A stretch of DNA of 48,724 nucleotides from Lachnospiraceae bacterium. GTDB taxonomy: Bacteria; Bacillota; Clostridia; Lachnospirales; Lachnospiraceae. Shown here one piece after another: positions 1 through 48,724 of the stretch. Position 1 is the stretch's first letter. The number at the start of each line of letters is the position of its first letter. The notes under the pieces were generated by a model. The model was given only the letters and a program-made list of their open reading frames with translations, was not told the origin of the DNA and made no database searches. The stretch lies in contig JAFSGE010000052.1 of NCBI GenBank assembly GCA_017434885.1, positions 1 through 48,724 of the forward strand, in the 5' to 3' direction. A program made the position numbers and the translations under genes.

Positions 1-6
1 AAACAT

Positions 7-79
7 GGGATCTTAGCTCAGCTGGGAGAGCATCTGCCTTACAAGCAGAGGGTCACAGGTTCGAGCCCTGTAGGTCCCA
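7..79 (+). tRNA. tRNA-Val (anticodon TAC)
   Basis: A full cloverleaf can be drawn. The acceptor arm GGGATCT pairs with AGGTCCC, with one T-G wobble. The anticodon stem TCTGC/GCAGA encloses loop CTTACAA, giving anticodon TAC at 40-42. The T-arm carries GGTTCGAGCCC. CCA is not encoded. It lies 23 bases before tRNA-Leu, so the two probably share a transcript that starts outside the window. Confidence 0.97.
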
Positions 80-102
80 CTAATCAATTTTATATTGATT
101 AT

Positions 103-188
103 GCCGCAGTGGCGGAACTGGCAGACGCACAGGACTTAAAATCCTGCGGGACTAATCTCCCGTACCGGTTCGATTCCGGTTTGCGGCA
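103..188 (+). tRNA. tRNA-Leu (anticodon TAA)
   Basis: Class II tRNA of 86 bases with a long variable arm, as expected for leucine. The acceptor GCCGCAG pairs with TTGCGGC. The anticodon stem CAGGA/TCCTG encloses loop CTTAAAA, so the anticodon is TAA at 137-139. The T-arm reads CCGGTTCGATTCCGG. A terminator follows 12 bases later. Confidence 0.97.
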
Positions 189-200
189 TGGATAAAAAGT

Positions 201-240
201 GCTTGAAATGCTGACAAATACAGCGTTTCAAGCGTTTTTT
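201..240 (+). terminator. Intrinsic terminator of the tRNA transcript
   Basis: GCTTGAAATGCTG (201-213) pairs with CAGCGTTTCAAGC (221-233) around a 7-base loop, with a single mismatch-like position, and is followed directly by a run of T. It ends the Val-Leu tRNA transcript. Confidence 0.9.
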
Positions 241-361
241 GTTGTTGCAAAATTTGTTTGTACGTGTTTGTACACCGCATAAATACTGGGGTTCAGGCTT
301 TTTTTAATATAAATTGCATGATAAAATAACAACATAATAGAAAGATAATAATGGAGAGACT

Positions 362-964
362 ATGACTGAAAAAGAAAAAGCAGCGGCAGGGTATCTGTAC
401 AATGCAAATTATGACGAAGATATTTTGAATAGTATTACAAAATGTAATGATTTGTGTTATGAGTTCAATCAATTACGTCCGTCACAGCGCAAAGAACAGA
501 GTGTAATACTCAAAAAGATTTTTGCTCACATGGGTGAGAATGTAGCGGTGAATGCGCCGTTTTGGTGTGATTATGGTTACAATACCACGGTAGGAGATTA
601 TTTTTTTGCTAATCATAATTGTCAGATATTAGATGGCGGTAAAGTTACTTTTGGAAATCATGTTTTTATTGCACCAAATTGTTTGTTTACAACGGCAGAG
701 CATGCATTGGATGTCAAGCAACGCAATGCCGGACTTGAGGTGGCATTGCCGATTACTGTCGGTAATAATGTTTGGATTGGAGCAGGATGTATTATTTTGG
801 GTGGTGTGACAATTGGAGATAATACTGTGATTGGTGCAGGAAGTGTAGTTACCAAAGATATTCCGCCCAATGTGATTGCTGTGGGTGTGCCCTGTCGTGT
901 TCTGAGGGAGATTACAGAAGAAGATAAGAACCGTTATCCGATATGCCCTGAGAATAAAGAATAA
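362..964 (+). CDS. Sugar O-acetyltransferase (maltose/galactoside acetyltransferase family)
   Basis: A 200-residue left-handed beta-helix acyltransferase of the Maa/LacA type, which transfers acetyl from acetyl-CoA to a sugar hydroxyl. The N-terminal Mac domain (about residues 5-60, GYLYNANYDEDI) precedes hexapeptide repeats (about 70-185). These include NAPFWCDYG, FIAPNCLF and the loop TTAEHALD, whose His sits where the family's catalytic His lies. The tail ITVGNNVWIGAG...VIGAGSVVTKDIP is typical. The start has GGAGAG just upstream. It is a single-gene unit, with a two-way terminator separating it from the convergent pair downstream. The exact sugar acceptor cannot be read from sequence. Confidence 0.9.
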   Translation: MTEKEKAAAGYLYNANYDEDILNSITKCNDLCYEFNQLRPSQRKEQSVILKKIFAHMGENVAVNAPFWCDYGYNTTVGDYFFANHNCQILDGGKVTFGNHVFIAPNCLFTTAEHALDVKQRNAGLEVALPITVGNNVWIGAGCIILGGVTIGDNTVIGAGSVVTKDIPPNVIAVGVPCRVLREITEEDKNRYPICPENKE

Positions 965-965
965 A

Positions 966-1000
966 AAGAGGAAGCGATACATAGTATTGCTTCCTCTTCT
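966..1000. terminator. Bidirectional terminator between convergent genes
   Basis: AAGAGGAAGCGATAC (966-980) pairs with GTATTGCTTCCTCTT (984-998) around a 3-base loop with one wobble. A and T runs lie on either side, so it can serve both the acetyltransferase (+) and the NTF2-like/SDR pair (-). Confidence 0.8.
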
Positions 1001-1052
1001 ATTATATGAAGGCTTTATGAATGATGTTATAATGGTGATGGATGGAACCGCT

Positions 1053-1385
1053 TTATTTCGGTCTTACGGTAAGTCTTTCAATCAGACCGTTTTCATCCAC
1101 TTCACGGACAGTGGCAATCGCCATGATGTTATAACCGCCAAAGTTGGCAATGAATTCTGCTTGGGTATCGTTTACAACTTCGGCTTCCATGATGGAATAC
1201 TGGCGGAAACCGAATTTGTTACGGAAGAACATGTTGATGGCTTCTTTTCCGTAAATATGATATTCTCTTTGGGATGCAGAGTTGCTGCAGTAGTCGCTTA
1301 AAATACCGTTTTTGGTGAAAAGTTCTGCTAAGCCTGCAAAGTCTTTATTTTCCATGGTTTCTACATATTTTTCAATGGGTTTCAT
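1053..1385 (-). CDS. NTF2-like / SnoaL-fold protein
   Basis: A 110-residue single-domain protein that reads as a nuclear transport factor 2-like (SnoaL/DUF4440 type) fold. It has an N-terminal helix (IEKYVETMENKDFAGLAELF), a following Asp-containing segment, then strands ending in VREVDENGLIERLTV. Such folds act as small dehydratases, isomerases or ligand-binding proteins; no catalytic set can be assigned with certainty. The ATG chosen (complement of 1383-1385) has GGAGG eight bases upstream. A longer TTG-started reading would begin inside that ribosome binding site. It lies 72 bases downstream of the SDR gene on the same strand, so the two are probably one operon. Confidence 0.75.
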   Translation of the reverse strand: MKPIEKYVETMENKDFAGLAELFTKNGILSDYCSNSASQREYHIYGKEAINMFFRNKFGFRQYSIMEAEVVNDTQAEFIANFGGYNIMAIATVREVDENGLIERLTVRPK

Positions 1386-1457
1386 TATATTATCCTCCAA
1401 ATTTTTATAATAGATGTTTTTGGTTTGTAATCATTATGTAATGATGTAAGCTACAGT

Positions 1458-2246
1458 TTAGTATACTTTCTCTGAGTTGAGTAGTGCGTCTGTTCCACCG
1501 TCTACGAACATGATATTGCCGTTAACACCTCTTGCGGCATCAGAAGCAAGGAATACCATTACTTCAGCAATTTCTGTAGGATCCATCAGACATTCCTGAC
1601 CATATTTGGTGGGAATGGGAAGCGCATTCAGCGCCATTTTTGCAGAAGTGCTCATGGTAGCAGTCATTGCCGTATGAACATTTCCGGGGGCAACTGCATT
1701 GATGCGGACACCGTTTGCTGCCCAAGAAGAGGAAATACGTCTTACCCATCTTGCAAGTGCATATTTGGTTGAAACGTAGAGACTGTTGCCTACGGAGAGA
1801 TTGGTGGAGTCCATAGAAGAAACAAGACTTAAGACTCTCTTTTCATCACCGATATTGTTCAGCAAGTCTACAATATCTTTACGTCCGGCTCCCTGAGAGA
1901 TGGTATTGGATACGGTAACTACGCAGCTTCCGTGCTTTTTTTCTAAAAGGTCATATACACCTACGGCTACGGCTACGGTACCAAAATAGTTTAAAGATAC
2001 TATCAAAGGCAGGTTACCGCAGGCACCGGATACGCCGGCGTTGCAAATCATACCGTCAAGTCCTTCGGGATGCATCTCGTGAAGCTTATTGATTGCTTCT
2101 TCTCTTCCTTCAGGGGAAGCGAGGTTCACGCAGATATCACCGTCCTTTAAGTCGATGTTGATAACTTTGTGTCCATTCTGTAATAAAAGTTCCTTTGTTT
2201 TTGCTCCGATTCCGCTGGAAGCACCTGTGATTGCATATACGCCCAT
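1458..2246 (-). CDS. SDR-family oxidoreductase, 3-alpha-hydroxysteroid dehydrogenase/carbonyl reductase-like
   Basis: A 262-residue short-chain dehydrogenase. It shows the cofactor motif TGASSGIG (7-14), NAG (69-71), an active-site Ser region (VTVSNTIS, 113-117) and YxxxK at Tyr157/Lys161. The layout, with LNYFG in mid-protein, a long insertion before the Tyr, and [15 protein letters not shown] after it, resembles the 3-alpha-hydroxysteroid dehydrogenase/carbonyl reductase branch. The substrate is not shown by sequence and could be a steroid, a bile acid or another carbonyl compound. AAGGAGGAT precedes the ATG. It is divergent from a MocR-type regulator and followed by an NTF2-like gene, which suggests a small regulated two-enzyme cassette. 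Confidence 0.88.
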
Positions 2247-2297
2247 GATTTTATCCTCCTTAATTTGGCTTATGGTTACGCTTTTTGTTTTCGCGTA

Positions 2298-2326
2298 TTG
2301 TTTTTTGTTTATGACTCTAGTATAAT
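2298..2326 (+). promoter_or_regulatory. Candidate promoter for the MocR-type gene
   Basis: A TATAAT box (2321-2326) lies 17 bases after a weak -35 (TTGTTT, 2298-2303), inside the 134-base divergent spacer. The same spacer must hold the promoter of the minus-strand SDR and any operator for the regulator. I could not define the operator clearly. Confidence 0.55.
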
Positions 2327-2380
2327 CAAAACTGATATCTTTTAAATGACCAAAACGAATAAAAATAAGGATACCAGATT

Positions 2381-3775
2381 ATGCTAACATATGACTTGTC
2401 ACAAAGGGGAAAGCGTACGATGTATGAGTTCCTCTATGAAAAGATGAAAGATGATATTCTCGCAGGGCGGCTTGCTAAAGGGGAAAAACTTCCTTCAAAG
2501 CGCGCTTTGTCAGAGCATCTTGCAGTCAGTGTAAAGACTGTGGAAAATACTTACGACCAATTACTTTTGGAGGGGTATATCCGTTCTGAGGAAAAGAAAG
2601 GGTATTATGTAAACCACATTGAAAAAGTGACGGGAAATGGACCTGCATACGCTTCTTTTGTCACAAAGTATCAGGAAGAAGAATATCTGGCAGATTTTAC
2701 TGCAAATAATATTCATTATGAAAAGTTTCCGTTTGCTACGTGGGCAAAGGTAATGCGAGAGACATTGACGGATTATGACACCTCGTTGCTTAAGACGGTG
2801 CCTTTTAATGGAGTAGAAGCGTTGCGGGTGCAGATTGCGGAGTATCTTTACCGGTATCGGGGAATGCAGGTGTCTCCGGACCATATTATTGTGGGGGCGG
2901 GAACAGAGTATTTGTACAGTAGGTTGCTGCAACTGCTTGGGCAGGATGCGATATATGCGGTGGAGAATCCGGGATATCGTAAAATTGCCAAGCTGTATGA
3001 GGCGAATCACAGTAAATGGACATATATTGATATTGATAAACAGGGGATGGATGTTGATGCACTCAGGCAGTCTCAGGCTACTGTGATTCATGTGTCACCG
3101 GAGCATCATTATCCTATCGGGCTTGTGATGCCGGTGGGGAGGCGGCAGGAACTTCTTGCATGGGCAGCACAGGAGAAGGAACGTTATATTATAGAAGATG
3201 ATTTTGACTGTGAATTTCGAATGGTGGGCAGACCGATACCATCCATGCAATCTATGGATCGAAGTCACCGTGTGATATATATGAATACTTTTTCCAAGAC
3301 CATGGTACCCTCATTGCGTATCAGCTATATGGTATTACCGGAAAAGCTTATGGAACGGTACATCTCTACCATGAATTTTTACTCATGCACAGTGTCGGGA
3401 TTTGAGCAGTATGCCTTGGCTTCTTTTATGGAAAAGGGATATTTCGAGCGTCATATCAGAAGAATGATAAATTACTATAAGCAGCAGAGAGATTTTATAA
3501 AAAAAGTAATTAAAGTTTCTGAACTTGGCAAAGTGTGTAAAATCATAGAAACCGGTGCGGGAACGCATTTTCTGTTACACATTGATACGCCTCTTAGTGA
3601 TGTGGAAATTAAGTGGGCAGCAAAGGAGAAAGGAATTTTACTGAATTGTCTGTCGGAGTTTTGTTTTGAAAATCGGGAGAGATACAAGGGGCTATTGATT
3701 ATGAACTATTCCGATATGGAGGAGAGGCAGCTTAGGAAGGCGATTGCCGCACTGGAAGAAATATTTTGCGAATGA
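2381..3775 (+). CDS. MocR/PdxR-type transcriptional regulator (GntR HTH fused to aminotransferase fold)
   Basis: 464 residues. The N-terminal GntR winged helix-turn-helix (about 12-80; GEKLPSKRALSEHLAVSVKTVENTYDQL falls in this part) joins a fold-type I aminotransferase domain (about 105-460). The PLP-binding Lys is Lys306 in NTFSKTMVPSLR, and IIEDDFDCEF carries the Asp that contacts the pyridine nitrogen. MocR proteins use PLP or a PLP-amino compound as effector and usually control a neighbouring gene. The natural target here is the divergent SDR/NTF2 pair. A pyridoxamine kinase occurs about 41 kb away at 45274, but no PdxST genes are visible, so a role in vitamin B6 control is only one option. 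Confidence 0.9.
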   Translation: MLTYDLSQRGKRTMYEFLYEKMKDDILAGRLAKGEKLPSKRALSEHLAVSVKTVENTYDQLLLEGYIRSEEKKGYYVNHIEKVTGNGPAYASFVTKYQEEEYLADFTANNIHYEKFPFATWAKVMRETLTDYDTSLLKTVPFNGVEALRVQIAEYLYRYRGMQVSPDHIIVGAGTEYLYSRLLQLLGQDAIYAVENPGYRKIAKLYEANHSKWTYIDIDKQGMDVDALRQSQATVIHVSPEHHYPIGLVMPVGRRQELLAWAAQEKERYIIEDDFDCEFRMVGRPIPSMQSMDRSHRVIYMNTFSKTMVPSLRISYMVLPEKLMERYISTMNFYSCTVSGFEQYALASFMEKGYFERHIRRMINYYKQQRDFIKKVIKVSELGKVCKIIETGAGTHFLLHIDTPLSDVEIKWAAKEKGILLNCLSEFCFENRERYKGLLIMNYSDMEERQLRKAIAALEEIFCE

Positions 3776-3816
3776 GCAAGTACTTTTGGAAGATGCTTTT
3801 TTATTCCGGGTGAATG

Positions 3817-3825
3817 TGGTATGAT
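3817..3825 (+). promoter_or_regulatory. Extended -10 promoter element
   Basis: TGGTATGAT matches the extended -10 form (TGnTATAAT), and there is no clear -35. It covers the first possible ATG at 3821, so transcription would begin near 3832. This supports the downstream start at 3854 for the next gene. Confidence 0.6.
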
Positions 3826-3853
3826 AGGAACAGAGAGTTTTGAGAGGTGCCAT

Positions 3854-4585
3854 ATGTTCAGAGAGATGCGCAGAAAAAATCAGCGGATGGAAGATGCAAG
3901 GAGTATAGAAATTCTGGAGAAAGGCAGCTACGGAGTGTTGGCACTTTCAGGTGATGACGGATATCCCTATGCAGTTCCCATGAGCTATATTTATGATAGT
4001 GGGAAGATATATTTTCACGGTGCAAAAGAAGGACATCGCTTTGATGCTGTTTGCCAAAATGAAAAAGCTTCTTTTTGCGTGGTGGAGCAGGATGAAGTGG
4101 TGCCGGAACAGTATGCGACGCATTACAGAAGCGTGATTGCATTCGGCAGAATCCGTATCATGGAGGAAGGCGCAGAAAAGAGACTGGCAATAGAGCTGCT
4201 TGCGGATAAGTATCATCCCAAAGCAACAAAAGAATTCCGCAATCACACAATTGAAGCAGAAATGCCGGCGTTGTGTATGTTTGTTCTGGAAATAGAGCAT
4301 TTGACGGGAAAGGAAGCAAAGGGACTTCGGGAAGAAAGATATGCATGTCCCTGTTGCGGAAATTATACTTATAACATGCCGGCGCAAAAAAGTCACGGAT
4401 TTATTTGTCCGGTCTGCTTTTGGGAAAACGACAGACTGGTAAAATCAGAAGAAGATGTCAGCGAAGCGAATCATGGATTGACGTTATTTGAAGCAAGAGA
4501 AAACTATGAAAAATTCGGAGCTTGTGCTGAACGCATGGTTTCATATGTACGCCCGCCTGTGAATGCAGAAAAGAAGAAAGCTTGA
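3854..4585 (+). CDS. Pyridoxamine 5'-phosphate oxidase-like (Nim family) domain fused to a CPCC zinc-ribbon-like domain
   Basis: 243 residues. The first two thirds form a split-barrel flavin-binding domain of the NimA/PPOX-like type, with EKGSYGVLALSGDDGYPYAVP, then IYFHGAKEGHRFDAV, then FGRIRIMEE. The last ~75 residues match the cysteine-rich CPCC family, with CPCC followed by CPVCFWEND; four or five Cys are placed to bind a metal. Nim relatives reduce nitroimidazoles or bind FMN, but the substrate is unknown here. The ATG at 3854 has GAGAGG upstream, whereas the in-frame ATG at 3821 lies in the promoter. DUF896 follows 18 bases later and is probably cotranscribed. Confidence 0.82.
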   Translation: MFREMRRKNQRMEDARSIEILEKGSYGVLALSGDDGYPYAVPMSYIYDSGKIYFHGAKEGHRFDAVCQNEKASFCVVEQDEVVPEQYATHYRSVIAFGRIRIMEEGAEKRLAIELLADKYHPKATKEFRNHTIEAEMPALCMFVLEIEHLTGKEAKGLREERYACPCCGNYTYNMPAQKSHGFICPVCFWENDRLVKSEEDVSEANHGLTLFEARENYEKFGACAERMVSYVRPPVNAEKKKA

Positions 4586-4603
4586 TAAGAGGAGACGATT
4601 ATT

Positions 4604-4816
4604 ATGACAATGGATGAAACTATAAAGAGAATTAATGAGTTGTATCATAAATCTCAGGCAGAGGGGCTTACAGATGCTGAAAAAGAAGAGCAACAGCTTC
4701 TTCGCCGTAAATATATTGATAGTGTGAGAGGAAACTTGAGGGGACAGCTTGAAAACCTTTCTATCCAAAGACCTGACGGTAGTATTGAGAAGGTTAAAAA
4801 AGTTTCTAAGGATTAA
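4604..4816 (+). CDS. DUF896 (YnzC/UPF0291) family protein
   Basis: A 70-residue two-helix protein. It has the family signature ETIKRINELYHKSQAEGLT, then EKEEQQLLRRKYIDSVRGNLRGQL and a short C-terminal tail. In Bacillus subtilis the relative YnzC lies in an SOS-induced operon, but its molecular role is not established. No LexA-type box is visible upstream of this copy. GAGGAGA precedes the start. It closely follows the Nim-like gene and is separated from carB by a promoter. Confidence 0.9.
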   Translation: MTMDETIKRINELYHKSQAEGLTDAEKEEQQLLRRKYIDSVRGNLRGQLENLSIQRPDGSIEKVKKVSKD

Positions 4817-4825
4817 TTATCTGAA

Positions 4826-4855
4826 TTGACATTGACTGCTATATAGTGATAAAAT
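4826..4855 (+). promoter_or_regulatory. Promoter of carB
   Basis: TTGACA (4826-4831) and TAAAAT (4850-4855) are separated by 18 bases, which predicts a start near 4862. This leaves a leader of about 37 bases before the carB ATG and excludes starts upstream of it. A short TGCAG/CTGCA hairpin lies in the leader. No PyrR-binding loop was recognised. Confidence 0.65.
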
Positions 4856-4898
4856 ATTGCAGATGAAAAAAAACTGCAGAACTCAGGAGGATTTTTCT

Positions 4899-7800
4899 AT
4901 GCCTAAAAGAACAGATATCAATAAGGTTCTGATTATTGGCTCAGGACCGATTATCATTGGTCAGGCTTGTGAATTCGACTATTCCGGAACACAGGCTTGT
5001 AAGGCACTTCGTAAGCTGGGATATGAAATTGTACTTGTAAACTCCAACCCAGCAACTATTATGACAGACCCGGAGACGGCGGATGTTACTTATATTGAAC
5101 CACTTAATGTGGAGAGACTGGAACAGATTATTGCAAAGGAACGCCCGGATGCACTTCTTCCGAACCTTGGCGGACAGTCCGGTCTTAATTTATGTTCTGA
5201 GTTAAATCAGGCCGGAGTTCTGGATAAATATAATGTAAAGGTTATCGGCGTTCAGGTAGATGCAATTGAACGTGGTGAGGATCGTATTGAATTTAAGGCG
5301 GCAATGGACAAGCTGGGAATTGAAATGGCCCGCAGTGAAGTTGCTTACAGTATAGAAGAAGGTTTGGCAATTGCGGATAAGTTAGGATATCCCGTTGTAC
5401 TTCGTCCTGCTTACACCATGGGTGGTGCCGGTGGCGGTCTTGTTTATAATAAGGAAGAATTAAAAACCGTTATGGCAAGAGGTCTGCAGGCTTCCTTAGT
5501 AGGACAGGTTTTAGTAGAAGAATCCATTCTTGGCTGGGAAGAACTTGAAGTAGAAGTGGTTCGTGATGCGGATAACAATATGATTACCGTGTGCTTCATT
5601 GAAAACATTGACCCATTAGGTGTGCATACAGGTGACTCTTTCTGCTCCGCTCCCATGCTGACAATTTCCGAAGATTGCCAGAGAAGATTAAAAGAACAGG
5701 CATTTAAAATTGTTGAGTCTGTAGAGGTTATCGGCGGAACTAATGTGCAGTTTGCACATGACCCTGTGACAGACAGAATTATCGTTATTGAAATTAACCC
5801 TCGTACTTCCCGTTCCTCAGCGCTTGCATCCAAGGCAACAGGCTTCCCTATTGCGCTTGTATCTGCAATGTTGGCAGCAGGACTTACTTTGAAGGATATT
5901 CCCTGCGGTAAGTACGGCACTTTAGATAAGTATGAACCGGATGGAGACTATATTGTTATCAAGTTTGCCCGTTGGGCATTTGAAAAGTTCAAAGGTGTAG
6001 AGGATAAGCTTGGTACACAGATGCGTGCGGTCGGCGAAGTTATGAGTATCGGTAAAACTTATAAGGAAGCCTTCCAGAAAGCAATCCGCTCCTTGGAAAC
6101 AGGTCGTTATGGTCTTGGTCATGCCAAAAACTTTGACGCACTGACAAAAGAAGATTTGCTGAGAATGTTAATTACTCCGTCCAGTGAACGTCATTTTATT
6201 ATGTATGAAGCACTCCGTAAGGGAGCTACCGTAGAAGAGATTCATGAGATTACTAAAGTGAAGGCATACTTCATTGAGCAGATGAAGGAATTGGTTGAGG
6301 AGGAAGAAGCAATCCTTTCTCATAAAGGTAACATGATTCCTGATGAGATGCTGATTTCTGCCAAGAAGAACGGTTTTGCGGATAAGTATTTGAGTCAGCT
6401 TTTAGAGATTCCTGAAGAAGACATCCGCAATAAGCGTATTGCACTCGGCGTAGAAGAAGCATGGGAAGGTGTGCACGTAAGCGGTACAGAGGACAGTGCT
6501 TATTATTACTCCACTTACAATGCGGAAGACAAGAATCCTGTCAGCGACAAACAGAAGATTATGATTTTAGGTGGTGGTCCTAACAGAATCGGTCAGGGTA
6601 TCGAATTTGACTATTGTTGTGTGCACGCGGCAATGGCACTTAAGAAGCTTGGCTTTGAGACAATCATTGTAAACTGTAATCCTGAAACAGTATCTACAGA
6701 CTATGATACTTCTGACAAGCTGTACTTTGAACCTTTGACATTGGAAGATGTTTTAAGTATTTATAATAAGGAAAAACCTCTCGGTGTGATTGCACAGTTT
6801 GGTGGTCAGACACCTCTTAATCTGGCAGCAGATTTGGAAAAGAACGGTGTAAGAATTTTAGGAACAGCACCTTCTGTGATTGATTTGGCGGAAGACAGAG
6901 ATTTATTCCGTGCTATGATGGAAAAATTGGAAATCCCCATGCCTGAGTCAGGAATGGCTGTAAATGTAGAAGAAGCAATTGAAATTGCAAACAAAATCGG
7001 TTATCCTGTTATGGTTCGTCCCTCTTACGTGCTTGGCGGACGCGGTATGGAAGTTGTGTATGATGAAAAGAGCCTGACAGAATATATGAATGCGGCAGTT
7101 GGTGTAACACCGGACAGACCCATTCTGATTGACAGATTCTTAAACCATGCTTTGGAATGTGAAGCAGATGCAATCAGTGACGGAACTCATGCATTTGTGC
7201 CTGCAGTAATGGAGCATATCGAACTTGCAGGTATTCACTCCGGTGACTCTGCATGTATTATTCCTTCTGTACATATTACAGAAGAGAATGTAAAAACCAT
7301 TAAAGAATATACCAGAAAGATTGCGGAAGAGATGCATGTAAAAGGTCTTATGAATATGCAGTACGCAATTGAAAACGGCAAGGTATTTGTTCTGGAAGCA
7401 AATCCCAGAGCATCCCGTACGGTACCTCTTGTTTCCAAGGTATGTAATATCCGTATGGTACCCATTGCGACAGATATTATTACTTCCGAAATTACAGGCC
7501 GTCCTTCACCGGTACCGGCGCTTAAGGAACAGATTATTCCAAACTATGGTGTAAAAGAAGCGGTATTCCCCTTCAACATGTTCCAGGAAGTTGACCCTAT
7601 TTTAGGGCCTGAAATGCGTTCAACAGGTGAAGTACTTGGATTATCCCATTCCTACGGGGAAGCATTCTTTAAAGCACAGGAGGCATGTCAGTCCAAGCTT
7701 CCGTTGGAAGGAACCGTTCTTATCTCTGTAAACAATAAGGATAAGGATGAAGTAGTGGAAGTGGCAAGAATGCTTGCTGATGATGGATTTAAGTTAGTAG

Positions 7801-8120
7801 CAACAGAAGGAAACTATGACCTTATTTCTGCTAACGGCATTCCTGTAACAAAAGTAAAGAAACTTTATGAGGGGCGTCCGAATGTAGCGGATATGATTAC
7901 CAACGGAGATATTCAGCTTATTATCAATTCGCCGGTAGGTAAGGACAGCGTGAATGATGACAGTTATCTTCGTAAAGCAGCCATTAAGGCAAAGGTTCCT
8001 TACTTTACAACTGTAGTTGCGGCAAAGGCGACAGCAGAAGGTATCCATTATGTGAAGACACATGAAGACAGTGAAGTGAAGTCCTTACAGGAATTACACA
8101 GCGAGATTCATGATAAATAG
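4899..8120 (+). CDS. carB: Carbamoyl-phosphate synthase large subunit
   Basis: 1073 residues, the standard length. It makes carbamoyl phosphate from bicarbonate, two ATP and ammonia channelled from CarA, feeding pyrimidine and arginine synthesis. Two homologous ATP-grasp halves are visible. The first starts at NKVLIIGSGPIIIGQACEFD and the second at QKIMILGGGPNRIGQGIEFD. Both carry ATP-grasp acidic motifs (VIEINPRTSRSS and VLEANPRASRTVP). The C-terminus is the MGS-like allosteric domain. AGGAGG lies eight bases before the chosen ATG. The small subunit gene carA, normally adjacent, is absent from this window. A terminator follows, so this is a one-gene transcript. Confidence 0.98.
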   Translation: MPKRTDINKVLIIGSGPIIIGQACEFDYSGTQACKALRKLGYEIVLVNSNPATIMTDPETADVTYIEPLNVERLEQIIAKERPDALLPNLGGQSGLNLCSELNQAGVLDKYNVKVIGVQVDAIERGEDRIEFKAAMDKLGIEMARSEVAYSIEEGLAIADKLGYPVVLRPAYTMGGAGGGLVYNKEELKTVMARGLQASLVGQVLVEESILGWEELEVEVVRDADNNMITVCFIENIDPLGVHTGDSFCSAPMLTISEDCQRRLKEQAFKIVESVEVIGGTNVQFAHDPVTDRIIVIEINPRTSRSSALASKATGFPIALVSAMLAAGLTLKDIPCGKYGTLDKYEPDGDYIVIKFARWAFEKFKGVEDKLGTQMRAVGEVMSIGKTYKEAFQKAIRSLETGRYGLGHAKNFDALTKEDLLRMLITPSSERHFIMYEALRKGATVEEIHEITKVKAYFIEQMKELVEEEEAILSHKGNMIPDEMLISAKKNGFADKYLSQLLEIPEEDIRNKRIALGVEEAWEGVHVSGTEDSAYYYSTYNAEDKNPVSDKQKIMILGGGPNRIGQGIEFDYCCVHAAMALKKLGFETIIVNCNPETVSTDYDTSDKLYFEPLTLEDVLSIYNKEKPLGVIAQFGGQTPLNLAADLEKNGVRILGTAPSVIDLAEDRDLFRAMMEKLEIPMPESGMAVNVEEAIEIANKIGYPVMVRPSYVLGGRGMEVVYDEKSLTEYMNAAVGVTPDRPILIDRFLNHALECEADAISDGTHAFVPAVMEHIELAGIHSGDSACIIPSVHITEENVKTIKEYTRKIAEEMHVKGLMNMQYAIENGKVFVLEANPRASRTVPLVSKVCNIRMVPIATDIITSEITGRPSPVPALKEQIIPNYGVKEAVFPFNMFQEVDPILGPEMRSTGEVLGLSHSYGEAFFKAQEACQSKLPLEGTVLISVNNKDKDEVVEVARMLADDGFKLVATEGNYDLISANGIPVTKVKKLYEGRPNVADMITNGDIQLIINSPVGKDSVNDDSYLRKAAIKAKVPYFTTVVAAKATAEGIHYVKTHEDSEVKSLQELHSEIHDK

Positions 8121-8134
8121 TAACAGCAGACAGG

Positions 8135-8164
8135 GGAGTGCCGTAGATTGCGGTACTCCTTTTT
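8135..8164 (+). terminator. Terminator of carB
   Basis: GGAGTGCCG (8135-8143) pairs with CGGTACTCC (8151-8159) with one wobble, around a 7-base loop, followed by a run of T. Confidence 0.92.
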
Positions 8165-8243
8165 GTATGGTATAGTGAAAAGAAAAGTAAATTTTTCATT
8201 CGACTAGAGATGCGAATAGAATAAGAGAGAGGAATGATATAAT

Positions 8244-8471
8244 ATGAATCCTGCAGTACTGATGAAAATTATGAGTGCAAAAAATACATTTACTGCAAAT
8301 CATCCTAAGTTTGCGGCATTCCTTAGTGCTGTATTTAGGAACGGTATCGAAGAGGGAACAATTATAGAAATTACAGTACAAAAACCGGGACAGGAGGCAC
8401 TTACTTCCAATTTAAAGGTGCAGCAGTCTGATTTGGATTTGTTGCAGAGCCTTCAGGAACTTGCGCGGTAG
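8244..8471 (+). CDS. Small conserved-looking protein of unknown function
   Basis: 75 residues with no signal peptide or membrane segment. It begins with a helix (NPAVLMKIMSAKNTFTANHP), has a mid region FAAFLSAVFRNGIEEGTIIEITVQKPG that looks like helix then strand, and ends in a helix DLDLLQSLQELAR. I do not recognise a named family. A good ribosome binding site (GAGAGGAA) and codon use like its neighbours support it as real. It stands between the carB terminator and an independent promoter, so it is probably monocistronic. Confidence 0.7.
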   Translation: MNPAVLMKIMSAKNTFTANHPKFAAFLSAVFRNGIEEGTIIEITVQKPGQEALTSNLKVQQSDLDLLQSLQELAR

Positions 8472-8505
8472 GAGATTTTTTGTTTTTTATAGTCAGAAAG
8501 GTTCA

Positions 8506-8534
8506 TTGACAGCCAAAAATCTTTGTTGTAGGAT
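8506..8534 (+). promoter_or_regulatory. Promoter of the Glu/Lys-rich lipoprotein gene
   Basis: TTGACA (8506-8511), 17-base spacer, TAGGAT (8529-8534). It implies a leader of about 130 bases before the ATG at 8670. Confidence 0.6.
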
Positions 8535-8544
8535 TTTCTTTGTG

Positions 8545-8573
8545 TAGTGAAAGAAAAACTTAGTGAAAGAAAA
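8545..8573 (+). repeat. Short direct repeat in the leader
   Basis: TAGTGAAAGAAAA occurs at 8545-8557 and again at 8561-8573, a 16-base period, just past the predicted transcription start. It may be a regulator site or chance in AT-rich DNA. Confidence 0.45.
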
Positions 8574-8669
8574 TTTGAAATGCATGCAACCTTTTTTTGC
8601 ACTGAAAGGTATTATAAATAGTAAAGTTTAAAACATTACATAAAAATGAATCAAAGAGGAGAATGAAAA

Positions 8670-10067
8670 ATGAAGAAAAAATTACTTGCATTACTCATTG
8701 CTGTCAGTTGTGTGTGCACCATGACTGCTTGCGGAAAGACTGAAGATGTATCCGCAAAGGCAGAAGCGCAGGAAGACGCCGATGAGGAAGACGAAGAAGA
8801 GGAAGAAGAAAAGACGCGTAAAGCGGACAGAAAAGCTGACAAAGACGAAGAAGATAAGGACGAAGAAAAGGAAGAGGAAGAAAAAGAAGATAAGGAAGAA
8901 AAGAAGAAAGATAAAGAAGATGTAGAAAAGGAAGATGCTGAGAAGGAAGCGGAAGAAGAGAAGGAAAAAGAGGAGAAAGAAGCAGGAAAATCAAAGGCGT
9001 CCGTTTCTATGCCTTCCGAGCTTTCCGATGATATTTATGATTTCCAGATTGCAATTGACGGAACCGTATATCAGTTCCCGATGTGGTACTCTGATTTTGA
9101 AGCGTTAGGATGGGAGTTTGACGGTGATAACACATTGACATTGGATTCTAATCAGTATTCTCTTTCAGATCGCTGGAAAAAAGACGGAGTTTCCGTTTAT
9201 ACCCAGTTTGCTAATCTTTCCATGAACTCAACAACATATGCGGAGAGTATGGTGACAAGCTTTTCATTAGATGAATATGGCTATGATGATTGCGGATGGG
9301 AAATTGTGCTTCCGGGCGGTATTCAATGGGGTGTTTCTACTACAGAGGACATTATAGCGGCCTATGGTGACCCTACCTCTGATTATGACGGAGACTTGTA
9401 TTATAAAATGACTTATGAATATGATATTTACAGTGATATCAGTCTTTATGTATACAAGGAAAGCAATGTACTCGAAAAGATTGAACTTCAGAATATGGTA
9501 GAATTGGAAGGCGCAGACAACTCTGTAGACAGTACAGTTCCCGATGTAGTAAAAAATTATCAAGCTCCTTCTTCGCTGGGAGATGATTTATATAGCTTCA
9601 ATGTGGAAGTAGAAGGCAATGTATATACACTTCCTTGTCCCGTTTCCGTATTTATCGAAAATGGATTTGAAATTGATGAAAAGAATTCTGAAATGGCAAT
9701 CGGAGCAGGCAGTTTTGGCTGGGTGGATTTAAAATATAACAACCAGACACTTCATGGTATTGTACATAACTATGCAGATTATGCAACAACACCTGAAAAT
9801 TGTTTTGTTACAACAGTAGAAAGCAATGACTACGGTGCAGATTTCGATGTGGTATTCCCTTGCGGTATTACGCGTGGTGATACAGAAGAATCTGTGGAAG
9901 CAGCAGTTGCAGATTTTAACTTTGAGAAGGAAGTAAGTGACAGCGGATATACATATTATTCTGTATATGATCCAAACGGAAGCAAGCTTGACAGCTATGA
10001 TATTACGATTAAAGATGGTGTCGTTATTTCTCTTGAAGTAGAGAATTCCGAGGAACCTGAACAATAA
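8670..10067 (+). CDS. Lipoprotein with long Glu/Lys-rich linker and a duplicated C-terminal domain
   Basis: 465 residues. A lipoprotein signal peptide ends at MTAC, with Cys21 as the lipidated residue. Residues about 26-113 are almost entirely Glu, Asp, Lys and Ala: a highly charged, probably extended or helical stalk. Two related domains of ~160 residues follow. The first starts DDIYDFQIAIDGTVYQFP and the second DDLYSFNVEVEGNVYTLP; each has a later motif VLPGGI or VFPCGI and a C-terminal strand pair. The two copies are clearly homologous but diverged. I do not recognise a named family; a cell-surface binding or sensing role is inference. It has its own promoter and terminator. Confidence 0.85.
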   Translation: MKKKLLALLIAVSCVCTMTACGKTEDVSAKAEAQEDADEEDEEEEEEKTRKADRKADKDEEDKDEEKEEEEKEDKEEKKKDKEDVEKEDAEKEAEEEKEKEEKEAGKSKASVSMPSELSDDIYDFQIAIDGTVYQFPMWYSDFEALGWEFDGDNTLTLDSNQYSLSDRWKKDGVSVYTQFANLSMNSTTYAESMVTSFSLDEYGYDDCGWEIVLPGGIQWGVSTTEDIIAAYGDPTSDYDGDLYYKMTYEYDIYSDISLYVYKESNVLEKIELQNMVELEGADNSVDSTVPDVVKNYQAPSSLGDDLYSFNVEVEGNVYTLPCPVSVFIENGFEIDEKNSEMAIGAGSFGWVDLKYNNQTLHGIVHNYADYATTPENCFVTTVESNDYGADFDVVFPCGITRGDTEESVEAAVADFNFEKEVSDSGYTYYSVYDPNGSKLDSYDITIKDGVVISLEVENSEEPEQ

Positions 10068-10080
10068 GATAGTTTTAGAA

Positions 10081-10122
10081 GGACCGTATTTTGTGTGAAA
10101 GTGCAGGGTACGGTCTTTTTTT
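10081..10122 (+). terminator. Terminator after the lipoprotein gene
   Basis: GGACCGTA (10081-10088) can pair with TACGGTC(T) (10109-10116) around a long loop, followed by T(8). Confidence 0.8.
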
Positions 10123-10186
10123 GTGTATGTAAACCTTATATCTTGCGGAGTCGTTTTCAGAATAATATAATAGAATTGTAAAGAGA

Positions 10187-10195
10187 TGGTATACT
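10187..10195 (+). promoter_or_regulatory. Extended -10 promoter of the yitT-like gene
   Basis: TGGTATACT fits TGnTATAAT, with transcription starting about 35 bases before the ATG. The -35 region is weak. Confidence 0.55.
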
Positions 10196-10235
10196 ATGTA
10201 ACAAACAGAGATAGAAATGATATGGAGGGCAAGGC

Positions 10236-11096
10236 ATGAAGTTTTCCATAAAAGAAGACGGAAAAAGAGTTCTGGTGGTATGTCTGGCGGCAGTGTTGAT
10301 GGCAGTAAATATAAAGAGTTTTGTAAGAACCGGTGGATTATACCCCGGTGGAGCGACAGGTCTTACCATTTTGCTGCAGAGAATCGGAGAATTAATTTTT
10401 CATGTTCAGATACCGTATACTATTGTGAATTTGCTTTTGAATGCGTTTCCGGTATACATCGGGTTTAGGTACATCGGAAAGAAATTTACGTTGTATTCTT
10501 GTCTGATGATTGTGCTTACCAGTATATTGACGGATATCATACCTGTCTATGTGATTACATATGACACGCTGCTTATAAGCGTGTTTGGCGGAATGATAAA
10601 CGGATTGGTTATCAGTATGTGTCTGATGATGAGTGCAACTACGGGCGGTACGGATTTTATAGCCATATATCTTTCTGATAAAAAGGGGGTTGACTCCTTC
10701 AATATTGTATTGGGGCTGAATGCATTTATTATTGGCATTGCAGGTATTATGTTCGGCTGGGACAAGGCATTGTATTCCATAATTTTTCAGTATGTTTCCA
10801 CGCAGGTACTGCATACACTTTACAAGAAATACCAGCAACAGACATTGTTTATTGTTACAAATCGTGCAAAGGAAGTCTGTGCAGCTATTTTTGAAGTAAG
10901 CCATCATGGAGCTACTGTTTTGGAAGGAAAAGGCTCTTATGAGCATAAAGAACGAAATGTGGTGTATTCTGTGGTTTCCAGTGCGGAGTGCAAAAAAGTG
11001 ATACGGGCAGTGAAGGCAGTGGATGAAGAAGCTTTTGTGAATGCGATAAGAACGGAACAGTTATATGGACGTTTCTACCAAAAACCTGCAGACTAG
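10236..11096 (+). CDS. YitT family membrane protein
   Basis: 286 residues. About five hydrophobic segments fill residues 10-180. They include the family motif GGLYPGGATGLTILLQR near the N-terminus and ATTGGTDFIAIYLS in the fourth segment. A soluble C-terminal DUF2179 domain (about 200-280) follows, with GATVLEGKGSY and VDEEAFVNAI. YitT proteins are widespread in Firmicutes. Transport has been proposed, but no substrate is established. TGGAGGG precedes the start at a good distance. It forms its own unit behind an extended -10 promoter. Confidence 0.93.
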   Translation: MKFSIKEDGKRVLVVCLAAVLMAVNIKSFVRTGGLYPGGATGLTILLQRIGELIFHVQIPYTIVNLLLNAFPVYIGFRYIGKKFTLYSCLMIVLTSILTDIIPVYVITYDTLLISVFGGMINGLVISMCLMMSATTGGTDFIAIYLSDKKGVDSFNIVLGLNAFIIGIAGIMFGWDKALYSIIFQYVSTQVLHTLYKKYQQQTLFIVTNRAKEVCAAIFEVSHHGATVLEGKGSYEHKERNVVYSVVSSAECKKVIRAVKAVDEEAFVNAIRTEQLYGRFYQKPAD

Positions 11097-11200
11097 AGCA
11101 GAAGTAAGCCTATGATTTTAATATCGATATTTTACTGATGGCAAAAGTGATAAAATTTTAGTGTTAGAAATAGAATGATTATAGATATAAATGCGAAAAA

Positions 11201-11247
11201 ACAACAACATGTAGTGGTGCGATGAACGCCGTGCTACATGTTGTTGT
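11201..11247. other. Long perfect hairpin in the gap after yitT
   Basis: ACAACAACATGTAG (11201-11214) and CTACATGTTGTTGT (11234-11247) form a perfect 14-bp stem with a 19-base loop that itself contains GCG/CGC. On the plus strand it is followed only weakly by T residues. On the minus strand it runs straight into TTTTTT, so it reads better as a terminator for a minus-strand transcript, although no minus-strand gene is seen. Its function is unresolved: weak terminator for yitT, antisense terminator, or small structured RNA. Confidence 0.7.
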
Positions 11248-11282
11248 ATTGTGCAACTTTTTGGTAAAAGAAAAAGTGTATG

Positions 11283-11311
11283 TTGACAGTGATAATATTT
11301 TGCGATAGGAT
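11283..11311 (+). promoter_or_regulatory. Promoter of the coiled-coil gene
   Basis: TTGACA (11283-11288), 17-base spacer, TAGGAT (11306-11311); same hexamers as the 8506 promoter. Confidence 0.65.
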
Positions 11312-11368
11312 GTTTTTACTCAAAGTGAATAAACGTGATTTGTTCCTGCGATATACAAGGGAGAACCT

Positions 11369-12130
11369 ATGGAAGATAAAGAATTAAGAGGTTACATGCA
11401 ATGCATAGTAGGAAAAATTGAATATATTGACCAAAAAGTAGATGACTTATGCAACGGTGTAGGACAATTGCAGCAGGATGTGAGCATTTTACGTCAAGAT
11501 GTGGATGGCTTGCGTCAGGATGTGGAGGCATTGGATCGAAAGATAGACGGTGTGGAAGCATCATTGAATCAGAAGATAGACGGTGTGGAGGCATCATTGA
11601 ATCAGAAGATAGACAGTGTGGAGGCATCACTGAATCAGAAGATAGACGGTGTGGAAGCATCATTGAATCAGAAGATAGACGGTGTGGAAGAATCACTGAA
11701 TCAGAAGATAGACAGTGTGGAAGCATCACTGAATCAAAAGATAGATGGTGTGGAAGAATCATTGAATCAGAAGATAGACGGTGTGGAAGCATCACTGAAT
11801 CAAAAGATAGACAGTGTGGAAGCATCACTGAATCAAAAGATAGACGGTGTGGAAGCATCATTGAATCAAAAGATAGATGTGGTAAAGGATGCATTGGAGC
11901 AAAGAATAGATATGGTGGAAGTGGCGTTGGATACTGAAATAAATCATGTTTATCTGATTGCGACAGAAAACAAAAATAATATTGAACATTTTCTGATTCC
12001 GCTAAGTGACAGAATTTTTCATGCAAATGAAGAAATTGCTAAAATTCCGATGATAGAGGAGCGGATGGGCTACATAGAAACGGTAGTCGGAGAACACAGT
12101 AGAGCCATTCGAAGTTTAGTAATGGCATAG
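11369..12130 (+). CDS. Hendecad-repeat coiled-coil protein
   Basis: 253 residues, no signal peptide or membrane span. After an N-terminal coiled segment (IDQKVDDLCNGVGQLQQDV...), residues 55-186 consist of twelve successive 11-residue units of the form LNQKIDGVEAS. The middle ten are nearly identical. The hydrophobic pattern (L, I, V) fits a hendecad rather than heptad coil, giving a long, slightly right-handed rod. The C-terminus returns to ordinary coil (IEERMGYIETVVGEHSRAIRSL). It resembles phage-tail/DUF-type or SMC-like helical rods only in general form; no family is assigned. Promoter and AAGGGAG ribosome site are clear. Confidence 0.82.
   Translation: MEDKELRGYMQCIVGKIEYIDQKVDDLCNGVGQLQQDVSILRQDVDGLRQDVEALDRKIDGVEASLNQKIDGVEASLNQKIDSVEASLNQKIDGVEASLNQKIDGVEESLNQKIDSVEASLNQKIDGVEESLNQKIDGVEASLNQKIDSVEASLNQKIDGVEASLNQKIDVVKDALEQRIDMVEVALDTEINHVYLIATENKNNIEHFLIPLSDRIFHANEEIAKIPMIEERMGYIETVVGEHSRAIRSLVMA
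11531..11926 (+). repeat. 33-bp in-frame tandem repeats
   Basis: Twelve 33-bp units encode the hendecads. Units 2-10 differ only at a few positions (G/S at residue 7, A/E at residue 10, cag/caa synonymous), so they arose by recent tandem duplication and should vary in number between strains. Confidence 0.92.
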
Positions 12131-12237
12131 TGTAAAGATTTAGATGAATAACTATTTGAAAAAACATTATTTTTTGAAAAAACTACCTGTTTGATGTTTG
12201 CTTTAATTTCACATACTATTTTCGGAGGTGTGTGAAC

Positions 12238-12459
12238 ATGGATTATCAAAACGGTAACTTTCCGCTTGGACTTGCGGCAGCAGGCCTTTTAGGAGATGAC
12301 CTGCATCTGGGAAACGGCGGCATGAGTGAAGCGCAGAAGGAAGAACTTATTTTTAAATATAAAGATACGGATAGTAAGAAAGAAAAAGAGAGAATCAAAG
12401 AGGCGATGTCCTCGGATGATGAGGTGAGAAGTATCTTTAGCGGACCGGGAATCGGATGA
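12238..12459 (+). CDS. Small hypothetical protein
   Basis: 73 residues. A glycine/leucine-rich N-terminus (PLGLAAAGLLGDDLHLGNGGMS) is followed by a charged helix (EAQKEELIFKYKDTDSKKEKERIKEAM) and a short tail. It has no export signal. The ATG at 12238 has GGAGG nine bases upstream. A GTG two codons earlier is too close to that site to be the start. I recognise no family. A strong terminator follows, so it is probably a single-gene unit. Confidence 0.72.
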   Translation: MDYQNGNFPLGLAAAGLLGDDLHLGNGGMSEAQKEELIFKYKDTDSKKEKERIKEAMSSDDEVRSIFSGPGIG

Positions 12460-12492
12460 GACTGGTCATATAAGGAAAAATCAAGTATAATG

Positions 12493-12524
12493 GAGTACGG
12501 ATGTAAGAAAATCCGTACTCTTTT
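12493..12524 (+). terminator. Terminator after the small hypothetical gene
   Basis: GAGTACGGAT (12493-12502) pairs perfectly with ATCCGTACTC (12511-12520) around an 8-base loop; TTTT follows. Confidence 0.88.
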
Positions 12525-12587
12525 GCATGTGTGTGAAAGGGAAAATGTTGGCAGAATGGTCAAAACCTTAAAAGTAAGGAGAAGGGC

Positions 12588-13463
12588 GTGCACGAAAAGG
12601 AAGCAAAAAGCTTATTGTCATCAGAAAACGGCATGAATATATATCGGGGCTGTACCCATGGGTGCATTTATTGTGATTCCAGAAGCCGCTGCTATCAAAT
12701 GGACTTTCCCTTTGAAGATGTGGAAGTTAAGGTAAATGCACCGCAGCTTTTGGAAAGAGCACTGCGAAGTAAGCGGAAAAAGTGCATGATAGGAACAGGG
12801 GCTATGACAGACCCATACATGCACTGCGAAGAAAAACTGGAGCATATGCGAAAATGTCTGGAATTGATTGACAGATATGGGTTCGGTGTGGCAGTGCAGA
12901 CAAAATCTGACAGGATTTTAAGAGACCTTGACCTGCTGAAACGGATTAACGAAAAGACAAAAGCAGTTGTACAAATGACATTGACTACTTATGATGAAGA
13001 ATTGTGTAAAATTATCGAGCCGAATGTGTGCACTACAAAGAGAAGGGCAGAAGTATTAAATATTATGCGTGATAATGGGATTCCTACCGTGGTCTGGCTT
13101 GACCCGGTTTTACCATTTATCAATGATACGGAGGAGAATCTGCGGGGAATACTTTCCTACTGTGAGAAGGCGAAAGTCCATGGTATTATTTGTTTTGGGA
13201 TGGGACTTACGCTAAGAGAGGGAAATCGGGAGTATTTTTACCAAAAACTGGACCAACATTTTCCGGGGATGAAGGAAAAGTATAAACAACGTTATGGACT
13301 TTCTTATGAAGTGAGTTCGCCTCATAACAAAGAGCTGATGAAGATTTTTTATTCCTTTTGTAAGGAGCATGGAATAGAAAGTAGTGTGGATAAGAACTTT
13401 GCTTATCTGCATGCGTTTGAGGACAAACTGGCAGGAGTACAGATGAGCCTTTTTTCGATGTAG
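12588..13463 (+). CDS. SPL-type radical SAM protein
   Basis: 291 residues. The cluster motif CTHGCIYC lies near residue 22, preceded by NIYRGC, as in the spore-photoproduct-lyase-like (SplB/Rv2578c) radical SAM group. A TIM-barrel core follows with GTGAMTDPY, QTKSDRILRDLDLL and LDPVLPFINDTEENL. The 4Fe-4S cluster cleaves SAM to start radical chemistry, but the substrate is unknown. True SplB is longer and repairs DNA in spores. This shorter relative lacks an obvious DNA-lesion domain. The start is GTG with AAGGAGA six bases upstream; the next ATG would remove residues close to the cluster. The metzincin-like lipoprotein gene starts 37 bases downstream, probably in the same transcript. Confidence 0.88.
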   Translation: MHEKEAKSLLSSENGMNIYRGCTHGCIYCDSRSRCYQMDFPFEDVEVKVNAPQLLERALRSKRKKCMIGTGAMTDPYMHCEEKLEHMRKCLELIDRYGFGVAVQTKSDRILRDLDLLKRINEKTKAVVQMTLTTYDEELCKIIEPNVCTTKRRAEVLNIMRDNGIPTVVWLDPVLPFINDTEENLRGILSYCEKAKVHGIICFGMGLTLREGNREYFYQKLDQHFPGMKEKYKQRYGLSYEVSSPHNKELMKIFYSFCKEHGIESSVDKNFAYLHAFEDKLAGVQMSLFSM

Positions 13464-13500
13464 GTGAAGTAATCGAAAAAGAGTTAAGGAAGGAAGCAAA

Positions 13501-14568
13501 ATGAAAAAAAGATTGGCAGTGAATATCCTATTAATAGGTATGTTAATGCTAACGGCCTGCGGAGGTGCAGAAAAAAGTGCAGTACTGCAGCAAGGTGGCA
13601 ATGATAATGCAGAAAATGTATTGACTGAAAATAAGGTGGAAGTTATCGGAGGGAATCAAACGGACGAAAGCAGCAAAAGCGTAATGCAGGAAGAGGAAGC
13701 GATTGATGCAAAGCCTGATGAAGACAGCAAAACAGTGGAATTACAGGGAGAAACAGTTAGTGCAGAATCCGATGAAAGAGAAATACAATGGAATGTAGCT
13801 GAGTCGGTACAGGAAGAGGAGAGCTTGGGAAATCCGCGCAGCAGCTACGGTCTTGGTAGTGCACCTTATTTGGAAGGTCGGAATATATTGGTCAGTATGT
13901 TTGTGACAACACCTGAGAGTACATGGACGGAAGAAGAAAAACAACAAATGCTGAAGAAAGTAGAAACTGCGGCGGTTTATATTGAAGAAGCGGCGCGCAG
14001 TTATGAGATAGAGACGGAGCTTATTTATGATTTTACGGAATATCCGGAATTATACAAAGAGACAGTTGTTGATTTTTTGATTAATGAAGAAACTGATTTT
14101 TTAGACCGTTTGGATGAAGAGATTGCGCTGTGGTTTGAAGAATCCATTGATTATACGAAAATGGTAGATACTTTTGAGGCTGATGGTATTGCAACAATGG
14201 TGTTTGTCAATAATCCCGGAATTTCATATGCAATTGTTTATGACGGTACAGATAATGTGAAAGAAAGTCTGGTGCTTTTTTCAGAAGATTATTATAATGG
14301 AGGTAAGGCAGAACTGCCGATTACCTATGCACACGAAATTTTACATATATTCGGTGCGCATGATTTGTATGAAGGGGCTGAATTTACTTCGGAAGTTACA
14401 GAGTATGTAGAGACGACTTATCCACGTGAAATTATGCTGACAGTGACATTAAGCGGAAACAGTGAGACAGTGATTGATGCGGATGTGTCTCCAATTACGG
14501 CGTATCATTTGGGGTGGCTTAATGAAATAGAGGAAATCAATTTATATCCCCAGCTTATCCGGGAATAA
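13501..14568 (+). CDS. Metzincin-like zinc metalloprotease lipoprotein (putative)
   Basis: 355 residues. The lipoprotein signal ends LTAC with Cys20 lipidated. An acidic, Gln/Glu-rich linker (about 25-115) leads to a catalytic-looking domain. HEILHIFGAHD (residues 278-288) matches HExxHxxGxxH/D, the zinc site of metzincins, with Glu279 as base and Asp288 or His287 as third ligand. TAYHLGWLNE downstream resembles the region after the zinc site in secreted M6/M43-type enzymes. A surface-anchored protease is the best reading. The exact peptidase family is not assigned. It follows the radical SAM gene by 37 bases and precedes metF by 54 bases without a clear terminator. Confidence 0.78.
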   Translation: MKKRLAVNILLIGMLMLTACGGAEKSAVLQQGGNDNAENVLTENKVEVIGGNQTDESSKSVMQEEEAIDAKPDEDSKTVELQGETVSAESDEREIQWNVAESVQEEESLGNPRSSYGLGSAPYLEGRNILVSMFVTTPESTWTEEEKQQMLKKVETAAVYIEEAARSYEIETELIYDFTEYPELYKETVVDFLINEETDFLDRLDEEIALWFEESIDYTKMVDTFEADGIATMVFVNNPGISYAIVYDGTDNVKESLVLFSEDYYNGGKAELPITYAHEILHIFGAHDLYEGAEFTSEVTEYVETTYPREIMLTVTLSGNSETVIDADVSPITAYHLGWLNEIEEINLYPQLIRE

Positions 14569-14622
14569 AGGAGCAAAAATTTATCAAAACAAAAATACAG
14601 AAAAGCAGAAAGGGAATACGGA

Positions 14623-15495
14623 ATGAAAATACCTGCAATATTTAAAGCAAAAAAAATGGAAAACAAACCGGTGCTGTCTTTTGAAATTTTTCCGCCTAAA
14701 AAAGAGGCGGCCCTACAGAACATTGATGAAACATTGTCTATGCTTTGCGATTTGAAGCCTGATTTTATCAGCGTAACATTTGGTGCCGGCGGAAGTACAG
14801 TAGATAATAAGACAGTAGAGATTGCCAAAAAGATTAAGGGTGAATACGGGATTGAACCGTTGGTACATTTGACCTGTCTTCATTATGGAAAAAAAGAAAT
14901 CGAAGAAATATTAAAGCAATTGGAAGATGCGGGAATTGAAAATGTACTTGCACTGAGGGGAGATGTGAACCCTGATATTCCGGTGAAGGATGATTTCAAA
15001 TATGCGAATGAATTGGTTGAATTTATTAAGTCCAAGGGTAATTTCAGTGTCAGTGGCGCATGTTATCCCGAGACCCATTTGGAAGCACCAGACGCAATTA
15101 CCGACATCAGAAATTTAAAGAGAAAAGCAGATGCGGGAGCAGAGCATTTGGTTTCCCAGCTTTTCTTCGATAATGAAGTGTTTTATCAATTTTATGAGAA
15201 AACAAGAATTGCAGGTATTAGTGCACCGGTAGATGCCGGAGTTATGCCTGTGACAAACAGAGCGCAAATAGAGAGAATGGTAAATATGTGTGGTGCAAGT
15301 CTTCCGCCCAAATTCCAAAGAGTGCTTCAAAAATATGAGAATAACAAAGAAGCTCTTTTTGATGCAGGTATGGCATATACCATTAATCAGATTGTGGATT
15401 TGATTGCACATGAAGTTGACGGAGTTCATATTTATACAATGAATAATCCGGTCGTGGCAAAGCGTATTTGTGACGGAATCAGAAACTTGGTATAA
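14623..15495 (+). CDS. metF: 5,10-methylenetetrahydrofolate reductase
   Basis: 290 residues, full length for bacterial MetF. This FAD enzyme reduces methylene-THF to methyl-THF for methionine synthesis and one-carbon flow. Visible family motifs are SFEIFPPKKEAALQNI at the start of the TIM barrel, FISVTFGAGGST, VLALRGD and the substrate loop QLFFDNEVFYQF. AGAAAGGGAA precedes the ATG. The following SDR and trxB genes are 25 and 18 bases apart, which suggests one transcript. Confidence 0.96.
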   Translation: MKIPAIFKAKKMENKPVLSFEIFPPKKEAALQNIDETLSMLCDLKPDFISVTFGAGGSTVDNKTVEIAKKIKGEYGIEPLVHLTCLHYGKKEIEEILKQLEDAGIENVLALRGDVNPDIPVKDDFKYANELVEFIKSKGNFSVSGACYPETHLEAPDAITDIRNLKRKADAGAEHLVSQLFFDNEVFYQFYEKTRIAGISAPVDAGVMPVTNRAQIERMVNMCGASLPPKFQRVLQKYENNKEALFDAGMAYTINQIVDLIAHEVDGVHIYTMNNPVVAKRICDGIRNLV

Positions 15496-15520
15496 CAAAA
15501 TGATATGAGAGGACTATATC

Positions 15521-16240
15521 ATGGGTAAAAAGGCACTTGTTACGGGAGCATCCAGAGGAATCGGAGCAGAAATTGCAAGAATGCTTGCTGAGGAAGGTTA
15601 TGATTTGTATCTGGTATGCCGAAAGTCCGGTGATAAAATAGAAAAAATAAAAAATGACTTAATGAGTCAATATAAAATATCATGCGAAACATTTCTGTAC
15701 GATGTGTCAGATTTTACACAAGTGGAGTCGCTTTGTGAAAAAGTAAAAGAGGTAGATGTGCTGATAAATAACGCAGCAATCTCATATGTAGGACTTCTGA
15801 CAGATATGTCAGTTTGCGAATGGCATCAAACAATAGGGACAAATTTGAACTCGATTTTTTATTTGAGTAAGTGTCTGGTTCCGGGAATGGTGCAGCGAAA
15901 AAGCGGCAAAATAATTAATATATCTTCCGTTTGGGGATGCGTTGGTGCATCCATGGAAGTTGCTTACAGCGCATCTAAAGGAGGCGTTAACAGTTTTACC
16001 AAGGCACTTGCAAAGGAACTGGCTCCAAGTAATATACAGGTAAATGCCATAGCCTTCGGTGTAATAGATACTGAGATGAATGCCTGCTTTACTGATGAAG
16101 AGAAAGCGGCGCTGACGGAAGAAATTCCGGCAGACAGAATGGGAACAGTGCAGGAAGCGGCGCGGATGGTTCGTCAGGTTTTGAATGCACCGTCTTATTT
16201 TACGGGACAGGTGATAACTATGGACGGCGGATGGATATAA
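15521..16240 (+). CDS. SDR-family reductase, YmfI-like (candidate EF-P 5-aminopentanone reductase)
   Basis: 239 residues. TGASRGIG (9-15), NNAA (83-86), a Ser pair in INISSVWG (135-136) and YSASK (149-153) give a complete classical SDR active site. The SSVWG.VGAS.EVAYSASKGG and ALAKELAPSNIQVNAIAFG segments resemble Bacillus YmfI, which reduces the 5-aminopentanone on elongation factor P, more than ordinary FabG. A FabG-like 3-oxoacyl-ACP reductase remains possible. efp is not in the window. GAGAGGA precedes the ATG. It lies between metF and trxB in a tight cluster. Confidence 0.82.
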   Translation: MGKKALVTGASRGIGAEIARMLAEEGYDLYLVCRKSGDKIEKIKNDLMSQYKISCETFLYDVSDFTQVESLCEKVKEVDVLINNAAISYVGLLTDMSVCEWHQTIGTNLNSIFYLSKCLVPGMVQRKSGKIINISSVWGCVGASMEVAYSASKGGVNSFTKALAKELAPSNIQVNAIAFGVIDTEMNACFTDEEKAALTEEIPADRMGTVQEAARMVRQVLNAPSYFTGQVITMDGGWI

Positions 16241-16258
16241 GAAAGGAAGGATAGAAAA

Positions 16259-17239
16259 ATGTATGACGTTGTAATTATCGGGTCTGGCCCGGCAGGACTT
16301 TGTGCATCTATTTATGCGAAGCGTGCAGGGCTTCGTGCGGTTACGGTAGAGCGAAATTTTATCAGTGGCGGTCAGGTAGTAAACACCTACGAAGTAGATA
16401 ATTATCCAGGTCTTCCCGGAATAAACGGTTTTGATATGGGAATGAAATTCAGGGAACATGCAGATAAACTCGGATGTGAGTTTCAGACTGCTACCGTGCA
16501 GGCAATAAAGAAGCAGCAGGGAAAAAATCAGATGCTGTTACAGGCGGCATCCATTGAGAGTGATAAAGAACAGGATAACCAGGGAACATTTATAGTAGAA
16601 ACGGATAAAGGAATACTTGAAACGAAATGTGTTTTGGCGGCGATGGGGGCATCCCATGCCAAGCTGGGTATTCCCGGTGAAGAAGAACTTTCAGGTATGG
16701 GAGTATCTTACTGTGCCACTTGCGACGGTGCTTTTTTTAAAGGAAGAACAACTGCAGTAATCGGTGGTGGTGATGTGGCAGTGGAAGATGCCATCTTTTT
16801 GGCAAGAGGATGTGAAAAGGTGTACCTGGTTCACAGACGCGATGAACTCCGTGCAGCAGAAATTTTGCAGCGTGAGTTAAAATCATTGCCTAATGTGGAA
16901 ATTATTTGGGACACCATTGCGCTGAGTATTGATGGAAAAGACCAGGTGGAAGCATTACAGATTAAGAATGTGAAAACAGGTGAAAAAAGTGAATTGTCCG
17001 TAGATGGTGTTTTTGTGGCAGTGGGAATATTGCCTCAAAGTGAGTTGTTGCTGGATGTCACAGTCTGTGATGAGAAAGGGTATGTGGTTGCAGGAGAAGA
17101 TGGCGTATGCAAGACTCCCGGTATTTTTGCAGCAGGCGATATCAGGACAAAAAAACTCCGTCAGATTATAACAGCAGCGGCTGACGGTGCAAATGCGATT
17201 ACGTCTGTGCAGGAGTATTTATTAAAAAATAAAATTTAA
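16259..17239 (+). CDS. trxB: Thioredoxin-disulfide reductase
   Basis: 326 residues. The FAD-binding GSGPAGLCASIYAKRAGL is at the N-terminus, the redox pair CATC is at Cys152/Cys155, the NADPH-binding GGGDVAVEDAIFLA lies after it, and GIFAAGDIR is near the C-terminus. It reduces thioredoxin with NADPH. It is slightly longer than usual because of a ~20-residue Gln-rich insertion around residue 80-105 (KKQQGKNQMLLQAAS) in the FAD domain. The last codons and stop overlap a long AT-only palindrome that may end the metF-SDR-trxB transcript. Confidence 0.95.
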   Translation: MYDVVIIGSGPAGLCASIYAKRAGLRAVTVERNFISGGQVVNTYEVDNYPGLPGINGFDMGMKFREHADKLGCEFQTATVQAIKKQQGKNQMLLQAASIESDKEQDNQGTFIVETDKGILETKCVLAAMGASHAKLGIPGEEELSGMGVSYCATCDGAFFKGRTTAVIGGGDVAVEDAIFLARGCEKVYLVHRRDELRAAEILQRELKSLPNVEIIWDTIALSIDGKDQVEALQIKNVKTGEKSELSVDGVFVAVGILPQSELLLDVTVCDEKGYVVAGEDGVCKTPGIFAAGDIRTKKLRQIITAAADGANAITSVQEYLLKNKI

Positions 17240-17258
17240 AAATTTTATTTTTTAATAA
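17219..17258 (+). terminator. AT-only palindrome overlapping the trxB stop codon
   Basis: Positions 17219-17237 and 17240-17258 form a perfect 19-bp inverted repeat of A and T only, with a 2-base loop. The trxB stop codon is at its centre. It can act as a terminator or 3'-end stabiliser in either direction, although lack of GC makes it an unusual one. Confidence 0.6.
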
Positions 17259-17358
17259 ACCCCAATATGTTGTGCATAAAAAATAAGACAATATCAGAAT
17301 ATGGAAGAAATCAGCATTGTTACAATGTTGCAACCGGTTGTCCAAATTTTGGAAGCAG

Positions 17359-17387
17359 TTGACACAGTTCTAAATAAATGTTATATT
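17359..17387 (+). promoter_or_regulatory. Promoter of the NlpC/P60 gene
   Basis: TTGACA (17359-17364), 17-base spacer, TATATT (17382-17387), about 40 bases before the ATG at 17431. Confidence 0.7.
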
Positions 17388-17430
17388 TATTAACGGATGT
17401 AATAAATTTATAATATTTAACGGAGGATTT

Positions 17431-18813
17431 ATGCATAACAAAAGCGTGAAAATAGTAGTGTGTTTAATGACAGCAGCACTTTTATTTTCCGGCATGGATA
17501 TAGATGCCTTGGCAAAAGAAGCAAACGGTCTGCCTTCCGCAGGCGTAGATTATTTCTTTTCCAATGACGGAACCAGCGTAAAGAACTTACAGGACGAAAA
17601 GGACGCTGAAGAAGCACAGAAGACGGAAAATACAGGAAGTGCAACAGAGAGCACACAGTCACCGGCACCTCAGTTTACCGCAACAATAACACCCACTGCG
17701 ACAAAAGAAGTCATGCAGACTTCTACACCCGGAGCGAAAGGTGCGGTAACAGATAAAACGACAGAAATGGTACCGGAAGAAATAAAAGAAAAAAAGGTAA
17801 TCGAAGAAACAATGATTGCCACCACAACAAAAACTGTTTCTGAAAAAGAAAAGGAATTGGCAACAAAAAAAGAAGAAGAGAGTTTTAAATCACTGGTAAT
17901 AGCAGATGTAAATGATTATGTTAATGTCAGAAGTATTCCAAGTGAAGAGGGAGAAATCTTAGGAAAGCTTTATGATGATTCTGTAGGTGAGTTTATTTCA
18001 GAACAGGATGGATGGTATGAAATCACATCCGGCAGTGTAACAGGTTTTGTAAAAGCAGAATATTGTGTAACCGGTGATGATGCGGTTGCACTTGCAAAAG
18101 AAGTGGGAACTAGAATTGCTACGGTAAATACTACTACATTATTTGTAAGAGAAGAACCCAGTACCGAATCAGCAGTTATCGGTATGGTACCCATTGATGA
18201 TGACCTTTTGGTAACAGAAGAACTGGATGAATGGGTGAAAGTAGATATTGAGGAAGGTAATGGATATGTTTCATTGGAATATGTCACGCTTTCCACTGAA
18301 TTTGTAAAAGCGGAATCCAAGGCAGAGGAAGAAGCAAGACTTGCCAAGGAAGAAGAAGAGAGAAGAGCAGCTCAGGCGGCAGCCCAGGCGGCGCGTGCAT
18401 CTTCAAAGAAAAACAATAATAATGAAAATAAAGAAATTATTCCGCCCAATACTTCCGGCAGTGGAAGTGAGCTTGGTCAGGCAGTGGCAGATTTTGCCTG
18501 TCAGTTTGTAGGAAATCCTTATGTATGGGGTGGAACTTCCCTGACAAACGGTGCAGACTGTTCAGGCTTTGTTATGAGCGTATATGCGAATTTTGGTGTC
18601 AGCCTGCCTCATTCATCAGCGGCAGACAGACATGTGGGATATGCGGTAGACGGTTTGGAAAATGCCCAGCCGGGTGACCTCATCTGCTATTCGGGACATG
18701 TAGCACTTTATATCGGAAATGGTCAGATTGTGCATGCATCAACATCCAAGACCGGTATTATTATCTCAAATGCAAGCTATCGTTCCATTCTTTCTATCAG
18801 AAGAATTTTCTAA
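17431..18813 (+). CDS. Secreted NlpC/P60 peptidoglycan hydrolase with two SH3 domains
   Basis: 460 residues. An N-terminal signal peptide (about 1-29, ending near ALAKEA) is followed by a Thr/Pro/Glu-rich linker. Two bacterial SH3 domains come next (about 155-215 with VNVRSIPSEEGEILGKL, and 225-290 with LFVREEPSTESAVIGMV). A charged Ala-rich helix (about 295-325) leads to the NlpC/P60 domain. The catalytic triad is Cys377 (GADCSGF), His423 and His435. It cleaves stem peptides in the cell wall during growth or separation. It has its own promoter and a strong terminator. Confidence 0.95.
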   Translation: MHNKSVKIVVCLMTAALLFSGMDIDALAKEANGLPSAGVDYFFSNDGTSVKNLQDEKDAEEAQKTENTGSATESTQSPAPQFTATITPTATKEVMQTSTPGAKGAVTDKTTEMVPEEIKEKKVIEETMIATTTKTVSEKEKELATKKEEESFKSLVIADVNDYVNVRSIPSEEGEILGKLYDDSVGEFISEQDGWYEITSGSVTGFVKAEYCVTGDDAVALAKEVGTRIATVNTTTLFVREEPSTESAVIGMVPIDDDLLVTEELDEWVKVDIEEGNGYVSLEYVTLSTEFVKAESKAEEEARLAKEEEERRAAQAAAQAARASSKKNNNNENKEIIPPNTSGSGSELGQAVADFACQFVGNPYVWGGTSLTNGADCSGFVMSVYANFGVSLPHSSAADRHVGYAVDGLENAQPGDLICYSGHVALYIGNGQIVHASTSKTGIIISNASYRSILSIRRIF

Positions 18814-18826
18814 AAAGGTATGCAAT

Positions 18827-18864
18827 AAGGTGTCTTTACTTTAAAGGTAAAGGCACCTTTTTGA
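18827..18864 (+). terminator. Terminator of the NlpC/P60 gene
   Basis: AAGGTGTCTTTAC (18827-18839) pairs with GTAAAGGCACCTT (18847-18859), 13 bp with one wobble, then a T run. Confidence 0.93.
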
Positions 18865-19041
18865 ATATGGCAGAGAAAAACGGGAGTTTCCTTAAAAATT
18901 ATATACAGTCAGCTTGAGAAAATGTCAGACTTTTTATTTGTAAGAAAAATCAGTTGACAAAAAATGGTTTGTACAAGATTCACAAATTTAATTTTATAGT
19001 ATTCTAAATTAAAAATATTTTCGAAAAATCTCATGAAAAAG

Positions 19042-19112
19042 TTATCCACAATATAAAATAGCATAAAATGGGCAAATCTTATTTATGCACGGAGTTATCC
19101 ACATTATCCACC
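19042..19112 (+). other. Cluster of DnaA-box-like sites in an AT-rich 550-base gap
   Basis: The gap between 18814 and 19370 holds no gene. It has two perfect copies of TTATCCACA (19042-19050, 19095-19103) and two one-mismatch copies, TTATGCACG (19083-19091) and TTATCCACC (19104-19112), all in the same orientation. The last two are directly adjacent. Very AT-rich runs lie on both sides. This resembles the DnaA-binding part of a replication origin, but dnaA, dnaN and other origin neighbours are not in the window. A DnaA-titrating or regulatory site is the alternative. Confidence 0.7.
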
Positions 19113-19272
19113 AACGAAAAAACGAAAAAACAGATTTAAAAAATATTGTTTTTGGAACAAGCGTTTTGTGAAGTTGTAATAAAAAGAAAAAAAAGAATAA
19201 ATTTGTCGATTATTATTTACAAATTAAATTGTGTGAAAATGGAGGGCATTTCAAAACAAATAAACTGAATTG

Positions 19273-19302
19273 TTGCAAAATACGAAGAAAGTGTGGTATA
19301 AT
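19273..19302 (+). promoter_or_regulatory. Promoter of the HPF gene
   Basis: TTGCAA (19273-19278), 18-base spacer, extended -10 TGGTATAAT (19294-19302). Confidence 0.75.
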
Positions 19303-19370
19303 TATCAAACAACGGGAGATATATATGAGAATATCCTTTGTTGTAATAATCCATGGAAAGGATGATGTAT

Positions 19371-19898
19371 ATGAAGTTTATAATTGTTGGAAAAAATATC
19401 GAGGTTACACCGGGACTTAAGAGCGCTGTAGAGGACAAGATTGGCAAGCTTGAGAAATATTTCAATCCCGAAACAGAAGTACATGTAACATTAAGCGTAG
19501 AAAAGGATAGACAGAAGATAGAAGTGACCATTCCTGTTAAAGGTAATATCATCCGTTCTGAACAGGTAAGTAATGATATGTATGTGTCTATCGATTTAGT
19601 AGAAGAAATTATCGAGAGACAATTAAAGAAATACAAAAACAAGATTATCAGCCAGAAGCAGTCTGCAAGCTTCTTTAAGCAGGACTATCTTGACAAAGAA
19701 TTTATGGAAGAGGAAGAAATTAAAATTATCAGAAGCAAGAAGTTTGATATTAAGCCCATGTATCCGGAAGATGCTTGTATTCAGATGGAATTGCTTGGTC
19801 ATAACTTCTATGTGTTCTGTAATGCAGAGACAGATCAGGTAAATGTGGTATATAAGAGAAAAGGTAATACTTACGGATTGATTGAACCTGAGTATTAA
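19371..19898 (+). CDS. hpf: Ribosome hibernation-promoting factor, long form
   Basis: 175 residues. The N-terminal HPF/YfiA domain (about 1-95) starts MKFIIVGKNIEVTPGLKSAV, with a basic/hydrophobic strand-helix pattern. The C-terminal dimerisation domain (about 115-175) has VRSKKFDIKPMYPEDACIQMELLGH-like content. The long form dimerises ribosomes (100S) in stationary phase. The ATG at 19371 has AAAGGATG upstream; an in-frame ATG six codons earlier lies on that site. Its own extended -10 promoter and terminator make it monocistronic. It directly follows the DnaA-box cluster. Confidence 0.95.
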   Translation: MKFIIVGKNIEVTPGLKSAVEDKIGKLEKYFNPETEVHVTLSVEKDRQKIEVTIPVKGNIIRSEQVSNDMYVSIDLVEEIIERQLKKYKNKIISQKQSASFFKQDYLDKEFMEEEEIKIIRSKKFDIKPMYPEDACIQMELLGHNFYVFCNAETDQVNVVYKRKGNTYGLIEPEY

Positions 19899-19931
19899 TC
19901 AAAATTATCAGAAGTAGTATAGAAGAAGAAA

Positions 19932-19959
19932 AGATGTGTGGCGTTCCACACATCTTTTT
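19932..19959 (+). terminator. Terminator of hpf
   Basis: AGATGTGTGG (19932-19941) pairs perfectly with CCACACATCT (19946-19955); T run follows. Confidence 0.93.
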
Positions 19960-20016
19960 GTTATAATAGGAGAGCGTGTATGAAATGCGTTTGTATAAAA
20001 GAAAAGGAACGGTAAA

Positions 20017-21885
20017 ATGAGTGTAGTGCATATTGTAGCATTTATCATATTGGTATTTGGAATTTCATATTGTGTCAAAGAAACTTTGATAGATGTGATT
20101 CCTGTTACTGTTTGTCTGATAACACTGATATTGTATGGTTTATCTTTCATAAACGGACTATTGTTTTGGGATTATGTGGCAGTTTTGATTTGTGCCGTGT
20201 TTATTTTAGTTCTTATAATGGTAATTTACAAGAAGAGAGCGAGAAATATCTGGATTTTTTTTAAAGAAGAAATTAAAAGACCGGGGACATTTATTGCAAT
20301 GGCGCTTCTTGTTTTGGTTCCGGTGCTTGTAAGCGGCAAGGTTGTTACCTGGTGGGATGATTATAATTTCTGGGCGACAGATGCGAAATCAATTTATTTT
20401 TTAAATGGTTTTGCCCAAAAGTATCAAAATGTTGCGCCGGAGTTTGGAGATTATCCTCCGGGAACACAGATGATGAAATGGTTTTTTCTCCATCTTAGTC
20501 CGAATGAATTTAAGGAAGGACTGATGTTTTCAGGATATCATTTTATGAATTTGTGTTTTTTGATTCCGTTGTTAAAAGCTTTGAAGGAAAAGAATATCTT
20601 TTTGATGCCGATTTTTGCAGTAGCATTGTGGTTGTTTCCCACTTGTGTGGAAGTTTTTGGAATAGACGGTTTTTGTGCCGATTTAACAATGGCGCTTATT
20701 TATGGATATTTTTTAGTTGCAGTAGTTGACAGGGAAGAACACAGTGATTTCTTTTATTATGGTAGACAGGCCTTGTTGTTGATGGTATTGGTTTTGTGTA
20801 AAAATATCGCGTTTATTTGGGTGGCATTTGCGCTATTCTTTTCCTATGGGTACTACTGGTTTTGTGATAAGTCGGATAGAAATAAAAAGGCGATATTAGT
20901 AGTTACGTTATTGCCTGTTGTTACTGAAATTAGTTGGTTGTCATTTTGCCTTTTGAACAGGCGTGTAGCAAAGCTTACGGGAGCAGCGGTTCAAATGGCA
21001 GTAGGTAAGATGAATGTGCCGGAAGTAAAGGATGAACTGATAGAAGCCTTTACCACAGCATTTATCAGTTATCCGTTACATCGTTGGAAGACGGTTGCGA
21101 TTGATTTATCACCGATTATGCTTTTCATTTTATTATTGCTATTTGTCCGTCTTTTGTATAAAGGAGATCTTATAAACAAGAAACAAGGATGGTATATCGG
21201 AAGTTTTTTTGGAATCAGTGGATTGTTTTTTTACAGTATTATTTTGTTGGCACATTTGACAATTTTTGCTGTAGAGACGCAGTATTTGGAACCTTTTGGC
21301 ATGGTATCTTCCATGGAAAGATATGGAGCGCCGTTTACGATTGGAAATTTGTATCTTGTTGCTTATTTAATGATGAAGTCAAAGAAGATTGTTTTAGGCT
21401 GTAACAAAGGAATATTACTTTGTCTTTTGTTTGTTTTTTTGACAGCAGATTATGAAAGTGCCTACAGAGGATTAATCGGGTATAGAACTACTGTTTCACA
21501 AGCGTTACAGGAGCGGGATGAGATAGTAGATGAATCTGCGGAAGCTTTTCTTGAAAAAGTAAGAGACGGAAAGCAGTGGAGCGGAAAAAGAGTGTTGTAT
21601 TTGCGAGACAGTTCCGATTACAGTTGGGTTCGCAATACATATATTGGCTTTGAGGCGGCACCGGTAAGTGTTATGTATGGAAATTTAGACGGTACAGTTG
21701 CCACAGATGCAGATGTAATAAGAGCAATAGAGGATACCCATGCAGGGTACTTATATGCAGATGAAATTATGAATGGTCAAAATGTATTTTTACCGCTTGT
21801 AGGTAATGAAACATTTGAGTATGGATGCTTGTATCGTATAGATTTACAAGAGGAGAAATTACAACTTACTAAAGTGAACGGTTAA
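20017..21885 (+). CDS. Polytopic membrane protein, GT-C glycosyltransferase-like
   Basis: 622 residues with about twelve hydrophobic segments. An outside loop after the third or fourth segment carries WWDDYNFW (residues 112-119), an Asp pair in the place where GT-C enzymes (PMT/ArnT type) hold the catalytic acid that uses a lipid-phosphate sugar. The C-terminal ~120 residues (after about 495) are soluble and probably extracellular. No Pfam-type name was recognised with certainty. The next gene, 2 bases downstream, is a GT2/GtrA protein able to make and flip the lipid-linked sugar donor. The pair would thus decorate a surface polymer or protein. AAAGGAAC precedes the ATG. Confidence 0.72.
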   Translation: MSVVHIVAFIILVFGISYCVKETLIDVIPVTVCLITLILYGLSFINGLLFWDYVAVLICAVFILVLIMVIYKKRARNIWIFFKEEIKRPGTFIAMALLVLVPVLVSGKVVTWWDDYNFWATDAKSIYFLNGFAQKYQNVAPEFGDYPPGTQMMKWFFLHLSPNEFKEGLMFSGYHFMNLCFLIPLLKALKEKNIFLMPIFAVALWLFPTCVEVFGIDGFCADLTMALIYGYFLVAVVDREEHSDFFYYGRQALLLMVLVLCKNIAFIWVAFALFFSYGYYWFCDKSDRNKKAILVVTLLPVVTEISWLSFCLLNRRVAKLTGAAVQMAVGKMNVPEVKDELIEAFTTAFISYPLHRWKTVAIDLSPIMLFILLLLFVRLLYKGDLINKKQGWYIGSFFGISGLFFYSIILLAHLTIFAVETQYLEPFGMVSSMERYGAPFTIGNLYLVAYLMMKSKKIVLGCNKGILLCLLFVFLTADYESAYRGLIGYRTTVSQALQERDEIVDESAEAFLEKVRDGKQWSGKRVLYLRDSSDYSWVRNTYIGFEAAPVSVMYGNLDGTVATDADVIRAIEDTHAGYLYADEIMNGQNVFLPLVGNETFEYGCLYRIDLQEEKLQLTKVNG

Positions 21886-21887
21886 AG

Positions 21888-22982
21888 ATGGGAATGAATA
21901 ATAGTATGGATATGAATAGTAATAATAAAGATGCGTTCGGATTACCATTGGTAATTCCTTCTTATGAGCCGGATGAAAAACTGCTTCGTTTACTTGCGGA
22001 TTTGGGAACCGCCGGTTTTAGAAATATTATAATAGTTGATGACGGAAGCGGAGAGAACTATCGGGATATTTTTGAACAGGCACAGAAAAGGTATAAGATT
22101 ACCTTATTGCGTCATGATGTGAATCAGGGGAAAGGCAGAGCGTTAAAAACAGCATTTTCGTATATTTTGGAAAATTGTCCGGGCGAAGTGGGATGTATTA
22201 CGGCAGATTCTGACGGGCAACATACTCCGGCATGTATTCTTTCGTGTGCAGAAGCATTAATGGAAAATCCCAGCTGTCTGATTATGGGATGCAGATGCTT
22301 TGATCAGGAAAATGTACCTGCAAGGTCGGAGTTTGGAAATAAATGTACCCGCCTGACTATGAAATACATGGCAGGTGTGTCTGTTACAGATACACAGACC
22401 GGACTGCGAGGAATTCCTTCAGCATTTATGCGAGAATTACTTTTCGTAAAAGGAGAGAAATTTGAATTTGAAACCAATATGTTGTTGGAAACAAAATCGC
22501 AGGGAATACCAATTGTGGAGGTTCCGATTCAAACAATTTACATAGAAGAAAATAAAAGCAGTCATTTCAATCCAATCAAGGATTCTGTCAGAATATATAT
22601 GATGTTTGGAAAATTTTTGTTTTCTTCACTTTCTTCCAGTGTGGTGGATTTGGTATTGTTCTCTGCTTTTTGTTTCCTGTTTAGAGGGAAACAGTGGGGT
22701 GCGCTTACATATATTGTGTTAGCTACTGTGCTAGCGAGAATTTTGTCTGCAGCATATAATTATCTCATTAATTATAAAGTAGTGTTCAAAAGTAAAAACT
22801 CTGTAAAAAGTACTTTAATAAAATATTGTTTGCTGGCAGTTTGCCAGATGGTTTGCAGTGCAGTGTTGGTGGATATGTTATATCCCATATTCGGAGGATG
22901 GGAGGTACTGGTAAAAGTGCCTGTTGACGTAGCATTGTTTTTCTTGAGTTTCTTTATTCAGCGGGAATTGGTTTATCGTTGA
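21888..22982 (+). CDS. GT2 glycosyltransferase fused to GtrA-like flippase domain
   Basis: 364 residues. The N-terminal DPM1-like GT2 domain (about 15-235) shows PLVIPSYEPDEKLL, IIVDDGSG, HDVNQGKGRALKTAF, the metal-binding TADSDGQH and TDTQTGLRG. The C-terminal GtrA-like domain (about 240-364) has four membrane segments. Fusions of this kind attach a sugar to a polyprenyl phosphate and pass it across the membrane. The gene starts 2 bases after the GT-C-like gene; the ribosome site is weak, so translational coupling is likely. Its last 29 bases overlap the end of the minus-strand M23 gene. Confidence 0.9.
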   Translation: MGMNNSMDMNSNNKDAFGLPLVIPSYEPDEKLLRLLADLGTAGFRNIIIVDDGSGENYRDIFEQAQKRYKITLLRHDVNQGKGRALKTAFSYILENCPGEVGCITADSDGQHTPACILSCAEALMENPSCLIMGCRCFDQENVPARSEFGNKCTRLTMKYMAGVSVTDTQTGLRGIPSAFMRELLFVKGEKFEFETNMLLETKSQGIPIVEVPIQTIYIEENKSSHFNPIKDSVRIYMMFGKFLFSSLSSSVVDLVLFSAFCFLFRGKQWGALTYIVLATVLARILSAAYNYLINYKVVFKSKNSVKSTLIKYCLLAVCQMVCSAVLVDMLYPIFGGWEVLVKVPVDVALFFLSFFIQRELVYR

Positions 22983-24054
22983 GGTATTTAGACCCAGATG
23001 GGTCTTTCATCTCATAAATTCGTACCCATTCTTTTGTGCCGTCTTTCTTTTGGGCCTCACTACGGTTTTTATAAAGGAATTTTGTCAGTTCATAGCAATC
23101 AATCCAGATTTCATTGTTTCCTTCTTTTTGGGATTCATCAAAAATAAGTTGCAATCCCCAATGCAAGTGGACAGTTTCGATATTGTTGGTATTTTCCACG
23201 GGACTGTAGCCTGTATGCCCCATATATCCGATAACGTCACCGGCAGTGACAACACTTCCTTCCTTTAGATTGAGAGCATAAGGGTAATTCTGACGCAGGT
23301 GGGCATAGTAGTAGTATCTTTTTTTATCAAAGCTTCTGATGCCGATACGCCAACCGCCATATTGGTTCCAACCCAGAGCTTCCACATAACCGGATTCAAT
23401 TGCGATAATCGGAGTACCTACTTGCCCCATCATATCATGTCCTAAATGCTGTCTTTTATAGCCATAGCTTCGTGAGGAACCAAAATCATCATAGTCATTA
23501 TACGGGAAGCCTTTAGCGATAGGAGAGAAAGCTTTTAAACCGTATACTTTTTTCCAAGTTTTATTTCCGCTATCGTCAGGCTGCTCGATTTCATATTCTC
23601 CGACCATACCACCGAGCACAGCTTCGTAGGCTTCCAGATAATAATCATAATATTTCATATCTTTGGTAAGTTCCTCAAGCGTTACTTCTTTATTACTGAG
23701 TTCAGATGCGAGTTTCTGTATTAATGCAATGCTGTTTTTGTCAAAAGAACCGCCGCATTTTGCCCCCACATAGGCAAGCAGCTCTATCCAGTTCAGATGA
23801 ACCGGAGAATCGTAGCTTGCCACGTCCAGTTCATAGGCAGCGGTCATTGCTTCGCAGGTGATATTAAAATCTACCCATTTGATGTAGTCACCGTCACTGT
23901 CGGCCACGACCTCAATGGCAGAGTCCTGCAAGATAGGATAGGGTTCAGACGTTGTGGCATCAGAGGAAAGCCTGTGACATAGGAAGACTGAAAACGTTGC
24001 ACAAATCAGCAAAAGAACAGTCAGAAAGATAGGGAATGTTGATTTTGGCTTCAT
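22954..24054 (-). CDS. M23-family peptidase, membrane-anchored
   Basis: 366 residues. An N-terminal signal anchor (about 8-27) is followed by a helical region (55-150) and a LytM/M23 domain. Zinc ligands are His203 and Asp207 in HLGHD, and His298 with His296 in HLHWG. Around 245-300 the fold shows GYVEALG, YYYYAHL and VIGYMGHTGYS, all typical. It probably cleaves peptidoglycan cross-bridges or regulates such an enzyme. AAAGG lies upstream of the ATG. It converges on, and overlaps by 29 bases, the GT2/GtrA gene, with no terminator between. Its promoter lies in the divergent spacer with the riboswitch transcript. Confidence 0.93.
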   Translation of the reverse strand: MKPKSTFPIFLTVLLLICATFSVFLCHRLSSDATTSEPYPILQDSAIEVVADSDGDYIKWVDFNITCEAMTAAYELDVASYDSPVHLNWIELLAYVGAKCGGSFDKNSIALIQKLASELSNKEVTLEELTKDMKYYDYYLEAYEAVLGGMVGEYEIEQPDDSGNKTWKKVYGLKAFSPIAKGFPYNDYDDFGSSRSYGYKRQHLGHDMMGQVGTPIIAIESGYVEALGWNQYGGWRIGIRSFDKKRYYYYAHLRQNYPYALNLKEGSVVTAGDVIGYMGHTGYSPVENTNNIETVHLHWGLQLIFDESQKEGNNEIWIDCYELTKFLYKNRSEAQKKDGTKEWVRIYEMKDPSGSKYLNDKPIPAE

Positions 24055-24120
24055 ACAATTAACAACCTTTGCAGGAAACGCTTATAGAAATTGTATGTTA
24101 AAAAAATGTAAATATTCCTA

Positions 24121-24149
24121 TTGACAATTAATTAACAAGGTGATATTAT
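24121..24149 (+). promoter_or_regulatory. Sigma-A promoter of the riboswitch transcript
   Basis: TTGACA (24121-24126), 17-base spacer, TATTAT (24144-24149). The start is predicted near 24156, a few bases before the aptamer's P1 stem. Confidence 0.85.
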
Positions 24150-24160
24150 AAATTCATCAA

Positions 24161-24261
24161 ATAAAAGGGAGTAGCTTATATCTACCAAGATATATTCGGA
24201 ATCGTCAAGACGATGGAAGCATCCGTTCCGAATCAGCGATGAACTGTAGCAAGACTTTTAT
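24161..24261 (+). promoter_or_regulatory. yybP-ykoY (Mn2+) riboswitch aptamer
   Basis: P1 is a perfect 7-bp stem, ATAAAAG (24161-24167) with CTTTTAT (24255-24261). It is followed by the conserved loop GGAGTAGC and closed by TAGCAAGA. P3 is TTCGGAA/TTCCGAA, carrying the conserved loop TCGTCAAGAC and an inner GATG-GAAG-CATC hairpin. These three blocks match the arrangement of the Lactococcus yybP-ykoY aptamer, which senses Mn2+. Its 3' strand is shared with the terminator below, so ligand binding (P1 formed) should prevent termination: an ON switch. Confidence 0.95.
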
Positions 24262-24294
24262 TGTAGCAGGTGGCTGCAATAAGGGTCTTTTTTT
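24251..24294 (+). terminator. Riboswitch-controlled terminator
   Basis: AAGACTTTTATTG (24251-24263) pairs with CAATAAGGGTCTT (24276-24288) over 13 bp with two wobbles, then a T run. The 5' arm includes the 3' strand of aptamer stem P1, so the two structures exclude each other. Confidence 0.93.
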
Positions 24295-24394
24295 ACTTCA
24301 CAGGTTTTGTGAAGGGGGATTTGCACAGGATGCATACTGATGCAAAGAAGATGTTTAGAGCAAGTACACCTGTAAAAGGAAAAGGAGGAAAAAT

Positions 24395-25447
24395 ATGTTT
24401 AAGAAAAAAGACAAAAATGTTTATGATCAGCAAAATGAGGAGAACAAAGCGTTACTGGCTAAAGTTGGAACAGGCTTTGGAATAGTAGCGGCGTTAGGCG
24501 TAGTGGCATACTTGCTTTTTGGCAGTGTATACTCGCTGAAAGAAAATGAATATGCGGTAATTACCACATTCGGTGTGCCGCAGATAGTGGAGGAATCAGG
24601 TATCCACTTAAAGATTCCTTATGTGCAGGAAATGCAGAAGGTTCCCAAGACTATTAATGGTTTTCCCATCGGTTATGATGCACAGACAGATGAATCTATT
24701 GCCAAGGAATCCTTTATGATTACCAGAGATTATAACTTTGTAAATGTGGATTTCTACGTGGAATATAGGGTAACTGACCCTGTGAAGTATTTGTATGCAT
24801 CGGAAAGTCCTGTAGCAATTTTGAAGAATTTAACACAAAGCTACATAAGAGATACCATCGGTCTTTATGATGTAGACAGTGTAATTACCACCGGTAAGAG
24901 CGAAATCCAGGCTTCCATCAAAGAGAAGATTATGACCAGATTAGAGGCAGAGGACATCGGTATTCAGCTTGTGAATATTACTATTCAGGATGCAGAGCCG
25001 CCTACAGCAGAAGTCATTGCGGCATTTAAAAATGTAGAAAATGCAAAACAAGGAAAAGAAACTTCTATTAACAAAGCAAACCAGAAACGTAATGAGGATA
25101 TTCCCGCAGCAAGAGCTTCGGCTGATGAAACCTTAAAGACTGCACAGGCGACGGCAGAAGAGAGAATTAACGAAGCGGAAGGCCAGGTTGCCAGATTAAA
25201 CGAGCTTTATGCAGAATATCAGAAATATCCGTTAATCACTAAGCAGAGAATGTTCTATGAAACTATGGAAGAGATTCTGCCCGATATGAAGATTATTATT
25301 GAAAACAGTGACGGCACTACCCAGACCATGTTACCGTTGGAATCCTTTGTAGACCTTAGCGGTTCTTCCGTGGGAACAGCAGGAAGTACAACTACAGCGG
25401 CAAGTGCTGTTTCCGAAGGGGCTTCAGAAGCAAGTGCCGCAGAGTAA
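24395..25447 (+). CDS. hflK: HflK-like SPFH/band-7 protein (FtsH modulator)
   Basis: 350 residues. One membrane span (about 24-48), the SPFH domain (about 50-210, starting SLKENEYAVITTFGVPQIV), a helical region rich in Ala/Glu (about 210-290) and a Ser/Ala/Thr-rich tail. With HflC it forms a large cage around the membrane protease FtsH. AGGAGG lies six bases before the ATG. A Mn2+ riboswitch and about 100 untranslated bases precede it. hflC follows 93 bases later, in the same transcript as far as can be seen. Confidence 0.93.
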   Translation: MFKKKDKNVYDQQNEENKALLAKVGTGFGIVAALGVVAYLLFGSVYSLKENEYAVITTFGVPQIVEESGIHLKIPYVQEMQKVPKTINGFPIGYDAQTDESIAKESFMITRDYNFVNVDFYVEYRVTDPVKYLYASESPVAILKNLTQSYIRDTIGLYDVDSVITTGKSEIQASIKEKIMTRLEAEDIGIQLVNITIQDAEPPTAEVIAAFKNVENAKQGKETSINKANQKRNEDIPAARASADETLKTAQATAEERINEAEGQVARLNELYAEYQKYPLITKQRMFYETMEEILPDMKIIIENSDGTTQTMLPLESFVDLSGSSVGTAGSTTTAASAVSEGASEASAAE

Positions 25448-25540
25448 AGCGGATAGCAGGTATCGTTTGTAAAAGGGAATGTGCAGTTGCAGAAACTAAG
25501 GAATGCAACATGACATATTGGAAAGATAAGGAGAAAAAAT

Positions 25541-26404
25541 ATGAAGAAGAGTAAATGGTTTATATTTCTCGTTGTGATAATCGGTTTATGGGTGGTAGCG
25601 GAGTCAGCTATGGTAGTAACTTATCCCAATGAGTTTACGGTAATCAAACAATTTGGTAAAATTGTAGATATCAGGGAAGAAGCAGGACTTAGCTTCAAGA
25701 TTCCTGTGATTCAGACAGTAGAGAAAATTGAAAATGAAGTACTTTTATATGACCTTGCGGTAAGTGATGTTATGACAAAGGACAAAAAGTCCATGATAGC
25801 AGACTGCTTTGCACTTTGGAGAATTGAGGACCCTCAGAAGTATACAGAGACATTAAGTGCGCAGAAAAGCAATGCGGAGTTCCGTATTGATACCATTGTA
25901 TACAACAGTCTGAAAAACGTAATCAGTAGTCTCAGTCAGGAAGAGGTTATCAGCGGACGTGACGGAGAACTGACGGCGGCTATTATGGCGAATATCGGTG
26001 ATACTCTTTCCCAGTACGGAATAGAGCTTCTTGCAGTGGAAACCAAATCACTTGATTTGCCGGATGAAAATAAGGCGGCTGTATATGAGCGAATGATTTC
26101 CGAGAGAAATAATATTGCGGCAACCTATAAGGCAGAAGGTGAAGAAGAAGCAAAGCAGATTTCCAACAATACCCAGGCAGAGATTATCGTTATGCAGTCT
26201 GAGGCAGATGCCCAGGCAGCAGAGATTATTGCAAAGGGTGAAGCTGAATACATGAGAATTTTAAGCGAAGCATACAATGATCCGGAAAAAGCAGATTTCT
26301 ATATTTTCCTGCGTTCACTGGATGCTGCCAAGGTTACCATGTCAGGTGAGAATAAGACATTGATTATTGATGAGACATCGCCTATAGCACAGATTTTCTA
26401 TTAA
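25541..26404 (+). CDS. hflC: HflC-like SPFH/band-7 protein
   Basis: 287 residues. The N-terminal membrane segment (about 5-25) is followed by the SPFH domain (YPNEFTVIKQFGKIVDIREEAGLSF) and the Ala/Glu-rich helix AQAAEIIAKGEAEYMRIL. The ending, SPIAQIF, is a common HflC tail. It is the partner of HflK. AAGGAGA precedes the ATG. It follows hflK and is followed, 27 bases on, by an S1-domain gene. Confidence 0.94.
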   Translation: MKKSKWFIFLVVIIGLWVVAESAMVVTYPNEFTVIKQFGKIVDIREEAGLSFKIPVIQTVEKIENEVLLYDLAVSDVMTKDKKSMIADCFALWRIEDPQKYTETLSAQKSNAEFRIDTIVYNSLKNVISSLSQEEVISGRDGELTAAIMANIGDTLSQYGIELLAVETKSLDLPDENKAAVYERMISERNNIAATYKAEGEEEAKQISNNTQAEIIVMQSEADAQAAEIIAKGEAEYMRILSEAYNDPEKADFYIFLRSLDAAKVTMSGENKTLIIDETSPIAQIFY

Positions 26405-26431
26405 GATTAAAAAGTATCGGAGGGCGTTACA

Positions 26432-27337
26432 ATGGAAGAAACCATGAAAGATTATGAACGTGAACTGGAGGCATCTTTCCGTAAAATAAGCGAAGGGGAC
26501 GTGATTTCCGGAACAGTTATTGATGTGAACGAAGAGGAAGTTACCTTAGATTTGAAATATTATACACAGGGCATTATTAAGGCCCAGGATATGAGTGCAG
26601 ACCCCGGATTTTCCGTTTTAGAAGAGGTGCATGAAGGGGATGTAATTGAGGCAACTGTGGTAAAAATGGATGACGGACAGGGAAACATTCTTCTATCTAA
26701 AAAGGAAGCAAATGCCGTGCTTTCCTGGGATGTGCTTGAAGGCTATTTGCAGGAGAAAAAGGATATTACCGTAAAGGTAAGCGAGGCAGTAAATGCCGGA
26801 GTAGTAGCATATGTAGAGGGAATCCGGGGATTTATCCCCGCTTCCCAGCTGGATATTTCCTATGTGGAGGATGTGATTCCTTATGTGGGCAAAAAATTGA
26901 CTGTCAGAGTCACAACAGTTGATAAAGCCAAAGAAAAGCTGATTTTATCCGCAAAAGAAGTGTTAAAGGAGCAGGAGAAGGAAGCTCATGACCATAAGGT
27001 GGCAATGATTGTGCCGGGAACGATATTAGAAGGAACCGTGGAAAGCTTACAAACTTATGGCGCTTTCGTTGATTTAAAAGACGGACTTAGCGGATTGGTG
27101 CATATTTCGCAGATTTGTCAAAAGAGAATCAAAAAACCTTCCGAAGTGCTGAAAGTGGGAGACAAAGTAAAGGTAAAAGTGTTAAATACCAATGACGGTA
27201 AGATTTCCCTGAGCATTAAGGCTGTTGAAGAGGAACAGGAGGCGCAGGAAAGAGAAGATTTTGACACCGCGCAGTTTTCTTCTGATGAGAGCGTAGGTAC
27301 CAGCCTCGGTGATTTGTTTAAGAATCTGGGATTCTAG
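26432..27337 (+). CDS. S1 RNA-binding domain protein (ribosomal protein S1-like)
   Basis: 301 residues with three S1 OB-fold domains at about 20-92, 105-176 and 192-262. Key strings are GDVISGTVIDVNEEEVTLDL, VEGIRGFIPASQL and GTVESLQTYGAFVDLKDGL. The last is the classic S1 form and the most RNA-binding-competent. It is shorter than Gram-negative S1 (six domains) and resembles the short Firmicute RpsA-like/YpfD proteins. GGAGGG lies eight bases before the ATG. It lies 27 bases after hflC and so is likely under the Mn2+ riboswitch too. Confidence 0.9.
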   Translation: MEETMKDYERELEASFRKISEGDVISGTVIDVNEEEVTLDLKYYTQGIIKAQDMSADPGFSVLEEVHEGDVIEATVVKMDDGQGNILLSKKEANAVLSWDVLEGYLQEKKDITVKVSEAVNAGVVAYVEGIRGFIPASQLDISYVEDVIPYVGKKLTVRVTTVDKAKEKLILSAKEVLKEQEKEAHDHKVAMIVPGTILEGTVESLQTYGAFVDLKDGLSGLVHISQICQKRIKKPSEVLKVGDKVKVKVLNTNDGKISLSIKAVEEEQEAQEREDFDTAQFSSDESVGTSLGDLFKNLGF

Positions 27338-27348
27338 GAGGAAGAAAA

Positions 27349-27906
27349 ATGGGACTGGTAATAGGTCTTTTGTGGGGAATCTGTGCAGCGCTATGCATTT
27401 GGAAGGCAGATAAAAAATACAGTACAGATAAGAAAAAGGCTACTGTACTGATAGTGTTCTTTAGTGTGTTTTCCGTCTGCGGAATTGCAGGACATTTTAC
27501 AGGTAGTGAAGCATTGGTGATGGCATCTGTTATGCTTTCCTCCTCCATTCTCTGCATGGGATTATTGGTTTATGCGTGGTATCAGGTATTAGGTTGTAAG
27601 ACGTCTGTACCGGCAGTTTATCTGCGTTACAATACCTATAGTGGCGGTAAGGGTACACGCAGCTATGCACCGGTTTTCAGGTACCGTTACATGGGACAGG
27701 AGTATGAGCGCCAGACCTATGAATCGTATTCCTTAAGGAAGATAAACAAATTGTTTCGGCCGGGAGAGGAATACCGGATTTTTATTAATGAAGAAAGTCC
27801 GGAGAATTGTGTCAGCAAAAGAAAAGTATCTTTCAGTTATTATATTATATTTTGTTTGGGTGTAGTTTTTTTGCTGATGTATGTTATAATGATATTTGAT
27901 ATATAG
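27349..27906 (+). CDS. DUF3592-like membrane protein
   Basis: 185 residues. Two or three N-terminal hydrophobic segments (about 1-80), a soluble beta-rich middle domain (APVFRYRYMGQEYERQTYES, FRPGEEYRIFINEESPE) and a C-terminal membrane segment fit the DUF3592 pattern. The function of that family is unknown. AGGAGGAAG overlaps the end of the S1 gene, so the two are probably translated together. A hairpin follows 17 bases after the stop. Confidence 0.7.
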   Translation: MGLVIGLLWGICAALCIWKADKKYSTDKKKATVLIVFFSVFSVCGIAGHFTGSEALVMASVMLSSSILCMGLLVYAWYQVLGCKTSVPAVYLRYNTYSGGKGTRSYAPVFRYRYMGQEYERQTYESYSLRKINKLFRPGEEYRIFINEESPENCVSKRKVSFSYYIIFCLGVVFLLMYVIMIFDI

Positions 27907-27923
27907 TATTTGAATTTCAGACA

Positions 27924-27956
27924 AGGCATGCTTAACAGGTGATGGTAAGCATGCCT
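27924..27956 (+). terminator. Perfect 11-bp hairpin between DUF3592-like and HAD genes
   Basis: AGGCATGCTTA (27924-27934) and TAAGCATGCCT (27946-27956) pair fully around an 11-base loop. Only a weak T tract follows, so it may be a partial terminator or processing site rather than a full stop. Confidence 0.6.
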
Positions 27957-27978
27957 GCTTAATAATCGGGAGGAAAAT

Positions 27979-28656
27979 ATGTTTCAGTATTGTTTGTTTG
28001 ACCTTGACGGAACGTTAACTGATCCAAGGGAAGGAATTACCAAATCGGTACAGTATGCACTGAAAAAACAGGGAATTGATGAGCCGGATTTAAAGAAACT
28101 GGAAGCATTTATCGGACCACCCTTACGTGACAGCTTTATGACAAAGTATGGAATGACGCGGCAACAGGCAGATGAGACGGTTGCTTTTTACAGGGAGCGG
28201 TTTGCGCCCATCGGTGTGTTTGAAAACCAGATATTTGAGGGAATTCCGGAGATGCTGAAGGTGCTTTCCGAAAGCGGGGTAAAGGTGGCAATTGCTTCCA
28301 GTAAACCGACAGTTTTTGTGGAAAAGATTTTAAAACACTTTGATATCGATACTTATTTTGATGTAGTGGTGGGAAGCGAACTTGACGGAAGAAGAGATTC
28401 TAAAGAAGAAGTAGTTGAGGAAGCGCTCAGACAACTTGGTATTATGGAACTGTCCGATACGGAAAAGAAAGATTCCTGTGCCATGATAGGAGACAGAAAG
28501 TTCGATATACAGGGAGCAAAGGCTTTTGGACTTACAGGGGTAGGAGTCAGATTCGGTTTTGCCGATGAGGGAGAATTGGAAACGGAAGGTGCAGACTATA
28601 TAGTTGATACTGTAAAAGAACTGCAAAAGTTGTTATTGGGATTTGTAGAGGCTTGA
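27979..28656 (+). CDS. HAD-family hydrolase (phosphoglycolate phosphatase-like)
   Basis: 225 residues. Motif I is DLDGTLTD with nucleophile Asp9 and acid Asp11. Motif II is IASSKP. The motif IV area is MIGDRKFDIQGAKAFGL. A helical C1-type cap (about 15-90) places it in HAD subfamily IA, close to Gph/PpaX. The substrate could be phosphoglycolate, pyrophosphate or another small phosphate. GGGAGGA precedes the ATG. The CPBP protease gene starts 12 bases after its stop, so they form a short operon. Confidence 0.9.
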   Translation: MFQYCLFDLDGTLTDPREGITKSVQYALKKQGIDEPDLKKLEAFIGPPLRDSFMTKYGMTRQQADETVAFYRERFAPIGVFENQIFEGIPEMLKVLSESGVKVAIASSKPTVFVEKILKHFDIDTYFDVVVGSELDGRRDSKEEVVEEALRQLGIMELSDTEKKDSCAMIGDRKFDIQGAKAFGLTGVGVRFGFADEGELETEGADYIVDTVKELQKLLLGFVEA

Positions 28657-28668
28657 TAGGAGAAGAGA

Positions 28669-29589
28669 ATGGAATTTTGGAAAACGATGACTTACCGGTG
28701 GGATGGAGAGAGCCTCGGAAAATGGTCTTCTTTTAGAAGAACTGCATATATGCTGTTTTTCCTGCTTATTTACTTTATCATACATGATGTGACAGAAATT
28801 TTGATGTGGGCAGGACTTGATGTGATGATGCAAAGTCAAAATCAGTCATTGGTACAATTTCTGACCAACCACACCGCGACGGTCCGGGGTGTAATTAACG
28901 GCAGCTCCATTCTTTTGGGAACTGCAATAATATGGCCGGCAATCCGAAATGAGATATGTTATAAGCAGACGGGGAGCGAACGTATAGAAAATAGGAAGAA
29001 TGTGCGCGAACATAAGGGGGATGAGACAAAAGAGGGAGAGGTACTTTCGGAAAAGATAACCCGCTACGCCTGCGTGGCAGGAATTGCTTTTTGCGCGGCT
29101 GTTGGGCTCAATATTTTGTTTTTTCAGTTGGGAATTACCAGCAGCTCCCAGAGTTTTGAAACAATTAATGAAATGCAGTATGGGGTGCAGTTTGCAGTAG
29201 GATTGATACTGTACGGTATTATTTCTCCGTTTACGGAAGAGGCGGTTTTTAGAGGACTCCTTTACAATCGCATGAAGCGATGTTTTTCTGTAGGGATTGC
29301 CATGGTATTTTCGGCACTTTTATTCGGCTGTTATCACGGAAATTTTGTACAGGCGCTTTACGGAACCATTTTGGGAATTTTAATCGCATATTTATATGAA
29401 AAGATTGGCGGATTTGAAATCCCTGTTTTATTTCACAGCATTGCCAATGTCAGTGTTTATGTAATGACATATCAGGGGAAACTGAGCAGGATAAGCGCAG
29501 TATTTGCATGGTTGCTGGCAGCAGGTTCTTTGCTGATTGGCGGGATACTGTTGGGATATGCTGTAACAAAAAGTAACAGAGAAAAATAA
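28669..29589 (+). CDS. CPBP-family intramembrane glutamic endopeptidase
   Basis: 306 residues with about seven membrane segments. The CAAX/Abi motif EEAVFRG starts at Glu190/Glu191. The later His-containing segments are LFGCYHGN and PVLFHSIANV, giving the expected Glu-Glu, Arg, His, His set. Members cut within the membrane, and some process bacteriocins or surface proteins; the substrate here is unknown. A charged insertion (about 100-128) separates the first pair of membrane spans from the rest. AGGAGAAG precedes the ATG. A two-way terminator follows. Confidence 0.92.
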   Translation: MEFWKTMTYRWDGESLGKWSSFRRTAYMLFFLLIYFIIHDVTEILMWAGLDVMMQSQNQSLVQFLTNHTATVRGVINGSSILLGTAIIWPAIRNEICYKQTGSERIENRKNVREHKGDETKEGEVLSEKITRYACVAGIAFCAAVGLNILFFQLGITSSSQSFETINEMQYGVQFAVGLILYGIISPFTEEAVFRGLLYNRMKRCFSVGIAMVFSALLFGCYHGNFVQALYGTILGILIAYLYEKIGGFEIPVLFHSIANVSVYVMTYQGKLSRISAVFAWLLAAGSLLIGGILLGYAVTKSNREK

Positions 29590-29610
29590 ATAAAAAAGTA
29601 GAGAAGTACA

Positions 29611-29638
29611 AAAAAAGTCGCAGGATTGCGACTTTTTT
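29611..29638. terminator. Bidirectional terminator
   Basis: AAAAAAGTCGCA (29611-29622) pairs perfectly with TGCGACTTTTTT (29627-29638) around a 4-base loop. A and T tracts on both sides let it serve the CPBP gene (+) and plsC (-). Confidence 0.95.
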
Positions 29639-29667
29639 CATAGGAAAATAATATTTTGTATTTTGCT

Positions 29668-30384
29668 TTATGCGCTACAAACTTTATTAATAGTTGAAAT
29701 GATGCGGTTTCGCGTTAAATCAGCTATTTCTTTGGAAGTCATTTCTTTGTATTCCTCATAATAAATCGGTTCCAAAAAATGAACCTGTGTAGTAACCGGC
29801 TTCAAGGAATTCAACTCAAAAGGTTTATAGGAATCAATTAATGCCACCGGAATAATCGGACTCTGGGACTTGATAGCACACTTGAAAGCACCGGGAAGAA
29901 ATTCCTTTACATCATTACGATTGTGATAGTAGCCGCCTTCAGGGAAAATAATGTATCTGCGCCCGGATTTCACCTGATTGGTAATGCTTGCCATGGTTTT
30001 TAACTGGCTTTTCATATCAGTTTTGTCCAATCTGCTTCCCTGAAGAAGGGTAATAAACTGGTCTGCAATGGGAAGTGTGGAACGCTGCTTGTCCATCACA
30101 ACCGTGCAGGGGGCATCGTGAACAGACATAATGCCTAACGCATCATATTTGCCCTGATGATTGGGAAACATTACGTAACCGCCGCTTTCCGGCAAATTTT
30201 CAATGCCGTATACATCCGTATGGATAAAACCGTTGCGCTTCATAACGGAAATAGCTCGTCTGGCAACATGGTAGCGGTCAGCTTCTGTGTAGTTTTCGGC
30301 ATGCCGCTCAATATAACCGACCTTCCAGATATAAAACAAAATAATGGGAAACGATATAATAATTACAAAACAAAATCTTGGCAT
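29668..30384 (-). CDS. plsC: 1-acyl-sn-glycerol-3-phosphate acyltransferase
   Basis: 238 residues. The N-terminal membrane anchor (about 1-22) is followed by acyltransferase motif I NHQGKYD (HX4D), and motif III FPEGGYY with its Glu. It converts lysophosphatidate to phosphatidate in phospholipid synthesis. GTGAGG lies nine bases before the ATG. It is divergent from rarA; the spacer of 186 bases contains the LexA sites of that gene. Confidence 0.92.
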   Translation of the reverse strand: MPRFCFVIIISFPIILFYIWKVGYIERHAENYTEADRYHVARRAISVMKRNGFIHTDVYGIENLPESGGYVMFPNHQGKYDALGIMSVHDAPCTVVMDKQRSTLPIADQFITLLQGSRLDKTDMKSQLKTMASITNQVKSGRRYIIFPEGGYYHNRNDVKEFLPGAFKCAIKSQSPIIPVALIDSYKPFELNSLKPVTTQVHFLEPIYYEEYKEMTSKEIADLTRNRIISTINKVCSA

Positions 30385-30484
30385 GAAATCAACCTCACAT
30401 TTCTAACATAGAAGAATATAACACAGAAAACGATACTTTTCAATTTTTTTTGCAGATAAAGCGGTATAAAAAACAAAAGAAAAC

Positions 30485-30498
30485 AGAACGAATGTTCT
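30485..30498 (+). promoter_or_regulatory. LexA (SOS) box upstream of the rarA promoter
   Basis: AGAACGAATGTTCT is a 14-base palindrome. Its core, GAAC-GAAT-GTTC, fits the Gram-positive LexA pattern GAACRNRYGTTY. It ends 8 bases before the -35. Confidence 0.85.
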
Positions 30499-30506
30499 GA
30501 AAAGTA

Positions 30507-30535
30507 TTGCATCACATAAAGTAGTGTGGTAAGAT
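30507..30535 (+). promoter_or_regulatory. Promoter of rarA
   Basis: TTGCAT (30507-30512), 17-base spacer, TAAGAT (30530-30535) with TGG before it (extended -10). Confidence 0.7.
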
Positions 30536-30539
30536 TATA

Positions 30540-30553
30540 CAAACAAATGTTCT
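30540..30553 (+). promoter_or_regulatory. Second LexA-type box at the transcription start
   Basis: CAAACAAATGTTCT matches CGAACRNRYGTTYG at 12 of 14 positions. It lies 55 bases after the first box, about five helical turns, and covers the predicted +1 site near 30542. Confidence 0.7.
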
Positions 30554-30570
30554 GGGAAGGTGAAAGGATT

Positions 30571-31917
30571 ATGGAACAGTTATCGCTTTTTTCTGAAGAA
30601 GTAAATACATCTGCGCCTCTTGCCAGCAGATTAAGACCTCAGACTTTGGAGGAATATATCGGTCAAAAGCATCTGATAGGAGAAGGAAAAGTACTTCGCA
30701 ATATGCTGGAGAAGGATACTATCAGTTCCATGATTTTCTGGGGACCGCCGGGAGTGGGTAAGACTACGCTTGCCAGAATTATTGCCCATAGGACGAAATC
30801 TTCCTTTATCGACTTCAGCGCTGTTACCAGTGGGATTAAGGAAATCAAAGATGTTATGAAACAGGCGGAAAATGACAGACTGATGGGACTTCGCACGATT
30901 GTGTTCGTAGATGAAATTCACCGGTTCAACAAGGCGCAGCAGGATGCATTTCTTCCTTATGTAGAGAAGGGAAGTATTATTCTGATAGGCGCTACCACAG
31001 AGAATCCGTCTTTTGAGATAAATTCGGCGCTATTGTCCAGGTGCAAGGTATTTGTACTGCAGGCATTGCAGACAGAAGATATGAAGGAACTGCTGCAACG
31101 GGCGCTGACCGACAGCAAAGGATTGGGAAATTACAGGATTCATATAGAGGAGCGGCTTTTAAATGCCATTGCCGTATTTTCAAACGGTGATGCAAGAACA
31201 GCATTAAATACCCTTGATATGGCAGTACTGAACGGGCGTATTGAATCAGATGGCTCTATTACCGTGCAGGAAGAACTGCTGGAGCAATGCACCGGAAAGA
31301 AAATGTTACTGTATGACAGGGCAGGCGAAGAGCATTACAATCTGATTTCAGCCCTTCATAAATCTATGAGGAACAGTGATCCGGATGCAGCTATTTATTG
31401 GTTGTCTCGGATGCTTGAAGCAGGGGAAGACCCACTGTATATAGCCAGAAGACTGGTCAGGTTTGCCAGTGAAGATATTGGAATGGCAGATTCGCAGGCT
31501 CTGCAGGTTGCTGTAGCAGCTTATCAGGCGTGTCATTTTAACGGTATGCCGGAGTGTGATGTGAATTTAACCCATGCAGTGGTGTATCTTACCATGGCAC
31601 CCAAATCAAATGCGCTTTATGTTGGTTATGGCATGGCAAAAGAGGATGCTCGAAGGATGTTGACCGAACCGGTACCGCTTCAAATTCGTAACGGTGTGAC
31701 CGGTTTGATGCAACAGTTACATTATGGAGAAGGTTATCAGTATGCTCATGATACTGATGTGAAAGTGACAGCAATGCAATGTCTGCCGGATTCCTTGCAA
31801 GGCAGGAGGTACTATGAGCCGACCGGTCAGGGGCGGGAAGCGGAAGTGGGCAGTCGCCTTGCAGAAATAGAAGAGTTAAAAAGACAACTGCGATTGAAAG
31901 AAAATGATGAGAACTAG
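30571..31917 (+). CDS. rarA: Replication-associated recombination protein A (MgsA/RarA)
   Basis: 448 residues. AAA+ clamp-loader-like ATPase with Walker A GPPGVGKTTLARI, Walker B FVDEIHRFNKAQQD, sensor 1 GATTENPSFEIN and the RarA C-terminal tetramerisation domain (after about 230). It acts at stalled replication forks. The N-terminus, MEQLSLF, resembles a clamp-binding motif. The ATG at 30571 has GGTGAAAGGA upstream; in-frame sequence before it includes the second LexA box. It overlaps the radical SAM gene by 14 bases. Confidence 0.95.
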   Translation: MEQLSLFSEEVNTSAPLASRLRPQTLEEYIGQKHLIGEGKVLRNMLEKDTISSMIFWGPPGVGKTTLARIIAHRTKSSFIDFSAVTSGIKEIKDVMKQAENDRLMGLRTIVFVDEIHRFNKAQQDAFLPYVEKGSIILIGATTENPSFEINSALLSRCKVFVLQALQTEDMKELLQRALTDSKGLGNYRIHIEERLLNAIAVFSNGDARTALNTLDMAVLNGRIESDGSITVQEELLEQCTGKKMLLYDRAGEEHYNLISALHKSMRNSDPDAAIYWLSRMLEAGEDPLYIARRLVRFASEDIGMADSQALQVAVAAYQACHFNGMPECDVNLTHAVVYLTMAPKSNALYVGYGMAKEDARRMLTEPVPLQIRNGVTGLMQQLHYGEGYQYAHDTDVKVTAMQCLPDSLQGRRYYEPTGQGREAEVGSRLAEIEELKRQLRLKENDEN

Positions 31918-33307
31918 TGAGATAAGTATAAATGAAACGGCAATGCAAGTTTCTGTAGCCGTGCCGGAATCAAAGAAACTTGACTGTTTTGGTCAAAACA
32001 AGAAAATGGATCTGATGCAGAAACTGGAGATTCTGACAGATGCAGCCAAATATGATGTTTCCTGTTCTTCCAGCGGTGTAGGAAGAAGAGGAGACGGAAC
32101 CGGTATCGGAAATACATCCGCAGCGGGAATTTGTCACAGTTTCAGCTCTGACGGCAGATGCATTTCCCTGCTCAAGATTTTGTTTACGAATGAGTGCATT
32201 TATGACTGTAAATATTGTATTAACAGACGATCAAATGATGTGCCGAGGGCTTCTTTTACACCGGATGAGATTTGCGAACTTACCATACAGTTTTACCGAA
32301 GAAATTACATAGAAGGACTGTTTTTAAGTTCCGGTATTATTCATACGCCCACCTACACCATGGAACTGATTTATGAGGCGATATATAAGCTGAGGACTCT
32401 GCATCGGTTTCAAGGTTATATTCATGTGAAGGCAATACCCGGGGCAGATCCGTTACTAATCCAGAAAATCGGACTTCTGGCTGACAGAATGAGTGTAAAT
32501 TTAGAGCTTCCTACGGCAGAAGGATTGCAGAAACTGGCGCCCAATAAACACAGGAAAAATATTTTAGCTCCTATGAGACAGATTCAGCAGGGAATTACAC
32601 AGAATAAAGAGGAAATTGTTGTATATAAGCATGCATCGTCTTTCGTTCCGGCGGGACAGTCAACTCAGATGATTGTAGGTGCTACGCCGGAAAGCGATTA
32701 TCATCTTATGATGGTTGCAGAAAATTTATACAAAAAATTTGATTTGAAAAGAGTTTATTACTCCGCTTTTGTGAATGTAAATGAGGATAAGGAACTGCCG
32801 GCATTGCCGGGCGGTCCACCGCTTCTCCGGGAACACCGCCTCTATCAGGCAGACTGGCTGCTTCGGTTTTATGGCTTTGAGGCAAATGAACTTCTCAGTG
32901 AGGAGAAACCGAATTTCAATGTGTTATTAGACCCCAAGGCAGATTGGGCGCTACGACATTTGGAGTTATTTCCGGTAGAAATCAACCGTGCCGATTACCA
33001 GACGATTCTGCGCGTGCCGGGAATTGGGGTCAAAAGTGCACAGCGTATTGTGCGGGCACGCAGAAACGGCAATCTTACCTTTGAAGACTTAAAGAAAATC
33101 GGTGTGGTTTTAAAGCGGGCTCTTTATTTTATTACCTGTGGAGGACGTATGATGTATCCTACCAAAATTGAAGAAGATTACATTACACGCAACCTGATTT
33201 CGGTAAAGGAAAAGCTGCCTTTTGACAGAGACGGCATGACCTACAAGCAACTGTCATTGTTTGATGATACTTCCGTATATGATTGGAAAAAGGCGGTGGG
33301 AAGCTGA
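31904..33307 (+). CDS. Putative DNA modification/repair radical SAM protein (TIGR03916 type)
   Basis: 467 residues from the first ATG. The 4Fe-4S motif CIYDCKYC uses Cys98, Cys102 and Cys105. MQKLEILTDAAKYDVSCSSSGV is the usual family opening, so some or all of the first ~33 residues may be extra. A helix-hairpin-helix DNA-binding motif lies near the C-terminus (VPGIGVKSAQRIVRARR). The family is found with TIGR03915 and is presumed to act on DNA, but its reaction is unknown. Its start is inside the end of rarA and it shares TGATG with the next gene, so three genes are translationally linked. Confidence 0.93.
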   Translation: MMRTSEISINETAMQVSVAVPESKKLDCFGQNKKMDLMQKLEILTDAAKYDVSCSSSGVGRRGDGTGIGNTSAAGICHSFSSDGRCISLLKILFTNECIYDCKYCINRRSNDVPRASFTPDEICELTIQFYRRNYIEGLFLSSGIIHTPTYTMELIYEAIYKLRTLHRFQGYIHVKAIPGADPLLIQKIGLLADRMSVNLELPTAEGLQKLAPNKHRKNILAPMRQIQQGITQNKEEIVVYKHASSFVPAGQSTQMIVGATPESDYHLMMVAENLYKKFDLKRVYYSAFVNVNEDKELPALPGGPPLLREHRLYQADWLLRFYGFEANELLSEEKPNFNVLLDPKADWALRHLELFPVEINRADYQTILRVPGIGVKSAQRIVRARRNGNLTFEDLKKIGVVLKRALYFITCGGRMMYPTKIEEDYITRNLISVKEKLPFDRDGMTYKQLSLFDDTSVYDWKKAVGS

Positions 33308-34101
33308 TGGAAGAATATTATTTGATTTGTGAAGATTCTTTGGAAGGGATTTTCACGGGAGTATATGATGCGTATCTGCTAAAGAAACCGCATGAGCAAA
33401 TTCATTTATGTCTGGGAGAGGAAGAGAATTATCGCTTGTTTGCAGTATATGCGGACTGTAAGGCAGACGAAGTGAAAGCAGCGAAGGTTGCAAAAACAGT
33501 TGTGGAGCGGCTTGGGCAGGAGACTTATCTTGCACTATGCCGAGCGATGGCTTCACCGCAGACGGATAAGGCAGATGCAGTTTACAAGACCATTGTAACG
33601 GGACTTTCCATGAAGAACGGGAAGGAAGTTATGGGAAATCTGGTGAATCCCTATATACACCGAGTATTTGAACTGGCAAGATTTACGGCAAATGAGGCAC
33701 ACTTCCATGTTGAGTTTGTGCGATTTTCGGAACTGCAAAACGGTATTTTATACTCAGAAATCGGTCCAAAGAATAATATTATTACTTTTATTATGCCTCA
33801 TTTTGCCGACAGACTACCGCTCGAAAACTTTGTAATTTATGATGAAATCAGAAACATTTATGCCATACATCCGGTAAAGGGTGACTGGTATCTTTTTACA
33901 GGGGAGCCTGATGAGAAGGAAGCTTTTCATATGCTTTCCGCCGGGGAGGAAAAATACAGCGAACTGTTTTTTCACTTTTTTCATAGTATAGCAATAAAAG
34001 AACGAAAAAATCTTGGGCTTCAAAGAAATATGCTGCCAATCAGATACAGAAAATATATGACAGAATTTCAAAAAGACGCACAAAGAACTTATGAAAAATG
34101 A
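33307..34101 (+). CDS. TIGR03915-family putative DNA repair protein
   Basis: 264 residues. The family opening YYLICEDSLEGIFTGVYDAYL is followed by RVFELARFTANEAHFHVEFVRF and IYAIHP in the middle, and NMLPIRYRKYMTEF at the end. In other genomes it neighbours, or is fused to, a uracil-DNA-glycosylase-like domain; that domain is absent here. The ATG at 33307 overlaps the preceding stop (TGATG). It is the last gene of the LexA-controlled operon. No terminator is obvious after it. Confidence 0.92.
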   Translation: MEEYYLICEDSLEGIFTGVYDAYLLKKPHEQIHLCLGEEENYRLFAVYADCKADEVKAAKVAKTVVERLGQETYLALCRAMASPQTDKADAVYKTIVTGLSMKNGKEVMGNLVNPYIHRVFELARFTANEAHFHVEFVRFSELQNGILYSEIGPKNNIITFIMPHFADRLPLENFVIYDEIRNIYAIHPVKGDWYLFTGEPDEKEAFHMLSAGEEKYSELFFHFFHSIAIKERKNLGLQRNMLPIRYRKYMTEFQKDAQRTYEK

Positions 34102-34113
34102 ATAATTTGTATA

Positions 34114-34136
34114 ATTATTACAAAATTGGTAATAAT
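34114..34136. repeat. Inverted repeat in the spacer before the HPr-like gene
   Basis: ATTATTAC (34114-34121) and GTAATAAT (34129-34136), 7-base gap. It may be an operator or a weak hairpin. The rest of the 177-base spacer shows a small ATGCC/GGCAT hairpin at 34241-34255 and nothing else clear. Confidence 0.45.
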
Positions 34137-34278
34137 AGACAAATAAGAGGTTTATTTATCGTAAAATCTATGAAAAAGGCCGCTTTACAAACTTTTTTTG
34201 TGGTGGTAATCTTTCTAAAAGCACAAGAAAACGTTTTTTAATGCCTATGCGGCATGGGAAAGGTAAGAAGGTGAGAGT

Positions 34279-34506
34279 ATGACAACTCATAAAATCAGAT
34301 TGAGGTTGGAGGAAGTGAAGGGCTTTGTAGAGGAAGCCTGTAAGTGCGAGTTTGACATTGATATTTCATACAACAGTTATGTTGTGGATGCTAAGTCCAT
34401 TGTAGGTGTGCTTGGCTTAGACTTAAATCAGGTGTTAACTGTATCTTATCATGGTTATGACCCTGCGTTTGAAGAGTATATGAAGCATTTTGCGATTGCC
34501 TGCTAA
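34279..34506 (+). CDS. HPr-like protein lacking the active-site histidine
   Basis: 75 residues. The central VDAKSIVGVLGLDLNQ matches the HPr helix-B region around Ser46 (KSIMGVMSLG in HPr), and the ends fit the beta-alpha fold. The phosphorylated His15 segment (GxHARP) is missing: the N-terminal part reads RLRLEEVKGFVEEA. It therefore cannot carry phosphate in the PTS relay but could be a Crh-like regulator or a fold relative. AAGGTGA precedes the ATG. A strong terminator follows; the gene is monocistronic. Confidence 0.82.
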   Translation: MTTHKIRLRLEEVKGFVEEACKCEFDIDISYNSYVVDAKSIVGVLGLDLNQVLTVSYHGYDPAFEEYMKHFAIAC

Positions 34507-34545
34507 TAAGCAACCGGCGTAACAGTAGCAAGGAACAGCAGATTG

Positions 34546-34591
34546 ACTCCCTATGAAAGATAGCGTACTATCTTAATAGGGAGTTTTTTTT
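34546..34591 (+). terminator. Terminator after the HPr-like gene
   Basis: ACTCCCTAT (34546-34554) pairs with ATAGGGAGT (34576-34584), enclosing a second hairpin AAGATAG/CTATCTT; T(8) follows. Confidence 0.94.
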
Positions 34592-34618
34592 AGGAAATAA
34601 TGAAAGTAGGGAAAAGCA

Positions 34619-37039
34619 TTGGAAATTCAGATATCTGTCAGAAATTTAGTAGAGTTTGTGCTTCGCAGCGGAAATATTGATAACAGAAGGGCTTCGATAT
34701 CTGACAATGCTATGCTCGAAGGTGGACGAATCCATCGTATGATACAGCGTAGAATGGATTCAGATTACCATGCGGAGGTAACACTGCGTCATTGCTTTGA
34801 AACCGAAGACTATACGATTTCCATAGAAGGACGGGCAGACGGAATTATTATTCAATCACGTGGTGAACTGGCACAGCCGTCGGAGATAACAAGTCATGAG
34901 ATAGAACCGACAATGAAGGATGCAGTTACTGTTACTGTTGATGAAATAAAGGGAACCTACCGTGATATTCATAAGATGAAAGAAGCTGTGCCGGTTCATC
35001 TGGCACAGGCGAAGTGCTATGCCTATATTTACGGGCAACAAAATGGACTAAAGCATATTCGTGTGCGAATGACATATTGTAACATTGACACGGAGGAAAT
35101 TCGTTATTTTCACTATGAATATGACTTTGAAGAACTTGCAGAGTGGTTTGATGACATCATGGAAAAATATCGGAAATGGGCTGATTTTCAAGTGATGTGG
35201 CAGAAGGTTCGCACCGAGTCCATTAAAGAACTGCAATTCCCGTTTGATTATCGTAGTGGACAAAAGGAATTGGTTACCTATGTTTATCAGACAATATATC
35301 ATAGGAGAAAGCTTTTTATTGAAGCGCCTACCGGTGTCGGTAAGACTATATCAACTATATTTCCTGCGGTAAAAGCCATGGGAGAAGGGATGGGACAGAA
35401 GCTGTTTTATCTGACAGCCAAAACCATTACCAGAACTGTGGCAGGCGATACACTTGAAATCATGCGCAGAGAGGGACTAAAATTCAAATCCGTGATTTTG
35501 ACGGCTAAAGATAAAATTTGTTTTATGGAAGAGACGGAGTGTAATCCGGAGTGCTGTCCCTTTGCCAACGGACATTTTGACAGAATTAATGATGCGATTT
35601 ATGATTTGTTGATTTCAGAGGACAATTTCAGCAGGGAGATGATAGAGCTTTATGCAAGAAAGCATCAGGTATGTCCCTTTGAAATGTGTCTTGATATGAG
35701 TTTATTTTGCGATGCAGTAATTGGTGATTACAATTATTTGTTTGATCCTCATGTATATTTAAAGCGTTTTTTTTCGGAAGGTATCAGGGAGGATTATTTG
35801 TTTTTGATTGATGAAGCCCACAATTTGGTGGAACGTGGGCGTGAAATGTACAGTGCTGTTTTGATTAAAGAGGATTTTCTTGCACTTCGCAAGGTGGTAA
35901 AGGAATACGACAGTAAAATGTACAGGCAATTGGAAAAATGTAATCATGAATTGTTGGAGCTTAAAAGACAATGTGAAAATTATACCTGCTTTGAGGATGA
36001 AGATATTGTGCCTTTTGTGAGGACTTTAATCAGGCTCGCATCAGGAATGGAAAGCTATCTGGAGGACCATGATGACAGCCCTATCAAAAAGGAGCTTTTG
36101 GAATTTTATTTTGAAGTTTCTCATTTTCTGATGATATACGAGGGAATGGATTCTCATTATGTGCCTTACGGACAAATGCTTTCGGATGGAGATTTCGGAC
36201 TAAAACTGTTTTGTGTAAATCCATCTGAAAAATTAAAGGAATGTATGATGAGAGGCAGGAGCAGTATTTTGTTTTCGGCAACGCTTCTCCCAATCCGGTA
36301 CTATAAAAAGCTTTTAGGTGCCGCGGAAGGGGATTATGAAGTGTATGCAAAGTCTGTTTTTTCACCGGAAAAGAGAGGGCTGTTTGTTGCCACAGATGTG
36401 ACCAGTAAGTATAGCAGAAGATCTGATATGGAATTTTACAATATTGCTTCTTATATCCAAAAGATTGTCAGCAGAAAAAAAGGAAATTATATGGTGTTTT
36501 TCCCTTCCTATGCTTTTCTGGAAAGCGTTTATATATCTTACTGCGGGTATTTCGGGGATACGGACAAAGTGGAATGCCTTGTGCAGGAAGAACATATGAA
36601 TGAGGCAGAGCGGGAAGAATTTCTGTTGCGTTTTGCTGAGGGCGGAGAGCATGACACTACATTGGTAGGCTTTTGCGTTCTTGGCGGAATCTTTAGTGAA
36701 GGAATTGACTTAAAGAATGATAGCCTGATAGGTGCTGTGATAGTAGGTACCGGTCTCCCAATGGTTTGCAATGAGCGTGAAATACTGAAATCCTATTTTG
36801 AAAATGGAGGCGACAACGGATTTGACTATGCATACAAATATCCGGGGATGAACAAAGTATTACAGGCGGCAGGGCGGGTAATACGAACGATGGAGGATGT
36901 AGGTGTAGTAGCTCTTTTGGATGAACGTTTTTTGACGATACCGTATACGAAAATGTTTCCGCGGGAGTGGGAGAATTATGAACGGGTATCGTTAAATAAT
37001 ATAGAGGATGCTGTGGATAAGTTTTGGAAGAAATGGTAA
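34619..37039 (+). CDS. Cas4-like PD-(D/E)XK nuclease fused to DinG/Rad3-type helicase
   Basis: 806 residues. The N-terminal domain (about 1-165) has RecB/Cas4-like motifs: Glu34, Asp74 (GRADG), Glu109-x-Lys111 (VDEIKG) and QxxxY at 130-134. The helicase part carries Walker A GVGKT (Lys242), DEAH at 398-401 and conserved C-terminal motifs ending near QAAGRVIRT. Cysteines 301, 308, 312/313, 352 and 357 can hold an iron-sulphur cluster of XPD/DinG type. It starts at TTG with GTAGGG upstream. It probably processes DNA ends or recombination intermediates. It lies downstream of the SOS operon but behind a terminator, and no LexA box is visible. Confidence 0.92.
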   Translation: MEIQISVRNLVEFVLRSGNIDNRRASISDNAMLEGGRIHRMIQRRMDSDYHAEVTLRHCFETEDYTISIEGRADGIIIQSRGELAQPSEITSHEIEPTMKDAVTVTVDEIKGTYRDIHKMKEAVPVHLAQAKCYAYIYGQQNGLKHIRVRMTYCNIDTEEIRYFHYEYDFEELAEWFDDIMEKYRKWADFQVMWQKVRTESIKELQFPFDYRSGQKELVTYVYQTIYHRRKLFIEAPTGVGKTISTIFPAVKAMGEGMGQKLFYLTAKTITRTVAGDTLEIMRREGLKFKSVILTAKDKICFMEETECNPECCPFANGHFDRINDAIYDLLISEDNFSREMIELYARKHQVCPFEMCLDMSLFCDAVIGDYNYLFDPHVYLKRFFSEGIREDYLFLIDEAHNLVERGREMYSAVLIKEDFLALRKVVKEYDSKMYRQLEKCNHELLELKRQCENYTCFEDEDIVPFVRTLIRLASGMESYLEDHDDSPIKKELLEFYFEVSHFLMIYEGMDSHYVPYGQMLSDGDFGLKLFCVNPSEKLKECMMRGRSSILFSATLLPIRYYKKLLGAAEGDYEVYAKSVFSPEKRGLFVATDVTSKYSRRSDMEFYNIASYIQKIVSRKKGNYMVFFPSYAFLESVYISYCGYFGDTDKVECLVQEEHMNEAEREEFLLRFAEGGEHDTTLVGFCVLGGIFSEGIDLKNDSLIGAVIVGTGLPMVCNEREILKSYFENGGDNGFDYAYKYPGMNKVLQAAGRVIRTMEDVGVVALLDERFLTIPYTKMFPREWENYERVSLNNIEDAVDKFWKKW

Positions 37040-37430
37040 TTGGGAAGAGAAAAACCAATAGGTGAAGGCGGAAAACGGAAAAATTACTCGAAAAAACAAA
37101 AAATGAAGGAAAAAATAAAAAATGACGTCGGGTTTTGACGAAAAAAATGCTAGAGTCATAAGTTGTGACAGATGTGTCATTGTGGATAACTCTGTGGAAA
37201 TTGGGGATTTCTCAAGTTTTTCGGAAATATCCACTAAAAATTTCTTTTCATTTTTTCGAGAAAATTTGCAAGGCGAAAATTTCAGAAACAAAACAGTACT
37301 AAGTTGGTCAATAAAGAAAAAACCTTTTTGACCGAATTGCTTAACAGGACATTCGAGTGGATTTTCGTATACATACAATAGAAAATATGATAAACTGATA
37401 AAAATATAAGGAATTCAATGTGGAGGTATT
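37040..37430. other. 390-base gap with a DnaA-box-like site
   Basis: No convincing gene is present. It is strongly A-rich with a perfect reverse DnaA box, TGTGGATAA (37181-37189), followed by a weaker TGTGGAAAT. A TGACA-GATG-TGTCA palindrome lies at 37166-37179. No clear terminator for the helicase gene was found. Confidence 0.6.
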
Positions 37431-38447
37431 ATGAACTATCAGGAATTATTAACACAGGCAAGAGGTGTGATTGGAAATTATTGTAAGGCATGTCCGGTAT
37501 GTAACGGTAAGGCTTGCGGCAGTCAGATTCCGGGCCCCGGTTCTAAAGGAAGCGGAGATACCGCAGTAAGAAACTTCGATAAGTGGCAGGAAATCCGTGT
37601 GAACATGGATACTATTTGCAGTGCGGGAAAAGTAGATACTTCTGCAACATTGTTTGGAAGAAACTTCAGAATGCCGGTTTTTGCCGGACCTGTGGGAGCG
37701 TTAAACTTACATTACGGGGAAAAGTATAATGATTTGACCTACAATCAGGTATTGTTAAAGGCCTGTGCAGATAACGGAATTGCAGCATTTACGGGAGACG
37801 GAACCAATGAACAGGTAGTCATTGCGGCAGCAAAGGCAATTGAGGAAGTAAACGGAGTCGGCGTACCCACTATCAAGCCTTGGAGTAAGGAAGTAGTGGC
37901 TCAAAAGATGGAGCTGGTAAAGAAATCGGGAGCATTTGCGGTTGCCATGGACATTGATGCGGCAGGTTTGCCTTTCCTTAAGAATTGTGAACCGCCGGCA
38001 GGCAGTAAAACAGTGGAAGAATTAAAAGAAATTATTGATGATACAGATGTTCCGTTTATTGTGAAGGGAATTATTACCGTTAAGGGAGCTTTAAAGGCAA
38101 AAGAGGCCGGTGCGGATGCGATTATTGTTTCCAATCATGGCGGAAGAGTGCTTGACCAGTGTCCTTCCACGGCAGAAGTATTACCGGAGATCGTAAAAGC
38201 ATTGGAAGGTTCCGGAATGACAGTTCTGGTAGACGGCGGAATCAGAAGCGGTGTGGATATTTTTAAGGCTTTGGCTATGGGGGCTGACGGTGTGGTGATT
38301 GCAAGACCCTTTGTAACCGCCGTTTATGGTGGAGGTGAAGAGGGGGTCAAACTCTATATTGATAAGTTGGCCGGTGAATTGGAAGATACCATGGCAATGT
38401 GTGGTGCACACAGTATTGCGGAAATTACCTCTGATATGGTAAGATAA
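37431..38447 (+). CDS. FMN-dependent alpha-hydroxy-acid oxidizing protein
   Basis: 338 residues. A TIM barrel of the lactate oxidase/glycolate oxidase/IDI-2 class, with SNHGGRVLD (catalytic His and FMN contacts), VLVDGGIRSGVDIFKALAMGA and VIARPF near the phosphate-binding end. It likely oxidises a 2-hydroxy acid or reduces a substrate through FMN. The N-terminus is unusual, with Cys18, 21, 24 and 29 (CKACPVCNGKACG) before GPGSKGSG, a feature of anaerobe members. GGAGGT precedes the ATG. The substrate is not known. Confidence 0.88.
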   Translation: MNYQELLTQARGVIGNYCKACPVCNGKACGSQIPGPGSKGSGDTAVRNFDKWQEIRVNMDTICSAGKVDTSATLFGRNFRMPVFAGPVGALNLHYGEKYNDLTYNQVLLKACADNGIAAFTGDGTNEQVVIAAAKAIEEVNGVGVPTIKPWSKEVVAQKMELVKKSGAFAVAMDIDAAGLPFLKNCEPPAGSKTVEELKEIIDDTDVPFIVKGIITVKGALKAKEAGADAIIVSNHGGRVLDQCPSTAEVLPEIVKALEGSGMTVLVDGGIRSGVDIFKALAMGADGVVIARPFVTAVYGGGEEGVKLYIDKLAGELEDTMAMCGAHSIAEITSDMVR

Positions 38448-38527
38448 GGAAGTATTTTGAAAAGGGAAAGACATTTTGTAAAAATAAAGAAGAAAAACAG
38501 AAGTACATACAAAAATGCCGGAGGAAA

Positions 38528-39367
38528 ATGAGGAGTATGAAAAAAGAACAGGCAGTGATAAATAAGGGGAAAGCAGTCATCGCCGTAAGTGCGACAGCAA
38601 TTCTTGTGACAATGTGCGGTTGCGCAGGAGCAGGTGGGCAGGTTTCAGAAGCAGATGTACAACGAAGCGGACAGAGTCCTCAGGCATATGTAGCCATTGA
38701 GGATGAAGAAGTGCCTATGGCGGCTATGCCGATAGCTTTAGATGCGGTATCAGAAGAGAATGAGACAGAAGCTACAGAAAATATAACACCGCAGGCAACA
38801 GCGGAAACGACGGCAGAACCGTCAAAAGAGCCGATGGTTGCAAGGGAATCAGAAATTGTGAAAGATGCGCCTGAAACGGAAGAAAAAAATGTGGCAGAAT
38901 CTTCTGTGGAAGTAGAGGTGCAACTGGAGGCTAAGATTCCGCAGGTAGAAGTGGCTGTTGAGACAAAGCAGATGCAGGAGAATGTGTTTGATGCAGGAAT
39001 TTTTGCACAAGAGGTCTGTGTGGCAATGAATGAAACCAGAGCGGCCAGCGGTTTGTCTCCGCTTACAACAACTCCGGAACTGACACAGGCAGCAAATAAA
39101 AGAGCTGCTGAGATAGCATCAAAATTTTCCCATACCAGACCGGGAGATAAGGATTATCAAACTGCGGTTACGGAAGCAGGAGGAAGCTTCGGATATATTG
39201 GTGAGAACTTGTTCCGTGGGATGAGCACAGCAGATGCTGCAAAGAGTGCATGGGAGGCATCTCAGGTTCATATGGATAATATACTGTGCAGTAATTTTCA
39301 TCATGTGGGAATTGGTGTAGCAGTGTCCGGTGAGCAGGTATATATGGTTCAGGTATTTACTGATTAG
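38528..39367 (+). CDS. CAP-domain lipoprotein-like secreted protein
   Basis: 279 residues. A long N-terminus with a hydrophobic segment (about 17-35) ends in MCGC, a weak lipobox. A Thr/Glu-rich acidic linker (about 45-155) leads to a CAP/SCP domain (about 157-279): FAQEVCVAMNETRAASGLSPLT, FSHTRPGDKDY, GENLFRG and HMDNILCSNFHHVGIGV. CAP proteins are secreted, and some have protease or lipid-binding roles. Two ATGs (38528, 38537) share one GGAGG; either may be used. A terminator follows. Confidence 0.9.
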   Translation: MRSMKKEQAVINKGKAVIAVSATAILVTMCGCAGAGGQVSEADVQRSGQSPQAYVAIEDEEVPMAAMPIALDAVSEENETEATENITPQATAETTAEPSKEPMVARESEIVKDAPETEEKNVAESSVEVEVQLEAKIPQVEVAVETKQMQENVFDAGIFAQEVCVAMNETRAASGLSPLTTTPELTQAANKRAAEIASKFSHTRPGDKDYQTAVTEAGGSFGYIGENLFRGMSTADAAKSAWEASQVHMDNILCSNFHHVGIGVAVSGEQVYMVQVFTD

Positions 39368-39410
39368 CAGAAGTATCTATTAATAAAGAAAATGTTATAA
39401 AACGAGAAGA

Positions 39411-39442
39411 AGGCAGTTGCTGAAATGCAGCTGCTTTTTTTT
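39411..39442 (+). terminator. Terminator of the CAP gene
   Basis: AGGCAGTTGC (39411-39420) pairs with GCAGCTGCTT (39427-39436), 10 bp with two wobbles; a long T run follows. Confidence 0.88.
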
Positions 39443-39523
39443 GTAGTAAAAGCCTTGCAAGCAAAATTGCTTTGCTCAGAATTATATTTACAAAAAGTTT
39501 TATTTAAAATTTTTCGAAAGGTA

Positions 39524-39577
39524 TTGACAGAATAATATTATATGTCATATAGTATCTATACAAACAACAATACTATA
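39524..39577 (+). promoter_or_regulatory. Promoter and likely operator of the PadR operon
   Basis: TTGACA (39524-39529), 18-base spacer, TATAGT (39548-39553). An inverted repeat, TATAGTAT (39548-39555) and ATACTATA (39570-39577), overlaps the -10 and start site. This is the position expected for self-repression by the PadR protein encoded downstream. Confidence 0.72.
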
Positions 39578-39660
39578 CAGCGTATAATATTATAAAATTA
39601 AAAGAGAAAAGCAGAAGTTTGGTATAGTACATGTAATAGGAAAAGAAAGGAGTCAGGGGA

Positions 39661-39981
39661 ATGGTATTTAATACAGGAGCGGCATTGCTTGATGCGATAG
39701 TGCTTGCGGTAGTATCCAGAGAGCCGGAAGGCGCATATGGATATAAAATAACGCAGGATGTCAGACAGGTGATTGAATTATCGGAATCTACGTTGTATCC
39801 GGTACTGAGACGATTGCAAAAGGATGAATGTCTGGAAGTATATGACAAAGAATGTGCGGGCAGAAACAGACGATATTATAAAGCCACGGAAAAAGGGCGG
39901 ATACAGCTTAATTTATATGAAGGAGAATGGCGGAAATACTCGGCCAAGATTAACAGTATATTCGAGGGAGGAATGATGTAA
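39661..39981 (+). CDS. PadR-family transcriptional regulator
   Basis: 106 residues, short PadR (subfamily 2-like): winged helix with YGYKITQDVRQVIELSESTLYPVLRRLQKD and wing GRNRRYYKATEKG, then a short dimerisation helix. Such proteins repress stress or efflux operons. AAGGAG precedes the ATG. Its stop shares a base with the next start (TAATG), so it is the first gene of a coupled operon with HAAS and DUF4097 proteins. Confidence 0.94.
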   Translation: MVFNTGAALLDAIVLAVVSREPEGAYGYKITQDVRQVIELSESTLYPVLRRLQKDECLEVYDKECAGRNRRYYKATEKGRIQLNLYEGEWRKYSAKINSIFEGGMM

Positions 39982-40757
39982 TGAGCAGATGGGAATTCAT
40001 GAGGCAGTTAGAGGAACTGCTTTCCGATATTGCTCCCGCAGAACGGGAGGAAGCACTTCAATATTATAATGATTATTTGAATGATGCCGGAAGAGAAAAC
40101 GAGCAGGATGTGATCGCGGCATTAGGCACACCGGAGCAGGTGGCACAGATTGTAAAAGATGGGCTGTTTGACGGGGGAAATTCCGGTGAGTTTACAGAAC
40201 AGGGATTTTACAGAAATGAGCAAAAGCAGAATGAACTGGTAAAGCGCTTTGATACAAAAGATACCACAGGAGAAAGCGGACAGAACCACTTTTATGAAGA
40301 AACATGGAATGCTGCAGAGGACGGATACGCAGACAGCACAGCAGTAGGAGCAGATACTGACAAGAAGAAATCCGGCCTGCCGACTTGGGCGATTGTGCTG
40401 ATTGTAATTACATGTATATTATTCTCGCCGGTAATTATCGGTGTGGCAATGGCAATTTTGGGTGTGTTGTTTAGTGTATTTTGTTCCGTGCTTGGTATTG
40501 TTTTCGGAATCGGAATTACAACGCTTGTGTTGTTCGTTGTAGCGGTAGTCCTTGTGATTGGCGGATTCGGAAGCCTTTTGGTAAGTCCGCTGGCAGGCAT
40601 GGGACTGATTGGAGCCGGTCTCATCTGTGCGGCAATCGGCATTTTGTTTATGCTTTTGCTGGTGCTGCTTGTAGGGAAGTGCATTCCCGGAATTTGTCAG
40701 GGAATTGCATATATTTTTGGAAAGCTTTTCGGTAAAAAAGGAGGTGCCAAAGAATGA
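39981..40757 (+). CDS. DUF1700/HAAS-domain membrane protein
   Basis: 258 residues. The N-terminal HAAS domain (about 1-75: FMRQLEELLSDIAPAEREEALQYYNDYL, ALGTPEQVAQIV) is followed by an acidic linker (75-130) and four or five membrane segments (about 135-250). HAAS proteins regularly sit with PadR and DUF4097 genes and are thought to signal membrane state. It overlaps both neighbours, by 1 base upstream and 4 bases downstream. Confidence 0.92.
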   Translation: MSRWEFMRQLEELLSDIAPAEREEALQYYNDYLNDAGRENEQDVIAALGTPEQVAQIVKDGLFDGGNSGEFTEQGFYRNEQKQNELVKRFDTKDTTGESGQNHFYEETWNAAEDGYADSTAVGADTDKKKSGLPTWAIVLIVITCILFSPVIIGVAMAILGVLFSVFCSVLGIVFGIGITTLVLFVVAVVLVIGGFGSLLVSPLAGMGLIGAGLICAAIGILFMLLLVLLVGKCIPGICQGIAYIFGKLFGKKGGAKE

Positions 40758-41707
40758 AAAAATTTGTAAAGGTAAGTCTGATTCTGGCAGGCATTTTTAT
40801 GGCACTGGGAATTGTGCTTTGCTTAATCAGTACCGTAGTAGGCGGAAAGAAACTGGTATATATGATTTCTCAAAGTGAAGATTTGGATGAAAAAATAGAA
40901 GTGGCAGTAAACCAAGTGATGGGTCTGCTCAATGAGGTGACAGACGGTGAGTGGTTTCCGGCTTTTGACGGAGAATTTCGCATTTTAGACGAACAGGGAA
41001 ATCTCCCTTTGGAAGATGCGTCTTATGTGGTACCTCTTGCCGAGGTGAAAAATCTGGAAATTGCAATCGGTGCAGGTGAACTTACTATTGAAGAAAAGGG
41101 ATTTGCTGACGGAAACATTGAAATAGAAGTATCGGGAATCGGCACATGGGAATATTGTATAGAGGATGATACTTTATGTATGAATGCTTTTGAAGAGGTC
41201 ATCACTACCTTGAATGCAGGCGAAATTTCCATTAAAATTCCAAAGGACAGCTATTTTGAAGAAGTGGAAGTAAAAGTGGGAGCCGGTGTTTTGGAACTTA
41301 CAGATGTAAATGCCAAAGAACTGGAGTCTCATATCGGTGCCGGAGAAGTGATGATGTACCGTGTGAAGGCAGAAGAGTTTGCAGCAGAAGTCAATGCAGG
41401 TAACTTAAGAGCAAAGGAAATTAGTAGTGTCAATGCAGAGCTTTCTGTGGATTTGGGCGAATGCATTTATGAAGGAAACATCAGCGGAAATCTGGAAGCG
41501 GATTGTGATATGGGTAATCTGGATATTGTTTTAACCGGAAGTGAAGCAGACCACAATTATGTGATTGAATGTGATGCCGGAAACATTGATATCGGAGAAC
41601 GGTCTGTATCGGGAGTGTCCGCAGAAAAAGTAATTGATAACGGTGCGGCAAGTAATTTTGAAATCAGTTGCGGACTTGGAAATATTACCATTGATTTTGA
41701 GGATTAA
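40754..41707 (+). CDS. DUF4097-family protein with N-terminal membrane anchor
   Basis: 317 residues. A membrane span (about 6-30) precedes a beta-rich region from about 95 to 317 with repeated patterns typical of DUF4097 (EIAIGAGELTIEE, NAGEISIKIP, VKVGAGVLELTD, DMGNLDIVL, GLGNITIDF). These likely form a beta-helix outside the cell. It starts at ATGA overlapping the HAAS gene. The function of the family is not known. Confidence 0.9.
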   Translation: MKKFVKVSLILAGIFMALGIVLCLISTVVGGKKLVYMISQSEDLDEKIEVAVNQVMGLLNEVTDGEWFPAFDGEFRILDEQGNLPLEDASYVVPLAEVKNLEIAIGAGELTIEEKGFADGNIEIEVSGIGTWEYCIEDDTLCMNAFEEVITTLNAGEISIKIPKDSYFEEVEVKVGAGVLELTDVNAKELESHIGAGEVMMYRVKAEEFAAEVNAGNLRAKEISSVNAELSVDLGECIYEGNISGNLEADCDMGNLDIVLTGSEADHNYVIECDAGNIDIGERSVSGVSAEKVIDNGAASNFEISCGLGNITIDFED

Positions 41708-41710
41708 AAA

Positions 41711-43285
41711 ATGTTTCAATTTGGATTTTCTTATGTCGGACTGCTTTATTTACTGATGCTGTTTCTTCCTAATATAATATGGACAAAAAATCAGCCCAAG
41801 GATTATGCGCAATTTGTAAAAAAGGAAAATAAACTGTTGCAGATATTTGAAAGAATCGGAGAAGTGCTGGTGTGCTGTTTTGTTCTGATATTTTCAGATT
41901 TTAATGTAAGGTTTGATTCTGTATGGAGTATATGGTTCATTGTATCATTCGTACTTATGCTTCTGTATGAGTATTACTGGATTTGCTATTTTAAAAGTGA
42001 AAAGAAAATGTCCGATTTTTACAGAAGTGTACTTGGCATACCGGTGGCGGGTGCGACGCTGCCGGTGTGTGCATTCTTTTTGCTTGGTGTTTACGGATGC
42101 AATGTATTCTTAATGATTGCCACAATTATTTTGGGAATTGGTCACATAGGGATTCATTATCAGCATTATTTGGAAATTACAATAGGAAGAAAAGGAAAGA
42201 AAAAATTGAGGGAAATAGTTTTGGGAGTTGCGTTGGGAATTATTCTGGCGGTAGTGATTCTGATAGTTTTAGCACTTACGATTATCATCGGTTTCAGGAA
42301 TTGCAATTATATCAAATGTTTTATCTCGGCAGATAAGGGTGTGTATGAAGGGATATACGTGCCGTTGGAAGGGCAGGAGCAATACCTGCATATCAGTGGT
42401 AAAAATGCAGAAAATCCGGTTATTATTTATCTTCACGGAGGACCGGCATCACCGGACACTTTGGCAACTTATGCATTTACCAAGTATTTTACGGATGAAT
42501 ACACGATAATCTGTTGGGACCAGAGAGGCTGCGGCAGAACTTACTATAAAAATAGGAAAGCAGACCCTGATAATGCAACAGCATCTTTTGCACAGGCACA
42601 GAAGGATTTGGATGCACTCGTGAATTATGCCTGTGAAAGATTCGGTAAGGATAAAGTCATTATTATGGGACATTCTTACGGAACCATATTGGGAAGCGAG
42701 TACGTGCTTGCTCATCCTGAAAAGGTTTCTGATTACATAGGAATCGGACAGTTTGTTTCCATGAAAAAAGGAAATCAAATCATTTATGAGGATGCCTTTG
42801 CGGCAGCAGAGCAAAAAGGAAATAATACCGATAAATTGGTTTTAGCTTATGAAACTTATCAAAAAGATATGAGCCTTAATAATATGATGAAACTGCGTAC
42901 CCTTGTTGCCCCTTATTACAAAGCAGAAAGAGCAAAAAATACGATATGGATAGGGCTGACATCGCCTGTTGCCAATTTGGACGATTTCCGCTGGCAGATG
43001 AAAGGCATGTTTGATTTGGAGGGACATATTACGCTGAATAAGCAGTTGCTCGATTACTCATTTGAAGTGGATTTGTTTGAAAAAGAAACAGACTATAAGA
43101 TGCCGGTAACATTTATATCAGGTTCATGTGATTTTGCAACACCGGTAAAATGTACACAGGAATATATGGATATTATTACAGCACCGTCAAAGAAACTGAT
43201 TGTGATGGAAGGATGCGGACATTCCGCACAGTTTGATGACGCAGAAGAGTTTAGCGGAATTGTAAAGACTGCACTGGCAGAATAG
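41711..43285 (+). CDS. Membrane domain fused to alpha/beta hydrolase (proline iminopeptidase-like)
   Basis: 524 residues. Residues 1-200 hold about six membrane segments. The remainder is an alpha/beta hydrolase with HGGPASP (oxyanion region), WDQRGCGRT, nucleophile Ser322 (GHSYGT), Asp474 (SGSCDF) and His504 (GCGHS): a complete triad. The hydrolase resembles proline iminopeptidases, so it may cut an N-terminal proline or an ester at the membrane face. The membrane part resembles free-standing small membrane proteins of Firmicutes, so this is a fusion. It starts 3 bases after the DUF4097 stop; the ribosome site is weak, so coupling is likely. Confidence 0.82.
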   Translation: MFQFGFSYVGLLYLLMLFLPNIIWTKNQPKDYAQFVKKENKLLQIFERIGEVLVCCFVLIFSDFNVRFDSVWSIWFIVSFVLMLLYEYYWICYFKSEKKMSDFYRSVLGIPVAGATLPVCAFFLLGVYGCNVFLMIATIILGIGHIGIHYQHYLEITIGRKGKKKLREIVLGVALGIILAVVILIVLALTIIIGFRNCNYIKCFISADKGVYEGIYVPLEGQEQYLHISGKNAENPVIIYLHGGPASPDTLATYAFTKYFTDEYTIICWDQRGCGRTYYKNRKADPDNATASFAQAQKDLDALVNYACERFGKDKVIIMGHSYGTILGSEYVLAHPEKVSDYIGIGQFVSMKKGNQIIYEDAFAAAEQKGNNTDKLVLAYETYQKDMSLNNMMKLRTLVAPYYKAERAKNTIWIGLTSPVANLDDFRWQMKGMFDLEGHITLNKQLLDYSFEVDLFEKETDYKMPVTFISGSCDFATPVKCTQEYMDIITAPSKKLIVMEGCGHSAQFDDAEEFSGIVKTALAE

Positions 43286-43296
43286 GAGGAATGGAT

Positions 43297-43536
43297 ATGA
43301 CGGCGATATTAATATTGGTGATATTGATTTTATTATTGGTACTTTCTTTTAGTTTTAAGGTAATTGGTACGTTGCTGAAGTTTATTTTAAAGTTGGTTAT
43401 CTGCTTGCCTTGTGCGCTGATTATGGGAGTGCTCGGACTGGTATTTTGCTGTACTTTGCTGCTGATACCTGTTGGGATTGGATGTTTTAAGATAGCAATG
43501 AATATTTTAAATCCGCTTAAGATATGTCCGATATAA
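43297..43536 (+). CDS. Small two-span membrane protein
   Basis: 79 residues, almost all hydrophobic: TAILILVILILLLVLSFSF and a second block with CLPCALIMGVLGLVFCCTLLLIPVGIGCFKIAM, five Cys in total. AGGAGG lies seven bases before the ATG at 43297 (an ATG two codons earlier is too close). I recognise no family. It lies 11 bases after the hydrolase gene and probably ends the PadR operon. Confidence 0.72.
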   Translation: MTAILILVILILLLVLSFSFKVIGTLLKFILKLVICLPCALIMGVLGLVFCCTLLLIPVGIGCFKIAMNILNPLKICPI

Positions 43537-43585
43537 GTGCTGAAAAAAGGTTAAAAAATTCACTGAAAAAGTTATCCTAATACCC

Positions 43586-43614
43586 TTGACAAGTAAATAT
43601 TAATATACTATAAT
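43586..43614 (+). promoter_or_regulatory. Consensus promoter of tRNA-Arg
   Basis: TTGACA (43586-43591), 17-base spacer, TATAAT (43609-43614): a perfect sigma-A promoter, 28 bases before the tRNA. Confidence 0.92.
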
Positions 43615-43642
43615 ATCATTTGTTGCGGTACACGTAACATAT

Positions 43643-43716
43643 GTGCGCTTAGCTCAGCTGGATAGAGCGTTTGGCTACGGACCAAAAGGTCGGGAGTTCG
43701 AATCTTCTAGCGCACG
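43643..43716 (+). tRNA. tRNA-Arg (anticodon ACG)
   Basis: The acceptor GTGCGCT pairs fully with AGCGCAC. The anticodon stem TTTGG/CCAAA encloses loop CTACGGA, so the anticodon is ACG (43677-43679), the I34-modified arginine tRNA. The T-arm has GTTCGAAT with some wobble pairs. CCA is not encoded. It has its own promoter and terminator. Confidence 0.96.
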
Positions 43717-43726
43717 CGACTAAAGG

Positions 43727-43763
43727 TCGGGAGTGTTTGAAATCAAGCATTCCCGATTTTTTT
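43727..43763 (+). terminator. Terminator of tRNA-Arg
   Basis: TCGGGAGTGTTTG (43727-43739) pairs with CAAGCATTCCCGA (43744-43756) with two wobbles, loop of 4, then T(7). Its 5' half, AAAGGTCGGGAGT (43722-43734), repeats 13 bases of the tRNA (43685-43697). Confidence 0.92.
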
Positions 43764-43770
43764 GTACATA

Positions 43771-43853
43771 TTTTTAAAAAGCGGACAAAAGAACACAATC
43801 TCGTCTTGTAAAAACGGACAAAAGGCGGTAAAATTATCTTGTAAAAACGGACA
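43771..43853 (+). repeat. Three direct repeats at 33-bp spacing over a promoter
   Basis: CGGACA recurs at 43782, 43815 and 43848, exactly 33 bases apart. Units two and three share 17 identical bases ending in it (43804-43820, 43837-43853); the first is partial. Unit two supplies the -35, TTGTAA (43806-43811), which is 17 bases from TAAAAT (43829-43834). Unit three covers the predicted start. This is operator-like for the next gene. Confidence 0.75.
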
Positions 43854-43885
43854 TAGTGGATCGCGCTGATATGGGAGAGGTGTTT

Positions 43886-45241
43886 ATGAAAAGAAAAATC
43901 AAAGAAAAAATTCTTGATTTCTTACAAACAGAATCGGACAGTAAAGCTTTGCTGATTACAGGCGCACGTCAGATTGGAAAAACATATATTATTCGGGAAT
44001 GCTTGAAAGAACAGTTTTCTTCAGTTATAGAGATTAATTTTATTGAAAATGAAAATGCTAAAAAAATCTTTTCTGATTTTAAAGATACAAAAGATATTTT
44101 GTTTCGATTGTCGGCGATTGCAGAGCAACCATTAATAAAGGGTGAAACGGTTTTCTTTTTGGATGAAGTGCAAGAAAGCAAGGAACTGGTTACTGCAATT
44201 AAATTTCTTGTTGAGGAAGGGAGCTTTCGATATGTATTAAGTGGTTCCCTGTTGGGAGTAGAATTGAAGGATATTCGTTCCATTCCGGTGGGATATTTGC
44301 AAATTATGGAAATGTATCCAATGGATTTTGAGGAGTTTTGTGTTGCCAATCAGGTGGGAACGCATATTATTGAAACTTTGCGGGAGTGTTTTGAAAAAGG
44401 TAGACCGATTGATGGTTTGGTGCATGAGAAAATGTTGGAATTGTTTCGGCTGTATTTGATTATTGGAGGAATGCCGGCTGTTGTTCAGAAGTATATTGAT
44501 ACAAACAATTTGCAACATGTGACAGAAATACAGAAGCAGATTATTGCACAATATAAGAAAGATATAGCCAAGTATGATCCGGAAAATAAATTGTATTTAG
44601 AAGACATTTTCAATTTAATACCAAGCGAATTAAATAATAAGAATAAGCGTTTTATTATGAAAAAACTGAATGAAAATTTTAAGTTTTCCAGATATGAAAA
44701 TAGTTTTGTCTGGTTAAAAGATGCAGGGGTTGCTTTGCCGGTGCACTGTGCCGCTGAGCCTGTTCTGCCGTTGCTTCTATCAAAGGCAACAAATCTTTTT
44801 AAACTATTCTTATCAGATGTAGGATTATTGGCGGCAATGTATGCAAATGGATTGCAGATGAAAATATTGATGAATGAATTAAATATGAATTATGGTGCGA
44901 TCTATGAAAATGTAGTTGCTCAGGAACTGAAATGCCATGGTTTCGAACTATATTATTATAATAACAATAAACAGGGAGAATTAGACTTTTTGATAGAATA
45001 TGAAGGGAAGGTTTTGCCGATTGAAATAAAATCGGGAAAAGACTATGAAAGACATGCAGCACTTAATAATTGCTTAATGAATCCAAGGTATGATATTGAA
45101 AAAGCATTTGTTTTTTGCAATGAAAATGTTCAGAGAAAGGATAAAATTCATTATTATCCGATTTATATGATTTCTTTTTTGCATAAAGAAAAGCAAATAG
45201 AGAACCCAATATATAAGCCAGATTTTAGTATTTTAATGTAA
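43886..45241 (+). CDS. AAA_14/DUF4143 ATPase with PD-(D/E)XK-like C-terminus
   Basis: 451 residues. Walker A GARQIGKT (near 29), Walker B VFFLDEVQES and the sensor YVLSGSLLG define the AAA_14 domain. The C-terminal DUF4143 region has GELDFLIEYEGKVLPIEIKSG, a D...ExK nuclease-like motif, preceded by YENVVAQEL. These proteins occur in many copies in gut bacteria and their role is unknown. The ATG at 43886 has GGGAGAGG upstream; an earlier in-frame start lies just behind repeat unit three. AT-rich codon use differs slightly from neighbours, suggesting transfer. Confidence 0.93.
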   Translation: MKRKIKEKILDFLQTESDSKALLITGARQIGKTYIIRECLKEQFSSVIEINFIENENAKKIFSDFKDTKDILFRLSAIAEQPLIKGETVFFLDEVQESKELVTAIKFLVEEGSFRYVLSGSLLGVELKDIRSIPVGYLQIMEMYPMDFEEFCVANQVGTHIIETLRECFEKGRPIDGLVHEKMLELFRLYLIIGGMPAVVQKYIDTNNLQHVTEIQKQIIAQYKKDIAKYDPENKLYLEDIFNLIPSELNNKNKRFIMKKLNENFKFSRYENSFVWLKDAGVALPVHCAAEPVLPLLLSKATNLFKLFLSDVGLLAAMYANGLQMKILMNELNMNYGAIYENVVAQELKCHGFELYYYNNNKQGELDFLIEYEGKVLPIEIKSGKDYERHAALNNCLMNPRYDIEKAFVFCNENVQRKDKIHYYPIYMISFLHKEKQIENPIYKPDFSILM

Positions 45242-45273
45242 GTGACAGCATATTAAATGAAAAGGAGTACTAT

Positions 45274-46104
45274 ATGCCAAACGGTCAGAAAAAAATAGCA
45301 GCAATCAATGACTTATCGGGCTACGGAAGATGTGCCCTTACGGTAACCATTCCGATTATCTCCCATATGAAAATACAATGCTGTCCCGTACCGACATCCA
45401 TTTTGTCCAATCATACAGGATATGAAGAATATTTTTTTGATGACTATTCAGATAGATTACCGGATTACCTTTTGATGTGGAAAAAGCTGGGACTTACCTT
45501 TGACGGCATTATGTCGGGATTTCTGGGTTCCAAGGAGCAAATTGATATTGTAGAACAGTTTATAAATACATTTTCAACGGAATTGACTAAAGTAGTCATA
45601 GACCCTGTTATGGGAGACCATGGTAAAATTGCCGGTACTTACACGGAAGAAATGTGTATCGAAATGAGAAGGCTTGTGTCCTATGCCGATATTATTACGC
45701 CAAACCTGACAGAGGCATGTAAATTGAGTGATACGCCTTACAAGGAAAAGGGATGGAAGAAAAAGGAACTGCTTGACATGGCAGAATGTTTGGAAAAAAT
45801 GGGACCGCAAAAAATAGTAATTACCGGAATCCCACAGGGTGAGTTTATTGCAAACTTTGTTTATGAAAAGGGAGAGGAAGCCCATTTTATCAAGACGCAC
45901 AAGGTAGGAGATGAGCGCTGCGGCACGGGAGATTTATTTGCGTCCATCATTGCAGCGGATGCGGTAAACGGAGTGCCGTTTCAGAAATCTGTCAGAAAAG
46001 CGTCTTCCTTTGTAAAAAAGAGTATGTTGAAGTCCATTGAAATGGGGATTCCCAGGAAAAACGGAGTGTGTTTTGAAGAAATATTGGATAAGTTAAAAGT
46101 GTAA
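45274..46104 (+). CDS. Pyridoxamine/pyridoxal kinase
   Basis: 276 residues, ribokinase-like fold. The N-terminal AAINDLSGYGRCALTVTIPIIS, CCPVPTSILSNHTGY, VIDPVMGD and the catalytic GTGDLFAS (Asp base) are typical of PdxK/PdxY. It phosphorylates vitamin B6 forms. It begins 32 bases after the DUF4143 stop with AAGGAG upstream. It has a terminator of its own. Confidence 0.92.
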   Translation: MPNGQKKIAAINDLSGYGRCALTVTIPIISHMKIQCCPVPTSILSNHTGYEEYFFDDYSDRLPDYLLMWKKLGLTFDGIMSGFLGSKEQIDIVEQFINTFSTELTKVVIDPVMGDHGKIAGTYTEEMCIEMRRLVSYADIITPNLTEACKLSDTPYKEKGWKKKELLDMAECLEKMGPQKIVITGIPQGEFIANFVYEKGEEAHFIKTHKVGDERCGTGDLFASIIAADAVNGVPFQKSVRKASSFVKKSMLKSIEMGIPRKNGVCFEEILDKLKV

Positions 46105-46109
46105 TATGT

Positions 46110-46154
46110 GAGGCAGAGAGCATAGCAAACAAGATGCAATCTGCTTCTTTTTTT
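46110..46154 (+). terminator. Terminator of the pyridoxamine kinase gene
   Basis: GAGGCAGA (46110-46117) pairs with TCTGCTTC (46140-46147), with an inner GCAT/ATGC stem, then T(7). Confidence 0.82.
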
Positions 46155-46254
46155 GGGAAAAGAGAAAATTACCATAAATGCATCGAACCGTCATAGAATC
46201 AAAAAAAGAATCATGTTATCCTTTCCTTAAGAAAATAATTTGGAGGGATGCCAA

Positions 46255-47994
46255 ATGGAAAAAATGAAACACAAAAAGATTGCAGAACGTATGAATAGAA
46301 TGAGTTATCAAAACTTCAATGTCAGTGTGTATTGTCCGGTGGGAAATATCAATAAAATCACAGACTTTGAGGCATTTGATGAGAAGTTAAAGCATTTATA
46401 TCAGAACGTAAAGCTTGGTCATGCGTATTTGGAATGCTATCGCGGTATGGAATGGTGCGACAAGGAACAGCTTTTAAAGGTGAAAGATTTTTTTGAGAGT
46501 AAGGGAATTGCAACGTCAGGAGGTATTACCACCTGTGATGACAGTAATAATGAAGGGTTTGTTTCTCTTTGTTATTCCAAAGAAAAGGGACAGGAAATTC
46601 TGAAAAAAGCGGTTGCCTTAAATGCGGAAGTGTTTGATGAGTTCATATTTGACGATTTTTATTTTTTAAACTGCCGTTGTGAAGAGTGCATTCGTCAAAA
46701 AGGCGACAGAAGCTGGTCACAGTTCCGCCTTGACCAGAAAAAATATATTACAGAAGAAATTATTATGAAAACGGCGAAGGGAATTAATCCTGACATTAAT
46801 GTCATTATCAAATTTCCCCAGTGGTATGAGGATTATAATGAAACCGGATATGACCTGGTTATGGAACCGGAGCAGTTTGATTCTATTTATACCGGAACAG
46901 AAACCAGAAATCCTACATACTCACAGCAGCATTTGCCGAAATATATCAGCTATTTTGTGATGCGGTATTTGGAGAGTGCGGCACCGGGCAGAAATCTCGG
47001 AGGATGGTTTGACCCTTACGAGTGTACTTATAATATTACTTCTTATTTGGAGCAGGGATATCTGACACTGTTTGCCAAAGCCAAAGAAGTAACTTTATTC
47101 TGTCTGGATTCACTGATAAAAGATTCTTCCTTTATGGCATTTGCACCGGCACTGGGACAAATGTTTAAGGAAATGGATGACTGGCTTAGTCAACTTGGAG
47201 AGCCGGTAGGTGTAGCTGCGTACAGACCGGGTTATGCGAGGGGAGAGAACAACGTACACAATTACTTGGGAATGTGCGGAATTCCTTTTGAACCGTATAT
47301 AGAGTATCCGAAGCAGGAGAAAGTAATATTCCTGGCAGAAGGAGCCGCATGTGATGCAGATATCGTGACAAAGATGAAAGAAAGCATGCTTGCCGGAGCA
47401 GATGTGATTGTGACAAGCGGTTTTGTGAGAAAGCTCGGTGATGCCTTCAAGGAATTTGTAAACGTATCCTATTCGCCCCGCAAAGCGATTGTAAATGAGT
47501 ATGCGGTGACAAAGGATAACGGAGTTTCCGTCAGCGGAAGATATATGGGAGATAAGCAGATTCTGATTCCGCAGATGGATTACTGTACCAATGATATTTG
47601 GGAATTGGCAGCAGCATACGGAACGGATAATAATTTTCCTATCGTGCTTCGGTGCAGTTACGGAAAGGGAAGAATCAGTATTCTTACCATACCTGACAAT
47701 ATGGGTGAAATGTATCATTATCCTGCAGAAATATGGAAGACGATTAGGGGACTTTTTGCCGGAGAGATACCTGCGCTGTTGGAAGGACCGTCCAAAATAC
47801 AGATGTTTGTCTATGACAATGATATGGTGGTTCTGCGTTCCGACCTGAATTATTATGAATCGGTATCGTTACGGCTCAAAGATAAATATACAAAGGTAAC
47901 AGAGCTTACTTATAATAAGGAACTTCCCGTGATAGACGGAAAAGTGACCCTGCAGTTGACACCGGCAGTGAATTATATCTTTAAACTGCAATAA
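46255..47994 (+). CDS. Large cytoplasmic protein of unknown function, glycoside-hydrolase-like
   Basis: 579 residues without a signal peptide. The first ~330 residues read like a TIM barrel: FNVSVYCPVGNIN, AYLECYRGMEW, FDEFIFDDFYFLNC with CRCEEC, VIIKFPQWYEDY, and FDSIYTGTETRNP. The middle (about 345-480) looks like a flavodoxin/amidotransferase-like domain, as in some beta-galactosidases. The last ~75 residues are a beta-sandwich. A carbohydrate-active role is inference from this domain order. GGAGGG lies just before the ATG at 46255. No sugar transporter or regulator is adjacent. Confidence 0.72.
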   Translation: MEKMKHKKIAERMNRMSYQNFNVSVYCPVGNINKITDFEAFDEKLKHLYQNVKLGHAYLECYRGMEWCDKEQLLKVKDFFESKGIATSGGITTCDDSNNEGFVSLCYSKEKGQEILKKAVALNAEVFDEFIFDDFYFLNCRCEECIRQKGDRSWSQFRLDQKKYITEEIIMKTAKGINPDINVIIKFPQWYEDYNETGYDLVMEPEQFDSIYTGTETRNPTYSQQHLPKYISYFVMRYLESAAPGRNLGGWFDPYECTYNITSYLEQGYLTLFAKAKEVTLFCLDSLIKDSSFMAFAPALGQMFKEMDDWLSQLGEPVGVAAYRPGYARGENNVHNYLGMCGIPFEPYIEYPKQEKVIFLAEGAACDADIVTKMKESMLAGADVIVTSGFVRKLGDAFKEFVNVSYSPRKAIVNEYAVTKDNGVSVSGRYMGDKQILIPQMDYCTNDIWELAAAYGTDNNFPIVLRCSYGKGRISILTIPDNMGEMYHYPAEIWKTIRGLFAGEIPALLEGPSKIQMFVYDNDMVVLRSDLNYYESVSLRLKDKYTKVTELTYNKELPVIDGKVTLQLTPAVNYIFKLQ

Positions 47995-48041
47995 AGAGAA
48001 GAGATGACAATGCGGATGACAACAATCCGATTGCAGTAAAA

Positions 48042-48067
48042 AAGGGATTGGCATTTGCCAATCCCTT
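48042..48067 (+). terminator. Hairpin after the unknown 579-residue gene
   Basis: AAGGGATTGGCA (48042-48053) pairs perfectly with TGCCAATCCCTT (48056-48067), 2-base loop; only a weak T tract follows. Confidence 0.8.
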
Positions 48068-48257
48068 CATTATTGTTGGGCTTTAGCCCGTTTTTCGAGG
48101 GAGTTTCTTGGAAGAGAAACGAACTGAAGAAAAACAAATAAACCACCCGCTAAGCGGGTGAGTCAGCGGCCAGCTTTAGCTTCAAGCAAAAACCTCCCGT
48201 GCTATAATGAGTGTAGGTTCGCCAACCGCATTCAAAAGAGCAAAGGAGGTAGTCCAG

Positions 48258-48724
48258 ATGGACATGAATAGTTTATCACATACAAAATGGGAGTGCAAAT
48301 ATCATATTGTGTTTGCACCGAAGTTCAGGAGAAAGGTTATATATGGTCAACTGAAAAAAGATATAGCCAATGTACTAAGTATGTTATGCAAACGAAAAGG
48401 AGTGGAAATCATAGAAACGGAAATGTGCCCGGACCATGTACACATGCTGGTAAGAATTCCACCAAACATAAGTGTATCGAGCTTTGTAGGATATCTGAAA
48501 GGGAAAAGTACACTTATGATATTTGAAAGGCATGCCAATCTGAAATATAAGTATGGTAACCGACATTTTTGGTGTAGAGGATATTATGTACCCTATAAAA
48601 TAGGAAAACTACAAATACAAGGCTTTTCGGAGCCGACAACACCAAAAAATAAAATAACAGAGCTATCACATTACGCAGAAGGCCGCCCGGTCAAGACAAC
48701 GGGCGGCCTTTTTGCGTGGAAGGC
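48258..48724 (+). pseudogene. IS200-type TnpA (HUH transposase), C-terminus lost or altered
   Basis: From ATG at 48258 (AAAGGAGGT upstream) residues 1-111 match IS200 TnpA: SHTKWECKYHIVFAPKFRR, the HUH pair His60-x-His62 in CPDHVHMLV, GYLKGKSTLMIFERHANLK and HFWCRGYYV. After Val111 the family pattern, in which the catalytic Tyr sits about 13 residues on in a helix like IEEYI, is replaced by unrelated residues; position 124 is Ser. The frame stays open to the window end. It is most likely a non-functional, truncated copy. Confidence 0.72.
48681..48713 (+). terminator. GC-rich hairpin with T run at the right edge
   Basis: GGCCGCCCG (48681-48689) pairs perfectly with CGGGCGGCC (48700-48708), loop of 10, followed by T(5). 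It is inside the open frame of the altered transposase, which again suggests that this part is not coding. Confidence 0.82.

Follow-up and report, generated by a model that had tools for sequence, protein, structure and literature searches.

Why should a riboswitch of the manganese class stand ahead of hflK and hflC? The question is raised by a stretch of 48,724 nucleotides from a Lachnospiraceae bacterium (contig JAFSGE010000052.1; this whole stretch is called the window below), in which a promoter, an aptamer and a terminator lie directly ahead of hflK-hflC, the leader occupying 24158-24297. The answer offered here, with a probability of roughly 0.7, is that the leader is a metal riboswitch of the yybP-ykoY class that would act by antitermination, turning on in the presence of metal, most likely Mn2+, and raising HflKC. 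The features on which the argument draws are these:

24121..24149, + strand: sigma-70-type promoter, TTGACA-17-TATTAT, its -10 preceded by TG (11/12 matches)
24158..24264, + strand: predicted yybP-ykoY-class aptamer, a four-way junction of P1-P4 (model R2, 63.6 bits; RNAalifold; covariation)
24160..24167, + strand: 5' strand of the P1 switch helix, pairing with 24255-24262
24167..24175, + strand: L1 segment GGGAGTAGC (alignment)
24177..24194, + strand: P2 hairpin (covariation, folding)
24195..24232, + strand: P3 with L3 and P3.2 (covariation, folding)
24203..24213, + strand: L3 segment CGTCAAGACGA (alignment)
24233..24246, + strand: P4 hairpin, CAG with CTG (RNAalifold, covariation)
24248..24254, + strand: 3' side of P1.2 and L1, AGCAAGA
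24255..24262, + strand: 3' strand of P1, CTTTTATT, common to the terminator
24251..24297, + strand: intrinsic terminator, stem 24251-24267 with 24273-24289 (17 pairs), then a T run
24383..24388, + strand: ribosome-binding site AGGAGG
24395..25447, + strand: hflK (TIGR01933, 212.2 bits; above the NCBIfam equivalog cut-off of 159.4)
25541..26404, + strand: hflC (TIGR01932, 151.7 bits; above the NCBIfam equivalog cut-off of 134.4)
26432..27337, + strand: S1 protein with three such domains, at this locus probably co-transcribed
27349..27906, + strand: membrane protein with DUF3592, unconserved as a partner

The initial annotation, made from the window's letters alone, had described a consensus promoter, and that description stands: the site is the top scorer among 10 promoter-like sites in the region, a number not above that of shuffled sequences. 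Its -35 is TTGACA in 23 of the 24 hflK leaders compared from the window's genus (TTGAAA in L022). Judging from the -10, transcription would start at about 24156-24158, at the 5' strand of P1.

Members of the yybP-ykoY class (RF00080), the yybP aptamer of L. lactis and the yebN aptamer of X. oryzae among them, have a four-way junction, an L1 segment GGGAGUAG, an invariant adenosine in L3 and a 3' segment AGCAAGAC, and the window's leader is alike in each respect. The class segments L1 GGGAGUAG and 3' (A/G)AGAC are both present in it, as are the conserved blocks GGGAGTAGC, CGTCAAGACGA and GTAGCAAGAC. P1 consists of eight Watson-Crick pairs (24160-24167 with 24255-24262), and A24207 is by alignment the counterpart of the invariant Mn-contacting adenosine (A41 in L. 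lactis, A48 in X. oryzae); an A follows GUC in L3 in all 24 leaders. RNAalifold, supplied with no structure, returned the four-helix junction P1-P4. Across the 24 leaders, 99.1% of helix cells are paired and 7 pairs have changed on both sides, while slid alignments of the same leaders, used as a control, leave 33-43% of cells paired. A second covariation test finds 96.9% of helix cells paired, and the L1 core, GGGAGTA or GAGAGTA, is found in 94/94 loci (90 of the first 91 places listed, G443:C83 having been passed over, plus four relatives found by RF00080). It is the comparative evidence alone that carries weight, since the single-sequence fold that is significant (4.2 sd better than shuffles, with 0/200 as good) includes the terminator, and the aptamer by itself folds no better than shuffles (z -0.86, 34/200 as good).

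A scan with the curated Rfam model RF00080 had been proposed as the check on the class. It failed to match the leader: the window contains no match at E<=10, and the curated cut-off of 45 bits was not reached. The model fared little better on 60 relatives (none above the cut-off, four weak matches), and it was silent in a control genome of L. lactis, a species with a crystallized member of the class, though that strain may or may not carry the element. A model built from transporter leaders does match. This model, R2, was made from 40 of the 53 leaders that belong to P-type ATPases or Na/Ca exchangers, with no SPFH sequence but including L003 and L065, the exchanger copy from the source genome, which lies at L065:2987-3088 on the minus strand. 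It finds a single match in the 48.7-kb window, at 24158-24264 (63.6 bits, E 1.3e-13), and detects all 24 hflK leaders of the genus at 41-64 bits. In the other direction, a model made from hflK leaders alone, R1, recovers each of the four relatives to which RF00080 gives a weak match, L001-L004, two of them lying ahead of GDT1-family genes, and detects the leader of E. coli mntP (30.5 bits, E 4.9e-6, the sole match in 9.5 kb), whose client is a Mn exporter, unlike hflKC. R2 did not match the mntP leader, and neither model matched that of E. coli alx. Since none of the 60 relatives exceeds the cut-off and the R2 match is strong, we read the silence of RF00080 as low sensitivity of the model here, not as absence of the RNA. 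Also, in 36 genomes searched with both RF00080 and R1, under differing filters, RF00080 matched (E<=0.001) in 3 and R1 in at least 20, counts from the R1 search being lower bounds (one copy, G014:C277 at 52.3 bits, is absent from one listing). This suggests that the curated model undercounts the riboswitch class in these bacteria.

How would such an RNA switch? A terminator mutually exclusive with P1 had been claimed, and the structures do overlap: nucleotides 24255-24262 serve both as the 3' strand of P1 and as part of the terminator's 5' arm. Competition of P1 with a terminator is also a feature of the class. The terminator stem is predicted at -17.2 to -24.1 kcal/mol in 24/24 leaders; in the window, the forced terminator comes to -39.9 kcal/mol and forced P1 to -27.7. 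When the growing transcript is folded, P1 is closed at 24264 and the terminator forms later, but with folding left free P1 has opened by 24270, a point against the switch model. According to that model, the metal, most likely Mn2+ by analogy with the class, would dock L1 against L3 and keep P1 closed after the aptamer has been synthesized. Strand 24255-24262 would then be barred from the terminator and hflK-hflC would be transcribed, read-through in this case also reaching the S1 and DUF3592 genes behind hflC. With no metal, the more stable terminator would capture the strand and transcription would end. The net outcome would be a rise in HflKC when metal is high, perhaps as a means of adjusting FtsH-dependent quality control, or membrane organization, around metal transporters and secretion machinery.

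The arrangement is not confined to the window; named relatives such as Parablautia intestinalis (L325) and Lachnospiraceae bacterium 10-1 (L303) have the element too. The RNA lies ahead of hflK in 24 of 30 near hflK loci and in 16 of 128 loci of a family-wide sample, representing 13 genera; the other 112 show no R1 match upstream within about 1 kb or more (shorter in five, of 98 upstream stretches, where contig ends intervene: L185, L210, L215, L219 and L229). Within the window's genus (22 genomes, the source included), a copy of more than 100 bits was found in 13 of the 15 genomes with a strong HflK and in none of the 7 without, these counts from the R1 search being lower bounds. On a quick tree of HflK (five duplicate loci omitted; L012, L021 and L027 unlabelled) the RNA is scattered, with 13 changes, at least 8 of them forced by starred branches, gains being indistinguishable from losses. 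The gene behind hflK is hflC in 20/20 RNA-bearing loci checked, and hflKC, the target named in the initial annotation, is borne out as one common to 13 genera. The S1 gene, which had been counted as a possible part of the regulated unit, is not conserved there: it follows hflC in 1/20 loci, that of the nearest relative (L266), where it is accompanied by DUF3592 and HAD genes. On this gene order it was rejected as a co-target.

P-type ATPases are the commonest clients among the 94 loci (47), and flotillin and YccF genes are also preceded by the RNA. The best 30 class-wide R2 loci, the source genome's exchanger copy among them, comprise 13 Na/Ca exchangers, 8 OAD_beta genes, 7 P-type ATPases, one gene that matches none of the earlier clusters, and a last locus with no ORF found in the short stretch behind. 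SPFH genes are absent from these 30, but the loci were ranked by score to a model built from transporter leaders, so their absence does not exclude an SPFH link beyond the family.

Perhaps HflKC is only a passenger and the true client is the protein with S1 domains or that with DUF3592, an idea suggested by the 27 bases that separate hflC from the S1 gene. The occurrence of S1, DUF3592 and HAD behind hflC in that one locus of 20, against hflC in all 20, makes it scarcely credible. Slightly better placed, but still very improbable, is the view that the leader is no metal riboswitch at all but a conserved structured attenuator, answering to a protein or some other signal and resembling yybP-ykoY by chance. 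The lack of a match to RF00080 would suit such an attenuator, as would the sequence AATTAAC, kept within the promoter spacer of 24/24 leaders, a conservation from which it follows that a protein may act at the locus. Chance likeness sits badly, however, with R1 and R2 cross-recognizing hflK and transporter leaders, with R1's further recognition of mntP, and with the constancy of the L1 core and of the helices.

A more serious question is which metal is sensed. In the crystallized L3 loops a U stands directly after the invariant A in X. oryzae (first place) and one nucleotide further on in L. lactis (second place), whereas the window's L3 (GUCA-AG-ACG) has AG at these two places. Both places lack U in 24/24 hflK leaders of the genus, as they do in 11/15 SPFH-linked copies, and another metal preference is therefore possible. 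The same fold and switch might, through L3, respond to a different divalent ion (Ca2+, Zn2+ or Fe2+) or have a shifted threshold for Mn2+. A U at the second place occurs in 44/53 ATPase and exchanger copies and in 2/15 SPFH-linked copies (Fisher 1.2e-6, with letters assigned by pattern, kinship uncorrected, and a stricter pattern failing on 5/94 copies), and the exchanger copy of the source genome itself has AUACG. Passages of a review from Breaker's group (PMC7266159) judge yybP variants of altered specificity likely, and a passage of PMC9495176 on S. pneumoniae mgtA, where the same class serves a different client, a Mn2+/Ca2+ ATPase (a switch that figures in PMC10550928 as well), reports that the aptamer binds Ca2+ more tightly than Mn2+. 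The same passage reports, however, that Mn2+ activates mgtA transcription more than Ca2+ does. Also, according to passages of PMC6754395, the inner-sphere contacts in both crystal structures are phosphates and the invariant A, which gives Mn2+ its N7, and L3 folding is idiosyncratic; moreover, GGACG is found in 3/47 P-type ATPase copies, and 4/15 SPFH-linked copies do have U at one or other place. A shifted ligand is thus possible but doubtful. In its fuller form, equally tentative, the SPFH-linked aptamers would be a variant branch of the class in which L3 shifts metal preference or set point, HflKC, flotillin and YccF being switched on beside metal exporters.

On the preferred reading, a Mn2+-responsive switch, the leader differs from its class, besides its L3, in that RF00080 is blind to it and its target is hflKC rather than an ion transporter. 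In the papers searched, among which the gene lists of Dambach (2015), Price (2015) and Martin (2019) do not figure, we found no earlier report of yybP-ykoY with hflK, nor any linking the class with Lachnospiraceae; the tables of the first two may already name band-7 proteins. The portion covered of the literature joining riboswitches and hflK yielded no riboswitch of hflK, and titles and opening lines of abstracts joining hflK, manganese and FtsH gave no sign of HflKC under Mn as a topic. The placement of a manganese-class switch ahead of hflKC is thus one for which no precedent was found. The E. coli mntP riboswitch is translational and has been studied together with Rho (passages of PMC11647493). 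In B. subtilis, passages of PMC7231995 report that YqgP and FtsH degrade MgtE under high Mn, likewise an FtsH-centred membrane quality control answering high Mn2+, with a protein domain as sensor; hflK does not occur in the main text of that study. Passages of PMC10550928 add that FtsH, together with FloT and FloA, co-purifies with MeeF and MeeY, which are TerC proteins, and that a Mn riboswitch governs meeY. These passages link FtsH and flotillins to the handling of Mn but do not extend to HflKC, and a role in tuning FtsH would be an extrapolation from them.

A riboswitch before hflKC or flotillin genes fits those B. subtilis reports of FtsH, flotillins and Mn, so far as the passages go. In gut bacteria it would link metal balance with HflKC, a complex of membrane quality control, and a switch that recurs at hflKC, and is found at flotillin genes too, would give both a direct, testable input signal. 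Should the doubtful idea of a variant branch prove true, SPFH cages would belong to the metal-stress response.

The leader of hflK and its surroundings are laid out as follows (forward-strand positions):

24055-24394, intergenic region, with a divergent M23 peptidase gene on one side and hflK on the other
24121-24149, consensus promoter
24158-24264, structured RNA (aptamer)
24251-24289, intrinsic terminator, with a T run after it
24395, start of hflK, with AGGAGG ahead of it
downstream of hflK, hflC, then an S1-domain gene and a DUF3592 gene

The consensus promoter that the initial annotation had placed before hflK is thus present, and a promoter scan listed no promoter-like site on the plus strand between the terminator and hflK. 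Both hflK and hflC pass NCBI equivalog cut-offs. The promoter spacer contains AATTAAC in all 24 hflK leaders of the genus, often followed by AATATG, a conservation that exceeds the needs of a bare promoter, and a regulator may bind there. AATTAAC is absent from the 60 bases before the aptamer in the four copies of genome G270 and in the exchanger copy of the window's own genome; locus L093 has a near-match, AATTACC, in those 60 bases.

Taken as a single sequence, the aptamer alone folds no better than shuffles (z -0.86), while the leader with its terminator does (z -4.2). The decisive evidence for a structured RNA comes from comparison across relatives. The RNA precedes hflK in 24 of 30 near loci (29 from the window's genus, its own included, and one from elsewhere in the family). 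From these 24 leaders, RNAalifold, given no prior structure, recovered P1, P1.2, P2, P3 with P3.2, and P4; pairing holds in 99.1% of cells, falling to 33-43% when the partners are slid, and seven pairs show changes on both sides. Among 94 relatives, in an alignment fitted to the model, 24 of 29 pairs show such changes (422 cells, against 115 in shuffles). In two of the loci without the RNA (L012 and L027), the contig leaves about 215 and 172 bases, respectively, upstream of hflK; for L012, a strong copy elsewhere in its genome, on contig G015:C42, may be the separated leader. No RNA was found upstream of hflK in L017, L033 and L034. At L021 just the 3' part of the element is left (TGTAGCAAGACTTTTAT plus terminator), beside unrelated upstream sequence, an arrangement left by recombination or produced by an assembly join.

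The initial annotation assigned the leader to the yybP-ykoY class and proposed a scan with the Rfam model RF00080. That scan gave no match at the gathering threshold, and a search of 321 bases with the limit relaxed to E<=10 gave none either, a result that, taken alone, the annotation counted against its claim. RF00080, however, is weak in these bacteria: none of 60 relatives exceeds its cut-off, four match it weakly, and it finds nothing in a control genome of L. lactis, though an aptamer of L. lactis has a crystal structure. Two further models were therefore built, R1 from the 24 hflK leaders and R2 from 40 leaders that precede genes for P-type ATPases or Na/Ca exchangers, with no leader of the SPFH proteins (HflK-like and flotillin-like) among them; R2 was made from matches to R1, so the two are not wholly independent. 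R2 matches all 24 genus leaders and finds the window's leader as its sole match in 48.7 kb (63.6 bits, E 1.3e-13). R1 matches all four weak RF00080 relatives and has the leader of mntP, the Mn exporter gene of E. coli, as its sole match in 9.5 kb (30.5 bits); R2 does not match the mntP leader, and neither model matches that of E. coli alx. The class letters are present in L1, L3 and the 3' segment, including the invariant L3 adenosine (24207), whose role is treated in PMC6754395. On the strength of these matches and letters we assign the RNA to the yybP-ykoY class, and the annotation's claim is upheld at the level of sequence.

HflK is found at E<=1e-40 in 128 of 397 family genomes. Among 128 HflK loci searched upstream (98 + 30, leaving out a second fragment in G336), 16 carry the RNA, spread over 13 genera by genome group codes. 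In a tree built from 86 HflK proteins (38 with the RNA, 45 without, 3 unlabelled), the label requires 13 changes by a quick method, at least eight of them forced by starred branches, gains and losses being indistinguishable. Within the genus (22 genomes), a copy above 100 bits occurs in 13 of 15 genomes with a strong HflK and in none of seven without. R2 has a match at 26 of the 80 loci with titles (many of which share a genome), among them loci of Parablautia muri, Parablautia intestinalis and Lachnospiraceae bacterium 10-1. In the RNA-bearing loci compared, hflC follows hflK in every case (20/20); S1, DUF3592 and HAD genes stand behind hflC in one of the 20 (L266).

The RNA also has other clients. 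R1 matches 135 of the 397 genomes, and a simple script picked the first downstream ORF at 94 places (90 of the first 91 listed, plus the four RF00080 relatives) for clustering, the family names being tested on one or a few members per cluster. These comprise 47 P-type ATPases, 15 SPFH proteins (11 HflK-like, also in the family HflK list, and 4 flotillin-like), 6 Na/Ca exchangers, 6 YccF, 5 OAD_beta, 3 that we take to be CNNM-like, 2 GDT1, 2 small proteins and 8 singles; places most like the hflK leaders stood first in the list, which inflates the SPFH share. In G270 the RNA occurs four times, before P-type ATPase, flotillin, hflK and YccF genes. The window's own genome carries a second copy (L065, G000:C7:5686-5787), before a gene of the Na/Ca-exchanger family, with L3 AUACG; by eye, a terminator-like stem seems to come next. 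OAD_beta (the beta subunit family of sodium-pump decarboxylases; L004, L040, L043, L086 and L119, the match tested for L004), also the client in 8 of the best 30 class-wide loci, would be unexpected under the control of a Mn switch. L3 is short in four of the six YccF copies (L078, L093, L105, L110, L112, L114), reading GUCACCCG twice, GUCAGCCG and GUCACACG, and in HflK copies L103 and L120. At L387 (G411:C2:3284070) a copy precedes a gene that, by the look of its N-terminus, we take to encode a Kup-type potassium transporter. At L389, R2 matches twice on one strand, at sites about 1.1 kb apart, either a repeated arrangement or two adjoining regulated genes.

The annotation's mutually exclusive terminator was borne out when the transcript was folded at increasing lengths: for ends at 24264 and 24267 the optimal fold is the four-way junction with a closed P1, from 24270 the optimal fold has P1 open, and by 24285 the shared strand belongs to the terminator. 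A fold with P1 enforced lies 12 kcal/mol above one with the terminator enforced (energies that ignore tertiary docking), so termination should be the default and a ligand would have to hold P1 closed while transcription proceeds. High metal should then mean more HflKC. Metal-dependent antitermination raising HflKC is thus the most likely reading from the folding model, and the same mechanism has been reported for the L. lactis switch, where Mn2+ makes P1.1 more stable and so keeps the terminator from forming (PMC11087558).

By class, Mn2+ would be the default ligand, but two points make another metal preference possible. One is that the SPFH copies differ in L3. The other is that a review from Breaker's group considers yybP variants of changed specificity likely (PMC7266159), and one member reportedly binds Ca2+ tightly, yet its transcription is activated more by Mn2+ (PMC9495176). 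As for L3, 44 of the 53 ATPase and exchanger copies carry a U two positions beyond the invariant A, against 2 of the 15 SPFH copies (Fisher 1.2e-6, without correction for kinship); counting a U at either of the two positions that follow the A gives 47 and 4 copies, respectively. Such a U is absent from all 24 genus hflK leaders and present in the exchanger copy of the window's genome.

The RNA itself belongs to a known class; as far as our searches show, the hflKC target, the wider link to SPFH and YccF in the family, and the L3 variant are new. A literature search returned nothing linking yybP-ykoY with hflK or with Lachnospiraceae (the founding Mn-riboswitch gene lists, outside that search, could name band-7 proteins), and the portion examined of the literature on riboswitches and hflK described no riboswitch of hflK. 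RF00080 matches 3 of 36 genomes versus 20 of 36 for R1 (under different filters), so surveys resting on RF00080 may undercount this class and its targets.

The NCBI model names HflK an FtsH modulator. Two FtsH loci and a single MgtE were located in the window's genome. In B. subtilis, MgtE is degraded by FtsH with YqgP under high Mn and low Mg (PMC7231995). There, according to PMC10550928, FtsH co-purifies with the TerC proteins MeeF and MeeY, as do the flotillins FloT and FloA; FtsH is essential in the absence of MeeF and MeeY, and meeY is under a Mn riboswitch. We infer that raised HflKC under metal excess may adjust FtsH quality control or organise the membrane around exporters.
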